Assembly (NCBI GenBank): GCA_029582155.1
Contig: CM055898.1
Span: 29,086,745 to 29,150,744 of the forward strand
DNA: 64,000 nucleotides
Direction: 5' to 3'
Source: Panopea generosa
Taxonomy: Eukaryota > Mollusca > Bivalvia > Adapedonta > Hiatellidae
In this document: piece by piece, positions 1-64,000 of the stretch
Layout: every line of letters starts with the position of its first letter
Position numbering within the stretch: the first letter of the stretch is position 1
Notes under the pieces: model-generated
Database searches by the model: none
Told to the model about the DNA's origin: nothing
What the model saw: the letters and a program-made list of their open reading frames with translations, nothing else
Made by a program: the position numbers and the translations under genes

Positions 1-379
1 GAGAATGTATTTTATTTTGGCAGATCAATAATATAAACAGTTCAATGAGTCTGCAAACAGGACAGAAATGTTGAGTTATACTTTTAAGTAAATCAACATT
101 ATCTTGGTCAATTTCTGCGATAGATTCCTCTATCACTATTTTAGGGATTTTGCATTTTATATCTATTGACATCAAATGGTAAAAAAGTATATCCTGACGA
201 GATGACGAGTAATTCCCCACATGATCCAGGTGTACACTGTAATTAGATGTTGTCCTACTTTCTCTGCCAAAAAGATTATTATATTTTTCAAAATAGAACA
301 TTCAATTTTACATAGAATGTCATAACCATCAGTAGATGTTGACCTACTTCCTAAGCCAATGAAATCGCTCAAGGAATAA
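1..379. other. AT-rich sequence, no feature seen
   Basis: No coding patch, tRNA-like box or tandem repeat is visible here. The minus-strand open frame crossing 172-504 is partly antisense SINE-A and has no coding character. Confidence 0.5.
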
Positions 380-676
380 GATTGATTGATTGATAGAATA
401 TTTAGCATCATTTTTATGCAACTGAGTGCTAACAGACAATCAGTTAACCTAACCACTGTTTCCTGGGATCCTGAAAGGTTAACCAAGACTCGAACACACC
501 CCATCTCTGCAAGTAACTGATAACTTTCCCATTTGAATCAGCAGTAAGAGACAAATGATGATGAGACACAATGTCGTATATCAATCATCATGGAGACTAT
601 TGCTGGGCAGGGATTTGAACTCACGACCCTAGATTGATAGTCAGACACGTTACCGACTGAGTTAATCGGGCCCAGG
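380..676 (-). mobile_element. SINE-A copy 1, full length, tRNA-derived
   Basis: Read on the minus strand, the element starts with a tRNA-like head. Near 676-600 it has an A-box-like 'TTAACTCAGTCGGTAACG' and a B-box-like 'GTGAGTTCAAATCC'. The body contains 'GATTCAAATGGGAAAG', 'CCAGGAAACAGTGG' and 'TTAACTGATTGTCTG', and the element ends in 'GATGCTAAATATTC' plus a TCAA repeat tail. The same head-body-tail order recurs at ten other places in the window, so this is a dispersed tRNA-derived SINE family. It is known by structure only; I have not matched it to a named family. Confidence 0.85.
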
Positions 677-1114
677 AATTCAGAAATGAGAAAGTAGAAC
701 ATCTAAGCTGGTTGGAATTATATGGTATCAATAGTGATTTTAACTTGGGAGTTTCAAATAAAATTCGCTCATCTGGTTTCACATGTCGCTTCCTTTCAAA
801 TTTTGTATGGACTAAGCCTATGTAAAACTTTGAAATTTCACAATTTTATCTTTTTAAAGGCCCCTGCTGGTCCCTTATTATATTAAATCCCCTTTAAAGG
901 ACCCTGTCTCAATTGTTATATCTAGGCAATGCTCCAGACATGAAAATAATTAAAATAAATCCTAAAATAGATCAGAAAAAGCAAAATTGTCCATTTTCCC
1001 ATAGTATTCCTATGAAAAAATAAAATTCCCCTTACTGGACCCAGTCAATCCTACCCTCTTTATTTAAACACATTTGAAGCTCTTAGTGATTGAGATCATT
1101 TATACCAAAAATCT
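677..1114. repeat. degenerate dispersed-repeat fragment (G/K superfamily)
   Basis: Roughly 840-1105 matches the fragment near 49500-49680. Both contain 'TAAAATAGATCAG', 'CCATAGTATTCCTATG'-like and 'CCCCTTACTG' words. The same 'CCCATAGTATCCCTATG' signature occurs inside the K elements at 27655 and 35083. No ends are recognisable. Confidence 0.5.
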
Positions 1115-1610
1115 GAAAATATTTAGTGTCAATCTGTCAGTTAAATGCCCATAGAGATCTTCCACAAGTAAAAACGTGGAAGTATTTACTATCAATCTGT
1201 CAGTTAAATGCCCATAGGGATCTTCCACAAATAAAAACGTGGAAGTATTTACTATCAATCTGTCAGTTAAATGCCCATAGGGATCTTCCACAAGTAAAAA
1301 CGCTCAAGTATTTAATATCAATCTGTCAGTTAAATGCCCATAGAGATCTTTCACAAGTAAAATTGTGGAAGTATTTAATATCAATCTGTCAGTTAAATGC
1401 CCATAGGGATCTTTCACAAGTAAAATTGTGGAAGTATTTAATATCAATCTGTCAGTTAAATACCCACAGAGATCTTTCACAAGTAAAACCTGGAAGTATT
1501 TACTATCAATCTGTCAGTTAAATGCCCACAGAGATATTTCACAAGTAAAATTGTGGAAGTATTTAATATCAATCTGTCAGCCAAGTCTAGCTACAAGGAT
1601 CTTCCACAAA
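1115..1610. repeat. 63-bp minisatellite, about 8 copies
   Basis: The word 'CAATCTGTCAGTTAAATGCC' starts at 1130, 1193, 1256, 1319, 1382, 1445, 1507 and 1570, so the period is 63 bp with one 62-bp unit. Because 63 is 21 codons, the array stays open in several frames on both strands; those frames are artefacts of the period. The 5' unit runs out of the dispersed-repeat fragment just before it. Confidence 0.95.
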
Positions 1611-2143
1611 CAAAAAACCTTGGAATTAGTTGTTACTGGAGATTGAGCGGTAAGAACAATTTTGACAGGACAAAACAGAATGACAGTTAACATATGACAA
1701 TCAGATCTTCGCTAACCAGTATTGTTAACATGCTACATTGTAACCTTAATTGGAATATCTTGTCTGGCTGCAAGCACATCTCCTGTATTGATTGGATGGT
1801 TGTATCTAATTAGCCTTAATATATATCTGAGATTAGCTACCATCTAAATACAACATAGTATGGAGACATTTCCTCAAACAGACCCTAATTATCATCCACT
1901 GTGTTCCGCTGGAACTCCCTATGGGCAACAATACATTGTGTATTTTTCTTCTATTATATACAGGATGTTATTTGGAATCCTAAATCCTCAGATTAAATGT
2001 ACTTGGATGGAATTACTTGTTTTCTCTTCTTTCTATTTTTTATACATACTGTTTATACAGAACAAATAATGATAAATGATACAAAGAGCTGTAATCTTAG
2101 CACTGATAACATTTGGTTTCATTTCACTTATGATTGACTGAAT
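1611..2143. other. unique AT-rich sequence
   Basis: A 69-codon open frame at 1860-2069 (+) starts after an in-frame stop, but it becomes hydrophobic and random-looking after about 30 codons and no good donor follows. I see no supported gene. Confidence 0.4.
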
Positions 2144-2426
2144 ATGATTGATTGAATATCTAGTGTCATTTTTATGCCATCTAGGGTTAACAGACGATAA
2201 ATTAAACTAACCACTGTTTCCTGGGATTCTGGAAGGTTAACCAGTACTCGGGCACACATCTCCACAAATAACTCATAACTTTCCCACTTGAATCAGTGGT
2301 GAGAGACGAATGAAAATGAGACACAATGTCATATATCAAACATTATGGAGATTGTGGCCGAGTGGGGATTTGAACTCATGAACCCTAGATTGACAGTCAG
2401 ACACACTAACCAGCTAATCGAGCTGG
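2144..2426 (-). mobile_element. SINE-A copy 2
   Basis: This has the same order as copy 1: tail with 'TATCTAGTGTCATTTTTATG' at the left, body words 'CCACTGTTTCCTGGGAT' and 'CTTTCCCACTTGAATCAG', and the tRNA-like head 'GGGGATTTGAACTCATG' at the right. It is complete or nearly so and moderately diverged. Confidence 0.85.
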
Positions 2427-3055
2427 CTATGTCACTTACAAAGCAACTGATTTAAAATTGTTTATTTTACATCTTCTATTCATGCTTGATTGTCTAAATT
2501 CTTTGTCAACTGAGTACTAAGGTATAACATTCAGGTCCCATTATAACCCTGTCCAATATAACGCAAAACTCATTATAATGCGTTTTTTTCTATGGCTCCC
2601 AAATTTAAAATTGATGTTTTCAACCATATTCATTAAAAACTCGGGGTATAATAATTGATGAATTTATAAAATATCTCAACTAAATCACGAAGTGTTTGGG
2701 AGCTCGTTACGTTTTACTAAACTATGTGATCATGTATTTGTGCATTAATTACACATTGATAATTCAGACTGACATGATAAAAAGTTCTTATTGTTATAGA
2801 CAACATCACTTTTAATTGACTAACGCTGACAAACAATGGTCTGTCATATTTATCACACATTGTCATGTGTTTGTTTATGGTTCTTCGACTGGATATAGTA
2901 TCACCAAATAGTGTAACAGTTCCACGTATATATATCGCAACTGCATTATAAATGGATCCGAGTGTATATAGAAATATACTCTATATTTCATTTCTGCATT
3001 TCAAACAAGATTTTTCTCCTTTTTATTATTTGTTTAAATAGGAGAATTTGAAGCA
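2427..3055. other. AT-rich sequence, nothing identified
   Basis: No exon-like patch or recognisable repeat. The pair 'TTATAATGCG' near 2573 and 'GCATTATAAATGG' near 2943 hints at an old element, but no termini can be defined. Confidence 0.4.
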
Positions 3056-3217
3056 CAGACAAACCTGTGTAAGTGGTCACCTCTATTAAGCAGCCACATT
3101 TGCTATTTCCCATTTCTATGCTTTAAGAGCAAATTAACCTGTATTAAGCAACAACCTGTCTTAAAAGGCCACTTTTGCTCCATCCCTTGACTGGCTGCTT
3201 ATAAGACAGGTTTGACA
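3056..3217. mobile_element. Tigger/pogo-like MITE copy 1
   Basis: The ends are inverted: 'CAGACAAACCTGTGT' at the left, and the complement of 'ACAGGTTTGACAG' at the right. The interior contains 'CCTCTATTAAGCAGCCACA' and 'TTGACTGGCTGCTTA'. CAGTCAAACCT-like termini with TA target sites are typical of pogo/Tigger elements, so this is inferred to be a non-autonomous derivative of about 160 bp. Related copies are at 14410, 41557, 43895 and 44900. Confidence 0.65.
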
Positions 3218-4102
3218 GTATGTACTTAAGTGGCATATTTTACATTACTCACCAACCTTCTATAACAAGTTCTTATTTATATAGATAAACAACATAGCTG
3301 GATACCTGAAATCAAAATTGTAACGAAATGTAAAAGTTGGTAACAAGATGTTACATGTGGTAACAAGATATCATAAAATTCAATCCATTTGTTAGATATT
3401 CTGACGACAGTCAATGAAGTTTCCAAATTTTCCAAAGCAACAGAATCAAAATATTAGCATGAACATACTAAGTCAACAATAATCTTACTAAATAATGAAG
3501 ATATACTCCACTTATACAAATCCAAACCAACTCGAATATAATCCTTATGTCAACACACACTTTTAAATCTGAGTTTTTCAACAAAAAAAAATTTAACCAC
3601 TTACGGTCTTGATGTGGAATATTTGATATACTACACTTTGATTGATTTGTACACGATTCAACAAATTTGTATTGTAGTAAGTACACAACGGAGATGTTAA
3701 TGTTGACAACGCTTGTATACAAAATTATGCGGGGCATGTGATCTTCTTGGAGGTTACACAAACAATCATGAATTTATCCACATCTAAAGGTGCTTAACCA
3801 AAATCACGATGGCTTGAAATTAATCTTCATTATAATTAATTAATTATACCACAAAACCATAAGGTGTCCCCCCATCATTAGTTGTCATTATATTCTGAAC
3901 TTGTTAATAATCGTTATATTTTTTCCCTTTTTTTCACTTTGTTGTTGTTTTTTCAATTGTCATTTTATTACATGTTGTTTTATTGGTCGAAGAAGACCTC
4001 ATATTAGAAACCATGCTTTCCACAACTGACTGGAAAACTATCTTAAAGAAATGTTTTGACCTGGTTGGGCAAAGTGTCTGTTTATATATGCAAGGAAATT
4101 CC
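3218..4102. other. AT-rich sequence, nothing identified
   Basis: A 97-codon minus-strand open frame (3468-3761) has no splice or coding support. The rest is low-GC sequence with T-runs. Confidence 0.4.
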
Positions 4103-4685
4103 AGAAGTGGTCTAGTGGTAGAGTGTCAGCATTGCATGCAGAGGGTCATTGGTTTGAACCCCGTTTTGGTCATACCAAAAACTTGAAAAATAGAAACAGA
4201 AGCTCCTTTGCTTGGCACTCAGCATTTAGAGCATATTTCAAGTTGTTGTAGTTGTTGTTATATGGTGTTTAGCGTCACTTTCAACAATTTTTCAGACATC
4301 GCAACGGTTTCTACTATAGACAGTATTCTTAGCGCTGTCACACTGGAGTATCATGCCGCAGACACATGGTATGATACCCCACACTGACACCGGGCCGACC
4401 AGACCTAGAACTCTCCTCTAAATGCTGAGTGTCAAGCGAGAAAGCTTCTAGTACCATTTTTGAAGTTTTTCACATGACCTGACCGGGGATTGAACCCACA
4501 ACCTTCCGCATGCGAGGCAGACGCTCTACCACTAGACCATACCGCGGTCCTACATATTTCAAGGGCTGACTAGCCCAGTGTCAAAATAACTGGGTGGGGT
4601 ATCATACCATATGTCTGTGGCATATTAATATTCCAGCGTTACAGTGCTTAGAATACTGGCTCAAGTAGATACCATTGCAACATAT
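4103..4685 (+). mobile_element. SINE-B copy 1, split by another SINE-B
   Basis: The tRNA-like head is at 4103-4170 ('GTGGTCTAGTGGTAGAG', then 'GGTTTGAACCCCG'), followed by the body to 4242. The element resumes at 4564 with 'ACTGGGTGGGGTATCATACC' and runs to about 4685. The interruption is a complete opposite-strand SINE-B (4243-4552). This outer copy is therefore older; it is more diverged too. Confidence 0.85.
4243..4552 (-). mobile_element. SINE-B copy 2, nested, full length
   Basis: On the minus strand the head ('ACCGCGGTATGGTCTAGTGG', B box 'GTGGGTTCAATCCCC') is at the right. The core 'GGTATCATACCATGTGTC' and the tail 'AGTGACGCTAAACACCATA' plus a CAA-type repeat are at the left. It is flanked by the 11-bp direct repeat CATATTTCAAG (4232-4242 and 4553-4563), a target-site duplication typical of LINE-mobilised SINEs. 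It lies inside SINE-B copy 1. Confidence 0.92.
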
Positions 4686-4697
4686 AACATTCTATAT

Positions 4698-4784
4698 AAA
4701 TATGGCATTCAAATTTATTAGTGGAGTAATACCTCAGGAAGAATCAGAGCTAATAATCACCGTCCGCCAAGCAAACAAATAACA
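4698..4784 (-). mobile_element. SINE-C fragment
   Basis: 'TTATTAGTGGAGTAATACC' and 'AATCACCGTCCGCCAAGC' parallel the SINE-C pieces at 33635 and 54352. It is a short, diverged fragment. Confidence 0.5.
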
Positions 4785-5404
4785 AAGGAATAGTAATTTA
4801 CAGTTAGGGAAATAAAAAAAATCTTGAGAAAAGGAAACAATTTACACCATATTGTATTTGAAAATGTTACCTTTAAAATTTAATTAGAAATGAAATGCAC
4901 CTGCTTCCTGACTGAATTAATTAATAGGTCATACATAAAGCAGTCCAATTAATCCGACACAAAAATGCAATAAATGAAACTGTTACATCATCTCATAATT
5001 AAAAACCTCTTCATAACTATGCGTTTCATTAAATTTTGAACAACTCGTAATATGATATAAACCATTCTTTTTCTTACGTAAAATGATATTATTCGCAGCG
5101 GGCCAAATACTTTAAATCCTCTTTACAATATCTCCTACAAAAACACAAGGGACCCAGTGACACGGTTAAGAAAAAAATAAACCTCCAAAGTTTAAATGAC
5201 GTCAGTGCTTCAATTAACAATGGTTTACCTGTGAGAGATTACTCGACATTACATGAATTATGGAAATTAGCCTACATTACACCAAGTGCAGGTATCATAG
5301 AACAGTTGATAGAGTTTCATCCAGAATTAATTAAAGTTTTACAAATAATGACTGAAGCAATGTTTGGATTTTAGCACTGTCCTATGGATGAAAGATTGAA
5401 TGGC
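4785..5404. other. AT-rich sequence, nothing identified
   Basis: No gene-like or repeat-like signal that I can support. Confidence 0.4.
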
Positions 5405-5760
5405 TGATTAAATGAGTTAGTGAGTGAGTAAATAAGTGAGGGAGAGATGGAGTATGTGAGTGAGTGATTGATTGATTAGATATGTGGATGGGAGGGTGAA
5501 TGAGAGATTAGATGAGTTAGTGAGCGAGTAAGTGAGTGAGTAAATAAGTGAGAGAGTAAATGGAGTATGTAAGTGATTGATTGATTGATTAGATAAGTGG
5601 ATGGGAGGGTGAGTGAGTGATTGAGTGATTGATTGATTGATTAGATATGTGGATGGGAGAGTGAGTGAGTGAGTGAGTGAGTGAGTGAGTGAGTGAGTGA
5701 GTGAGTGAGTGAGTGAGTGAGTGAGTGAGTGAGTGAGTGAGTGAGTGAGTGAGTGAGTGG
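5405..5760. repeat. GAGT/GATT compound microsatellite
   Basis: Imperfect GAGT, GATT and GGAT units lead into an uninterrupted (GTGA)n tract at about 5658-5758. Minus-strand open frames of His-Ser-Leu-Thr repeats arise from it and are not genes. Confidence 0.97.
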
Positions 5761-5879
5761 TGCAAGTAAATGAATGATTAAATGTGTGGATGGGTGGGTG
5801 AAATTGATAAAGTAAGTTTTTATAAGGAGTGAGTGGTTGTTTGAGTGAGTGAATAGATTGACAGATGGACAGACAGATG

Positions 5880-6002
5880 GATGGATGAATGAATGTATAA
5901 ATGAATGAATGAATGAATGAATGAATGAATGAATGAATGAATGAATGAATGAATGAATGAATGAATGAATGAATGAATGAATGAATGAATGAATGAATGA
6001 AT
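5880..6002. repeat. (GAAT)n microsatellite
   Basis: A near-perfect ATGA/GAAT tract, uninterrupted from about 5901 to 6001. Like the GAGT tract 140 bp to the left it is a tetranucleotide, and two of its four bases match (GA-T). Confidence 0.97.
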
Positions 6003-6265
6003 CTTGGTGACACAGCATGTCCAAGACTTACTTAACTTGTAACAATACTCAAATGTCAAAATATCTAAAATGCATAATTTTCTTGGGCTGATTTCAAAAG
6101 CCATCGTCAATTCTCATGTAGTCCCAATTTGGTTCTGGACATAGTTTTTACTTCATTAAAGAAGTCATAACAATATGACAAGACAGAATAAGGATGTTTG
6201 ATTAATTTAAAGGGCCATAGCTCTGGCAATTATGTTTATTTATTCTGATTTATACAATGAAGAAT

Positions 6266-6680
6266 GAGTGAATAGGGTTTTACGGCGTACCAACACATTA
6301 TAAGTTATTCGACGCCAACAGGAAGGAAGATTCCAGGTTCACTCTACATGTACAAAAACAACAAATTAACATACAGATTAAAAAAAAATACATCAACAAA
6401 TGAATGTGCAGAATGAACCTAGAACCTTGATACCTATAGAACTGCAGAGTTTTAGCAAATTCTATCGTATTACTCAATTTGTCGCTTCTTACGACATGCA
6501 TAAGCCACAGTGATCCTACTCTTGCCATCACTCATGGCTCCCTGAGACTACACAGGGGTTGATAATTTAACCACAATAGTGAACATGACAAAAAATGGTA
6601 AAATGAACATGACACCCAATCGGAGGATTGCTACCCCTCTGCAGAGATCGACAGTGATTCTATATTTAGCCGGAACCACA
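6266..6680 (-). mobile_element. dispersed element F, copy 1
   Basis: Read on the minus strand, about 420 bp aligns with 55525-55935. Shared words are 'GTGGTTAAATTA', 'AAGAAGCGACAAATTGAG' (one mismatch), 'CTCTGCAGTTCT', 'TATCAAGGTTCTAGGTT' and 'GGAATCTTCCTTCCTG'. The 3' end is 'TGGTACGCCGTAAAACCCTA' followed by a CATT-type repeat, which suggests a retrotransposed element. I cannot name the family. Confidence 0.75.
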
Positions 6681-7879
6681 CGGGCTTGATTTATACAACT
6701 ATGAAAGCTTTTAAATTCCGTCATCATTATCATATGTGGCGAAGTCTTGTGATGGCCTAATGAAGAAATGAAAAGCAAAAAAAGAAAACACTGTGAGCAT
6801 TACAATCCTAAAAGACCGAACAGTATTCCAGTTATAACAAAGATTTACTTTTACATACTTCTATAGTGTAGTTTTGAAACATAATATAATAAAACTAACA
6901 ATATTATGAAACACAAAAAAATGAAATTCCTAGATAAATAAATTTCGATAAAAGCAATTAAACTCAATTAAATAAAAGTTTTTTTTAACGTAAACTAATA
7001 ATTTAATAAAAGTGATGTACAGCAAAATTGTCACAAAGGCAACGTATGGATAAAACGTAATTAATCAGCAACATGATAAATGTAATAAATCTAGAAACGT
7101 GACAATATGACAATTGGGCAGGAAATTTCTCACACACCTCAACTGACTTAATTAATTACAGTCATGCTAATAAGCCAATTACCAAATTACCAAGGTCATT
7201 TCCAGCTGACTGAGTTTCCAGCGTATTGCACTTAGATGGTATTAACGTTAACTTATCAGCTTGTCAATCATCTATTGTTTCCAATCATAAACAAGCTTTG
7301 TGGAGAGGTGCTAAGCCTTGGCATTATAATTCAATTAACGATCAGATATCAATATAATGTCAATTACCAATCATTCAAACAAATCGCAGGTTTGAAGAGT
7401 ACTAAGCTAAATGAATGCACCACATTGCCGGATGTTTTGTCAGCTAGCTGGCGTGCTTTGGTTGTTTTTGATTGAATTCAAGATATTGTAAAAATTATAA
7501 TATAGCCATATACTGTAGTTAAAATAATAATGGAAGAGATAATAGTTATATACTATAGGGTCTGAGGGTAGATGCAAACTGTAGAAATGGTTCTAAATGC
7601 CACCACTGTGGACTGTTTGACAGCAGTGTGTATACACATGCAGACTGCCCCTGTAAAATATTTTAATATTTGACCATGCATCAACTTGATGCACCATAAT
7701 TTTTTTTTTTTTCGATGATCCTCAAATATTTACATTTTTATCATCAAAATCTCATCATGCAGGGGACAAATGACCCCTTTAAACTCATTCAAATTGTTTA
7801 CATTTTGAAAACATCTGTAGTCCTTGAATTTTTATATTTGGCAGAATTTTGTTAAAATGACTGACAAAATAGTTTGACT
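6681..7879. other. AT-rich sequence, no gene seen
   Basis: Low-GC sequence with A- and T-runs. A 79-codon plus-strand frame at 7236-7475 has no splice support and random-looking composition. Confidence 0.4.
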
Positions 7880-8200
7880 GTGTATGGTTTGATGATGGTC
7901 AATTAATTTTTTACCATGATTTTGACCTTGTTTTTGTTCTTTTTCTGAATTATGCTCTGTCCCCTGTGACCAATGTAAGATGACCATTGTCAGACCATGG
8001 TTGTCCATGTTAACATCATTGTTATCCATAATCAAACATGGTCACATGATAAAGGGTCATGCAATGGTTAAATATGATCAAACCTCACTTTTGTTTGACC
8101 ATATTATGACTCTGGTGCCATGTACCAATGGTTCACAATGGTCACATGGCCACTATTGACAAACACGGTTTAACCTGCATGACCATGGTCTGACAATGGT
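7880..8200. repeat. CATGGTC-rich low-complexity patch
   Basis: The words ATGGTC, GACCAT and CCATGGT recur many times within about 320 bp on both strands, with imperfect spacing. It may be a decayed short tandem repeat or palindromic element; no ends can be set. Confidence 0.4.
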
Positions 8201-9079
8201 ACTCCCAAAGGAGTCTCAGGTCAATGACTTTTTTTTCCATTTGGGAATAACAACTTGAAGCGCGCGTTGACAAGGATTGGGGGGGGAGGGGGGGATTGTA
8301 ATGACAAAAAAGACAATCATTGTACCAACAACTAGGCCAATATGAAAGCATCTAATTGATTATGTTTGTAGTACTGCCCAAGGCTACATTACATTTGAAA
8401 CAGATTGTATGCCTGAGGCAAGCAACCAGGAACGAATATCACCATTTTTTCATATGGTAATCCGTTCCCATCTCCGTTCCGGAGAATGATGCAATGGCGT
8501 GGTGACAGCCATGACTGATGATTTGTATAGCATTTATATTGCCTATCAAACAAATGTATAAACTAAAATGGTCTACCTGAAAATATAATGAAAATTTATT
8601 TGTTGGCATTAATGTGCGCTACAGTTAATCACTTTGACAGTCGCCAGAATTGGTTCCCGGCACCTAACATCGACACTCGCCATTTATCGTATACAAAATA
8701 TTGATCCCAGGCGAAGATTCTTTGCTATCTAATAACCATTAACGACATGGGAATCTGCAATATGTTATCGCAATGGCGGCAGACGACAAATGTAATAGAG
8801 AAATAAATTTTAAGTGCAATACACAATTTATCTTTGTTCTCCGCCAAGAATTTTGTGCACTTATGTCAAGCTACTTTGTACACATATGATAAACAATTAT
8901 ATAGCAGAAACAACAATTTAACAAGAAATACTTTGCAAAACTAAAAACTGTTTTTTTGGTGTTTATACTCAAAACTGGAGAGTTTTAGAACTGACGAGTC
9001 TGTGGACTGGTAATGGGCTGTAAAAAAAATGCAATGGCAAAATGGATAATAATTATGTACCTTGATGCTTTACATCTAA
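8201..9079. other. mixed unique sequence
   Basis: Contains a G-run at 8280-8296. A slightly GC-richer, less repetitive patch lies at 8640-8790 and could be conserved non-coding DNA, but nothing in the sequence proves it. Confidence 0.35.
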
Positions 9080-9440
9080 TCATTCACAGCAAGTTTAAAG
9101 TCACTGGATGTGGAGAAGAAGCAAGGGCAGGATTTTTCAATCATAATATTCAAAGGGCCTTAACTCGGCCAAAACTTGCTGAACCAAAATGCGTAAGGGA
9201 TAATGCAGAACAGGGCTTGAACAGACTGGTCTCTCTCCAGCAAGTTCAGTGAATTTCAATAGATGATTCAAGAGAGGAAACATGGACAAGTCTTCTTCCG
9301 GCATTGGAAAGGTCTGTGACTTGGCAGAGAAGGAAGGAACAACTGCAAAAGGGATTAATATACACAACAGTTTCTAGATTTCATAGGGATTCTACTCAGC
9401 AAGTTTCTTTGAAATGTAAATGTTATTCCAGATGGACTTT
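9080..9440. repeat. dispersed-repeat fragment with AAAGGGCCTTAACTC word
   Basis: 'CAAAGGGCCTTAACTC' resembles 'CAAAGGGCCATAACTC' inside the element at 42351-43217 and 'AAAGGGCCATAACAC' near 26655. No ends are visible. The short open frames here are unconvincing. Confidence 0.4.
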
Positions 9441-10722
9441 GGTTAAAATTCCTGTCAGGTGTGTGTGACCATTAATAAGGTTTTAATTTACTACAGTTTG
9501 TGCACTAACAAGGATGCTCCCCAGAAAAATACACATGGCACCAGATGGTAAAGATGTCATCGTTTTATAACAGGATGTTCGAGAAAAATAGTTGTGTGCA
9601 TTTTCACTGTAAAAATATGTAATAATGACATCTGCGAATGACAATCCTATACAATATTATTCTGTGTATTCATTAAATTGTCCTCACTGAATATTCTTTC
9701 GAAATATATATATATATAAATCATTCATTTGAGCAAAGTGAATTAGAAAATTTTAATTGCGTATTATATCTGTTTCTGAGCTATCATATTTGCATTGCAG
9801 TTAATACAAATATGCAACAAACTCTGACAGTAGTCATCTGTAATTTTCCTTTTTTTCTGACAGGACTCCATAACAATTCGTGATATCATAATGCCCCACA
9901 TATAACCAGCATATCTAACTAAAATCGATACAACACAACCAAAGTCTTTACAGAAGTGCATGTCCAAAAATTACATTACTTAACTTGAATGAAAAAGAGA
10001 AGGGGTACACGGAATATTCAAACAAATCTGTTTTAAATTAAATTGTCCATTTTTCACATTTTAAATTTCATAATACTGGTATACTAGACGTGGTAATTGT
10101 GACACAAGTCTCACTTCCTCTGTTGCCAAAATAAAGTTATACAGTTTCCAAAATATAAAGAAATTTAAGGACTACTTTCATAAAAATTATTATCAATTAT
10201 TGAAAAGTTATGCAAAAAACAGCCAAATCTTATCCAATATAATATATAAATTTATAAAAAAAAAATTTCAGAAAACAAAATGGATGACAATTCAGAAAAT
10301 TATATAGAGGATATTTGTTTGTTTTGGTGTTAGATTGAATTATATTTCATCAAGAGAATATTAATAATTGGTGATCATGAGATGGAATATCATTTGATCT
10401 TACACTAAAACAATAAATTTTCTTTTTATTTTCTGCATTTACATAAATTGTTGTTTATTTTTAACTCAATTTGCCATTAAATAGTATTGGATTAATAAAA
10501 AAAATGAAAGATTTTTTTTTTAAATATTTTTTTGTAAAATTAATGTGCAATTAGATCCAAAAAATAAAAAATAAATATTTTATAATTTCACTATGTGAAA
10601 CAGTTGATTACCATAAATAATCTATAAATAATCCACTGAGAAATCTGTATAATTCGTCAAAAAGCATAAAATGAAAAAAAGAAACAAAAAAAAATTGTAG
10701 TTTAGTCATTATAATTCCATAC
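9441..10722. other. very AT-rich sequence, possibly intron
   Basis: Long A/T runs, a short (TA)n at about 9707-9717 and no coding patch. If the exon ending at 10723 is real, this is the start of its downstream minus-strand intron. Confidence 0.4.
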
Positions 10723-10926
10723 CTCACTTAAGCTCCGCCTCATAACTGCGCGCGTACGCTGCTTCAGTTTAGCACTTGGTTGTACTTTCTCAGTGACCCT
10801 CTCAACCATATTTTCTACACTATTCCACGAATACAAGATGCCACCACTCGCATGATTGTCAACATCCTCGACAGAACACTTGCCATCCTCGACTAAATTT
10901 TGCTTATCACACATCGAGATCTTCAT
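10723..10926 (-). CDS. candidate first coding exon (68 codons), unknown protein
   Basis: On the minus strand an ATG (10926-10924) opens a 68-codon frame that stops exactly at a splice donor: GTGAG|GTATGG, with the intron GT at 10722-10721. The exon ends in phase 0. An in-frame TGA lies a few codons upstream of the ATG, so this is a genuine start if the exon is real. The peptide begins MKISMCDKQNLVEDGKC, has a central acidic and serine part, and ends in a basic stretch, QRTRAVMRRSLSE, which includes an RRSL site resembling a PKA target. GC content and codon pattern stand out from the AT-rich flanks. A TATA-like 'TTATAAT' lies about 120 nt upstream near 11046-11052. No domain is recognised. It could be the N-terminus of a gene whose body lies to the left, outside the window. 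Transcript evidence is lacking. Confidence 0.5.
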
Positions 10927-11721
10927 GTCACCTCAATCACTGGCAGAGATCAGCCGAAGTCACCCTAATGAATCCTTCATGTAAGTTTCATCTATTCTCC
11001 CAATTTGTAATGCATTGCTTTCTACGAGATCCAATCTAAATTCAAATTATAAGACCCGCGATTTGGAATTAGCACTGGCTTTCTGATGATACGGAACAGA
11101 AACTGACGATAGGACAATTATACTCTCGCACTTATTGCAAAAATAAAAACCGTCTCTGTCGTCCTTACATGTTTTGATGCACCACTAATAAGAAAACTTT
11201 TTATTAAAACAGGGCCACTTGCTGGCAATGGCACAGGATCAAATATGGAGCATCAAATCTGACTTAACAGAAATAAAAAATCCAATAAAGTATTACTACC
11301 GCATCTAAATACTCTCTATATAGGAAACCACCAGTATTTCAACAAACAACACACTGTTACCAGTATAAACGTACAAACCATTTTTTTTATTTATAACAGT
11401 AACTGTCAACTACATCTATATCAAGGCCATTCATTTTTTATGTGTTGGTGTACAGAATCACCCATCCCTATTTTTTCCACCTGTGAAAAAAAAATTGCCA
11501 ACACTTTTTCCCTCTTTTTTTCTAACATTATGATTTTAATTTGGGGGAAAAAATTCATTGACAATTAAAATAATTGTATGTTCAAATCATGGTTGCAAGG
11601 ATTGACATGCAAAATTACAAAATAACTAAATCTGATCAAAATACTCTGACATTCTGTTATAAACCGTATCTATTTTTTTTGCAGGTATCCGTAACCACTG
11701 GTATAGGACATTCATTTTTAA
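10927..11721 (-). promoter_or_regulatory. putative 5' UTR and promoter of the 10.7-kb exon, then AT-rich DNA
   Basis: The first 200 bases are less AT-rich than the surroundings and contain a minus-strand 'TTATAAT' box at about 11046-11052. Further out the sequence returns to A/T runs with no recognisable repeat. The promoter role is inferred only from position and the box. Confidence 0.25.
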
Positions 11722-11902
11722 TTTGTGTCTCATTGTCGCTCACATCTCTCACTGCTGATTCAAGTGGGAAAATTATCAGTTACTTGCAGAGATTTGAGTA
11801 CTTTGAGGGGCATTTGAGTACTTGAGTACTTAGTAGGGATTAGTGGTTAACTGATAGTATGTTAGCCCTCAGTAGCATAAAAATTATGCTAAATATTCAA
11901 AG
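11722..11902 (+). mobile_element. SINE-A copy 3, head missing
   Basis: Begins inside the body ('TTGTGTCTCATTGTCGCTC') and continues through 'GATTCAAGTGGGAAAATTAT' and 'TTAGCCCTCAGTAGCATAAA' to 'ATTATGCTAAATATTCAA'. The tRNA-like head is absent, so the copy is 5'-truncated. It carries local duplications of 'TTTGAGTACTT'. Confidence 0.75.
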
Positions 11903-12867
11903 AAATAAACTTTTATACAGAATTTTCGGATTTTATTTCTTTGCCTTTGACCCATAAAAAGTCTGGCCTTATTTGTCTTTTTTTGCCATCACCAGCTTCA
12001 TTTTACGATGACAAAAATCTTCATGCAAATAAAAATATTTTAGTTTCTAATAAAGGTTATTATTACATATAGATAGACCTTTCGATAAAGCAGGCTGTCT
12101 CCAGAATGTAATGTGATTATATGGAGAATGATTGACAGTTGCACTACTCATGGACAGGAACTGTTATTATACTTTTTGATCTTTACGTGTCAATCGCAAT
12201 AAATTTTCATTTAGCACTATTTCTGAAAATGAGTGACCAACATGAGGAAAAATGATTTAAAATACATCAATATTATTCAGACCCTTAGTTTCATTTCTAT
12301 TTTTCAGAAAGGGGTACAACTCTGATTTTTACATCCCTTTTGCAAGTTTTGTTATATTTTGTGAAAAAAAGACTAAGTACAATATATAATTTAATTTCAT
12401 TATTTTTTATCGGTATGAAAAAAAAATCGTAGCAAAATTAATACCTATTTGTATTTTTTAATATTTATATTTATTTTTCAAAACTAGCGACACCACTGAT
12501 TTTATAAAAACTGTCTTTGTAAATATGTTTCAGACACTTACATTTGAAAATAATTATTTCTGTATGGCTGTATGTCCACTGGTGCACTTTCAGTTTGATT
12601 TGCTGGGTGAGCATCAGTTAAATTTTTTTTCAAATTTGCCGAATGTCCCTATAATAAAGTGGTTGGGGTCACAAGTACAGCCTGCGAGCCCTAGCTCCAC
12701 CGCGAGCCAATACAAATAAGAATCCTGGAGTGGTAATTATACAGTTTTAAAAAACAACAACACTTCTTTAACATGCTCCGAGAGTATAAACTGTAATAAA
12801 TGCAAAAGAACCTCATTTCAAATCATGTCCATATTTCATGGGGATTCCATTTCAGAAGTTTAAGTAT
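11903..12867. other. AT-rich sequence, nothing identified
   Basis: No supported gene. The 64-codon frame at 12525-12719 (+) ends in a slightly GC-richer patch, but no splice signals frame it convincingly. Confidence 0.4.
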
Positions 12868-12871
12868 TTTA

Positions 12872-13093
12872 CCTTTTACTTCATATAGACGCCTTTGGAC
12901 ACCTCTAATATTGAAAGCATTAATTCACCACGTATCAGCAATGGGTGAATTATGTTAATATTAACTGACAGAGTGGAAAACAGTGCAGGAAGTGTTCAGA
13001 TTGCTCGTTACGAGCAATCTGAACTCTTCCTGCACTGTTTTCAAAGGCCTTTTGTGATTGGTGCGGTAAAATGCATATTTATGTAGTAAAGGG
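12872..13093 (+). mobile_element. piggyBac-like MITE copy 1 (222 bp)
   Basis: Terminal sequence CC(T)TTTACTTCATA at the left and the complement, GTAGTAAAGGG, at the right. The flanks are TTTA (12868-12871) and TTAA (13094-13097). Exactly 222 bp separates the flanks, as in copies 3 and 4. The centre holds a large imperfect palindrome: 'CAGGAAGTGTTCAGATTGCT' pairs with the complementary strand just after it. TTAA targets with CCC...GGG ends are the piggyBac-superfamily hallmark. There is no coding capacity. Confidence 0.8.
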
Positions 13094-13097
13094 TTAA

Positions 13098-14409
13098 GAG
13101 TACCAAGGAACTATGCTAAGCAGAGCTAAAATTACAGACACACTGGTACAAAGATACCTAACCCATGCACACAAATCATACACCTTGTGGACCCCCCCCC
13201 CCCACCACCACCCCACCCCACCCCCACCAATAAAAAAATGTCAGGGATTGAAAGACACATGCCAGGTATTGAACCCATGCCAGGGGTCATCAGAACGGCA
13301 CGGTTTTGTAAGGATTGACCCTGCAAATGCCTGGAATACCAAACAAGCTTGGAATCAAACCAACAGTCAGTGATGGAGCCTACCACATAGTCTACAACTT
13401 AAGTGGACGCTTAACCACAGTTCCAGTTGTGGTTCATTAAAAAATGTTTTTCAAAAAAAAATAATATATAATATTTAGCACAGCTAGAGACATGGGTTGG
13501 GCTAAAACCACGAAATGATATTGAATACCAGATAATTTCTAGCCATACAGCCAAGACCACAATGTGACAACAGTGTATTTTGTTTAAGATGAAATGTCAT
13601 CTTTAATTATAGATATTACACAAATAAGGAGAATACACATCAATGGCAACCTGAAACATCCATAAAATGGTGTCGAAATGGACAAAGGTCAAAACATTAA
13701 TTTTCTGTCCAATCAGTAATAAAAAGATATATTGCTGATGGCAGTTGGTAATGTAACACATTTACCGAGTAAGGTGAAAAGGGTAATAAAAAGGCTATTA
13801 CTTGTTCAAGGTTACTGGAACTATCTTTGATTGCATTAGCTGTCTATCTACAGAGCATGTTAAAGAACCATAGGAAACACATCTATTGTTAGATAGTACT
13901 AATTTTGGCACACTGAGATCCTGAATTTTGATTTATCCCTCTTCATGATTTTCTAAGGTGTTTTCAGAAAGTATCTTTTTAGAACACCAGCTTTTTAGCC
14001 AAAAAGAATTCATTATTGCGTCCTTATATTGAAGAGATAATATATACCCATATTGTGCAATTTCATTCCAACATTACTGACAACAAACAGGGGATACACA
14101 ACTTAAAAACAGCATGCAACAAGTTTGGCGTTTTCTGAGAGACGGAGCTGAAGGCAAAACTGAACGTTGAATTGTTCACGCTGCCGCGTAACCAGACAGA
14201 AAAGTGACACCTAAGAAAATGTGACAAAATACCGTAAAGAATTTTTTTGTAATTTGCTTATATCTGTTATATGAATTACTGGTAATGAAATTGTTGGGAA
14301 AAACAGGAGTTTTGCCTGAAAACAGAATTCAGCAAACTCAATACTTCGTCCCAATTTTAATAAGTGCAAATCTGTCAGAAACTAAAGTATTTAGAAACAC
14401 AAATAAAGC
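13098..14409. other. mixed sequence with a C-rich tract
   Basis: A C-run with CACC repeats lies at 13191-13232. The open frames on both strands here derive from that low-complexity stretch. At 14110-14170 a slightly GC-richer patch has a 19-codon open frame, but it is too short to support a gene. Confidence 0.4.
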
Positions 14410-14550
14410 GGCCACCTCTAATAAGCAGCCACATTTGTTTTTTCCCATTTCTATACTTTTAGAGCAAATTAATCTGTATTAAGCAACCTGTCTTAAAAGG
14501 CCACTTTTGCTCCTTCCCTTGACTGGTTGCTTAAGACAGGTATGCTTGTA
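14410..14550. mobile_element. Tigger/pogo-like MITE copy 2, left end missing
   Basis: Carries the same interior as copy 1 ('CCTCTAATAAGCAGCCACAT', 'GGCCACTTTTGCTCC', 'TTGACTGGTTGCTTAAGACA') and the right end. The left CAGTCAAACC terminus is not recognisable. Confidence 0.6.
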
Positions 14551-14948
14551 TGTAGCACTTCTGCATTTCAGTAAGCAAATACCTATTTTGACAGCTTTCA
14601 GGATCACAATGATGTTAATGACGATCATCTATAGTTTTTGTTATTTATTTCCTATGATTAGAATTTAATGAAACTATCCAGAATTTAAGTTTAATGTATG
14701 TATATGCAATATCAAAAATGAAAAATACATGTTATCAAACAGAATATTTGTTATTACCTTCTCGACAATATGCTATCCTTGAAATTTGGCGAAAAAATGT
14801 AGGTTTTACAAAAGATGCGAAAAAATATTTAAAATTGTTCACGTCTAGTATTTTATTAAAACAAATACATAGATGCATGCAGTAATAATAATTGTCACGG
14901 AAAATGTAAATATATATAATAAGCTTGAATTTAACTGATTAGGATTTA
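14551..14948. other. AT-rich sequence, nothing identified
   Basis: Short ATG-initiated frames only; none has coding or splice support. Confidence 0.4.
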
Positions 14949-16170
14949 AAACAAGAGGGCCAAGATGGCTCTATATTGCTCACCTAAGTAACCTTGAGTC
15001 ACCTAAATTAAGTAGATTATATAATACATGTACACTCAAAATTCCAGAAAAACGAGATGGGCAAGAAGGTAGAAAATTGATTTGTTTTGAAGATGAAACA
15101 GATGCGTAGAAGAGTTCAAACTTGGTAGAGATTCACCCATGGTAAATGTCAGTGAAATTACATCGAAATCAGGTCAGTAGATTTTGACAAGGCTTTTGAA
15201 ATTTTACTATAGCTGCCTATATAGTAAACTAGCACCTCACTGTGGCGGTCATGTTTTTTAACAAATCACAATGGCTTGAACAAACTTGGTAAATGGTCAC
15301 CCAAGGAACATTTCTGTGAAATTGTTTTAAAAACGAACCATTCGTTTCTGACAAGAAGATTTTTTAAGTTTTTACTATAGCTTATATAGTAAACTAACCC
15401 CATCCCCTGGCCGCCATGTTTTTTGACGAATCACTACGGTCTGGACAAACTTGGTGAAGGGTCCTCCAAGGAACATTTCTGTGAAATTATTTTAAAATTG
15501 AGCCAGTAGTTTCTGACAAGATGATTTTTTAAGTTTTTACTAATTAAACTTGCCCCACCCCCTGACGGCCATGTTTTTTTATGAATCAAGATGGCTTGAA
15601 CAAACTTGGTAGAAGGTCACCCAAGGATCATTTCTGTGAAATTATTTTAAAATAGAGCCTCTAGTTTCTGATGAAAATTTTTTAAATTTTTACTAAAGCT
15701 TATATTGTAAACTATCACCACCCCCTAGAGGCTATGTTTTTTTACGAATCACAACGGCTTTAACAAACTTGGTAAATGGTCACTCAAGGAACATTTCTGT
15801 GAAATTATTTTAAAATCCAGCCAGTAGTATTTGACAAGAAGATTTTTTAAGTTTTTACTAATTAAACTTGCCCCACCCTCTGGCGGCCATGTTTTTTGAT
15901 GAATCAAGATGGTCTGAACAAACTTTGTGAAGGGTTCTCCAAGGAACATTTCTGTGAAATTATTTTAAAATTGAGCCAGTACTTTCTGACATGAAGATTT
16001 TTTAAGTTTTTACTAATTAAACTTGCCCCACCCTCTGGCGGCCATGTTTTTTGATGAATCAAGATGGCTTGAACAAACTTGGTAGAGGGTCACCCAAAGA
16101 ACATTTCTGTGAAATTATCTTAAAATCGAGAATCAAAATCTGAGCTGAAGGCTTACAGGTGAGCTAAAAA
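14949..16170 (+). mobile_element. dispersed element G with six internal tandem units
   Basis: The 5' end is 'AACAAGAGGGCCAAGATGGC', closely followed by 'TTGCTCACCT'. The 3' end is 'ACAGGTGAGCTAAAAAT'. GCTCACCT and AGGTGAGC are exact complements, so the ends can fold back. The interior repeats a 155-165-bp unit; 'GGCCATGTTTTTTGA'-type words lie at about 15251, 15416, 15571, 15734, 15889 and 16044. Units include 'AAACTTGGTAGAGGGTCACC' and 'ACATTTCTGTGAAATTATTT'. It is non-coding and non-autonomous, and its superfamily is unknown to me. A related 3' end is at 22195-22375. Confidence 0.7.
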
Positions 16171-16198
16171 TATATCAATATTTTTTCAATTTTGCAGC

Positions 16199-16402
16199 CC
16201 AGCAACAGTCTCCATGATGATTGATATACGACATTGTGTCTCATTATCATTCGTCTCTCACCGCTGATTCAAGTGGGAAAGTTATAAGTTACTTTTGGAG
16301 ACTTGTGCTCGAGTACTTGTTAATCCCAGGAAACAGTGGTAAGGTTAACTGATCGTCTGTTAGCCCTGGATGGCATAAAAATGATGCATAATATTCAATC
16401 AA
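16199..16402 (+). mobile_element. SINE-A copy 4, head missing
   Basis: Starts at the body ('CAGCAACAGTCTCCATGATG') and runs through to 'GATGCATAATATTCAATCAA'. It lies about 30 bp after the end of element G. The tRNA-like head is absent. Confidence 0.85.
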
Positions 16403-17694
16403 TTTTGCAATACAAATATAGCATCTTTTAATTTTTTTTTATAGAATGTATGGATAAATTCTGCCTAAAATCTCACAAAATCTCTGATACCCATTCTAAT
16501 GACAATACCCTTTACTGCATAATTGGAGAAAAAATATTTGATGAAAGAATAAGATTTCTATAATATTCTATATTCAGGTTAAATTGCTATAAACAATTAA
16601 CTGATGCCAGGATGCATATTTGGTATATTGGACACAATACAAGAGACCAATTTCAGGCATATCCGTAAATGAGAATGTCTTAAATAGGGTCAGTTGTAGT
16701 AAAATAGTGGCTGATCTGACAGGTGAAAGAAACACTATCAAACCATTTTACTTCTTATACATGTCCAAATTGTACACTACCCTTTTGTGTCTTTTGTTGT
16801 TTTTTCTTTATAAAGACTGAGCTGCCAAAACATTTGGACAAATTGACAAAGTTGTTTCCTTTCGTGCACAGAATTGGTGCACATGAACAAATGTAGAAAT
16901 TGTCTATAAGACACTGACAGTAGTATATTTGCCCCTTGCAGACCAAGACAAGAGTTTTCAACCATGTCATTATATAATAAACGGCCATAAAATTTCATAT
17001 TTATTTGCAAGAAAGTTGTTTTTTTAAAATGCAAGAAGAGTACTGGTAGATGAAAATAATGATGCATTTTATATAAAACAACTTATCTAAACAAAGGAAT
17101 GTGCAATATACATAATAATTCCAGAAGTGCACAATGTTGGGTTAACAACACACAAGAGATGAATATACAATTTTAAATCTAAATACCTTGTCTGTAAATG
17201 CTCATTATTATTTAAATGCATTTCTAAAAATCCTGTTTTTATCACACACCTGTCGAAAAATGCTTTTGTCAGAGACAAAAATATTTGAATTAAAAATGTC
17301 TGATGAGCAATATTTATCGCATCTCCCTTAGCAAGAGTTGTCCCAAAAACATCAAATCAAATCAAATAAATTTCTTCTTCAAATATTTGCTTATCAGTTG
17401 TGTTCATTATTTGATCATTGACACCTATATAGTTCCTCAAAAATTTAGATAGCAGTCAAAGTAACTCTGTCGCATATATAAGCCCCAAGTAATCCACCTC
17501 TCTTCAACTTGAGGTACCACCAATCCTCATGTCATACTGCTGTTTCCAACTACGGAATCATGTTGGGGCCAGGGGTGCTGACCAGGAGGTGTCTCATATT
17601 TGTACAGTTTCAAGTTAATAAACCCTAACTTGTGATAATGTTAACTAAATGAACACAAAACTTTTGAAGCGTGTACTAGGATGGCAACTGTTTG
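16403..17694. other. AT-rich sequence, nothing identified
   Basis: Three overlapping short minus-strand frames near 16755-17067 share no coding features. No repeats are recognised apart from A/T runs. Confidence 0.4.
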
Positions 17695-17933
17695 TTTGAA
17701 TATTTAGCGCCATTTTTATGTCATCGTGGCCTTATGATCAGTTTATCTAACCACTCTTTCCTGGGATCCTGGGAGATGAACCAGCACTCAAGCACACCCA
17801 TGCCCATAATAAACTGATAATATTCCACTTAAATCAGCTGTGACAGTTGAATGACAATAAGACGTAATGTCATATATCAATAATCGCAGTGACTGTGGCC
17901 AGGCGGGGATTCGAACTCATGGCCTCTGGATTG
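17695..17933 (-). mobile_element. SINE-A copy 5, head partly missing
   Basis: Left end 'TTTGAATATTTAGCGCC', body 'CTTTCCTGGGATCCTGG', right end 'GGGGATTCGAACTCATGG', which is the B box on the minus strand. The copy stops before the A box. The 39-bp satellite begins about 30 bp further on. Confidence 0.85.
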
Positions 17934-17964
17934 TTTATAAATCTAGGTGAGTACATGACAACTG

Positions 17965-19830
17965 TTAGTGTGTGCATGGAAACTAAATGTGTTTCTGACA
18001 ACTTTATATGTTATCATGGCAGTATATGTGTCTCTGACAGCTCTATCTGTTATCATGACAGTATGTGTGTTTCTGACAACTTTATATTATGCTATCATGG
18101 CAGTATATGTGTTTCTGACTATTATGGCAGTATGTATGTTTCTGACAACTCTATCTGTCATTATGGCAGTATGTGTGTTTCTGACAACTCTATCTGTTAT
18201 TATGGCAGTATGTGTGTTTCTGACAACTCTATCTGTTATTATGGCAGTGTGTGTGTTTCTGACAACTCTATCTGTTATCATGGCAGTATGTGTGTTCCTG
18301 ACAACTCTATCTGTTATCATGGCAGTATGTGTGTTTCTGACAACTCTATCTGTTATCATGGCAGTATATGTGTTTTTGACAACTCTATTTGTTATTATGG
18401 CAGTATGTGTGTTTCTGACAACTCTATCTGTTATTATGGCAGTATGTGTGTTTCTGACAACTCTGTCTGTTATTATGACAGTATGTGTGTTTCTGACAAC
18501 TCTATCTGTTATTATGGCAGTATATGTGTTTCTGACAACTCTATCTGTTATTATGGCAGTATATGTGTTTTTGACAACTCTATTTGTTATCATGGCAATA
18601 TGTGTTTCTGACAACTCTATCTGTTATTATGGCAGTGTGTGTGTTTCTGACAACTCTATCTGTTATCATGGCAGTATGTGTGTTCCTGACAACTCTATCT
18701 GTTATCATGGCAGTATGTGTGTTTCTGACAACTCTATCTGTTATCATGGCAGTATATGTGTTTCTGACTATTATGGCAGTATGTATGTTTCTGACAACTC
18801 TATCTGTTATTATGGCAGTATGTGTGTTTCTGACAACTCTGTCTGTTATTATGACAGTATGTGTGTTTCTGACAACTCTATCTGTTATTATGGCAGTATG
18901 TGTGTTTCTGACAACTCTGTCTGTTATTATGACATTATGTGTGTTTCTGACAACTCTATCTGTTATTATGGCAGTATATGTGTTTCTGACAACTCTATTT
19001 GTTATCATGGCAGTGTGTGTATTTCTGACAACTCTATTTGTTATCATGGCAATATGTGTTTCTGACAACTCTATCTGTTATTATGGCAGTGTGTGTGTTT
19101 CTGACAACTCTATCTGTTATCATGGCAATATGTTTGTTTCTGACAACTCTATCTGTTATCATGGCAGTATGTGTGTTCCTGACAACTCTATCTGTTATCA
19201 TGGCAGTATGTGTGTTTCTGACAACTCTATCTGTTATCATGGCAATACGACTGTTTCTGACAACTCTTTCTGTTATTATGACAGTATGTGTGTTTCTGAC
19301 AACTCTATTTGTTATCATGGCAATATGTGTTTTTGACAACTCTATCTGTTATCATGGCAATACGTTTGTTTCTGACAACTCTATCTGTTATCATGGCAGT
19401 ATGTGTATTTCTGACAACTCTTTTTGTTATCATGGCAATAAGTTTGTTTCTGACAACTCTATCTGTTATTATGGCAGTATGTGTGTTTCTGACAACTCTA
19501 TATGTTATCATGGCAATACATTTGTTTCTGACATCTCTATCTGTTATCATGACAATATGTGTGTTTCTGACAACTCTATCTGTTATCATGGCAATATGAT
19601 TGTTTTTGACAATTCATGGCAGAATATGTGTTTCTGACAACTTTATCTGTCACCATGGCAGCATGTGTGTTTCTGACAACTCTATCTGTTATCATGACAA
19701 TATGTTTGTTTCTGACAACTCTATCTGTTATCATTGCAGTATGTGTGTTTCTGACAATGCTTTCTGTTATCATGACAGTACATGTGTTTCTGACAACTTT
19801 ATCTGTTCTTATAGCAGTTTTCTTTTCTGT
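17965..19830. repeat. 39-bp minisatellite, about 48 copies (1.87 kb)
   Basis: The unit contains 'GTTTCTGACAACTCTATCTG' followed by 'TTATTATGGCAGTATGTGT'. Its 39-bp length is 13 codons, so it stays open in two plus frames and one minus frame for up to 365 codons. The 13-residue peptides (for example MAVCVFLTTLSVI) simply reflect the unit. Units lacking 2 bp ('GGCAATATGTGTTTC') at about 18595 and 19050 switch frame, which is why the open frames overlap in steps. A 27-bp short unit at 18112 and 18761 marks a higher-order period of about 649 bp. No signal suggests expression. Confidence 0.96.
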
Positions 19831-20380
19831 TCTTAAATTGTGTAAGATTAAAAACATTCTTATATTATAAAAGACGTTCAAAAGATAAATAGTGTGCTAT
19901 CCACTACAATGTTACAGTGACACCATTTAGAGACATTTTGTATTAAATGCACACATATACAAACCAGTATTCAGCCAACCAGAAGCTGAGACATTATGTA
20001 TATATGCATTGTAACATAAATCATGATGATGTACGTGCCACGATTAAGTGATCAGTCAAATATGGCTGATGGGAAATGTCATAAAATTAATGTCATTAGC
20101 ACAAATGTAGACAGTTTACATCATCAGGTCACATCACATCGACTATCAAATGTCAAAGGAAAAAAATGTCTGAATGGAAAAGAAGCGAGGTCATTTAGAG
20201 GATGTTTATAACTGTAACACATTTTCATTGAAAAAATAATTGCTACAAATGGGAAAGGCAAAAAAATCTAAAATAAAGTTTATAACAAATGCTACCACAT
20301 GATCAATGGAACTGATCAATAATAGTGTTAGATGACAATTTATCAAAATTGGCACATGTCCCTTTAAGAAGAGCCTCCAC
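19831..20380. other. AT-rich sequence, nothing identified
   Basis: A 62-codon frame at 20023-20211 (+) lacks support. No repeat is recognised. Confidence 0.4.
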
Positions 20381-20384
20381 TTAA

Positions 20385-20650
20385 CCCTTTACTTCATATA
20401 GACGCCTTTGGACACCTCTAATATAGACGCCTTTGGACACCTCTAATATAGACGCCTTAATTTTGACATCTCTAATATAGACGCCTTTGGAGACCTAATA
20501 TAGAAGGCTTTTCAATTATTAACTGACAGAGTGGAAAACAGTGAAGGAAGTGTTCAGATTGCTCGTTACGAGCAATCTGAACTCTTCCTGCATTGTTTTC
20601 AAAGGCCTTCTGTAATTGGTGCCGGAAACGCACATCTATGGAGTAAAAGG
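20385..20650 (+). mobile_element. piggyBac-like MITE copy 2, internally rearranged (266 bp)
   Basis: TTAA flanks at 20381-20384 and 20651-20654; ends CCCTTTACTTCATATA and GGAGTAAAAGG. It has the same central palindrome as the other copies ('AGTGTTCAGATTGCTCG' followed by 'CGAGCAATCTGAACTC'). Unlike the 222-bp copies it has about four tandem copies of a 25-bp subterminal unit containing 'GACGCCTTTGGACACCT' (about 20397-20505), and it lacks the 'AATTCACCACGTATCAGC' stretch. Confidence 0.85.
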
Positions 20651-20654
20651 TTAA

Positions 20655-20918
20655 GTACATGTAAACATCTAAGTTCCATGTCCTACATAATGATGCCAGT
20701 TTCAATTTATTAAGTACGAAACTTTTTCAGTGGGTGCCAGAGAGATTTTTCGAAAATGGGCACAAACTTTATAGCAATGAAAAAAAAAATACATGAAATT
20801 TAGGTATGCTACAATTCTTTCATTTTTTTTACTTCATTCCAGTCTAGAATATTATTCCAGATCGAAAATACTCATTGGCAAAAACAACTTCTTGATTTAG
20901 CATATTTCTGTATTAAGA
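20655..20918. other. AT-rich spacer
   Basis: Nothing identified between the MITE and the next SINE. Confidence 0.4.
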
Positions 20919-21178
20919 GAGACCGCGGCGTGGTCTAGTGGTAGAGCCTCCGTCTCGCATGCGGAAGGTCGTGGGTTCAATCCCCGGCCGGGTCATACCA
21001 AAGACTTTAAAAATGGTACTAGAAGCTTCCTCGCTTGACACTCAGCATTTAGAGAAGAGTTCTAGGTCTGGTCGGCCCCGGTGTCAGTATAATGTGACTG
21101 GGTGGGGTATCATACCATGTGTCTGCGGCATGATACTCCAGTTTGACAGCGCTTAGAATACTGTCTCAAGTAGATATA
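20919..21178 (+). mobile_element. SINE-B copy 3, tail missing
   Basis: The head 'GACCGCGGCGTGGTCTAGTG' with A-box-like and B-box-like ('GTGGGTTCAATCCCC') motifs resembles a tRNA. The body has 'AAGACTTTAAAAATGG', 'CTCAGCATTTAGAGAAGAG' and the core 'GTCAGTATAATGTGACTGGG'. The copy stops at 'CTCAAGTAGATA', before the CAA-repeat tail, and a minus-strand SINE-A starts within 10 bp. A 72-codon frame through it (VVGSIPGR...RCQYNVTGWG) is shared with copy 7 and is SINE sequence, not a gene. Confidence 0.92.
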
Positions 21179-21184
21179 TTCAAT

Positions 21185-21470
21185 TGACTGACTGAATATT
21201 TAGCGTCATTTTTAATGCCATCTAGGGCTAACAAACAATCAGTTAACCTAACCACTGTTTCCTTGGATCCTGAAAGGTGAACCAGTACATGAGCACTCCC
21301 CATTTGCAACTGATAACTTTCCCACTTGAATCAGCGGCGAGAGATGAATGACAATGAGACACAATGGTGTATATCAATCACCATGGATACTTTTGTTGGG
21401 TGGGGATTCAAACTCATGACCCCTTGATTGATAGTCAAACGCGTAACCAACAGAGCTAATCAGACCCAGC
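21185..21470 (-). mobile_element. SINE-A copy 6, full length
   Basis: Tail 'GACTGAATATTTAGCGTCA' at the left, body 'CCACTGTTTCCTTGGATCC', head at the right ('GGGGATTCAAACTCATGACC', then 'ACGCGTAACCAACAGAGC'). It abuts SINE-B copy 3 almost tail to tail. Confidence 0.9.
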
Positions 21471-22194
21471 TAATATATTTAAAAGAAAACAGCCACTATG
21501 AAATGAAAAATAATTCTTACTTGCATACCATTAGTTATCATTATAAAATATTCCCATACTTCATTAAATTATTATCACTGATTATAATACACGACACCAG
21601 TCAATTTTAAAAAAAGAAATCACAAAAAATCCCATTTCCATCATTTCTATGTTTTTGTATAAAAAACAAGAATCCTCTTCAGCCTGAACAAAAGAACAAA
21701 TCCTCTCCTTGACCAGAAGCAACTTGCAAACAATTAGAGGTCATCCAAATAACAATTCATCTGTGTCATGAAGATGATTGCACCATGTGTTTCTAATGAT
21801 TTTCTCAGAAACCTACAATAAACCAATATTCAGGTGTATCCACCATTATCTACAATAAAACATTAATAGAGATTAAGGTTGGCCCATTGTTATAACTGCT
21901 GAGAAAAGAAAGACGCCTGGAGGTTTGTCACAACTGTCTAACACTGATGGAATTATATTTTTTTCCCTCCATTGTCAAAATCAATATACAAGTAACCCTG
22001 ATGAGTGCAACTGTGATGCTTGCTGTATAAATGTCATAAAAGTTCAATTCTGATGGGATGTTGTACAGAGATAATTATTATAATGACACATGCCGGGAGA
22101 AAGCTTAGAGCAGCACACATTTAATTATGACCTTCAAGAAACAGATACAATGTATAATGGAAGAATTAACGGGAATATTATCATGAAACACTCA
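21471..22194. other. AT-rich sequence, nothing identified
   Basis: No gene-like or recognised repeat signal. Confidence 0.4.
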
Positions 22195-22375
22195 TTGATA
22201 GAGGGTCACCCAAGGAACAATTCTGTAAAGTTATATAAAAATTGACCAAGGGGTTTCAGAGGAGAAGTTAATAAAAGCTAAAAGTTAATGACGGACGACA
22301 GACGATGGACGACAAACGACGGATCACCAAGCGATCACAAAAGCCCACCTGTGAGCCTTTGACTCAGGTGAGCTT
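22195..22375 (+). mobile_element. element G, 3' fragment
   Basis: 'GAGGGTCACCCAAGGAACA' matches the G interior. It is followed by a GACGGACGAC-type stretch and 'GACTCAGGTGAGCTTA', the G-type 3' end. Its local inverted repeat CACCTG/CAGGTG is visible near the end. Confidence 0.65.
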
Positions 22376-22569
22376 AAATTGCTATAAATGTCTTAAAAAA
22401 TAAAATTAATTTTGAAATGAATGAAAAAACATCACATTATCATAGATAAATAAGATCCAGGGCTGTAATAAGAAGCCGGGATCCCCCCCCCCCCCCCTGG
22501 CTATTTTCATTTATGTTTCTTCCGGGTTTTTTTATCTGAGGACTCTCAGACCCCCCCCCCCCCCCCTTC
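22376..22569. repeat. two poly-C tracts
   Basis: C-runs at about 22485-22497 and 22552-22566, about 55 bp apart, in otherwise AT-rich DNA. Their lengths are prone to sequencing error. Confidence 0.7.
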
Positions 22570-22853
22570 TACTTCATATCGTCATTCGGGTCGATTCTAA
22601 GATGAAACAAATTTTACAATGATAAAACTGTCTGACAGATCAAATTGATATCAAAATGAAATCCTGTGACACATTTAATATGTCACAAAAATATGTTGTC
22701 ATTTTAATATGAATATCTATTTTAGTCTAACCTAGGTGTGTAGCCCAAGTTATATATATATATATATATATAGGCATGATTTATTGAAAAAAATGTTTTT
22801 GGTCAATTTTAAAATTTCAAAAAATCCTGATATATTCCCTTTTGTAGCAAGCT
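22570..22853 (+). repeat. dispersed element H, copy 1
   Basis: 'TTTAATATGTCACAAAA', 'TATTTTAGTCTAACCTAGG' and 'ATAGGCATGATTTATTG' recur in the same order at 44440-44818 and 62085-62505. A (TA)n tract at about 22752-22773 interrupts it. It is non-coding and unclassified. Confidence 0.7.
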
Positions 22854-22980
22854 CTGTAACTTAAGTTCTGGTGCAGCCGCCATACCTTGTCACTGTATTC
22901 TCAAGTTTCAACCCTGGAAGCTGAGTTTTAATTACTAAAATTGGATTCAATATCTACGAGTTCATTATTTTATCAAACTG

Positions 22981-23314
22981 CAGCAGTTGTCTAGTGAGTC
23001 AGAGCATCTGCCTTGCAAACATAAGGTTGTGGTTATGTCCCTAGCTTACCGAAAACTTGAAAAATGGTACAAAAAGCTTGCCCGATGCTTGGGACTCAGT
23101 ATTTAGATGATAGGTATTGCCAGCCAGGTGGCAGTATAATGTGACTGGGCGGGAGGGCTAACGTGTCTGCAGCATGACACTCCAGTATGACGGAGCTTAG
23201 TTAAGTAGACACCATTGTAATATGATTGAATTTGAATATTTAGCATCATTTTTATACCATGTAACTCTTTTAGTCGTGTGATTGAAAAATGTTGAAAGTG
23301 ATGCTAAGCACCTT
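22981..23314 (+). mobile_element. SINE-B copy 4, highly diverged, with a SINE-A scrap
   Basis: A decayed head ('GTTGTCTAGTGAGTCAGAG'), the core 'GCAGTATAATGTGACTGGGC' and the tail 'ATGTTGAAAGTGATGCTAAG' are present. At 23224-23261 it contains 'TTGAATATTTAGCATCATTT', the 3' end of SINE-A in antisense. This is either an insertion remnant or a chimeric copy. Confidence 0.7.
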
Positions 23315-24424
23315 TAAATACAAAACCATTTTCATATATTAAAGAAGTATGATAATTTAATGGACACGAAAGGTCACAGTCTCTTAGATTTAATCAACAT
23401 ATTAAATGACTTTTTGATATGTTAATAAGGTGCATTAAAAGTTGTTCATTCTGTCAGATGTAATAATGACATGAAACTGAGGACTAGCAACATGTCAACT
23501 TGAGCTTTTTTCAAACCAATGAGTAAAGATGTGGTCATTTATATTTAACAAATTGAGAAATTGAGATTATTTAGTTGAGAAAAATCTCAGTTTGAGATGT
23601 TAAGTGAAACTTGCTCCTGGAGATACACAGAATTGTTGATGCATTGGCAAATCCTTTGTCAATATTTCTATCCCTCCTAATTGATAATAATTTCAATCAT
23701 TATTCCAATGGTCAATCATCATATTAAGTTAATGAGAGGCAAACTGTAATTATAGCGCGTAATGGTTTGTTTCTTTTTTCACACATTGAGCTAAGAACTA
23801 ACTTAACATATCAGGAATGGCCTTTATGACTCTCTTTTTTCCCCAATAATAACTGGACTAGCATGCATTGTTGATATAACATTCAAAAATAAAAGCTGAA
23901 AAATGTAGGTGATGATCAAAGCAGGAAATGCCCAATTATGCCAAAGAACCATATACTGTTGGCATTAACAGTAAAAAAACTTCTAACAAGATAATTTTTT
24001 TATTTTTAAAGAAATTTCTACAAGAGCCAGGATGGGCAGCGATATATTGTTATAATAAGGGAGTCCTCCATTTTTTTTACAATATTGATTAATTTATCGC
24101 CTTGTTGAAATATTTATGTGATGACAAAACAAGGTAAGTAATTTTATAAATAAATCCGATGCCGAGAAGCAAGGCATTATCTCCCTTGGAAAATAATTTA
24201 TATAAAGAGGACACCATAATGATTATCTCCCCTTCTAATCTAATTCACTCTTTGCCAATAGTTCAATTACATGTTATATTTATCTCCTTTCCTGATCTCG
24301 CCCCAGTCAATTAATATGTTCACAGTAAAATGAGTTATATTGTGATAATGATGATGAACAGCAGGGCAACATGGCAAGCTGCATTATATTGGGAGAGATA
24401 AATTACACTGATAGGGAGAGGACA
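23315..24424. other. AT-rich sequence, no gene seen
   Basis: A good donor-like 'CAAGGTAAGTAA' occurs on the plus strand at about 24130, but no open exon with an acceptor precedes it. Otherwise featureless. Confidence 0.4.
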
Positions 24425-24985
24425 CTGTAGGTGGGGATGAAACTGGTTTTCAGGTGCTGGGATGAAATAGTATTCATGTGTGGATAATCAAACTGGAACT
24501 CAAATGGGGATGAAACTGTAACTCAAATGGGTATGAACCTGGTACCCAAATGGGGATGGAACTGAAACTCAAATAGGGGTGAAACTGGATCTCAAATAGG
24601 GGTGAAATGGGAACTCAAATGGGGATGAAACTGAAACTCAAATGGGGATGAAACTGGAATTCAAATGGGGATGAAACTGGATCTCAAATAGGGGTGAAAC
24701 TGGAACTCAAATAGGGGTGGAACTGGATCTAAATGGGGATGTAACTGGTACTTAAATAGGGGTGAAACTGGAACTCAAATAGGGGTGGAACTGGAACTCA
24801 AAATAGAAGTGAAACTGGATCTTAAATAGGGGTGAAACGAGAATGCAAATGGGGATGAAACTGAAACTCAAATGGGGCTGAAACTGGAACTCAAATGGCG
24901 GGGGGTGATACTGGATCTCAAATAAGGGGTGAAACGGGTTCTCAAATGGGGATGAAACTGGTACTCAAATGGGGGTGAACATACA
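24425..24985. repeat. 23-bp minisatellite, about 24 copies
   Basis: The unit is 'GGGGATGAAACTGGAACTCA' plus AAT, with variants (GGGGTG, GGATCT). G-rich on the plus strand. It ends where a different satellite begins. Confidence 0.95.
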
Positions 24986-25590
24986 ATAGAACACTGCATC
25001 CTTAAATGTACTAATATATCAAATCCAACAGAACACTGAATAAATACATGTACTAATAGTTGCAGGTCTAATAGAACACTGCATCCTTAAATGTACTAAT
25101 ACAGCAAGTCCACTAGAATACTCAATTTCCAAAAGAACACTAATTCTTTAAATGTACTAATAAAATACTAACAATAAAATATTGAATCCTTAAAGTACTT
25201 ATACAGTAAATACGATAGAATGCTTTATCATTGACTGTTATAAAAAGAACACTGAATCCTTGACTACTAATACAGCAAGTACAATAGAACGCTGAATCCT
25301 TGGATGTTCTAACACAGCAAGTCCAAAAGAACACTGAATCCTTGACTACTAATACAGCAAGTACAATAGAACGCTGAATCCTTGGATGTTCTAACACAGC
25401 AAGTACAATAGAATGCTGAATCCTTGGATGTTCTAACACAGCTAGTCTAAAAGAACACTGAATCCTTGACTACTAATACAGCAAGTACAATAGAACACTG
25501 AATCTTTGGATGTTCTAATACAGCAAGTACAATAGAATGCTGAATCCTTGAATGTTCTAATACAGCAAGTCCAATAGAAGATTAAAGAAA
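24986..25590. repeat. about 41-bp minisatellite, about 14 copies
   Basis: Units alternate between 42 bp ('GAATCCTTGGATGTTCTAAC') and 40 bp ('GAATCCTTGACTACTAATAC'), each joined by 'CAGCAAGTACAATAGAAC'. The minus-strand open frame at 25140-25439 derives from it. Confidence 0.93.
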
Positions 25591-25972
25591 TTCACCAAGT
25601 CCAATCCAATAGTATGCCAATACTTAAATCAGCTTATTATAACAGCAAATTCTAACAGATGTACTAAACTCCCATCAACTTAAATGTCCAGTTGCATTTA
25701 AATTTATGCATAAAAAAGCTTGGTTCTAAATTCCATACCCTATTTTTTGTAATCGGAGACCTACTATGGCCTTTATCACTCTACTGGCTGCATGTCAAGT
25801 ATAAATCACAGCATGAATCAAACCTTGAGATCTTGCTTATCCTTCGAAATAAAAGAATTTCTATTTTTAGTTAACAGCTATTAAAAAAAAAACACATAAT
25901 AGAAGCTGTGACAAGTCAATATATGGATATTAATTGTATGTTTGGTAAAAGTCAGCCCAGTGGCTTCTGTTT
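25591..25972. other. AT-rich sequence, nothing identified
   Basis: No supported feature. Confidence 0.4.
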
Positions 25973-26259
25973 GTTTGAATATTTAACATAATTGTTTATG
26001 CTATCGAGGGATAACAGATGATTGAATAGCCTAACCAGTCTTTCCCTGGGACCCTGGAAGGTTAACCAGTACTCAAGTACACCCATATCTGCAAGTAACT
26101 GAAAACTTTCCCACTTGAATGAGCAAGTAAGGGAGGAATCACAATTTGACACAATGTTGTATATCAATCCTCATTTGGACTGTAGTAGGGCAGGGATTTG
26201 AAATCATGACCCCTGGACTGATAGTCAGACACACTACCGACTGAGCTTACCTGGCTCGG
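25973..26259 (-). mobile_element. SINE-A copy 7
   Basis: Left tail 'TTTGAATATTTAACATAA', body 'CCAGTCTTTCCCTGGGACC' and 'CTTTCCCACTTGAATGAG', right head 'CTACCGACTGAGCTTACC'. Diverged but complete. Confidence 0.85.
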
Positions 26260-26317
26260 CTCAGTAGTTTTTGAGAAATCATTATGCAATATAATTTCTA
26301 TTTCTATATAGATTCTT

Positions 26318-26413
26318 TATTATCAACAACCAAGTGTTTTTCTATCAACAACCAAGTGTTTTTCTATCAACAACCAAGTGTTTTTCTATCAACAACCAAG
26401 TGTTTTTCTATGT
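26318..26413. repeat. 22-bp tandem repeat, 4 copies
   Basis: 'TATCAACAACCAAGTGTTTT' plus TC is repeated four times with almost no divergence, suggesting a recent expansion. Confidence 0.95.
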
Positions 26414-26429
26414 TATAATATGGCCAGAA

Positions 26430-26985
26430 CAGGCAGGCTCAAGACTGATTGAAAACTGATGATGCTGAAGTGTTTACAAGGCAAAAACTAGCATTTTACC
26501 ACTCTAAACCCAGTTCAGTCTAATTTGACTGGTTTAAAAACTTGTTTAAGCTTTTGTGGTCATGAAAATATTAACCCAGTTTAGTCAGTATTGAACGAAC
26601 ACTGTTAAAGTCCTACATTGTTTACAAGGCAAAAATCAGCTTTCTGCAATCAATAAAGGGCCATAACACAGTTATTTCTGGTCTGATTGGGCATATTCAA
26701 AAACTTGAACAAGCTTTCATGCTCACATTTTAAACCAAGTTTGGTCAAGATATGAAAAGTGAAACATATGGTGTTAAAATCAGTGTTTTTCAAGAACAAT
26801 GAGTCTGTTGTTTCTGGTCCAATCTGGATGGTTTCAAACCATGTAGAAGTTTGAATGGCAGTAAACATTGTGACCAAGTTTGTAAAGGATCTGATGAAAA
26901 CTGAAAATAATCGTGTTTACAAGAAATGCTAAGAAATGGACAACAGACAGACTGACGACGGAAAATTACCATGACTATAAAGCCC
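26430..26985. repeat. dispersed repeat with about 150-bp internal units
   Basis: 'TTTACAAGGCAAAAA' occurs near 26473 and 26621, with related text ('AAGGGCCATAAC', 'TTCAAAAACTTG', 'GTTAAAATCAG') spaced similarly. It ends near 'GACAACAGACAGACTGACGA'. It resembles the G/K style of non-coding repeat. Confidence 0.5.
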
Positions 26986-27654
26986 TTCAGACTATGGCCA
27001 GAAGAGCTAATACAAACCAGAATGTCCTAGTTGCGCTTAAATATATTTTATATAGTCCAAGGGCACTTTCTGGAACACATACAATAACACACAGCGTTCA
27101 CCCCAAACTCCATGTTCACTATTTTATCCAGTCTTTCATAAAAAAAACTTGTACCAAAAATCGCCTGAGATTTCAGCTATACAGTATCAGACATTGCAAA
27201 ATGTTTTCAATGAATGGAGCCTGTACTTCAAATGGCAATTTTTATTTGTGAAAAAGATATTTATAATAGCTAATACTGAACAATATTTGAGCAGTATGGA
27301 ATTAATGATCAGTTTTCGATAATGGCCATACTTCACATTTATTTGTTGAACATTTTAAAGAAAGTATACACTTCAATATATCAAAAGGATTCTAAGTTTG
27401 TGTCAATAATTATGAATACGCTGTCAGCGACATTGATTATTAATCAATCATCTTTGTTAAAGGAGTCATGAACTCTTGTCTCTAAGGTAACCTAGTAACA
27501 GGTCAGGCAAACAAAAAGATGTAAGGAAAAAATACATTTCGTTATTTCTATGGTTTAATTGTGTTGTTAACATCAAAGAAAGGCATTACAAACAGTCTTG
27601 AAGAAATCAAAGACAGCTTTGTAAAAGGAGATAAATATCATTGTATTAGCAGAA
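26986..27654. other. AT-rich sequence, nothing identified
   Basis: A 112-codon frame at 26913-27251 (+) begins inside the preceding repeat and shows no coding character. Confidence 0.4.
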
Positions 27655-29249
27655 TTAAGAGGCCCAAGAGAGCCTGAGGACGCTCTACTAACTCATAGTG
27701 GCCAAAGCACTTTTTGAAATTCTCCTATGCAATAGAAACATCGGGGCAGGGTCATTTTTAATGCTAGGGACACCATTTGAACAATTCTAACATAACTATA
27801 GTTGGTCATCATTACTACATAAACGTTTTGAAAATCTGTTGGGCCGTTCATGAGAAGCAGATTTTTTAAGTTTTTAACTATTTATAGTAACAGTGGCCAT
27901 CTTGAATTTTAGATAGAAAAAAAATCTTCGGTAAAGTCTCCTATGTAACAGAAACATCCATGGAAAGTTTCAGTTTAATTGGCCTAGTGGTTTCAGAATA
28001 AATGAAAAAAAAAGAGAATTTTCTGTTTTCCCATAGTATCCCTATGTAAAATTCTAGTCCCCTTACAGGGCCCCTATGAATTTTAGCCCCTAAATTCCTA
28101 TCTGCAATCAAACCCCTACACATAGGGATAATTTATATCAAATATGTACAAATGTGACATACCAGTTCTTATATAAGAAAACGATTTAGTAATTCCCAAT
28201 TGGTACCCTTTTGGGGCCCCTCCTGACACCTTGAGACCCAGTCATCTTTACAAAGCTGAAACTCCTTCACCAAACAATGCTTTTGTGAACATATAGGCAA
28301 AATCATTTCCATTTTAAAAAAAAAAAAAAAAAATAATATTGACATGTGTCCCCTAATTGAACCCTCGGGGTGGGGTCATTTTTAACCCTAGGGACACCAT
28401 TTGAACAAATCTAACAAAACTATAGTTGGTCATCATTACTACATAAACATTTTGGAAATCTGTTGGGCCGTTCATTAGACGATTTTTTAAGTTTTGGACT
28501 ATTTTTAGTAACGGCGACCATCTTGAATTTCAGATAAAAAAATCTTCTGTATACAGTCTCCTATGTAATAGAAACGTCAATGTGAACTTTCAGTTTAATT
28601 GGCCTAGTGGTTTCAGAATAGATGAAAGAAAAAGAGAATTTTCTGTTTTCCCTTAGTATCCCTATGTAAAATTCTAAGTCCCCTTACAGGGCCCCTATGA
28701 ATTTTAGCCCCTAAATTCCTATCTGCAATCAAACCCCTACACACAGGGATAATTTATATCAAATATGTACAAATGTGACATACCAGTTCTTAAGAAAACG
28801 ATTTAGTAATTCCCAATTGGTACCCTTTTGGGGCCCCTCCTGACACCTTGAGACCCAGTCATTTTTACAAATCTGAAACTCCTTCACCAAACAATGCTTT
28901 TGTGAACATATAGGCAAAGTCATTTCCATTTAAAAAAAAAAATAAAAAAATAAAAAATTATATTGACATGTGTCCCCTAATTGAACCCTCAGGGTGGGGT
29001 CATTTTTAACCCTAGGGACACCATTTGAACAAATCTAACAAAACTATAGTTGGTCATCATTACTACATAAACATTTTGGAAATCTGTTGGGCCGTTCGTT
29101 AGACGATTTTTTAAGTTTTGGACTATTTTTAGTAATGGCGACCATCTTGAAGTTCAGACCGAAAAAAATAGAAATCTTCTGTATAATCTTGCATAAGCTA
29201 TTCTGGCCTATGGCCAGTAGATAGCCTTTGGCCAGTAGAGCTAAAAATG
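27655..29249 (+). mobile_element. dispersed element K, copy 1, with 624-bp internal tandem duplication
   Basis: The 5' end is 'AAGAGGCCCAAGAGAGCCTG'; the 3' end is 'TTGGCCAGTAGAGCTAAAAA'. The interior block recurs with a period of 624 bp; the word GGGTCATTTTTAA is at about 27749, 28373 and 28997, giving 2.3 copies. Each block contains 'CTATAGTTGGTCATCATTAC', 'TCTGTTGGGCCGTTCAT', 'AATTGGCCTAGTGGTTTCAG' and an internal A-run. The copies are close enough for the duplication to be fairly recent. There are no supported coding frames. Confidence 0.75.
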
Positions 29250-30102
29250 GGATGCACAGGTTGAGGAATGAAATGACACAAGATGGCTGTGAAATGAGTA
29301 TTGCAACAACAGCAAATACAGAGAACAGACAGACAAAACAGACAGACAGATGAACAGACAAATAAACAGCAGGTAAGAAATATAATGACAGACAGACAGG
29401 GCAGGACTATGAGAATCTTACACGGTTGGAGGTTCATATAGAAAATACCCTCCCGAGGGATAACTGTTTTGGAATGAACGAAGCTTTGCCGAGTTCCCGT
29501 GAAAACAGTTATCCCAAGGGACAGAATGCAAGAAAAACACATTCAGACAATCAAATTTCTAGTGTTAACACCATATTCAATGCAACACAGGTTAAATTTG
29601 GCAGCCAGTTCCGTTGGTTGAGGAAGAAATCAGACTTGTGAGCATGAATCTGAGTGTAACCTGGGTCCTTCCACAAGTAACCGGCATTCTTCCTCAATCC
29701 GAGCATCAAGGGGTGGTAACTTATATAGACATGAAGGCAAATGGCACCTTGATGCTCCAAACCAAACTGGACTCAAACCTCATCGGTGAAAGGAAAAGAT
29801 GTATTTGGAAGAAACACCTGATACAAATTGACGAAAGAAACAGACAATAATAGACATAAAGATGTTCAAACAGACAGACGGTAGACAGTCATACAGACAA
29901 ACTTAGAGAAGACAAAATTTGATAGATAAAACAGGATAATATTGGTAGACAATTAATGGACAACAGCATAAGATGAACAGAAATATAATCAGATGGACAA
30001 ATAGACAGACACTGATTAAAAGGCAAATGGACAGACAGTTGAGACAGAGGCATTCAAACACAGACAGACAGATCTGATGTTATATCACACACAAATACTC
30101 AC
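29250..30102. repeat. GACA-rich degenerate microsatellite region
   Basis: Imperfect (GACA)n runs lie at about 29325-29400 and 29855-30075. Between them are an inverted repeat (29451-29521) and unremarkable sequence. Open frames on either strand look like chance frames. Confidence 0.6.
29451..29521. repeat. inverted repeat with 20-bp arms
   Basis: The left arm 29451-29470 ('TCCCGAGGGATAACTGTTTT') matches the complement of 29502-29521 at 18 of 20 positions, with a 31-bp loop. It could be the core of a small fold-back element. Confidence 0.75.
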
Positions 30103-30186
30103 ATCCAGCACTATGATGGGGATAGTGTCAAAGTCAAACTCATCACACTGTATTGCCGTATCCTTACGCAGCATCATTATCGTCAT
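30103..30186 (-). CDS. candidate alternative first coding exon (28 codons), unknown protein
   Basis: On the minus strand an ATG (30186-30184) opens 28 codons that end exactly at a strong donor: CTGGAT|GTGAGT, with the intron GT at 30102-30101. The exon ends in phase 0. The peptide begins MTIMMLRKDTAIQCDEF and continues with an acidic then hydrophobic stretch, DFDTIPIIVLD. An in-frame TAA lies seven codons upstream of the ATG. A TATATA box on the minus strand at about 30341-30347 is about 155 nt upstream. Strand, phase and layout are the same as for the exon at 10723-10926, so the two fit alternative first exons joined to a shared downstream exon outside the window. No domain is recognised. 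The exon is short, so chance cannot be excluded. Confidence 0.45.
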
Positions 30187-32040
30187 TAGTAGTTCGCTCC
30201 CTTAGTTTTTAACAATACGCCCTATTTCCATATTAATACATGCCCGTTTCAAGTCCACGTGTTACCAAAAATCACTATTCACTGATAAATACGTGTAGAA
30301 AATCACTTCCAAAAAAAATGCAGTGGCTTACGAATATTCATATATAGTTTACCACCTTAAAAACAAAATATTTAACCGATTATACTTCAGAAATCAGTGT
30401 ATACGTGGACAATTCTTGGACACGCTGTTGTTAAATGTCGCCCAGATGTTATTTGTTTTTTCATCACTTATAATATAATCGTCACATCACGATTCATACA
30501 GCCTAAATAATTATAAAACTGCGGTTTATTTCCGTTACCTATATGAGCTGAACATTTTAATAACACCACTTTGTGAGTTCCATGCATTCCTCTGATCCAA
30601 TAACTGCAGCTGGGAATCACATACAAGTTCTAAGATTGGTAATCAAGTATTACAGGTAGGAGAGGTTATTTTTCACATTCTCCTCGTCTCTCCGCAATTC
30701 CATTCCACCCTTCAGTTTATCCGTGTTTATTTCCTGTATATCTGACAGAAGGACAAGAGTAGACAAATGAATTCTGATGCTTACATGAGTTAGATTGTTC
30801 AACAATTTATAGTCATTTGTTCCGATGTACAGAGGCCATGTGCAACCTCAGGTAAATCTCTGGCATACTGCATGCACTATAGATACTCTACAAGTTTCAT
30901 GTCAAAACTGTTTATCACAAAACTTCTGCTTTATGGTGTCAGCATTTTTTTTTTAATCTGTATTTGTAATAGGAGGCAATTAATGCGGGACCCTTGTACC
31001 AGTAGTACCTAACTGTTAATTATTAATTTTGCTCAATAACACAATTTACATTTTTTATTATATCATTACAATTTCAATCTCATTATCATATAATATATTT
31101 AAAGCATTTTCATTGGACATCGTCAATTTTTTAAAGACTTTCATTTTTCGTTAAAACCCTGAAAACAGACTACTTTTACATTTCTTGCATAGGCCTAAAC
31201 AAAGAAGCATTGACATTTTGATGGGCGGTTTAACAATATACAAACTTAAATAACGTTCACAACGGTTCCACGCTTATTTTAATAATAAAATACAACAAAA
31301 ACAAATGTTAGATCTAGTCCTAGCTGTTTTCATTGGTTTATTGTTTTATAGATTTCTTTGGTTCAGCGATTTAACCTGGCGTCACAATCAGGCCATAAGT
31401 TGTTTTGAGAAACAATGAAGTAGGTCATAAAATGCTCACATTTGAGATGTATAGTATACCATTGAACACAACCCTGGTTTACCGCACGTGAATACTAGTC
31501 ATTGACAAAAATTTCCACAGACCAATTTATTCCACAGGAAAAATGAAATAAAAATATGTACATGTAGTTGAAGTTCAGTAGCAGACGATCGTGAGACAAT
31601 GTAAATACACAAACTTTGCACGTAAAAGTCATTTAAAACGTTCCAAATTCGGATTCTCCATCAATGAGCGTAGATTTATATGACCTTTGTAAATATTGAC
31701 ACAATTTTTAAAAAAAAGCATTTAGACAAAAACTAAACAATGACGTCAGCATCTACACTGTGTGGGTATTTCTTGGAATGATTGATTTTTTTATTTGTCT
31801 AAATTGAGAGATAAAAGGCGAGTGTTTAATTTTTTCACCGCAAAATATTTCGTCATTTTACAACAAACCAACTAATGTTACAGAGTTCATCTGATAATAG
31901 AAACAATAGCCGTTATGATATTGTTGTATATTAGAACTCGAGAATTTGATGTCAACCAGGACAGAGTTGATGTATTCTTACGCATTTACTTTGCAGCGTA
32001 TATTTATTTTTGTTTTGTTTTTTTCATTCACTGAGAAGTC
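30187..32040 (-). promoter_or_regulatory. putative promoter side of the 30.1-kb exon, then unique AT-rich DNA
   Basis: The first 300 bases hold the TATATA box and a TGATGTGACG word near 30478-30488. From 30540 to 31700 the sequence is mostly unique, with no recognised repeat, which is unusual for this window and would suit regulatory DNA. That role is an inference. Confidence 0.25.
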
Positions 32041-32250
32041 TCAAATTAAATATAATCATCAGGATTGGAATTATAAGGATTAAATTCATTTTTTCTGTTT
32101 TTTATGCATGTGTAAAGAATGTCGTATCACGCAAAAATCTGACATAAAGTCCTTTTGACTTTATTTAATTTGTGCGTGATTCGACATTCTTTACACATGC
32201 ATAAAAAACAGAAAAAATGACGTTAGTCCTATAATAATCATATGCAAATC
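32041..32250. mobile_element. fold-back element with 48-bp near-perfect arms
   Basis: The left arm 32086-32133 and right arm 32173-32220 are complementary at 47 of 48 positions; the arms include 'ATGCATGTGTAAAGAATGTC'. The 39-bp loop holds a second small hairpin, ATAAAGTC/GACTTTAT. Weaker complementarity extends outward for about 20 bp on each side. It may be a MITE or a palindromic insertion; no target duplication is clear. Confidence 0.85.
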
Positions 32251-32268
32251 AACATTTATTTAAAAGTA

Positions 32269-32480
32269 GGGCACATGGTCCAGCGGAAGAGCATCAAATC
32301 TATTATCAGAGGCATGTAAGTTCAGTCCTCCATCCTCACGCCTATGTAGGGTGTCCTCCAGCAAGACACTTAATCCACATATACTTAGTACTGGTTCTAC
32401 CCAGGAAGACCTCAAGTGTGATTTGTTTAACTTGTAAGAACTTGTTTCACAATCAAAGTAAGATAAATAAGTTTAACTAA
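32269..32480 (+). mobile_element. SINE-D copy 1
   Basis: A tRNA-like head ('GCACATGGTCCAGCGGAAGA', decayed B box 'TAAGTTCAGTCCTCC') is followed by the body 'CTGGTTCTACCCAGGAAGAC' and the tail 'TTGTTTCACAATCAAAGTAA'. The family recurs at 38896, 43607 and 60192. Confidence 0.7.
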
Positions 32481-32599
32481 CACAAAGGTACAGTCCTTTC
32501 GGAGCAATGCCGTAGTGGGAAATTGCAAGAATGGGGCTTTCAGCCACTAGTTACGTCACATAATCATGTAACTTAGGTTACATAATAACATAACTATCA

Positions 32600-32900
32600 T
32601 ACCCTAACTTAGGTTACCCATATTTTTGTCTAGTTTACTTTAATCAGATGCATATTTTTGTGTAGTTTACATTATCCAGGTGCATATTTCTGTGTAGTTC
32701 ACATTACTCAGGTGCATATTTTTGTGTAGTTTACATCACTTAGGTACATATTTTTTTGTAGTTTACATCACTTAGGTACATATTTTTGTGTAGTTTACTT
32801 TACTCAGGTGCATATTTTTTTATGTGGTTTATTTACTCAGTTGCAAATTTGGTCTACATTTTCTTTACTCATTTGCATATTCTTGTGATGTTCACATTAT
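32600..32900. repeat. about 33-bp minisatellite, about 9-10 copies
   Basis: Diverged units contain 'TTTTGTGTAGTTTACAT' and 'ACTCAGGTGCATAT'. Confidence 0.85.
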
Positions 32901-33598
32901 ACAGGTAAATTTCTGTTTAAAATATATATGCATGGAAACCACAAGTATGACAAATTAATCCAAACTAAAAATTTAAATGCATGGAAATTGCAATGAGACA
33001 TAGCGTGATTTTTATGAGAATCAAATGTTGTTCTTCTTATCTGAATCCTTTCACCGATCTACAAATGATTTTTTGTTCAATTCATTCAAGAAACGAAAAA
33101 AAAAAAATGATGATAAGAAATTATGAATGTCTGCCATTGTCTATCATATATTTTGTAACTATATTTCCCCTGGAAGCAAGGCTTAGTCAATATTACAATA
33201 CTGATACATCATTGGCAAGATAAGAATCTCTGATAGAGTCAATGACCTCTACATTGAGGATTGTTTCAATTTTAGTGCTAAGGTATGTAGGTATTTTGTG
33301 GTTATCATTTAGCACTCTGTGAATCATTACCGTCTTGCATTGATGCTTAATTACTGTCTTTATGTTTGTTTCACATTTAACTGCAACAATGAAATCTTAA
33401 AATTTCTTCTAACATACTTCAATAAAATCTGATGAAAATCAAATGTTTATATATTTTTATATATTTTTTTGTCCTAATTATATGAACACAAAAGCTATGT
33501 CCGTTTCCGAAATAGTTAAAAAAATGAATGATAAAGACAATATCATATACATGTACTTGGTACATATTTTGCATCGTGTAGATATGTAAATTTTAGAG

Positions 33599-33634
<36 letters not shown>
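32901..33634. repeat. AT-rich DNA ending in a (TA)n tract
   Basis: (TA)n from about 33602 to 33634. The 80-codon frame at 32981-33223 has no support. Confidence 0.6.
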
Positions 33635-33636
<2 letters not shown>

Positions 33637-33750
33637 AACATTATCAACACATTTCAGGTTATATATGGCATATCCAGTTTTATTAATGGAGGAAGACCTC
33701 AGACTGAGTCAGAACCACCGTCCTAATCCGCAATTAACTGGCAAACAAAT
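33635..33750 (-). mobile_element. SINE-C fragment
   Basis: 'TTATATATGGCATATCCAGT', 'AGTCAGAACCACCGTCC' and 'TTAACTGGCAAAC' match the SINE-C copy at 54352. It begins right after the (TA)n tract. Confidence 0.65.
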
Positions 33751-35077
33751 ATGAGAATAAGTTTAAAATGAAAATTCATTAAAACTGACACACTATTATT
33801 CTTTATAATAAATATTTATATTAAGGGTTAAGAAAATTTATCAGTTAACAAACTTAAGTAAAATATGATAAAAACAAAAAAAACTCAAAAATGAAGATTT
33901 AAAGCAACATTCATAAAAAAAAAAACTACATCTGAATTTACTATTTAATAAAACATCTTTAATCAAAGTGAGCTATATTTTAGAACAAAACCAACTATTC
34001 CGAAATTGTACTTACAATTAAAAAAAAAATGCTGTAAGATCTTTTCAACATTTTTCTTTTTATCTTGGTTAACTTAATATTTCTCCATTGTTTTATAAAA
34101 AAAACAATTATTCACAGTTTAACTTCTCTTAAAAAAATCCACTTGAAAAAATCGTTCTTAAATACCACTTTGTACCCACTTTTATTCAGACTTAATAAAG
34201 AATGATCAAGTTTATTAACATGACTTTAGTATTACTTAAAACCATTTTTGTATCAGTCCGAGAAAAAAATACAAAACTATGAAAAACTACAACCTCCAGG
34301 TACATACTTAATAACATAACAATATGAACAATATGAAAGATTCCTATGTTATATAGTAACTCTGAACTACATGGTGATATCCAATTTATCAAATCTGCTG
34401 AAATTCCATTTGTTGCTCGAGCATCAACAAAGAAAATAGTAACTTTATCTAGAGCTGTAGGTACTTATCCATTACATTCATCTACATATCCAAACACTCT
34501 AATGCATACTGATTTTTTTTTTTTTTTTTTATTAAAAAAAATTTTATTTTGCTAATAATATTTAAATTAAATATCCTGTTCACACCAAACAAAAGCTTCG
34601 TATTTCAAATCATCGACTCGTCTCAATATTTGTGAATTCCTAACAGACTTCTTCTATAGTTATTGTGATAAAGACTTGTGTTTTTTTTATTTACTTTTAA
34701 ATTTGCCAATCAGCATTCATCGACAGATTGCTGCTAGCGTGCCCGCAAACAGAACAGAGCATTGACACTTACAGGGTATTGATATGGCGTACACAGTTTT
34801 TTTAATGTGTAATATGAATACCACTATCCAATCCATACATATCTGAACTTTCTAATGTAGATCAATCTCCTTTGAATATATTTTATAAATGTCAATGAAA
34901 TTTTCTTTTCTTTAAAAAAGTTGTATGCATGTCAAAAATAAAAACATGAATACAATTTTTAGTGTAAGGAAAAACAGAATAAAATATAAAACAAAAAAAA
35001 TTTAGTAAATTTTTATATGATGTTTGCCTTCAATTTGATTTTTTTTAATTGGGTGCAACTTTCAACAATTTATGTTA
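33751..35077. other. very AT-rich sequence
   Basis: Many A- and T-runs, including poly-T at about 34513-34530. A plus-strand frame at 34346-34510 looks slightly protein-like, but its splice signals are weak. No supported gene. Confidence 0.4.
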
Positions 35078-35990
35078 TAACAAATCTACATAAACATAAC
35101 ATAAACATTTTGAAAATCTGTTGGCGCGTTCATGAGAAGAAGATTTTTAAGTTTTGGACTATTTTTAGTAATGGTGGCCAACTTGAATTTCAGATCGATA
35201 AAAAAATCTTCTGTATAGTCTCCTACACAATAGAAACATCTATGTGAAATTTCAGTTTAATTGGCCCAGTGGTTTCAAAACAAATGAAAGAAAAAGAGAA
35301 TTTTCTGTTTTCCCATAGTAACCCTATGTAAAATTCTAAGTCCCCTTACAGGGCCCCTATAAATTTTAGCCCCTAAATTCTTATCTGCAATCAAACCCCT
35401 ACACATAGGGATAATTTATGCAAAATATGAACAATCTGACATACCGGTTCTTAAGAAAACAAATTTAGTAATTCCCAATTTTTACCCTTTTGGGGCCCCT
35501 CCTAACCCCTTAAGACAGTGGAACCCAGCCATTTTTACAAATCTGAACCTCCTTCACCAAACAATGCTTCTGTGAAGATATAGGCAAAATCATTTCCATT
35601 TAAAAAAAAAAAAATAAATAAATATTATAATGACATGTGTCCCCTAATTGAACCCTCGGGGCGTGGTAATATTTAACCCTAGGGACACCATTTGAACAAA
35701 TCTAACAAAACTATAGTTGGTCATCATTACTACATAAACATTTTGAAAATCTGTTGGGCCGTTCATGAGAAGAAGATTTTTTAAGTTTTGGACTATTTTT
35801 AGTAACGGCGGCCATCTTGAATTTCAGATCGAAAAAAAAAATCTTCTGTGTAGTCTCCTTTGCAATAGAAACACCCATGTGAAGTTTCGGTTTAATTGGC
35901 CGAGTGGTTTCAGAGAAAGTGCTGCTAACAGACGACAGATGACAGTTGACGGACGACAGACAACGCACCATCGCATAAGCACTTCTAAAA
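35078..35990 (+). mobile_element. element K, copy 2, 5'-truncated, with 633-bp internal duplication
   Basis: Starts inside the K interior. 'GTTCATGAGAAGAAGATTTT' (one base shorter in the first unit) occurs at 35128 and 35761, a 633-bp period. It ends with 'AAAGTGCTGCTAACAGACGA', a GACGGACGACAGAC stretch and 'CATAAGCACTTCTA', which copy 3 also has. No long open frame. Confidence 0.7.
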
Positions 35991-36849
35991 AGCAATCCAA
36001 AGCTTCCTATTCCTTTTAGTGACCTATACACAAAATTTCGACAGCGGCGAGGAAATGCAAGCTAGTGAGCAGAAACTATTTTGCGACAAACCATTTTGTG
36101 GCAGACAAACAATTAAACGAATGTACGGACAAGGGTATCACAATATGTATACCCCCACCCCCTCCCTTCCCCGGCCCACTTTCTTCGAACGTTGGGGATG
36201 TAAAATAACATAGGAATCACTGGGAGACAACTGACAATGGGCGATACAAAATAAGCTATAAATCATTTACTGGCATGTTCAAATACTAGATTATTTTTTT
36301 AAACCCTACAATCCATAAGTTCAGAAAAGCTATAGGGGTATTGTATATTGTCAATACAATATTTTTCAAACTATCACAAGTACACTTAGTGCCATTACGA
36401 TAAAATGTTTAGATTTTTAAGAGAAACGACAATAATCTGAGTATAATATAGGCTATGAATCTGCATGCAGTGTAAAAGTGATTTACGACTTCTTAGCCTT
36501 ATTTAAATTCTGTACTTTCTTTTCCATAATATTTGCATAATACATTTTTATTATTTCAATCTTGTCCTTTGCTTCCTGTCTTTTTTTTGTGTTTTCAAAT
36601 GTTTTTCATGTAATATAAGAATGCTCATGAATAATGACTTTTTTCAAATTCTCTTACATTATGATGGTATCTTTATATTTTGAGTAATATCATTATGACC
36701 TGTATAATATTTCTTTTTTTATTGATGGTGAGTAACTGGGCTCTTTCGGAATCTACAATGTCTGAGTTATGGCCTATTTAAAAGAATTATAACGGCGATA
36801 AATTTTAATGGAATGAAATTAACTGATTCATTTGAATGTTGGGTTGCAT
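35991..36849. other. mixed sequence
   Basis: A short C-rich stretch at about 36148-36177 and otherwise AT-rich DNA. No supported feature. Confidence 0.4.
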
Positions 36850-38085
36850 GCTAGAGTTGCCGCGACTGATCTGAACTGTGGTGACTGTGCTAGAATTGCC
36901 ATGACTGATCTGAACTGCCTTGACTGCATGCTAGAGTTGCCACGACTGATCTGAACTGCCGTGACTGCATGCTAGAGTTGCAATGACTGATCTGAACTGC
37001 TGTGACTGCGTGCTAGAGTTGCCACAATTGATCTGAACTGCCTTGACTGCATGCTAGAGTTGCCATGACAGATCTGAGCTGTCTTGACTGCATGCTCAGA
37101 GATGTTATGACTGATCTGAGCTGCCTTGACTGCATGCTCAGAGTTGCCATGGCAGATCTGAGCTGCCTTGACTGCATATTCAGAGTTGTCATGACAGATC
37201 TGAGCTGCCTTAACTGCGTGCTAGAGTTGCCATGACTGATTTTAGCTGTTTTGACTGCGTGCTAGAGTTGCAATGACAGTTCTGAGCGGTAATGACTGCA
37301 TGCTCAGAGTTGCCATGACTGATCTGAGCTGCCTCGACTGCGTGCTAGAGTTGCCAGGACTGATCTGAGCTGTGTTGACTGCATGCTCAGTTGCTATGAC
37401 AGATCTGAGCTGCCTTGACTACATGCTAGAGTTGCCATGACAGATCTGAGCTGCCTTGACTGCATGCTAGAGTTGCCATGACAGATCTGAGCTGCCATGA
37501 CTGTGTGCTCAGAGTTGCTACAACTGATCTTAGCTGCCTTGACTGCATGCTAGAGTTGCCACAACTGATCTGAGCTGCATGACAAATCTGAGCTACCTTG
37601 ACTGCGTGCTAGAGTTGCCATGAAAGATCTGAGCTGCCTTGACTGTGTGCTAGGGTTGCTACAACAGATATGAGCTGCCTTGACTGCATGCTAGAGTTGC
37701 CATGACAGATCTGAGCTGCTGTGACTGCGTGTTAGAGTTACCATGACTGATCTGAGCTGCCAGTACTGCGTTCTTAAGTTGCCATGACAGATCTGAGCTG
37801 CCTTGACTGCGTGCTAGATAGAGTTGTCATGACAGACCTGAGCTGCCGTGACTGCATGCTGGAGTTGCCACGACATATCTGAGCTGCCTTTACTGCATGC
37901 TAGAGCTGCCAAGACAGATCTGAGCTGCCATGACTGTTTGCTACAGTTGCCACGACAGATCTGGCTGCTTTGAGTTCGTGCTAGAGTTGCCATGACAGAT
38001 CTGAGCTGCATTGACTGCGTGCTAGAGTTGCCATGACAGATTCAAGCTGCCTTGACTGCGTGCTAGAGCTGTCATGACTGTTTCC
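36850..38085. repeat. 41-bp minisatellite, about 30 copies
   Basis: The unit is 'TGCTAGAGTTGCCATGACAG' followed by 'ATCTGAGCTGCCTTGACTGC' and one base. It is relatively GC-rich for the window. Because 41 is not a multiple of three, only short open frames appear. Confidence 0.95.
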
Positions 38086-38668
38086 AGTTTTATTCACACC
38101 ATTGACTTTAAAGGGACATAAAACAATTTTGCTGAATTTATATTCAATTTCATTTATGATATGTATCTGCATAATATTACATGAGATTAGAATACCCCCT
38201 TCTGTTATTTTACTAAACCTCAAATGTCAAGCAAAATGATTTGGATTTTAACACTCAACAAATACTATTTCCATGTGCGAAAGGATTTAAAAAATATGAT
38301 TTTTATATATTTGTGTCATATTGGCTTGACAATTGGAAAAACATACTAGCTGTCGCACAAATCCATATATATAAATTTACAAATCGTATAGTTATGCAAT
38401 TTAAGGCAGATAAACTCAAATAAAAATAATTTGAAGATTTTTTGCAAAATTAAGAACATAAAAAAATACTTAAATTTCATTTTGACTGACACAATGTAAA
38501 AACAGTATATCCATAGTTCCAGGTTCACATACTATTCCAGGCACACAAGGCGATTAATTCCTTCAATCATCTCGCATCTACATCATATTATGCCTCCATG
38601 TCACAAAACATTACTTGAAATGACACCTTGATAACAAGGTACTTCTTAAGAGAGAACATGCAACTTAC
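38086..38668. other. AT-rich sequence, nothing identified
   Basis: If the exon candidate at 38669-38729 is real, this is its downstream intron on the minus strand. Confidence 0.35.
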
Positions 38669-38729
38669 AATCTTCGACAGAATCATAGCTTAATGAAGGC
38701 TGAGACTCCTGTCTGACACTTAATTCTAT
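38669..38729 (-). CDS. weak internal exon candidate (61 nt)
   Basis: On the minus strand a 20-codon patch, IELSVRQESQPSLSYDSVED, lies between an acceptor-like 'GTCAACTAG' preceded by a modest pyrimidine stretch and a good donor, GATT|GTAAGT (GT at 38668-38667). The other two frames are closed. It would run phase 0 to phase 1. An alternative acceptor, GACAG|GAG, gives a 40-nt exon (38669-38708). It is on the same strand as the two first-exon candidates but upstream of them. No family is recognised; the shortness makes chance quite possible. Confidence 0.25.
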
Positions 38730-38895
38730 CTAGTTGACAAATTGGAGAAGACCTCGTGCTTTGTAAAGCCATGAGCTTTCCAGAATATCAATGTAAATGT
38801 TACATGATTAGAATTAAATGTCAGAACATCATGCTTGATTTCAGCTTCCAAATTAAGCACAGTATTACCACTGAATCTTTCAATAACCGTAACCG

Positions 38896-39117
38896 TAAAC
38901 TTATTTATTTTACATTGATTGTGAAACATTAGTTTTATAAACACAACTCTAAAAGTTTTTGTCTTCTTTGGTAGAACCAGTACTAATCATTATGCAGCTA
39001 AAACGTCTGTGTTTGTCTCATCGATTAAGGACACCACCACACGTGGTCATTGCAGAGGATCTAACCCACAACACTCCAATCCAAAGTCTGATGCTCCCTA
39101 AGACCACAAAACCACAT
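38896..39117 (-). mobile_element. SINE-D copy 2
   Basis: Tail 'TTTTACATTGATTGTGAAAC' at the left, body 'GGTAGAACCAGTACTAA', decayed head 'GATCTAACCCACAACACTCC' at the right. Confidence 0.65.
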
Positions 39118-39524
39118 GTACGTTCCACAACACTCAAACTTAGAAAAAGCTACTTTAATTATCATGTCTCTGACCTAAATGCACGTTTTGATTACATTTT
39201 GTAAAAATACACTACCTTCTTACAAGTTTAATTGTTATGAACTGATGGTATTCAATCGATGTAAGGAAAGGATTGCGTTCAGCTTTCGTAATTTAATGAT
39301 CTAACTAGGCAACTCATATTTCATTCTAATAATCAAATTTTAATTGATTTCTTCAGCATAACAAATCTGTTTAACTACTCTTTCATTACTCCCAAGGTAA
39401 CTCTGATTTCAGGCGATGCCAGACGTATATCATTAATTCATATTAATGACTCAAATATTATGATTTTTTTTTAACAATTATAACATATTTTTAAATACAA
39501 TGTATAACACTTGTATTACAAAAA
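39118..39524. other. AT-rich sequence, nothing identified
   Basis: No gene or repeat recognised apart from one half of a direct repeat (39493-39527) flanking element K copy 3. Confidence 0.4.
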
Positions 39525-39949
39525 CAAGAGGCCCAAGAGGGCCTGAGGACGCTCTACTGAATCCTAGTGGCCATAGCACTTTTTCAAATTCTCCTATGCA
39601 ATAGAAATATAAGGGCGGGGTCATTTTTAACCCTGGGGACACCATTTGAACAAATCTAACAAAACTATAGTTGGTTATCATTACTACATAAACATTTTGA
39701 AAATCTGTTGGGCTGTTCATGAGAAAAAGATTTTTTGAGGTTTGGACTATTTTGAATTTCAGATTGAAAAAAAAAATCTTCTGTATAGTCTCCTATGCAA
39801 CAGAAATATCCATGTGAAGTTTAAGTTTAATTGGCCTAGTGGTTTCAGAGAAAGTGCTGCTAACAGACGACAGACGGCAGATAACGGACGACAGACAACA
39901 CACACCATTGTATAAGCACTTCTAGCCTTTGGCCAGTAGAGCTAAAAAT
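39525..39949 (+). mobile_element. element K, copy 3, complete and unduplicated
   Basis: Both ends are present: 'CAAGAGGCCCAAGAGGGCCT' (containing the palindrome AGGCCC-AAGA-GGGCCT) and 'TTGGCCAGTAGAGCTAAAAA'. At about 425 bp it shows the basic form, without the 624-633-bp block duplication of copies 1 and 2. It is flanked by similar 35-bp direct repeats (39493-39527 and 39968-40002). Confidence 0.75.
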
Positions 39950-41556
39950 CAATGGAAAATATTTTCATGTACAATGTATAATACTTGAATTACAAAAATA
40001 ATCAACAGAAAATAGTGAATTTGAAAATGTGATGCAGTCAAGGAGAGGGAGAATGGGGTTTATGTATTGATACCTTAGACAGGGGCCCTGCACTTTATCA
40101 TGGATAAGCAAATCAATAACAGTGTTGCTCCTAAACTTAAAAATAAGTGTAATTAAATGGAATTATGTATGAATAACAAAAAGTGAATAAAAAAACACAT
40201 GCAAAGTTAGAATAGTGTCCATCAGGCATGGATGCCCCTTGCTTTAATTCAGACTTTAAAAACAGAAATCAGTTTTGTGTTCTTGGCATTTTATTACCAA
40301 TAAATAAGGATTGCAAAGCAAGTTGTATAAACCAGGCACATTATCAATGCTTATTAAAAACTAGAAACTGAAGCCAATGAATAGAATTTTTTTTCTATTT
40401 TTAGTAATAGTGACCTTGACATGATTCACCTCAAAACCCTGTTCATGTCAGAAAACTATATACAAAATTTCATCAAAATAACTTACAGAAAAATTTAGGT
40501 AAACAAGAAGAAATTGTTTCTTTATTTTTTTAGTAATTATGACCTTGACCTGAATTAAATCAAAATCAAGCCCATTCTTTGAATTGATGGTCAAGTGTCA
40601 TAAAAAGGAAGCACAGGAGAAAGAAAGATAAGAGAATAAATCCAGTATTATTCTTGATTACTGCATACACTACTTACATATGCAGTATTAGACGAAACAT
40701 TACAGATAACTTAAAATAAATGTTTTGTTGTTTTTTTGCTCTCGAAAGGATATATTGCAATAAAATTGTCAAAGTTAGGTGTAAAAATGAAACATTTTGT
40801 TAAAAATAACAAAGAGTATTGTTTATTTGTTTGGTGTTGTCATCATGGATACCCAGTGATATATTTTTAAAACTTAATTCTTCATCAACCAGATGGTAGG
40901 AAGTTCTTTAGTGCCGCTTAGTAATTCATCTCTACTTCAATGGCATCAAATCGAAATATTACATTTCACTTAAACTTAAATGACAGAGAAAACCGTATGA
41001 AAATCTCTAAAGAGAAAGAAAGGCAATTGATTGAGATTTTGTGAACACTCGCGTATTCACGCAAAATCTCGCAATATCTCGTTTTCAATTATCTTAACTG
41101 CCATTCATCTCAGGAACACAGATCAAAATTATTACACTGCAGAATGAAATTGCCATTTATACAATACCTTTCCCAGAAATTTGTGTTTAAAATTGTTAAA
41201 GTACTTGTGATTACAAAATTTGTATATTGCAGCTAAAATATCAACAAATTACGATAATTGTCCTTTCAAACTTCAATATCTTTAATTCAAGATCATTTTC
41301 CTGTGAATTATGAATGATTAATTTGCAAGTTATTAATCCTTCATGTGCTGTTTCATCAACATTTAGTCAGCAGATGCAAGTTTCCTATCCTTCTATACAA
41401 GTCCTTGACTGTATGGTTTAAATTATCTTTATGACATTTTCACAAAATTAATGTCAACCTTGAATCAGAAAAAAATCTCCATTATCTCAGTAGGCACATA
41501 ATTAATTATATTTATCATAGAGTAATTATAACCGACCTGTTACAGATCTAGTATTA
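39950..41556. other. AT-rich sequence with short K/G-like fragments
   Basis: About 40390-40590 repeats 'TTTTTAGTAATAGTGACCTTGA' in part and resembles the interiors of G and K. The rest is unique AT-rich DNA without exon signals. Confidence 0.4.
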
Positions 41557-41607
41557 CAGCCAAACCTGTATAAACAGTTACCTCTATTAAACAGCCACGT
41601 GTCTTAA
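41557..41607 (+). mobile_element. Tigger/pogo-like MITE copy 5, left end only
   Basis: The left end 'CAGCCAAACCTGTATAA' and 'CCTCTATTAAACAGCCACG' match the family. The copy stops at the TTAA where a piggyBac-like MITE begins, and its right half is not found beyond that MITE. Confidence 0.6.
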
Positions 41608-41829
41608 CCCTTTACTTCATATAGTTGCCTTTGGACACCTTTAATATTGAAAGCATTAGTTCACCACATATCAGCAATGGGTGAATTATGTTTATATTAA
41701 TTGACAGAGTGGAAAACAGTGCAGGAAGTGTTCAAATTGCTCGTTGCTAGCAATCTGAACTTTTCCTGCACTGTTTTCAAAGGCCTTCTGTGATTGGTGC
41801 GAGAAAACGCGTATCTATGGAGAAGAGGG
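41608..41829 (+). mobile_element. piggyBac-like MITE copy 3 (222 bp)
   Basis: TTAA (41604-41607) and TAAA (41830-41833) flank a 222-bp body with ends CCCTTTACTTCATATA and GGAGAAGAGGG. The central palindrome 'GTTCAAATTGCTCG'/'AGCAATCTGAAC' is present. It sits at a TTAA inside a Tigger-like MITE fragment. Confidence 0.85.
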
Positions 41830-41833
41830 TAAA

Positions 41834-42215
41834 AATGATCAAACTCACCGTTTTTTTCACTTAATTTTCACCACATTTCAATCTTCCATGAATAATATTA
41901 ATTTTATACAGATTAATTACCATATGACCTGTGAAGTAATTTGCATTAAATCATTACCATGCAATATACATATTAAAGCTACCTAAAGATGACAGATTGC
42001 AAATTGCATGATAATATACTTCACGAAAGTGTACATGCAGATGCATGCAAGCATGCATAGCCCAACTGATAAATTTGTTAAAAAAATAAGCACAACAGTC
42101 TCACAATTATTAACATTCCGTCGTGCATTATACTTTATCTTTACATTAATTGTTTTCTGTTTTCTTCATATTGGTTACGTATTAATGAATTTGTTTCATC
42201 TTAGAAATAGTCCCA
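41834..42215. other. AT-rich sequence, nothing identified
   Basis: A 70-codon frame at 42008-42220 has no support. Confidence 0.4.
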
Positions 42216-42340
42216 ACTGATGAAGTGAAGGTCATCAAGTTGTATGCGCGTGATAGTTATCACTCTGATTAAAATTTCAATTTTTGTCATGTTTTGGTGG
42301 ATTTGAAATCCCAAATCATTTAATTATATTTTATTTATAA
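42216..42340 (-). repeat. element H fragment (5' part)
   Basis: 'GAAGTGAAGGTCATCAAG' and 'TGTTTTGGTGGATTTGAAAT' match the end of H copy 4 near 63846-63965. Confidence 0.5.
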
Positions 42341-42350
42341 ACTAGAAATA

Positions 42351-43217
42351 TCACAGAAGGTAATGAAGTCCCCCAGATGGCACCCTGACACAGTTATTGC
42401 ACACTTTTGTTGCCCACTTTGACACAGTGAATCAATTAGAGTAACCAATCATGTTTGTGAACTGTCATTGAATTCCAGCCAATGGTTGCCATGAAATAGC
42501 GACAACAACAAAAATGTCTGAAAAATTCAAAGTGCTGTAAGTCATTAAAAATTATTCTAGCGCAACATGTCGATGATATACACAACTAAACTTGATACCA
42601 ATCACTTTTGCGAAGTGTCATTGAATTCCGGCCTTTGGTTCCCCTACAAATAGCAACCACACAAAAATAACTCTGAAAAATTCAAAGGGCCATAACTCAT
42701 TGAAAAATTATCCCCACACCACATGCTGACGATATACACAACTAGGCTTGGTACCAATCACTCTTGTGAAGTTTCATTGAATTCCAGCAATAGTTGCTGA
42801 GTAATAGGGACCACAAAAGTATGTATGAAAAATTCAAAGGGCCACTACTCAATGAAAATTTATTCTCATGCAACATAGCAACAAAATGCACAACTAGGCT
42901 TGGTACCAGTCACCATTGTGAAGTTTCATTGAATTCCAGCCAATGGCTGCTGAGAAATAGTGATCAAAAAATTGTCCTCAGATGGAAAAAATATGTATGA
43001 AAAATTCACAGGGCAATAATTCATTGAAAAATATTTCCGCGCAACATGCCGACAATATGCACAACTAGGCTTGGTACCAGTTACCCATGTGAAGTTTCAT
43101 TGAATTCCAGCCAATGGTTGCTGAGAAATAGCGATCCCAAAAATTGTCCACAGACAGATGAGCAATGACTCCTATATAGCCCCCCATACACATTGTATGG
43201 GGGTATAATAAACCTAG
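42351..43217 (+). mobile_element. candidate non-autonomous Helitron with four internal units
   Basis: The 3' end has a perfect 10-bp stem with 3-nt loop (CCCCCATACA at 43181-43190, TGTATGGGGG at 43194-43203), then 10 nt, then CTAG (43214-43217) followed by T. That is the Helitron signature: hairpin 10-12 nt before CTRR, inserted between A and T. A candidate 5' end is TC at 42351, preceded by A. The interior has about four diverged units of roughly 180 bp ('CACAACTAGGCTTGGTACCA', 'AGTTTCATTGAATTCCAGC', 'AAAGGGCCATAACTCA'). There is no transposase. The 5' boundary is tentative. Confidence 0.55.
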
Positions 43218-43606
43218 TGCTTTTGTAGTCAATTTTAAAATTTATATTATTTTTTTAGACATTTGTAGTGATTTTTCCTAGATATACTGCCTTTAAAATT
43301 TCTCTAAAATGGCTTTTACTCATTCTGCCACCGAGAGTGTCACATTATCACAACCTACAAAAGTTTACTGATTTCAAGGAATATAGACTAGAAATTTGTC
43401 TGCAAAGGCGATACCTTTCAAACTAAAGGTACTCAAAGTTCGTTATCTATTCTCTAGAGATTACATTTTTCGATATCGCAGACTTTCATAATATATTTGT
43501 GATCTAATTTTAGAAAAGTTGTGCTACTTCTTACTTACTTTAAAGTGCATGTAAAGGTGACTGTGTGAAATATACTGCCATCCAGAAATACAGTCAATAA
43601 TGTGTA
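43218..43606. other. unique sequence, nothing identified
   Basis: No repeat or exon signal recognised. Confidence 0.4.
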
Positions 43607-43822
43607 TTAAAATTATTTATTTTGCATCGATTGTGAAACAAGTTCTTACATACAACTTGGACAGTGTAACTCAGAGTCTTCCTGGTCAGAACCAGTATTT
43701 AGTATATTCAGATAAAATGTTGTTCTCATGGACACTACAGATAGCCGTGGCTGAGAATCTAACCTATGGCCTTCTGATCATGGGTCTGACACTCTGCAAC
43801 TCAGGACTGTGCACTCACCAAG
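43607..43822 (-). mobile_element. SINE-D copy 3
   Basis: Tail 'TTTTGCATCGATTGTGAAAC' at the left, body 'CTTCCTGGTCAGAACCAGTA', decayed head 'GAATCTAACCTATGGCC' at the right. The 79-codon plus frame across it is not a gene. Confidence 0.7.
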
Positions 43823-43894
43823 AGTTTTTACTTTGCTGATTTTATGCTAACCATGCACTCAACCACTTAAAAAATTATGGTACCATTATTAAAT

Positions 43895-44071
43895 AGTCAA
43901 ACCTGTCTTAAGCAGCCTGTCAAAGGAAGGAGGAGAAGTGGCCTTTTAAGACAGGTTGTTGCTTAATCCAGGTTAATTTACTCTGAAAGCATAGAAATGG
44001 GAAATAGAAAATGTGATTGCTTAAGACAAGTGGCTGCTTAATAGAGGTCACCACTGACACAGGTTTGACTG
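43895..44071 (-). mobile_element. Tigger/pogo-like MITE copy 3, both ends present
   Basis: Ends 'AGTCAAACCTGTCTTAAGCA' and the complement 'ACACAGGTTTGACTG', followed by TA. The interior is in reverse orientation relative to copies 1 and 4 ('GGCCTTTTAAGACAGGTTG'). This is the clearest copy for defining the termini. Confidence 0.75.
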
Positions 44072-44439
44072 TATACAGGAAGTACTGCTGAGGTCACAGA
44101 ATCGAGCCCAGCATAACTGCATTGCTTTTTGAGAAAGTCTGCCAGTTACTTGCGAAGTGACTGTGGTCATTTTGATTCAGATTCATTCTGAGGTCTAAAT
44201 AGATTTCCCTATAAATGGTAATGCATTGATCTTAACAATAATGCATGCAAAGTTAAGATTTATATTGTTGAACAGCTATGAAATATCATCTTTTCCATGA
44301 CCCTCAAATATTGCGTATTTTGTCTCATTATTTGATTAAAATTCTCCAATCTGCCTACAGCGTCTCATTATAGTGGGGACAAAATGACCGGCAATACCGA
44401 AGTGTGAGGGAAAACACTGTAATAAATGTGACAAAATTG
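44072..44439. other. mixed sequence
   Basis: Nothing supported. Confidence 0.35.
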
Positions 44440-44818
44440 ATAACAAAATTGGAGTTGTCAACTTAAAATGAAATCTGCATTCTAAAAATAGACAGTACTT
44501 AAATACTGCTTGATGACCATCACATCATCATTCAGACTCTTTTTAAAATTAAGCATTTTTTACTACGTCAAATTTAAATCCAAATGAAATCATGTGACTC
44601 ATTTAATATGTCACAAAATATGTTACAATTTTCAGCATTTTCAATTTTAATGTAACCTAGAGTTAGGAAAGCCTATTTCAATATATTATTTTGCATGTTT
44701 AATTAAATATCCTTTTGGCAATACAGGGTCAATAAGTACATTATAGGCATGATATATTGGAGAAAAAACTTCTTACCCAATTTTAAAATTTAGAAAAATC
44801 AGGATATTCTCTCTTTAA
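44440..44818 (+). repeat. dispersed element H, copy 2
   Basis: 'TTCTAAAAATAGACAGTACT', 'TGACTCATTTAATATGTCAC', 'GTAACCTAGAGTTAGGAAAG' and 'ATAGGCATGATATATTGGA' run in the same order as in copies 1 and 3. About 380 bp, non-coding. Confidence 0.8.
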
Positions 44819-44899
44819 CCACAATTCCGTAGAAATTGTTGTTTAATGCACAAACTCATGATTTATAATTTTGCATAGTACCTTTTTTTTATCCTTATA

Positions 44900-45080
44900 C
44901 AATCGAACCTGTGTTACTTGTCACCTCTATTGAGCAGCCACATGTCTTCAGCAGCCTCATTTAATATTCCTATTTCTATGCTTTCAAAGCAGATTAACCC
45001 TGTACTAAAGCAACAACCTGTGTTAAAACACCATTTTGTCCCTAAATTCCTTGACTGGCTGCTTAAGACAGGTTTGTCTG
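44900..45080 (+). mobile_element. Tigger/pogo-like MITE copy 4, both ends present
   Basis: 'CAATCGAACCTGTGT' to 'ACAGGTTTGTCTG', flanked by TA on both sides. The interior matches copy 1. Confidence 0.7.
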
Positions 45081-46494
45081 TATTTTATGTATTCAAAATA
45101 ATTGTGCTTTTATTATCTTTAGTTTAATTAATGTCGTCTTGATGAATTATTATATTTTATGCGAATAGCATTATATATTACTTATTTTTCTAATTAGTAA
45201 ACTTGTCAGCATAATTTTATTAAATAAATCAATTTAATAATAGCATTTGATTTATATTTCATAAATTAAGTATCTCATTAATACTGACCTAATTAATATG
45301 TATACATAACAATTATAATCGACAAATCTATTATATGTAACATGGTTAGCATCTTACTTGAACACTATAGCTTTCTCAAAGTTTACGAAGAATTGAATTT
45401 TTTTTTAATTATTTGGTATTATTAAATACAATCATGTACTCCAGATAATTTCAGAATGAAAGCACACTAATAAATCCTCAACTTTATATCTTTTTGATGA
45501 AGCACGTTTCGTAATTATATCAAATATTTGAAAAGCTCCAATCTAAGGTCTGTAGATATTTTCAACACATCGATGAAAATGAAAGGTTCATGTTAAAATT
45601 TCCAATATTCCATGCGTTTAATTAATCCGAAGTCAGGGACTCAACCAAGGAATGTCCAATAAATGTCCAAACCAAAGCCGGCAAGCACTCTTGTTTAAAT
45701 ACGCGTAATGCAAATATTATGAAGTGTGGGCAAGACTTCTAGCCACTTCATGGTAACTATAACAGATCTTAAACAACATTAAGTTTCCCCCCTGATACAT
45801 TATTTTTTGTCTTCCATGCATACAGAAACGATTTATATCTCTCACAAGACACAAATTTTGTTCCTGAATTCCCCACTTATGTTTTAAGCACCAATGTTTA
45901 CTATTTTCACCCTGTGTCTATCACCACTGTTTACAAAACACCATACCATCTCACACCATCTCTGCACAAACACAGTTGCATTTACTTGTGGCAAGTTGAA
46001 GGTAGAGTTTCACTGATTTGTAACAAACCTCCAAATGAATGTATATAAACTGTAAAACCCCAGCGTGATTAATCTCCCAATCTTTAGTTTAAAACACTTC
46101 ATTATTAAAATTTACTAAAGATTCACAAACTGTAAGATTAATGATATATTTTGTGACAAAACTAAAACATCACGATGAAATTTTGTTTACTTTGACCAAA
46201 AAAAATAAAACAACACAGTTAATAGTTTACAGCGACTGTCAAATCTGACATGAGTATTATAATAATAACCAGTATGGCAAGTAGTTAGACAGAGATATGT
46301 AGAATTACTTAATTGGGGTCATTAATTAACGACCACTTCCTGGTGAGAGGAAGACGCCTGAAGTACATTCACCTAACTTTGGCCGTCTCTGTATATATCA
46401 TGTTGACATAGTGGCCGCTCTGACCATGTTTCCAGACATTTATCATTTTTAACAAACATGATGATCAGCTTATTTTTATTTATGATTATTGTTT
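45081..46494. other. unique AT-rich sequence; weak plus-strand exon-like patch
   Basis: Between 45826 and 46001 a 58-codon frame without an ATG lies between a good acceptor ('TTTTTTGTCTTCCATGCATACAG' in part) and a weak donor, AAG|GTAGAG. It is described in the findings and not called as a gene. The rest is featureless. Confidence 0.35.
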
Positions 46495-47022
46495 TTGTTG
46501 TTGTATGGTGATTAGTGTCACTTTCAACAATTTTTCGCTCATATCATGATAGTGTCTCATTGTGATCCAGTTAGCTTAGTCGGTTACACGTGCCTGACTA
46601 TCAATCCAGGGGTCGTGAGTTCAAATCCCCTGCCGGCAACAGTCTCCTTGATGATTGATATACAACATTGTGTCTCATAATCATTCATCTCTTACCACTG
46701 ATTCAAGTGGGAAAGTTATCAGTTACTTGCGGAGATGAGGTGTGCTCAAGTACTGGTTAATCCCAGGAAACAGTGATTAGGTTAACTGACCATCTGTTAG
46801 CCCTCGGTGGCATAAAAATGACGCTAAATATTCAATCAATCAATCAATCTAATTGAGACCGTATTCGAAGCGTAACTGCCACACTGCTGAGATTAAAATT
46901 TTCGCTAAATGCTGAGGAAGCTTCTAGTAACACTTTTCAAATCTTTGGTATGACCAAGCAGGGCATCAAACCCATGACCTTCTGCATGCAAGGTGGATGC
47001 TCTACCACTACGACCACCACTG
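46495..47022 (-). mobile_element. SINE-B copy 5, split by SINE-A copy 8
   Basis: The tail half is at 46495-46561 ('TATGGTGATTAGTGTCACTT', 'CAACAATTTTTCGCTCATAT'). The body and tRNA-like head are at 46851-47022 ('AATGCTGAGGAAGCTTCTAG', 'GCATCAAACCCATGACC', 'GATGCTCTACCACTACGACC'). A complete SINE-A sits between them, so this copy is older. Confidence 0.85.
46562..46850 (+). mobile_element. SINE-A copy 8, full length and well preserved
   Basis: The head has 'TTAGCTTAGTCGGTTACACG' and B box 'GTGAGTTCAAATCCCC', followed by the body and the tail 'GACGCTAAATATTC' plus (AATC)n. It is the best copy for defining the family consensus: tRNA-like head about 70 bp, whole element about 290 bp. It is inserted in SINE-B copy 5; the flanking ATTG repeat is too short to be a firm target duplication. 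Confidence 0.95.
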
Positions 47023-47152
47023 GGTTTTCTTTTTGATGAGACTATTACTGAGAAACACTGGTTCAAAAAGAGACTTCTATTTCTCATAAATTAAACCATT
47101 TAACAATTTTTCTTATTCCAACATTTCAAAAAAAAAGAAGACCATTTAACAT

Positions 47153-47447
47153 TTGATTGATTGATTGATTAATTATATATATATAGCTTCATTTTTATGC
47201 CATCAAGGGCTAACAGATGATCAGTTAACCTAACCACTGTTACCTGGGATCCTGGAAGGTTAACCAGTACTTGAGCACACCCCATCATCACAAGTAACTG
47301 ATAACTTTCTCACTTGAATTAACAGTGAGAGACGAATGATAATGAGACACAATATATCGTTTATCAAAAATCACAGAGACCCGCTCGGGGATTTGAACTC
47401 ACAACCCCTGGAAAGACACACTATTGACTGAGCTTATTGGGCCCAGC
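47153..47447 (-). mobile_element. SINE-A copy 9, full length
   Basis: GATT-repeat tail at the left, body 'CCACTGTTACCTGGGATCC' and 'CTTTCTCACTTGAATTAAC', head 'GGGGATTTGAACTCACAACC' at the right. A short TA run interrupts the tail. Confidence 0.88.
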
Positions 47448-47643
47448 TTCATTAAACAAGCAAATTGTTTTGAATTAATAATTATATAACAGCAAGTGTT
47501 GGACTTAATGTCACATAATGAACTTGTTTTACAGTATATAAATACCAGTGGATACCACCATCATGACATTGTATATTATAAAGTATTTAGAACAAAATGT
47601 AAATATAAGGATATGATTATGTACTATATAAATTAAAGGTATA

Positions 47644-47680
<37 letters not shown>

Positions 47681-48445
47681 TATACAACACACATATATAT
47701 TTATATATATTGTGTGTATAACTATACACCAGTATATATGAGACAACATGTTACAGTGTATAAGTATAAACAGATCAAGGTAATAGTATATTTATAGATG
47801 TAATACAGACCATATATAGAATTAAAGCATTAATTAAAGTCATAAACCTATGCTATTTTAAAGGCAGCACATGATCCCCCCCCCTTATAATTAAATCAAT
47901 GTGAGAAAAAAATCCTGTAAAGAACAATTAAAAAAAAAATGTTTGTGTTTTTATTAAATTTCACTTTGATAATTCCTTTTATGTATTAAATCATATAAAA
48001 CAAATAATTATACATTCCAGAAATTCTGATGTTTTTTTTAAGAAATAATTAAAATTGATATATAGTTATTAACCGATATATTTATCAACCATTTATAATT
48101 ATATTCCTTGCTGCACTGAACAGAAGACGTGTTTTCTGTGGATGATTGTTTGTTTATACGATCTTCTGTCACACTCTGGCACTCCGTTATAATTAATGTC
48201 AACTTCTGAATGCTAATTGACAAATAAATAATTAATAGAGCAAACATTAAAATTACCTCTTTAATCATCTAGGGTGCATTCTAGATTAAAAATCTTTTAA
48301 AGTCTTGTGTATATAATGTATTATTCTTTTATCTAAGTCTCATCTGTGTTTAAATTAAATATACAATATATATGTATACGCAATATATAACATTACATTT
48401 AACAAATAACCAAACCGTTCTATAAAGAATTATAAGAGATTGTAT
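47448..48445. other. very AT-rich DNA with (TA)n tract
   Basis: (TA)n at about 47646-47680 with further TA-rich stretches to 47740. No gene. Confidence 0.5.
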
Positions 48446-48449
48446 TTAA

Positions 48450-48671
48450 CCCTTTACTCCATAGATACGCATTTTCCTGCACCAATCACAGAATGCCTTT
48501 GAAAACAGTGCAGGAAGAGTTCAGATTGCACATGACGAGCAATCTGAACACTTCCTGCACTGTTTTCCACTCTGTCAGCTAATATAAACATAATTCACCC
48601 ATGACTGATATGTGGTGAATTAATGCTTTCTATATTAGAGGTGTCCACAGGTGTCTATATGAAGTAAAGGG
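48450..48671 (-). mobile_element. piggyBac-like MITE copy 4 (222 bp)
   Basis: Perfect TTAA on both sides (48446-48449 and 48672-48675). Ends CCCTTTACTCCATAGAT and GAAGTAAAGGG. Reverse orientation relative to the other three copies. It has the same palindromic centre and exactly the same length as copies 1 and 3. Confidence 0.9.
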
Positions 48672-48675
48672 TTAA

Positions 48676-49500
48676 AACATGTAAATGTAGACTAGTTTAT
48701 TGTAATTTAATTAAAGTAAAAAAAGTTCTATTTGTTATGTACATATTACATATAAACAAATTTTCGCATTGCTACAATTTAATTTAGTCAATTAAAAAAA
48801 AAAGCAGCTGATTTAAAAAAAGGGCAATTTTGGAGCAGTATATATACTCCATAAATACACAAAATTAATGTTTCTATTGCAAAAAAGTATACTATACATA
48901 GACAATCAAACATAATATCTACAATAATGTGTTGTATCTAGCCTATTAGAAAGTCTTATTTGTCAGTTATTGTAAATACCATTTAAATTCATTTATAATT
49001 TATAAAAGAAAAAGGGGCATTTTAAAGTAAAAATACAATCACTTATAAGAATAAGTAAGAGCCGTTATTATCATTACAAATCAATATAATCTGAATGCCT
49101 CTAAAATTCATCTCTGACCTTTTAAGATTACCTAATTTGGTTCCTTTCATGAATATTTCTCCTTATTTTCCATTATAAGTTACAAGGGTGGGAACCTATG
49201 TCAAGCTGAATGCTTATTACAAAATACTTTTTCAAAACCTTGTTTAAGTGATTTTTCTTTTCAATTTTGGGTACATGTATAGATATTATAGTTCCCACTG
49301 ACAGCTGGGTATTTAGAGCAATTTGTTTCATCGATATACAATTCAGTGCGACCTACAAAATTCTAGATTACCTCAAAACAGTTGAGTGTCATGTTTGGTA
49401 ACGTTTACATTCAGAATGAAGCACAACTGTTTTGAGGTAATCTGGAATTGTGTAGATCACGCTTTTGAACACAATTTAATCTTTTTTTTGCCTCTGCTTT
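48676..49500. other. AT-rich sequence, nothing identified
   Basis: No supported feature. Confidence 0.4.
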
Positions 49501-50440
49501 GTCTTATTTATACCAAATCCTTTAAAAATGAGCCTATCTCAACTGTTATGTCTAAACAATACTCGAGACATTAAGGTAATTGAAATAATACTTAAAATAG
49601 ATCAGTAAAGCAGAATTTACCAATTTTCCAATGTATTCCTATGTTACAGAATCAAAGTCCCCTTACTGTGTTTTGTCCTCTTAATTATAGAATTTCAAAA
49701 GATTTGCTTCTGATTATTAAGTTATTGCACTGAAACCAAAGTGCTACATATTTTCACAAATTAAAGGGGTATAACTCTACAACGCCAGAAATATAGCCTG
49801 TATTTTGCCATTATAAACATTGTATAAGAATTTCAAAAGATTTTATTCAGGCATTCTTCAGTTATTGCATGGAAACTAAAATGTGACAGACGGATGGACA
49901 CAGACCTAAATTAGTGTTTCCCGCTTTTCGCAAAGCAGAGGACAAAAGCGGAATTTTCCTTTTTCCCATAGTATTCTTATGTAAAATCGATATACTGAGC
50001 CCCTGTTGAGACTAGCTCCTTATTTGATCTAATTTGAAATTCCTATACGAAATATGAATGAATTTGATTTTACGCTTCTTGAGAAGAAGTTTATTAAATG
50101 TAATTTTCCCTTTGTTAAATTGACATGTCGCGTGGCAGGGACAATTTTGACCCTAGGGTCATGGCTTGTGCAAACTTGATAGAAACCCATTAGATGATAC
50201 TACAGGCAAAATATCAAAGCTCCAGGCTTTGCACTTTTGGAGCAGAATCTTTTGTACTTTTGAAAAAAAAAATACTGATAACCCCTGGGGCGGGGCCAAA
50301 ATTGACCCCAGGGTCATCATTTGAACAAACTTGAGTGAGCTTTGTTTAAGAATGTTTCACAAAAAATTTGGTAAAAATCTGTCAAGTGGTTTCAGAGAAG
50401 TTGTTTGAGGGCTTTGCTCAGATGAGCTAAAAAAGAAAAT
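49501..50440 (+). repeat. G/K-superfamily degenerate element
   Basis: Contains 'CTTAAAATAGATCAGTAAAG', 'TTGACCCTAGGGTCATGGC', 'GGTTTCAGAGAAGTTG' and a 3' end 'GCTCAGATGAGCTAAAAAAG', typical of the family. No 5' end is recognisable. Non-coding. Confidence 0.6.
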
Positions 50441-51020
50441 TTTATAAATAACTTCAATACACTTAAATAAATGCTGTTGTCACATATTGGAAAAATTTGT
50501 ATACAAAAGTAACAATTAAACTGATGTTGAGTCCTCAACATAATCCACATACTCAAACAGAAAGTCTATAAAACAAAATAATTAAATTTATTATAAGCCA
50601 TCAAGCCGTCATCCACCAGGGGGAAAACAGTTTCACCGGTGAACTAATCATTAATTCCTCGCAACCCTCTAGCTTACATTGTGTTAACGTGGCCTACTGA
50701 TCCAGATAGGAGAGAGTTTGACGTCAATGCCTAACTAGCAATAGCAAACAGTATGAGCAAACTCATTTATAATGATGAACATATGTATATAAACACAATC
50801 CTTCCTCATGAATGAATGTATTTAGGCCAGACTTCTTTATTTGTTGATTTATGAAATCCACCTATCTGTTACAATTTTGTTCACTCTGCAGTCTCATGAG
50901 TATAGAATACTAGGATAGTAACTATGGGAACTTTTTAAGTAACTTCTAGCCGTGCTGATTTACATGAACGATTCCATTGGCTGAGGAAACATCTGCATCT
51001 ATTTTTTAAATTTTCTGCCG
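50441..51020. other. unique sequence, possibly conserved non-coding
   Basis: 50590-50750 is GC-richer and non-repetitive ('CCATCAAGCCGTCATCCACC', 'TTTCACCGGTGAACTAATC'). No open exon is visible. A regulatory role is only a guess. Confidence 0.3.
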
Positions 51021-53741
51021 ACTGTCCACAATGGTATATTTCTCACACTTGTCCACAATGGCATATTTCTCACACTTGTCCACAATTGTACATTCAAATT
51101 CTCACACTTGTCCATAATGGTACATTTCTCACTCTTGTCAACAATGGTAAATTCAAATTCTCACACTTGTCCACAATGGTACATTTTTCACACTTGTCCA
51201 CAATGATATATTTCCCACACTTTTCAATATGGTATATTTCTAACACTTGTTCAAAATGGTACATTTCTCACACTTGTCCACAATGACATATTTCTCACAC
51301 TTGTCCACAATGACATATTTCTCACACTTGTCCACAATGGTATATTTCTCACACTTGTCCACAAGGACATATCTCTCACACTTGTCTACAATCTCACATT
51401 TATCACACTTGTCCTCAATGCTACATTTCTCACACTTGTCCTCAGTGCTACATTTCTCATACTTGTCCACAATGGTACATTACTCACACTTTCCAATATG
51501 GTACATTTCTCACACTTGTCCACAATGCTACATTTCTCACACTTGTCCACAATAATATATTTCTCACACTTGTCCAAAACCACATTTCTCACACTTGATC
51601 ACAACAATACATTTCTCACACTTGATCACAATAGTACATTTCTCACATTTGACCACAATGGAACATCTCTCACATTTGATCACAATACTACATTTCTGAC
51701 ACTTGTCTACAATGGTACATTTCTCACACTTGATCACAATAATACATTTCTCACACTTGTCTACAATGGTACATCTCTCACACTTGTCCACAATGATATT
51801 TTCTCACACTTGTCCACAATGGTACACTTCTCACACTTGTCCACAATGATATATTTCTCACACTTTTCAATATGGTATATTTCTAATGCTTGTCAACAAT
51901 GGTACATTTCTCACATTTGTCCACAATGATATATTTCTCACACTTGTCCAAAATGCTACATTTCTCACACTTGATCACAAAAATACATTTCTCACACTTG
52001 TCTACAATGGTACATCTCTCACATTTGTCCACAATGCTACATTTCTCATACCTGTCAACAAAGATATATTTCTCACACTTGTCCGTTATGATATATTCTC
52101 AAACTTGTCAACAATGGTATATTTCTCACACTTGTCCACAATGCTACATTTCTCACACTTGTCCACAATGATATATTTCTCACACTTGTCCACAATGATA
52201 TATTTCTCACACTTGCCAATAATGGTACATTTCTCACACTTGTCCATAATGGTTCATATCTCACACTTGTCCACAACGGTACATTTCTCACACTTGCTCA
52301 CAATGGTACATCTCTCACATTTGTCCACAATGCTACATTTTTCACACTTGCCCACAATGACATATTTCTCACACTTGTCCACAATGGTACATTTCTCACA
52401 CTTGTCCACAATGGTATATTTCTCACACTTGTCCACAAGGACATATCTCTCACACTTGTCTACAATCTCACATTTATCACACTTGTCCTCAATGCTACAT
52501 TTCTCACACTTGTCCTCAGTGCTACATTTCTCATACTTGTCCACAATGGTACATTACTCACACTTTCCAATATGGTACATTTCTCACACTTGTCCACAAT
52601 GCTACATTTCTCACACTTGTCCACAATAATATATTTCTCACACTTGTCCAAAATGCTACATTTCTCACACTTGATCACAACAATACATTTCTCACACTTG
52701 ATCACAATAGTACATTTCTCACATTTGTCCACAATGGAACATCTCTCACATTTGATCACAATACTACATTTCTGACACTTGTCTACAATGGTACATTTCT
52801 CACACTTGATCACAATAATACATTTCTCACACTTGTCTACAATGGTACATCTCTCACACTTGTCCACAATGATATTTTCTCACACTTGTCCACAATGGTA
52901 CACTTCTCACACTTGTCCACAATGATATATTTCTCACACTTTTCAATATGGTATATTTCTAATGCTTGTCAACAATGGTACATTTCTCGCATTTGTCCAC
53001 AATGATATATTTCTCACACTTGACCACAATGCTACATTTCTCACACTTGTCCAAAATGCTACATTTCTCACACTTGATCACAAAAATACATTTCTCACAC
53101 TTGTCTACAATGGTACATTTCTGACACTTTACCACAATGGTACATCTCTCACATTTGTCCACAATGCTATATTTCTCATACTTGTCAACAATGATATATT
53201 TCTCACACTTGTCCGTTATGATATATTCTCAAACTTGTCAACAATGGTATATTTCTCACACTTGTCCACAATGCTACATTTCTCACACTTGTCCACAATG
53301 ATATATTTCTCACACTTGTCCACAATGCTATATTTCTCACACTTGCCAATAATGGTACATTTCTCACACTTGTCCATAATGGTTCATATCTCACACTTGT
53401 CCACAACGGTACATTTCTCACACTTGCCCACAATGGTACATCTCTCACATTTGTCCACAATGCTACATTTTTCACACTTGTCCACAATGACATATTTCTC
53501 ACACTTGTCCTTTATGATATATTTTTCAAACGTGTCAACAATGCTATATTTCTCACTCATTGTGGACAAGAGTGAGAAATATATCATTGTTGACAAGTGT
53601 GAGAAATATATCATTGTTGGCAAGTGTGAGAAATGTACCATTATGGACAAGTGTGAGAAATGTACCATATTTAAAATGTGAGAAAATATCATTGTGGACA
53701 AGTGTAAGAAATGTAGCATTGTGGACAAGAGTGAGAATTAT
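51021..53741. repeat. 27-bp minisatellite, about 100 copies, with terminal inversion
   Basis: The plus-strand unit is 'CACTTGTCCACAATGGTACA' plus TTTCTCA. Because 27 bp is nine codons, long frames stay open on both strands (MVHFSHLST one way, DKCEKCTIV the other); the CxxC spacing in the latter comes from the unit. A block of about 1075 bp is repeated; the marker 'TTCCAATATG' is at 51491 and 52565. At 53545-53583 the orientation flips, and the last 180 bp consists of the reverse-complement unit. Confidence 0.96.
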
Positions 53742-54351
53742 GTATTCATTCATAAATACCTCACGGAAATACATATTCATTCATAAAAATTTTGTAACCT
53801 AACAGAATTAATTATTCATCTTAAAAAAATCACACAGAGTTGTATGCAAGATAAATATCTTTCATGAAACCTATATATGAGCCATCCCAAATAGATATCC
53901 CTCGGGCAAAATTTCCATCCACACCTTATACCTCTGTTCCTGCAAAGTCTCATCTTGAAGAAAATATCAGCCATCAATATAAGCACTTTAATTAAGTCAA
54001 CATAATCAGAAACAGTACTAATCAATGTTCCAGTGAGTTGCACTAAAATTATTGTTGGCTCAAATTATACCACATTAGATTACAATATTATCATAAATAA
54101 ATTGACTGCATAAATAATTTGTAATATAAGATTATATAATTATTTTGTGTGTAAAGCGACTGTCAATTTTGAAACACTGTAGCATGAAATTTTACCCATT
54201 ATTTCCTTACTTAATTACCAGAGAATGTGCAAGACAATTGGCTGTGTAGTATTAACGATAAACTCATCAACCTGCCAACTAATTTATTCACAAGTCATTA
54301 TTAATCAGCAAAAAATAAGAAGTATTCATTTACAAGAGAATATGTTGTTGT
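53742..54351. other. AT-rich sequence, nothing identified
   Basis: A short plus-strand frame at 53864-53995 looks mildly protein-like but has no splice context. No supported gene. Confidence 0.35.
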
Positions 54352-54812
54352 TGTTTTTTTAATGAGGTGTAATGCTATTTTCCACACATTTTGGGTTATA
54401 TATGGCATGTCCAGTTTTATTGGTGGATAAATCTGAGTAGAACCACCATCCTTCCACAAGTAACTGAGACCGCAGCGTGGTCTAGTGGTAGAGCGCCCGC
54501 CTCGCATGTGGAAGGTCATGGGTTTGATCCCCGGCCGGGTCATACCAAAGACTTTAAAAATGGTACTAAAAGCTTCCTTGCATGGGGCTCAGCATTTAGA
54601 GAACAGTTCTAGGTCTGGTCGGCCCCGTGTCAGTATAATGTGACTGGGTGGGGTATCATACCACGTGTCTGCAGCATGATACTCCAGTGTGACAGCGCTC
54701 AGAATACTGTCTCAAGTAGACACCATCGCGATATGACTGAAAAAATGTTGAAAGCGACGCTAAACACCATACAACAACAACAACACAAGTAACTGGCAAA
54801 CTTTATCACATA
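54352..54812 (-). mobile_element. SINE-C copy, split by SINE-B copy 6
   Basis: The left part, 54352-54466 ('TATATATGGCATGTCCAGTT', 'GTAGAACCACCATCC'), continues at 54784-54812 ('AAGTAACTGGCAAACTT') after the SINE-B. Rejoining the two sides at the duplicated CACAAGTAACTG restores the family order seen at 33635. Confidence 0.8.
54467..54783 (+). mobile_element. SINE-B copy 6, full length with target duplication
   Basis: Head 'GACCGCAGCGTGGTCTAGTG' with B box 'GGGTTTGATCCCC', core 'GTCAGTATAATGTGACTGGG', 3' part 'TGTTGAAAGCGACGCTAAAC' and (CAA)n tail. It is flanked by the 12-bp direct repeat CACAAGTAACTG (54455-54466 and 54784-54795). It is the best copy for the family consensus (317 bp). Confidence 0.96.
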
Positions 54813-54829
54813 CAGCTTTTGGAGCGGGC

Positions 54830-55043
54830 ACAGTCAATGTGATGATTGATATATGACATTGTGTCTCATAATCATTTGTCTCTCATCACTGATTCAAGTG
54901 GGAAAATTATTAGCTACTTGCAGAGATGGACGGGCTCGAGTATTTGTTAACCTTCCAGGATCCCAGGAAACAGTGGCTAGGTTAACTGATCATCTGTCAG
55001 CCTTCGATGGTATAAAAATTATGCAAAATATTTAATCAATCAT
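54830..55043 (+). mobile_element. SINE-A copy 10, head missing
   Basis: Body from 'CAGTCAATGTGATGATTG' through 'GATTCAAGTGGGAAAATTA' to the tail 'TTATGCAAAATATTTAATC'. 5'-truncated. Confidence 0.85.
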
Positions 55044-55524
55044 ATTCACAAGTCATTATTAATCAGCCAAATAAAAAATCATTTAGAAGAGAATGTGAAA
55101 GACAATTTAAGTTCCAATATAGTAATAACAATAAACTAATTAACACACTGTAATCAACTTATTCACAAATCATTATTAATCAGCCAAAATGCTAAATACA
55201 AAAGATATTTCCTTGGCCAAAATAACTGACACTATAATGACTTGACAGGTATTATTTCTGTTTTACGTCATGCACCTCCATTTATAAATACACATTACCT
55301 ACAAAAACTTTTCTGTTAATTAAAACTTGGCCTTTGATGTCAGTTAACTTTATTTTTATCAGTCATCACAAGTATAAAATATAGCTTTATATAGTCATCA
55401 TAACAAAATTGACTGAAGTCCTGATATACCCAAGGCAACAGGATAATTCCAGATTTACAAGGGAATAATTTCAAGCTTGTCAACATAAAAAGTTATAATT
55501 CAATCTACAGAAACTTGTGTAATT
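55044..55524. other. AT-rich sequence
   Basis: 'ATTCACAAGTCATTATTAATC'-like text recurs three times between 54290 and 55185, pointing to a loose tandem or segmental repeat around the SINE cluster. No gene. Confidence 0.4.
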
Positions 55525-55935
55525 CCAGGTAAGAACAGAATCACTGTCAATAGCTCTGCTGTGGGGTAGGAATCATCCGAATGGGTGTCATTCATTTTAA
55601 TTTTTTTTTGTCATGTTCACTATAATTGTGGTTAAATTACCAACCACTGTGTAGTTCCAGGGAGCCATATAAGTGATGTTTAAAGAATAGGATCACTGTA
55701 GCTCATACATGTGGTAAGAAGCAACAAATTGAGCAATACAATAAAATTTGCTGAAACTCTGCAGTTCTGCAGGTATCAAGGTTCTAGGTTAATTCTGCAT
55801 GTTTGTTTATTGATGCGATTTTTTAAAGCTGTATGTTATTGTTTTGTTTTTGTATGTGCAGAGGGAACCAGGAATCTTCCTTCCTGCCTACACTGTGTTG
55901 GTCCGCTGTAAAACCACATTCACTGCATTCCATTC
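55525..55935 (+). mobile_element. dispersed element F, copy 2
   Basis: Aligns over its length with the complement of 6266-6680, including 'AGTTCCAGGGAGCCATA', 'GTAAGAAGCAACAAATTGAG', 'GTATCAAGGTTCTAGGTT' and the 3' end 'TGTTGGTCCGCTGTAAAACC'. Overlapping short frames here are not genes. Confidence 0.75.
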
Positions 55936-56221
55936 TAATTACAGAGTCCCCCAAAAGAGAGGGTACATATGAACCTAGAACAGATGCATGGGAAATGAAT
56001 GCATTACTGAGAAAAATGACATTCATTGGATGCATAGGAAATAAGGTAAAGATGCAGAAACTTAAAATGAAAGCATGGGAGCCTTTGAAGGAACAGAAGC
56101 ATTAAAAAGTGTATCTAATGAATTGAAAATGGGTGCATGTTAACCCTGGAACAAATATTTAGGAAACTGGGAATTGATGCCTGTAACCAAGTTATGCATG
56201 AGAATCCAATTCCCACAACAT
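55936..56221. other. short unique spacer
   Basis: No feature recognised. Diverged repeat text similar to the satellite begins near 56150. Confidence 0.35.
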
Positions 56222-57905
56222 GAGGATAGTTCAAGCACTGGCCAGCACATCGTCAGTATAGTGTGACTTGTTGGAGTATTATACCATGCAACAAGGATAG
56301 TTCAAGCACCAGCCAGCCCATCCTCAGTATAGTGCAACTGGTAAGGGTCATATGTCATGCCAGATGGATAACTGAAGCACCGGCCAGCCCATCGTCTGTA
56401 TACTGCAACTGGTAAGGGTCATATGTCATGCCAGATGGATAACTGAAGCACCGGCCAGCCCATCATCTGTATACTGCAACTGGTAAGGGTCATATGTCAT
56501 GCCAGATGGATAACTGAAGCATCAGCCAGCCCATCATCTGTATACTGCAACTGGTAAGGGTCATATGTCTTGTCAGATGGATAACTGAAGCACCGGCCAG
56601 CCCATCGTCTGTATACTGCAACTGGTAAGGGTCATATGTCTTGTCAGATGGATAACTGAAGCACCAGCCAGCCCATTGTCTGTATACTGCAACTGGTAAG
56701 GGTCATATGTCTTGTCAGATGGATAACTGAAGCACCGGCCAGCCCATCGTCTGTATACTGCAACTGGTAAGGGTCATATGTCATGCCAGATGGATAACTG
56801 AAGCACCGGCCAGCCCATCATCTGTATACTGCAACTGGTAAGGGTCATATGTCATGCCAGATGGATAACTGAAGCACCGGCCAGCCCATCGTCTGTATAC
56901 TGCAACTGGTAAGGGTCATATGTCATGCCAGATGGATAACTGAAGCACTGGCCAGCCCATCATCTGTATACTGTAAATGGTAAGGGTCATATGTCATGTC
57001 AGATGGATAACTGAAGCATCGGCCAGCCCATCGTCTGTATACTGCAACTGGTAAGGGTCATATGTCATGCCAGATGGATAACTGAAGCACCGGCCAGCCC
57101 ATCATCTGTATACTGCAACTGTTAAGGGTCATATGTCATGCCAGATGGATAACTGAAGCACCGGCCAGCCCATCATCTGTATACTGCAACTGGTAAGGAT
57201 CATATGTCATGTCAGACGAATAAGTGCACTGGCCAGCCCATCATCTGTATAGTGCAACTGGTAAGGGTCATATGTCTTGTCAGATGGATAACTGAAGCAC
57301 CGGCCAGCCCATCGTCTGTATACTGCAACTGGTAAGGGTCATATGTCTTGTCAGATGGATAACTGAAGCACCGGCCAGCCCATCGTCTGTATACTGCAAC
57401 TGGTAAGGGTCATATGTCATGCCAGATGGATAACTGAAGCACCGGCCAGCCCATCATCTGTATACTGCAACTGGTAAGGGTCATATGTCTTGTCAGATGG
57501 ATAACTGAAGCACCGGCCAGCCCATCGTCTGTATACTGCAACTGGTAAGGGTCATATGTCATGCCAGATGGATAACTGAAGCACTGGCCAGCCCATCATC
57601 TGTATACTGCAACTGGTAAGGATCATATGTCATGTCAGATGAATAAGTGCACTGGCCAGCCCATCATCTGTATACTGCAACTGGTAAGGGTCATATGTCA
57701 TTCCAGGTGGATAACTGAAGCACTGGCCAGCCCATCATCTGTATACTGCAACTGGTAGGGGTCATATGTCATGTCAGATGAATAACTGAAGCACTGGCCA
57801 GCCCATCGTCAGTATAGTGCAACTGGTAGGGGTAATATGTCATGCCAGATGGATAAGTGAAGCACGGCCAATGGCCAGCCCATCATCAGTATAGTGCGAT
57901 TGGTC
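56222..57905. repeat. 71-bp satellite related to the SINE-B core, about 24 copies
   Basis: 'GATGGATAACTGAAGCACCG' recurs every 71 bp (56363, 56434 and so on), followed by 'GCCAGCCCATCATCTGTATA' and 'CTGGTAAGGGTCATATGTC'. The first, most diverged unit (56232 onward) reads 'GTCAGTATAGTGTGACTTG' then 'TTGGAGTATTATACCATG'. It aligns base for base with the SINE-B core 'GTCAGTATAATGTGACTGGG' then 'TGGGGTATCATACCA'. The array therefore appears to have been amplified from a SINE-B internal segment. Confidence 0.93.
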
Positions 57906-58252
57906 TAGGTATTACATTGTGTGATGAGACCAAGTTCAGTCAGGGTATTACATTGTGTGATGAGACTAAAGTTCAGTCAGGGTATTACATTGTGTGATGA
58001 GACTAAGTTCAAACACTGGCCAGTCCATAGTCAGTATAGTGTGACTGGTCTTGATATTACATTGTGTGATGAGACTAAGTTCAGTCAGGGTATTACATTG
58101 TGTGATGAGACTAAGTTCAGTCAGGGTATTACATTGTGTGATGAGACTAAGTTCAGTCAGGGTATTACATTGTGTGATGAGACTAAGTTCAAACACTGGC
58201 CAGTCCATAGTCAGTATAATTTGACTGGTCGGGATATTATACCTTATCATGA
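57906..58252. repeat. 36-bp satellite continuing from the 71-bp array
   Basis: 'GTGTGATGAGACTAAGTTCA' plus 'GTCAGGGTATTACATT' repeats every 36 bp, interspersed with longer units that still carry 'GCCAGTCCATAGTCAGTATA'. It is thus a shortened derivative of the neighbouring array. The period is a multiple of three, so both strands stay open for about 130 codons. Confidence 0.92.
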
Positions 58253-58790
58253 GGATAGTTCAAACACTAGCCAGTCCATCATCACAATGGTGATATATGA
58301 CTTAAATGATTGTTGACAAAGGCCATATAATTATGTAAAAAAACATTCAATAAGACCTCTACAGATGTTAGTTATAATGGACGTACATGAGCAAAGTAAA
58401 TTAAAACCAAATGCCTGGCAACTTAATGTGTTATCCAACCTCTCAGAAAAAACAGGAAATTAAAACTAGTTTCCTGGGTAAAAACAGATAACCGTATAAC
58501 CATGCCAAGGGTAAAGTGCAGTCTAATTAAGTACATGTGTGAAACCTAATAACAGTCGTATGGTAATTTATTAATGGGGTTCAATGCCATTTTCCAATAA
58601 AAAAGTTGATTATATAGGGTAAATAAAAAGTATTTGTTTACCTTTGCCTTTATAACATTTTGTGGTTTACGTGTACCAAGATATTTTAAAGAATATATGG
58701 CTGCAACTGTTAAAACTCAGGTCCATTGTGCACGAAAACCAAAACATCTGCATTCAGCACTATTTCAAGTCACATCTGTGTATTGTTCTT
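58253..58790. other. AT-rich sequence with a SINE-C end fragment
   Basis: 58565-58612 ('TTATTAATGGGGTTCAATGC') matches the SINE-C 3' end in antisense. Otherwise featureless. Confidence 0.45.
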
Positions 58791-59007
58791 GCCTCCATGG
58801 CTGACAGTGGTCTAAGGTGCCATCTCAAGATCACTTACCTCTCACCACTAAGGTCATAGGTTCGAATTCCGCTCGCTCCAAAAAACTTTAAGTAAGAAAG
58901 TTTCCAGTTACTTGCGGAAGGACAGTGGTTCTACTGTCTGACTCATTCCGACTCAGTCTGACTCAGTCCTCCACAAGTTAAATTGGCTATGTCACAATAT
59001 AACCTGA
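58791..59007 (+). mobile_element. SINE-C copy with leucine/serine-type tRNA-like head
   Basis: The head 'CAGTGGTCTAAGGTGCCATC' with an extra arm and B box 'AGGTTCGAATTCC' resembles a long-variable-arm (type II) tRNA. It is followed by 'GTTTCCAGTTACTTGCGGAA' and 'GGTTCTACTGTCTGACTC'. It is truncated near 59007, where a SINE-D-type element begins. Confidence 0.75.
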
Positions 59008-59180
59008 AAAAGTATAATGGATAAGAGTGTCGGCTGCTCACATCAGTTTTTGTGTTCGATCCCCAGCTAGACCCGATGCCTCTCATAATAAAACAACACT
59101 CAGTTCTACCCAAGAAGCGAACTCGAGAACCATCCATATAAGCTTTGAGCTTTCATTGCATTTGAGCTAAAATAAATTAG
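59008..59180 (+). mobile_element. SINE-D-type element (subfamily 2), copy 1
   Basis: Head fragment 'GGATAAGAGTGTCGGCTGC' with B box 'TGTTCGATCCCC', body 'TTCTACCCAAGAAGCGAACT', tail 'TCATTGCATTTGAGCTAAAA'. It matches 63679-63834. Confidence 0.65.
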
Positions 59181-59224
59181 TATAAACTAACTTCTTTTAA
59201 GAAATTTTATATTTTTTTTTTTTA

Positions 59225-59405
59225 CATATATTTTGTTTATTATTTTGGTCATCCATGGTTGAGTTCATTGTTTTGGTAATCCGTGGTTGAGATTACTATT
59301 TTGATCATTTGTGGTTGAGTTTATTGTTTCAGTCATCCGTGGCCGAGTTTATTGTTTTGGTCATACGTGGTTAAGTTTATTGTTTTGGTCATCTGTGTTT
59401 GAGTG
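59225..59405. repeat. 28-bp minisatellite, about 6 copies
   Basis: 'GTTTATTGTTTTGGTCAT' and 'CCGTGGTTGA' recur with a period of about 28 bp. Confidence 0.85.
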
Positions 59406-59615
59406 GTCAGGGGCACTGTTATCTAATTACCATTCAGATACGAGAACAGCTCCCTCCAAAAACTTAATATAAGAAAGTTTACCAATTACTTGTGAAAGGA
59501 TGTTGGCTCTACTCAGATTCCTTCTGATGTCTTCATCCACCAGCAAAACTGGATATGCCATAATGTAACTTGTCATTTGTTCAAAATGGCTTTATAAAAC
59601 CCCATTAAAAATATA
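59406..59615 (+). mobile_element. SINE-C copy, head decayed, 3' end present
   Basis: 'TAAGAAAGTTTACCAATTAC', 'TTGGCTCTACTCAGATTCC', 'AAAACTGGATATGCCATAAT' and 'AAAACCCCATTAAAAATA' give the body and A-rich 3' end. Confidence 0.7.
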
Positions 59616-60191
59616 TACAGTGTATATATATTTTTTCCAATGAATTTTGTTGATGAATATGGAATATGTAACTTTAAATAATGCTAGAAATATAAAACAC
59701 AAATATGAAATTCTACAAACATAACAAAAAAGAACAAATCCGCCTGTACATACCTAATAAGATTTTAAATCCCTCACTATAACAACACAAAAACGTTACA
59801 ATGAAAGCTCTCTCTCCCTGTAACAAACAGTAAACGATTTAGCACACACAAAAAGACTCCGAGGATGTTTTGCAGAACGATGGTTCAATGAAAGGTAGCA
59901 GGGTTACTACACACTGTTGCCTACCCAGGACACTGATGGTAAAATAATCCGAACAAATTAAACTCAGATGTTGGCCAGCAGGAACCATAACTCTACATAG
60001 TTTAAAGTAGAATAAAGGTGCACACAGGTGGTCACAGAAATATGCTTTGAGACAAACTGATCATAACATAAGCCACATTTTCTCAATAAACATACTTTTT
60101 TTATCCAAAAATAAACAGAAGGTTTACAAAGTCAATGGTGCACTAGAACTGGGCGGGGAAACTTATAAAGACAGATGCGTAGAATGTTTAG
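59616..60191. other. mostly unique sequence
   Basis: 59850-60010 is somewhat GC-richer, but all frames on both strands are interrupted. No supported gene. Confidence 0.35.
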
Positions 60192-60402
60192 TTTGATTTT
60201 ACTTTGTTAAACAAGTTATTTTAACTTATACAAATTCATGCTCAAAGTCTTCCTGGGAAGAACCAGCACTAAGCTCAGCAAATAAAAGGAAAACAGTGCC
60301 TTGCTTATACACATCAAACAATGTCATAGTCGTGGTAGAGGATTAAACCCACAACCCTCCAATCCTGGGTTCAATGCTCTACCACTGGACCATGCGCTCC
60401 AC
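60192..60402 (-). mobile_element. SINE-D copy 4
   Basis: Tail 'TTTTACTTTGTTAAACAAG' at the left, body 'CTTCCTGGGAAGAACCAGCA', head at the right with 'GATTAAACCCACAACCCTCC' and 'GCTCTACCACTGGACCATGC'. It is the best-preserved head of the family. Confidence 0.8.
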
Positions 60403-60493
60403 GTGTGTTGATTTGTAATTATTGAATTTTGATTTAATAACATAGCCTAAGACTGTGAATCACCACATGCAAAAAAAAAAAAAAAAGTTTCAC

Positions 60494-60762
60494 TGTATTT
60501 AGTTATTTCATTTTTAAGCCATCGAGGGATAACAAATGATCGGTTAACCTAACCACCGTTTCCTGGAATCCTGGAGGGATTACCAGTACTCGAGCACACC
60601 CCATCTCCACAAGTAACTGATTACTTTCCCACTTGAATCAGCAGTGAGAGACGAATGATTATGAGATGCAATGCCGTATAACAATCGTCAGAGACTGTGG
60701 CCATGCGTGGATTTGAACGCATGACCCCTGCACTGATAGTCAGACGCGCTACCAACTGAGGA
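60494..60762 (-). mobile_element. SINE-A copy 11
   Basis: Left tail 'TTTAGTTATTTCATTTTTAA', body 'CCACCGTTTCCTGGAATCC' and 'CTTTCCCACTTGAATCAGC', head 'GGATTTGAACGCATGACCCC' then 'CGCGCTACCAACTGAGG'. Preceded by an A-run at about 60470-60486. Confidence 0.88.
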
Positions 60763-61088
60763 AATGAATCAGACTACTGGTGTTTAAACAAAGAAGGTAA
60801 GAGTAAAAGGTTTGTTACTTCCGTAACTTGCTAATCATGATAATAATATTAGATGAAATGATAGTCAACTATTCTAACTTGTCTCTTAATATACTGAGTA
60901 ATCTTGGGTCAGAACCAGTGTTTTTATTCATCAGTCATCAAAACTTAGTACAGGTAGTTAGTTAGGTAGTATAGGTAGTTTATAGAATACTGTTTTGTAT
61001 TTTAACTTTTTCCTGACTCGGACTGATGGGAGTTTTGACCAGCATCACCCACATTCAATTCAAGGTAATCTGACATTATTACCAGCGG
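60763..61088. other. unique AT-rich spacer
   Basis: A short tandem of 'GTAGTTAGTTAGGTAGTATA' lies near 60953-60975. No gene. Confidence 0.4.
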
Positions 61089-61100
61089 TAATAAATTGTA

Positions 61101-61419
61101 GTTGTTGTTGATGTATGGTGTTAAGTGTCACTTTCAACAATTTTTCAGTCATATCGCGATGTTGTCTACTTGAGACAGTATTCTGAGCGCTGTCACACTG
61201 GAGTATCATGCCGCAGACACATGGTATGATACCCCACCCAGTCACATTATACTGACACCGGGCCCGACCAGACCTAGAACTCTCCTCTAAATGCTGAGCG
61301 TCAAGCGAGGAAGCTTCTAGTACCATTTTTAAAGTCTTTGGTAGGACCCGGCCTGGTATCGAACCTATGACCTTCCGCATGCGAGGCGGACGCTCTACCA
61401 CTAGACCACTTCGCGGTCT
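61101..61419 (-). mobile_element. SINE-B copy 7, full length with target duplication
   Basis: The left end is the CAA-type tail; the right end is the head ('GAACCTATGACCTTCCGCAT', 'CGCTCTACCACTAGACCACT'). It is flanked by the 12-bp direct repeat TAATAAATTGTA (61089-61100 and 61420-61431). The 149-codon minus frame across it is SINE sequence. Confidence 0.95.
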
Positions 61420-61495
61420 TAATAAATTGTAAAGTTTACAACAATATACATTGTTCTCTTGTTCTGGATTTAATATCTTAGATGATCTATATTCC

Positions 61496-61663
61496 ATTAT
61501 GCAGAACAAATCATTTGATTTACGGAATATTTATACCAACACAGTCTTCATCAGCTTTGTGCCTATGTCACATGATACTAGGCATGAACAATGACCCCAG
61601 CTGATGAAGACTGTGTGATACAGCCGAAATATTCTGTAAATCAAATATTTTGTTCTGAGTAAT
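61496..61663. mobile_element. fold-back element with arms of about 60 bp
   Basis: The left arm, about 61496-61556, and right arm, about 61599-61663, are complementary apart from a few mismatches and a small insertion; shared words are 'AGAACAAA', 'ATTTGATTTAC', 'GAATATTT' and 'CACAGTCTTCATCAGCT'. The loop is about 42 bp. The right arm carries CTGATGA (61601-61607) and GAAA (61626-61629), the constant words of hammerhead ribozymes, which terminal repeats of Penelope-like elements can carry. The intervening stem is imperfect. Confidence 0.75.
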
Positions 61664-62084
61664 GTAATATAATTAAAACTCAATGAAGTTTAGTTTATTT
61701 CCAAGAACACCACGTTAGTAACCTACTAAAGTAATCGATGATTTACTGCCACAAAATCTGCCATAAAGCGGATGTTGTATTCACCGCACAGGGAAAACAT
61801 TCTACATTTGCCAAGTATTTTCATATCTAATACACTTCCCCATTATCATGTTAATTGCAATAAACTTATTTAATTATATTATACTTAGAATTATGTTAAC
61901 CATTATTGCACTAACATTTTTTCTCCTGTTGTTTTCTTTAAAGGGAATGTATGAGGAAATAAACACTATACATGTCTTAAAAAATAACATTATTTTTAAA
62001 ATGGATAAAAAGCATCTTATTATAATAAATAAATAAAATCCGAATGTTTACTGTATCCACTGAAACGAGACAAAATAAATGTTT
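61664..62084. other. AT-rich sequence, nothing identified
   Basis: No supported feature. Confidence 0.4.
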
Positions 62085-62505
62085 CAACTGGAGTGGTAAA
62101 TTTGAAAAGAAATCCCCATTCTAAAAATAGACAGCACTTTAATACTGCTTAATGACAATCTCATAGTCATATGGACTAATCATTTGGACTCTTTCTAAAA
62201 TGAAACAAATTTGGCAATGTGTACACCTGTATAACAATCAAATTGAAATCAAAACAGAACTATGTGACCAATTTAATACGTCACAAAATATGTTGCAATT
62301 TTAAGTGGGAAATCTATTTCAGTCTCACCTAGGGCATAGCCAAGGTTAGGAAACCCCTCTCCAATATATTATTTTAGCATGTTTAAATAGATATCCTTCT
62401 GGCAATATGGCATCAATGAGTATATATAGGCATGGTATATTGGAAAATAATATTTAATGTCAATTTTAAAAATTTGAAAAATCCAGATAATTATATTCCC
62501 TTTAA
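62085..62505 (+). repeat. dispersed element H, copy 3
   Basis: 'TTCTAAAAATAGACAGCACT', 'CAATTTAATACGTCACAAAA', 'TTTCAGTCTCACCTAGGGC' and 'ATAGGCATGGTATATTGG' are in the same order as in copy 2. Confidence 0.8.
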
Positions 62506-63084
62506 TAAACAAAATATAAAATTGTCTGAATGTGATTGATCAAAAAAGTTCCTTTAAAGATGCATCACCTGTAACTTTATGTTCAGTAAATGATTGAAAG
62601 ATTATCAAATCACAAAAGTTTGAAGATAATGGTTGATTCCATCCTTGTAGTTTATCTCATTTATGAGAATACATTATTACACAGATCGGTACTTTACGTT
62701 TCATTCGTCAATGTTTTAGCATAACCCGATACTTTCTAATGAGTGATTTTATTGCGGGCTGCAATGTAGTATTTAAGCAAAATAATTAAAGAATTTTACA
62801 TTAAAAACTTTATTTTAGTATGAAATAAACCACAAATACAATAAAAAGATTACCCGTATTGATAAGATATTTCCACATAAATTGTATGCAATATTTTATT
62901 TTATATTTTGACACTACTATTTATATTTACGAAATAAAGGATTTGTATTGTATCTGTATTGTATTGTAATGTAATTTTACATTACCAAGACAAAATACAA
63001 AATAAGTTATTGTACAGAATATCTATAATATATGATGTTCTATAGAAATGTGCAGGTTTACTGCTAAGATCGATTAGAATATCT
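62506..63084. other. AT-rich sequence, nothing identified
   Basis: Short 'TTGTATTGTATCTG' repeats occur near 62945. No gene. Confidence 0.4.
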
Positions 63085-63365
63085 GTGATATAGGTAAGTC
63101 TCTTTAAAGGTAGCATTTCTGCGATATAGGTAAGTCTCTTTAAAGGTAACATATCTGCAATATAGGTAAGTCTCTTTAAAGGTAACATTATAGGTAAGTC
63201 TCTTTAAAGGTAGCATATTGCGATATAGGTAAGTCTCTTTAAAGGCAGCATATCTGCGATATAAGTAAGTCTCTTTAAAGGCAGCATATCTGTGATATAG
63301 GTAAAACACTTTAAAGGTAGCATATAATTATGCGATATAGGAAAATCTCTTTAAAGGCAGCATAT
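63085..63365. repeat. 36-bp minisatellite, about 8 copies
   Basis: 'GATATAGGTAAGTCTCTTTA' plus 'AAGGTAGCATATCTGC' repeats with small deletions. Each unit carries GTAAGT, the 5' splice-site consensus. The minus frames are repeat artefacts. Confidence 0.95.
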
Positions 63366-63474
63366 CAGGAATATACAAATTTTTTAAATTGGCTGAATTC
63401 ATTTTTCCGCCAACATGTCTTGCCTATATATCAATGACCCTTTATTGCCATAAGTATATTTATTTAAATATGTC

Positions 63475-63990
63475 CAAATAATTAAATGAAAAGGGATTTC
63501 ATATAACTTCGCCTATGTGCCCAAGTTGGACTAAAATAGATTTCCCACTTAAAATTGCAACATATTTTGCGACCTACCAAATGAAACACAAGATTTCATT
63601 ATCATTTTGATTTGATCCATAACGTTATCATGGTTTAAATATTGTAAGATTTGTTTCATCTTAAAAAGAGTCCAAATGTTGGCCGCTCATGCCAGAGGTT
63701 GCAGGTTTGATCCCCTGCTCGGCCCAATGCCTCTAATAACACAACACTGCAGTACTGGTTCTACTCAGGAAGGGGACTCGAAAGCAGTTCATATAAGCTC
63801 GACCTTTCATCACAATCACACTAAAATAAAATAGAGTCAGAATGATGAGGTGAAGGTCAGCAAGCATTGCTTAAGAACTGTCTATTTTTAGAACGGGGAT
63901 TTTGTTTTAATCTTAACACTCCTATTTAAATAGAATTATTTGTCAGGTTTTGGTGGATCTGATATATACCAAATCATCCGCATTTATTCA
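63475..63990 (-). repeat. dispersed element H, copy 4, split by a SINE
   Basis: The minus-strand H sequence runs from about 63475 to 63678 ('TAGATTTCCCACTTAAAATT', 'CATCTTAAAAAGAGTCCAAA') and resumes at about 63835 ('GATGAGGTGAAGGTCAGCAA', 'ACTGTCTATTTTTAGAAC'). Confidence 0.75.
63679..63834 (+). mobile_element. SINE-D-type element (subfamily 2), copy 2
   Basis: Head fragment 'GTTGGCCGCTCATGCCAGAG' with B box 'AGGTTTGATCCCC', body 'GTTCTACTCAGGAAGGGGAC', tail 'CACAATCACACTAAAATAAA'. It is flanked by similar 12-bp repeats, AGAGTCCAAATG and AGAGTCAGAATG, and interrupts H copy 4. Confidence 0.75.
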
Positions 63991-64000
63991 TTAAGGGTAT

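Follow-up and report, generated by a model that had tools for sequence, protein, structure and literature searches.

The tandem array described here, which lies in a 64,000-nucleotide stretch of Panopea generosa DNA (hereafter the window; C5:29086745-29150744 of a 1.474-Gb, 39-contig assembly), is very probably an old tandem repeat that arose from the central body of a SINE (roughly positions 133 to 205 in an element we call SINE-B), as judged by sequence comparison. The same SINE segment gave rise to other arrays in the genome, and several of them are still continuous with the head or tail of the SINE. Descent of the window array from the SINE core through tandem amplification is well supported, because gap-free homology, a rooted tree of the units and sister arrays running into SINE head or tail all point to it.

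SINE-B is represented in the window by the three copies listed in Table 1, of which the reference is 319 bp long. The body of the element appears to resemble molluscan SINEs. Its tRNA-like head was recognized by ARAGORN, whose sole call in the window is the tRNA-Ala at 20923-20994, and additional copies or pieces lie at 4247-4549, 4104-4685, 22985-23319 and 46495-47023. A search of the whole window against Rfam gave no match at gathering score. The stretch at 4104-4685 is an old SINE-B copy interrupted by the reverse SINE-B copy 4247-4549, a SINE nested in a SINE, and the inserted copy is bordered by a target-site duplication, the 11-bp repeat CATATTTCAAG at 4232-4242 and 4552-4562. Weak matches to the SINE head only were seen at 58807-58891 (E 0.02, profile of the window copies) and at 60331-60395 and 63672-63724 (E 0.001 and 0.01, respectively, 16-sequence profile); these are perhaps other tRNA-headed repeats. 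Near the last of them, 63705-63834 also matches 59054-59180. Elsewhere in the window, 51023-53741 is occupied by a 27-bp array of ~94 copies and, after it from 53557 on, by seven copies that carry the reverse-complement unit.

The array comprises 31 units at 56222-58252, as delimited in the window by Tandem Repeats Finder and a unit list. There are 24 units of the 71-bp type, among them two of 68 bp and one of 77 bp, followed by five units of 36/37 bp and two of 72 bp. Units 2 and 23 are intermediate in character, and unit 24, the 77-bp unit that closes the 71-bp array, is of mixed 71/72 type. At 2 kb the array is of minisatellite size and in length falls short of the long heterochromatic arrays of classical satellites.

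Table 1 Features of the SINE-B copies and of the tandem array in the window
Feature	Position	Strand	Evidence or remark
Full SINE-B copy, reference	54467..54785	+	Pairwise alignment, profile
Full SINE-B copy	61101..61419	-	Pairwise alignment, profile
SINE-B copy with tRNA-like head	20920..21174	+	ARAGORN tRNA-Ala at 20923-20994
First array unit	56222..56294	+	Equals SINE-B from ~133 on; most SINE-like unit
71-bp array, units 2-24	56295..57927	+	Tandem Repeats Finder, unit list, tree
Two short units, 36 and 37 bp	57928..58000	+	Unit list; comparison with 72-bp unit
72-bp unit with SINE core word retained	58001..58072	+	Unit list, profile, tree
Three 36-bp units	58073..58180	+	Tandem Repeats Finder, unit list
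72-bp unit, last full one; second in likeness to the SINE	58181..58252	+	Score 43; profile E 6e-7
Partial terminal unit	58253..58292 (end ~58292)	+	Unit list, window comparison

We compared the array units with SINE-B by pairwise alignment and by profiles. Positions 133-197 of SINE-B and 56222-56286 of the window form a gap-free alignment of 65 bp, in which 49 bases are identical (E 2e-7 in the window). A preliminary description of this DNA had proposed that the first unit corresponds to an internal segment of SINE-B, quoting two short words; both were found in the order it gave, the alignment spans nearly the whole unit, and the SINE copies at 20920, 54467 and 61101 (antisense) were verified. 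The likeness also withstood comparison with shuffled sequence at both edges of the array. For the first unit, with a score of 54, the best of 2000 dinucleotide-preserving shuffles scored 34, and for the last full unit, with a score of 43, the best of 2000 scored 27, so that no shuffle reached the real score in either case. Consistent with this, a profile built from eight SINE pieces, all of them from the window, recognized the first unit with an E value of 2e-9 and the last full unit with 6e-7. Short A+T-rich words do recur in the window and might produce some resemblance between array and SINE by chance; given the shuffling results for these two units and the further arrays elsewhere in the genome, chance similarity can be ruled out for practical purposes.

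With a second profile of 16 sequences, which includes loci fetched for their likeness to unit 1, all 26 full-length units matched the SINE in one register, with E values from 7e-13 to 0.3. Taken singly, the middle units are only marginally SINE-like, and their pairwise scores do not exceed those of their own reverse complements. Their SINE descent rests on their kinship with the edge units.

To place the units relative to the SINE, we used a maximum-likelihood tree in which the 26 full units were joined by 10 SINE segments and the SINE served as root; six of the 10 SINE rows end after GGGGTA, and the outgroup there covers ~55 columns. Unit 1 was the closest to the SINE, at a distance of 0.27, the next unit standing at 0.45, and so stood nearest the root. 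The 71-bp units form a clade with a support of 100, of which units 23 and 2 are the lowest branches. Units 24, 27 and 31 group apart from it in the 72-bp branch, a clade whose support is likewise 100. The array shows an edge-to-centre gradient. Such a gradient is expected where an array undergoes unequal exchange and conversion in its middle, because the edges retain the old letters, and we infer that these processes lie behind it.

The relation between the two branches bears on the origin of the short units. Removal of a single internal block of exactly 36 bases from the 72-bp unit at 58001 leaves the 36-bp unit, save for 3 mismatches; the same fit to the 72-bp unit at 58181 left 8 mismatches, compared with at least 15 in 2000 letter-shuffled 72-mers. 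The 72-bp units, which read GTCAGTATAGTGTGACTGG (58001) and GTCAGTATAATTTGACTGG (58181), retain SINE letters that are absent from the 71-bp type, which reads GTCTGTATACTGCAACTGG. Because of this deletion fit and the SINE letters kept, the 72-bp branch fits as the source of the 36-bp units, and the homogenised 71-bp type does not. The preliminary description had drawn a single line from SINE core to 71-bp array to 36-bp array. Its first step, from SINE to array, stands, whereas derivation of the 36-bp units from the 71-bp type gives way before the separate, fully supported 72-bp clade. The sequences fit an order in which the SINE core would have given two branches, the 71-bp one and the 72-bp one with its 36-bp units. 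Likewise, the words CAGTATA and ACTGGTC that had been ascribed to the second array are present in its two 72-bp units (58001 and 58181) and absent from its five 36/37-bp units.

We next consider relatives of the first unit in the genome. The query was the first 379 bp of the array, and the best candidates only were scored. Among these, unit 1 matched dispersed places at 79-84% over ~64-72 bp, and the remainder of the query, including the homogenised unit, matched this locus alone. The top dispersed match of the best candidates, an aberrant SINE at C5:53516887 (L011), is 84% identical to unit 1 over 72 bp and thereby closer to it than the SINE copies of the window are. Such a match is what one would expect if the source of the array was not SINE-B itself but a different SINE family or repeat whose central segment is the same; a family of 50-bp arrays (L052 and, by their letters, two listed C2 places) that is SINE-like over ~28 bp only would suit this as well. 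However, the dispersed matches that were examined, seven of seven (L011-L017), each align with SINE-B well past the limits of the unit, and a shared source of this kind seems unlikely to us. If SINE-B itself was the source, the copy that gave the array was probably a variant with GAGGATAGTTC and ACTTGTTGG.

Further arrays were sought through the exact core word of SINE-B, which occurs 18,024 times in the 1.47 Gb (9,139 + 8,885), compared with 17 + 16 occurrences of the reversed control. Pairs of core words 47-77 bp apart number 2,405 (1,360 + 1,045), against 2 + 0 for the reversed pattern. The first 100 of the 2,405 pair places fall into 16 clusters, spread over C1 and reaching 42 Mb into C2, and 11 of these clusters hold at least 3 places. 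SINE-B arrays are thus present at several loci; seven of the 16 clusters were examined. The clusters are not all separate births, because some look by their letters like copies of each other (C1:86914004/87552007 and C1:99477975/99588085, from the printed letters). Arrays are caught by the pair pattern only where the core word is retained, and most of the window array therefore escapes it. In twenty 10-kb stretches we obtained 10 SINE-profile hits and no tandem pair, so arrays are uncommon per base.

Six of the seven examined arrays on C1 and C2 consist of SINE-B sequence with different borders, their periods being 70 bp (L048), 60 bp (L049 and L051), 62 bp (L038), 65 bp (L047, SINE-like over ~45 of its 65 bp) and 56 bp (L050). 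All six run into SINE sequence past the unit, L049 and L050 on both sides and the others on at least one. In L048 the tail side of the 70-bp array directly adjoins a stretch of N (L048:1-315). The SINE, 319 bp long, is followed to an outer end by L047, L048 and L050 and nearly so by L049 (313), and the reach towards a SINE end is partial in L038 (278), in L051 (23, at the edge of the stretch) and in L009 (10 and 280). Together with the window array (71 bp) and an array on C19 (L009, 103 bp), there are seven SINE-B unit types, in arrays of about 10 to 92 units. The 50-bp array L052 (C1:13957200-13958700), SINE-like over ~28 bp, was left out of this count. A repeat of ~50 bp with the core word and little other SINE sequence was seen there and, from the listed letters, at C2:9781533 and C2:37323471; this repeat could be either a SINE array of great age or a family of its own. 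At C1:7472037-7472837, core words recur in 112-bp steps (one of 224), which is another array type outside the 47-77-bp spacing range. The search for further arrays that the preliminary description had suggested therefore returned several from the same SINE segment and not just one, with the window's own homogenised unit failing to appear elsewhere among the best candidates.

The array on C19 (L009:406-9883), found through the genome search with the 379-bp query, is 9.5 kb long and holds 92 copies of its 103-bp unit with 95% matches, and its consensus is 92% identical to SINE-B. It is flanked on one side by SINE positions 10-124 (head) and on the other by 230-280 (tail side). A 14-bp direct repeat, the longest word common to the two flanks (180 bp of one and 130 bp of the other), lies beside the head and again ~74 bp past the recognisable tail, and may be a target-site repeat. 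The plain reading is that this array grew within an inserted SINE copy. With a SINE head on one side and SINE tail sequence on the other, it shows that growth of such arrays within a SINE can occur. The C19 array is also the cleanest case for tracking array growth.

Homology alone has no direction, and SINE-B could conversely have taken its core from a pre-existing satellite unit. Against this, SINE sequence is what the seven unit types of differing borders have in common, several of the arrays run into SINE head or tail, and in the window array likeness to the SINE is greatest in the first and in the last full unit. We consider this reverse direction very improbable and retain the direction from SINE to array.

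We then inspected the flanks of the window array. The 16-sequence SINE profile detected no SINE head or tail in them, and the array lacks an extended terminal unit that reaches a SINE end. A candidate SINE head to its left was rejected, as 1744 of 2000 shuffles scored as high. To its right, 58295..58316 (+) bears a 22-bp likeness to SINE tail positions 266-286. Its score of 27 was reached by 5 of 2000 shuffles and is slightly exceeded (28) at two other places in the window that are non-SINE by eye, and the 16-sequence profile finds nothing at 58295-58316. A SINE tail there is possible but unproven, and we keep it outside the supporting evidence. Either the window array is older and the SINE that housed it has decayed, or the array has moved.

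The missing SINE ends would also be compatible with an array brought in by a DNA transposon (Helitron- or MITE-like), which would merely resemble in-place expansion, and Helitrons are proposed as spreaders of an oyster satellite (PMC11121367). Against such carriage speak the flanks 55931-56221 and 58293-58566, neither of which has another copy better than E 0.1 within the window, and it strikes us as distinctly unlikely. On the preferred reading, expansion in place from the SINE-B core, the window array, too, would have begun inside an inserted SINE.

As to how this expansion may have proceeded, an initial tandem duplication would have arisen through slippage or unequal exchange. The middle of the array would then have grown and homogenised, with the edge units escaping and remaining SINE-like. 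On the 72-bp side branch, one unit would have lost exactly 36 bp and been amplified. At the borders of five arrays we found short internal direct repeats of 7, 7, 3, 1 and 5 bases, the mean of 4.6 exceeding a null mean of 3.2 (P ~0.02), with two of the five at or below the null mean. These are suggestive only, and they fit the model of Haber and Louis, which invokes slippage or unequal exchange (described in PMC6947457). A fragile hairpin in the core was rejected as a cause of duplication. Its 13-pair stem is unremarkable in energy (z -0.35), with 68 of 200 shuffles folding as well, and for a dimer of the 71-bp unit 200 of 200 shuffles fold at least as well. The whole SINE folds better than its shuffles (z -2.92, 0 of 100), which may be owed to the tRNA head and is uninformative on the core.

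A further idea, which we put forward tentatively and regard as rather less probable than its negation, is that tandem duplication has a sequence-specific hot spot in the central segment of SINE-B, with perhaps hundreds of insertions among the 18,024 core words having turned independently into arrays of differing borders and the flanking segments far less often. A head-side SINE word gave zero pairs at 47-77 bp, its abundance being known from a 264-kb sample alone, and this absence points towards a hot spot in the core. In that sample, made up of the SINE-rich window and twenty 10-kb stretches, exact head-side, core and tail words occurred 3, 6 and 2 times, respectively; two of the six core words are units of the window array, and the sample is too thin for rates.

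The route from SINE to satellite is already known from reptiles and a limpet, and a review lists SINEs among satellite sources (PMC12692304). In a survey of 56 squamate genomes, SINE-derived satellites (sSats) were described, including a 67-bp snake unit, and in the reptile loci treated there a longer terminal unit extends to a SINE end at most loci, not all (PMC10702118). The window array shares the defining feature of an sSat, a unit homologous to part of a SINE. Like the squamate sSats in that account, the units here are cut from part of a tRNA SINE and their borders vary; unlike them, they belong to another animal and another SINE family, and the window array is without recognisable SINE ends (PMC10702118). 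By comparison with squamate sSats, moreover, the arrays examined here all contain the core segment, the C1/C2 pair loci having been selected by the core word. Among gastropods, PcH-sat of the limpet Patella caerulea, from Nin-SINE, is likewise a satellite in which one segment shows homology to a tRNA SINE, but it is described as having a 179-bp unit, making up ~10% of the limpet genome, being pericentromeric and corresponding mostly to the 3' part of Nin-SINE (PMC11121367). Human tandem repeats derived from transposable elements, including Alu, have been catalogued (PMC3389668), and minisatellites derived from Alu and B1 also begin inside SINEs, on a model of slippage or unequal exchange between short repeats (PMC3389668, PMC6947457). 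The human Alu-derived repeats in that catalogue average 2.3 to 2.4 units (PMC3389668), against about 10 to 92 here.

What gives the present finding its worth is how many unit types a single short SINE segment has produced, at least seven among the arrays of this one genome, and that their stages can be seen side by side. The origins of satellites are usually inferred from finished, homogenised arrays. Because some of the arrays in P. generosa are still joined to their parent SINE, the first duplication, the borders and the later homogenisation could be compared between loci and between individuals or related species. If the hot-spot idea were true, SINE-B would be a genome-wide nursery of satellites, with stages ranging from arrays of ~10 units still housed in a SINE to an old one that, like that of the window, lacks SINE ends.
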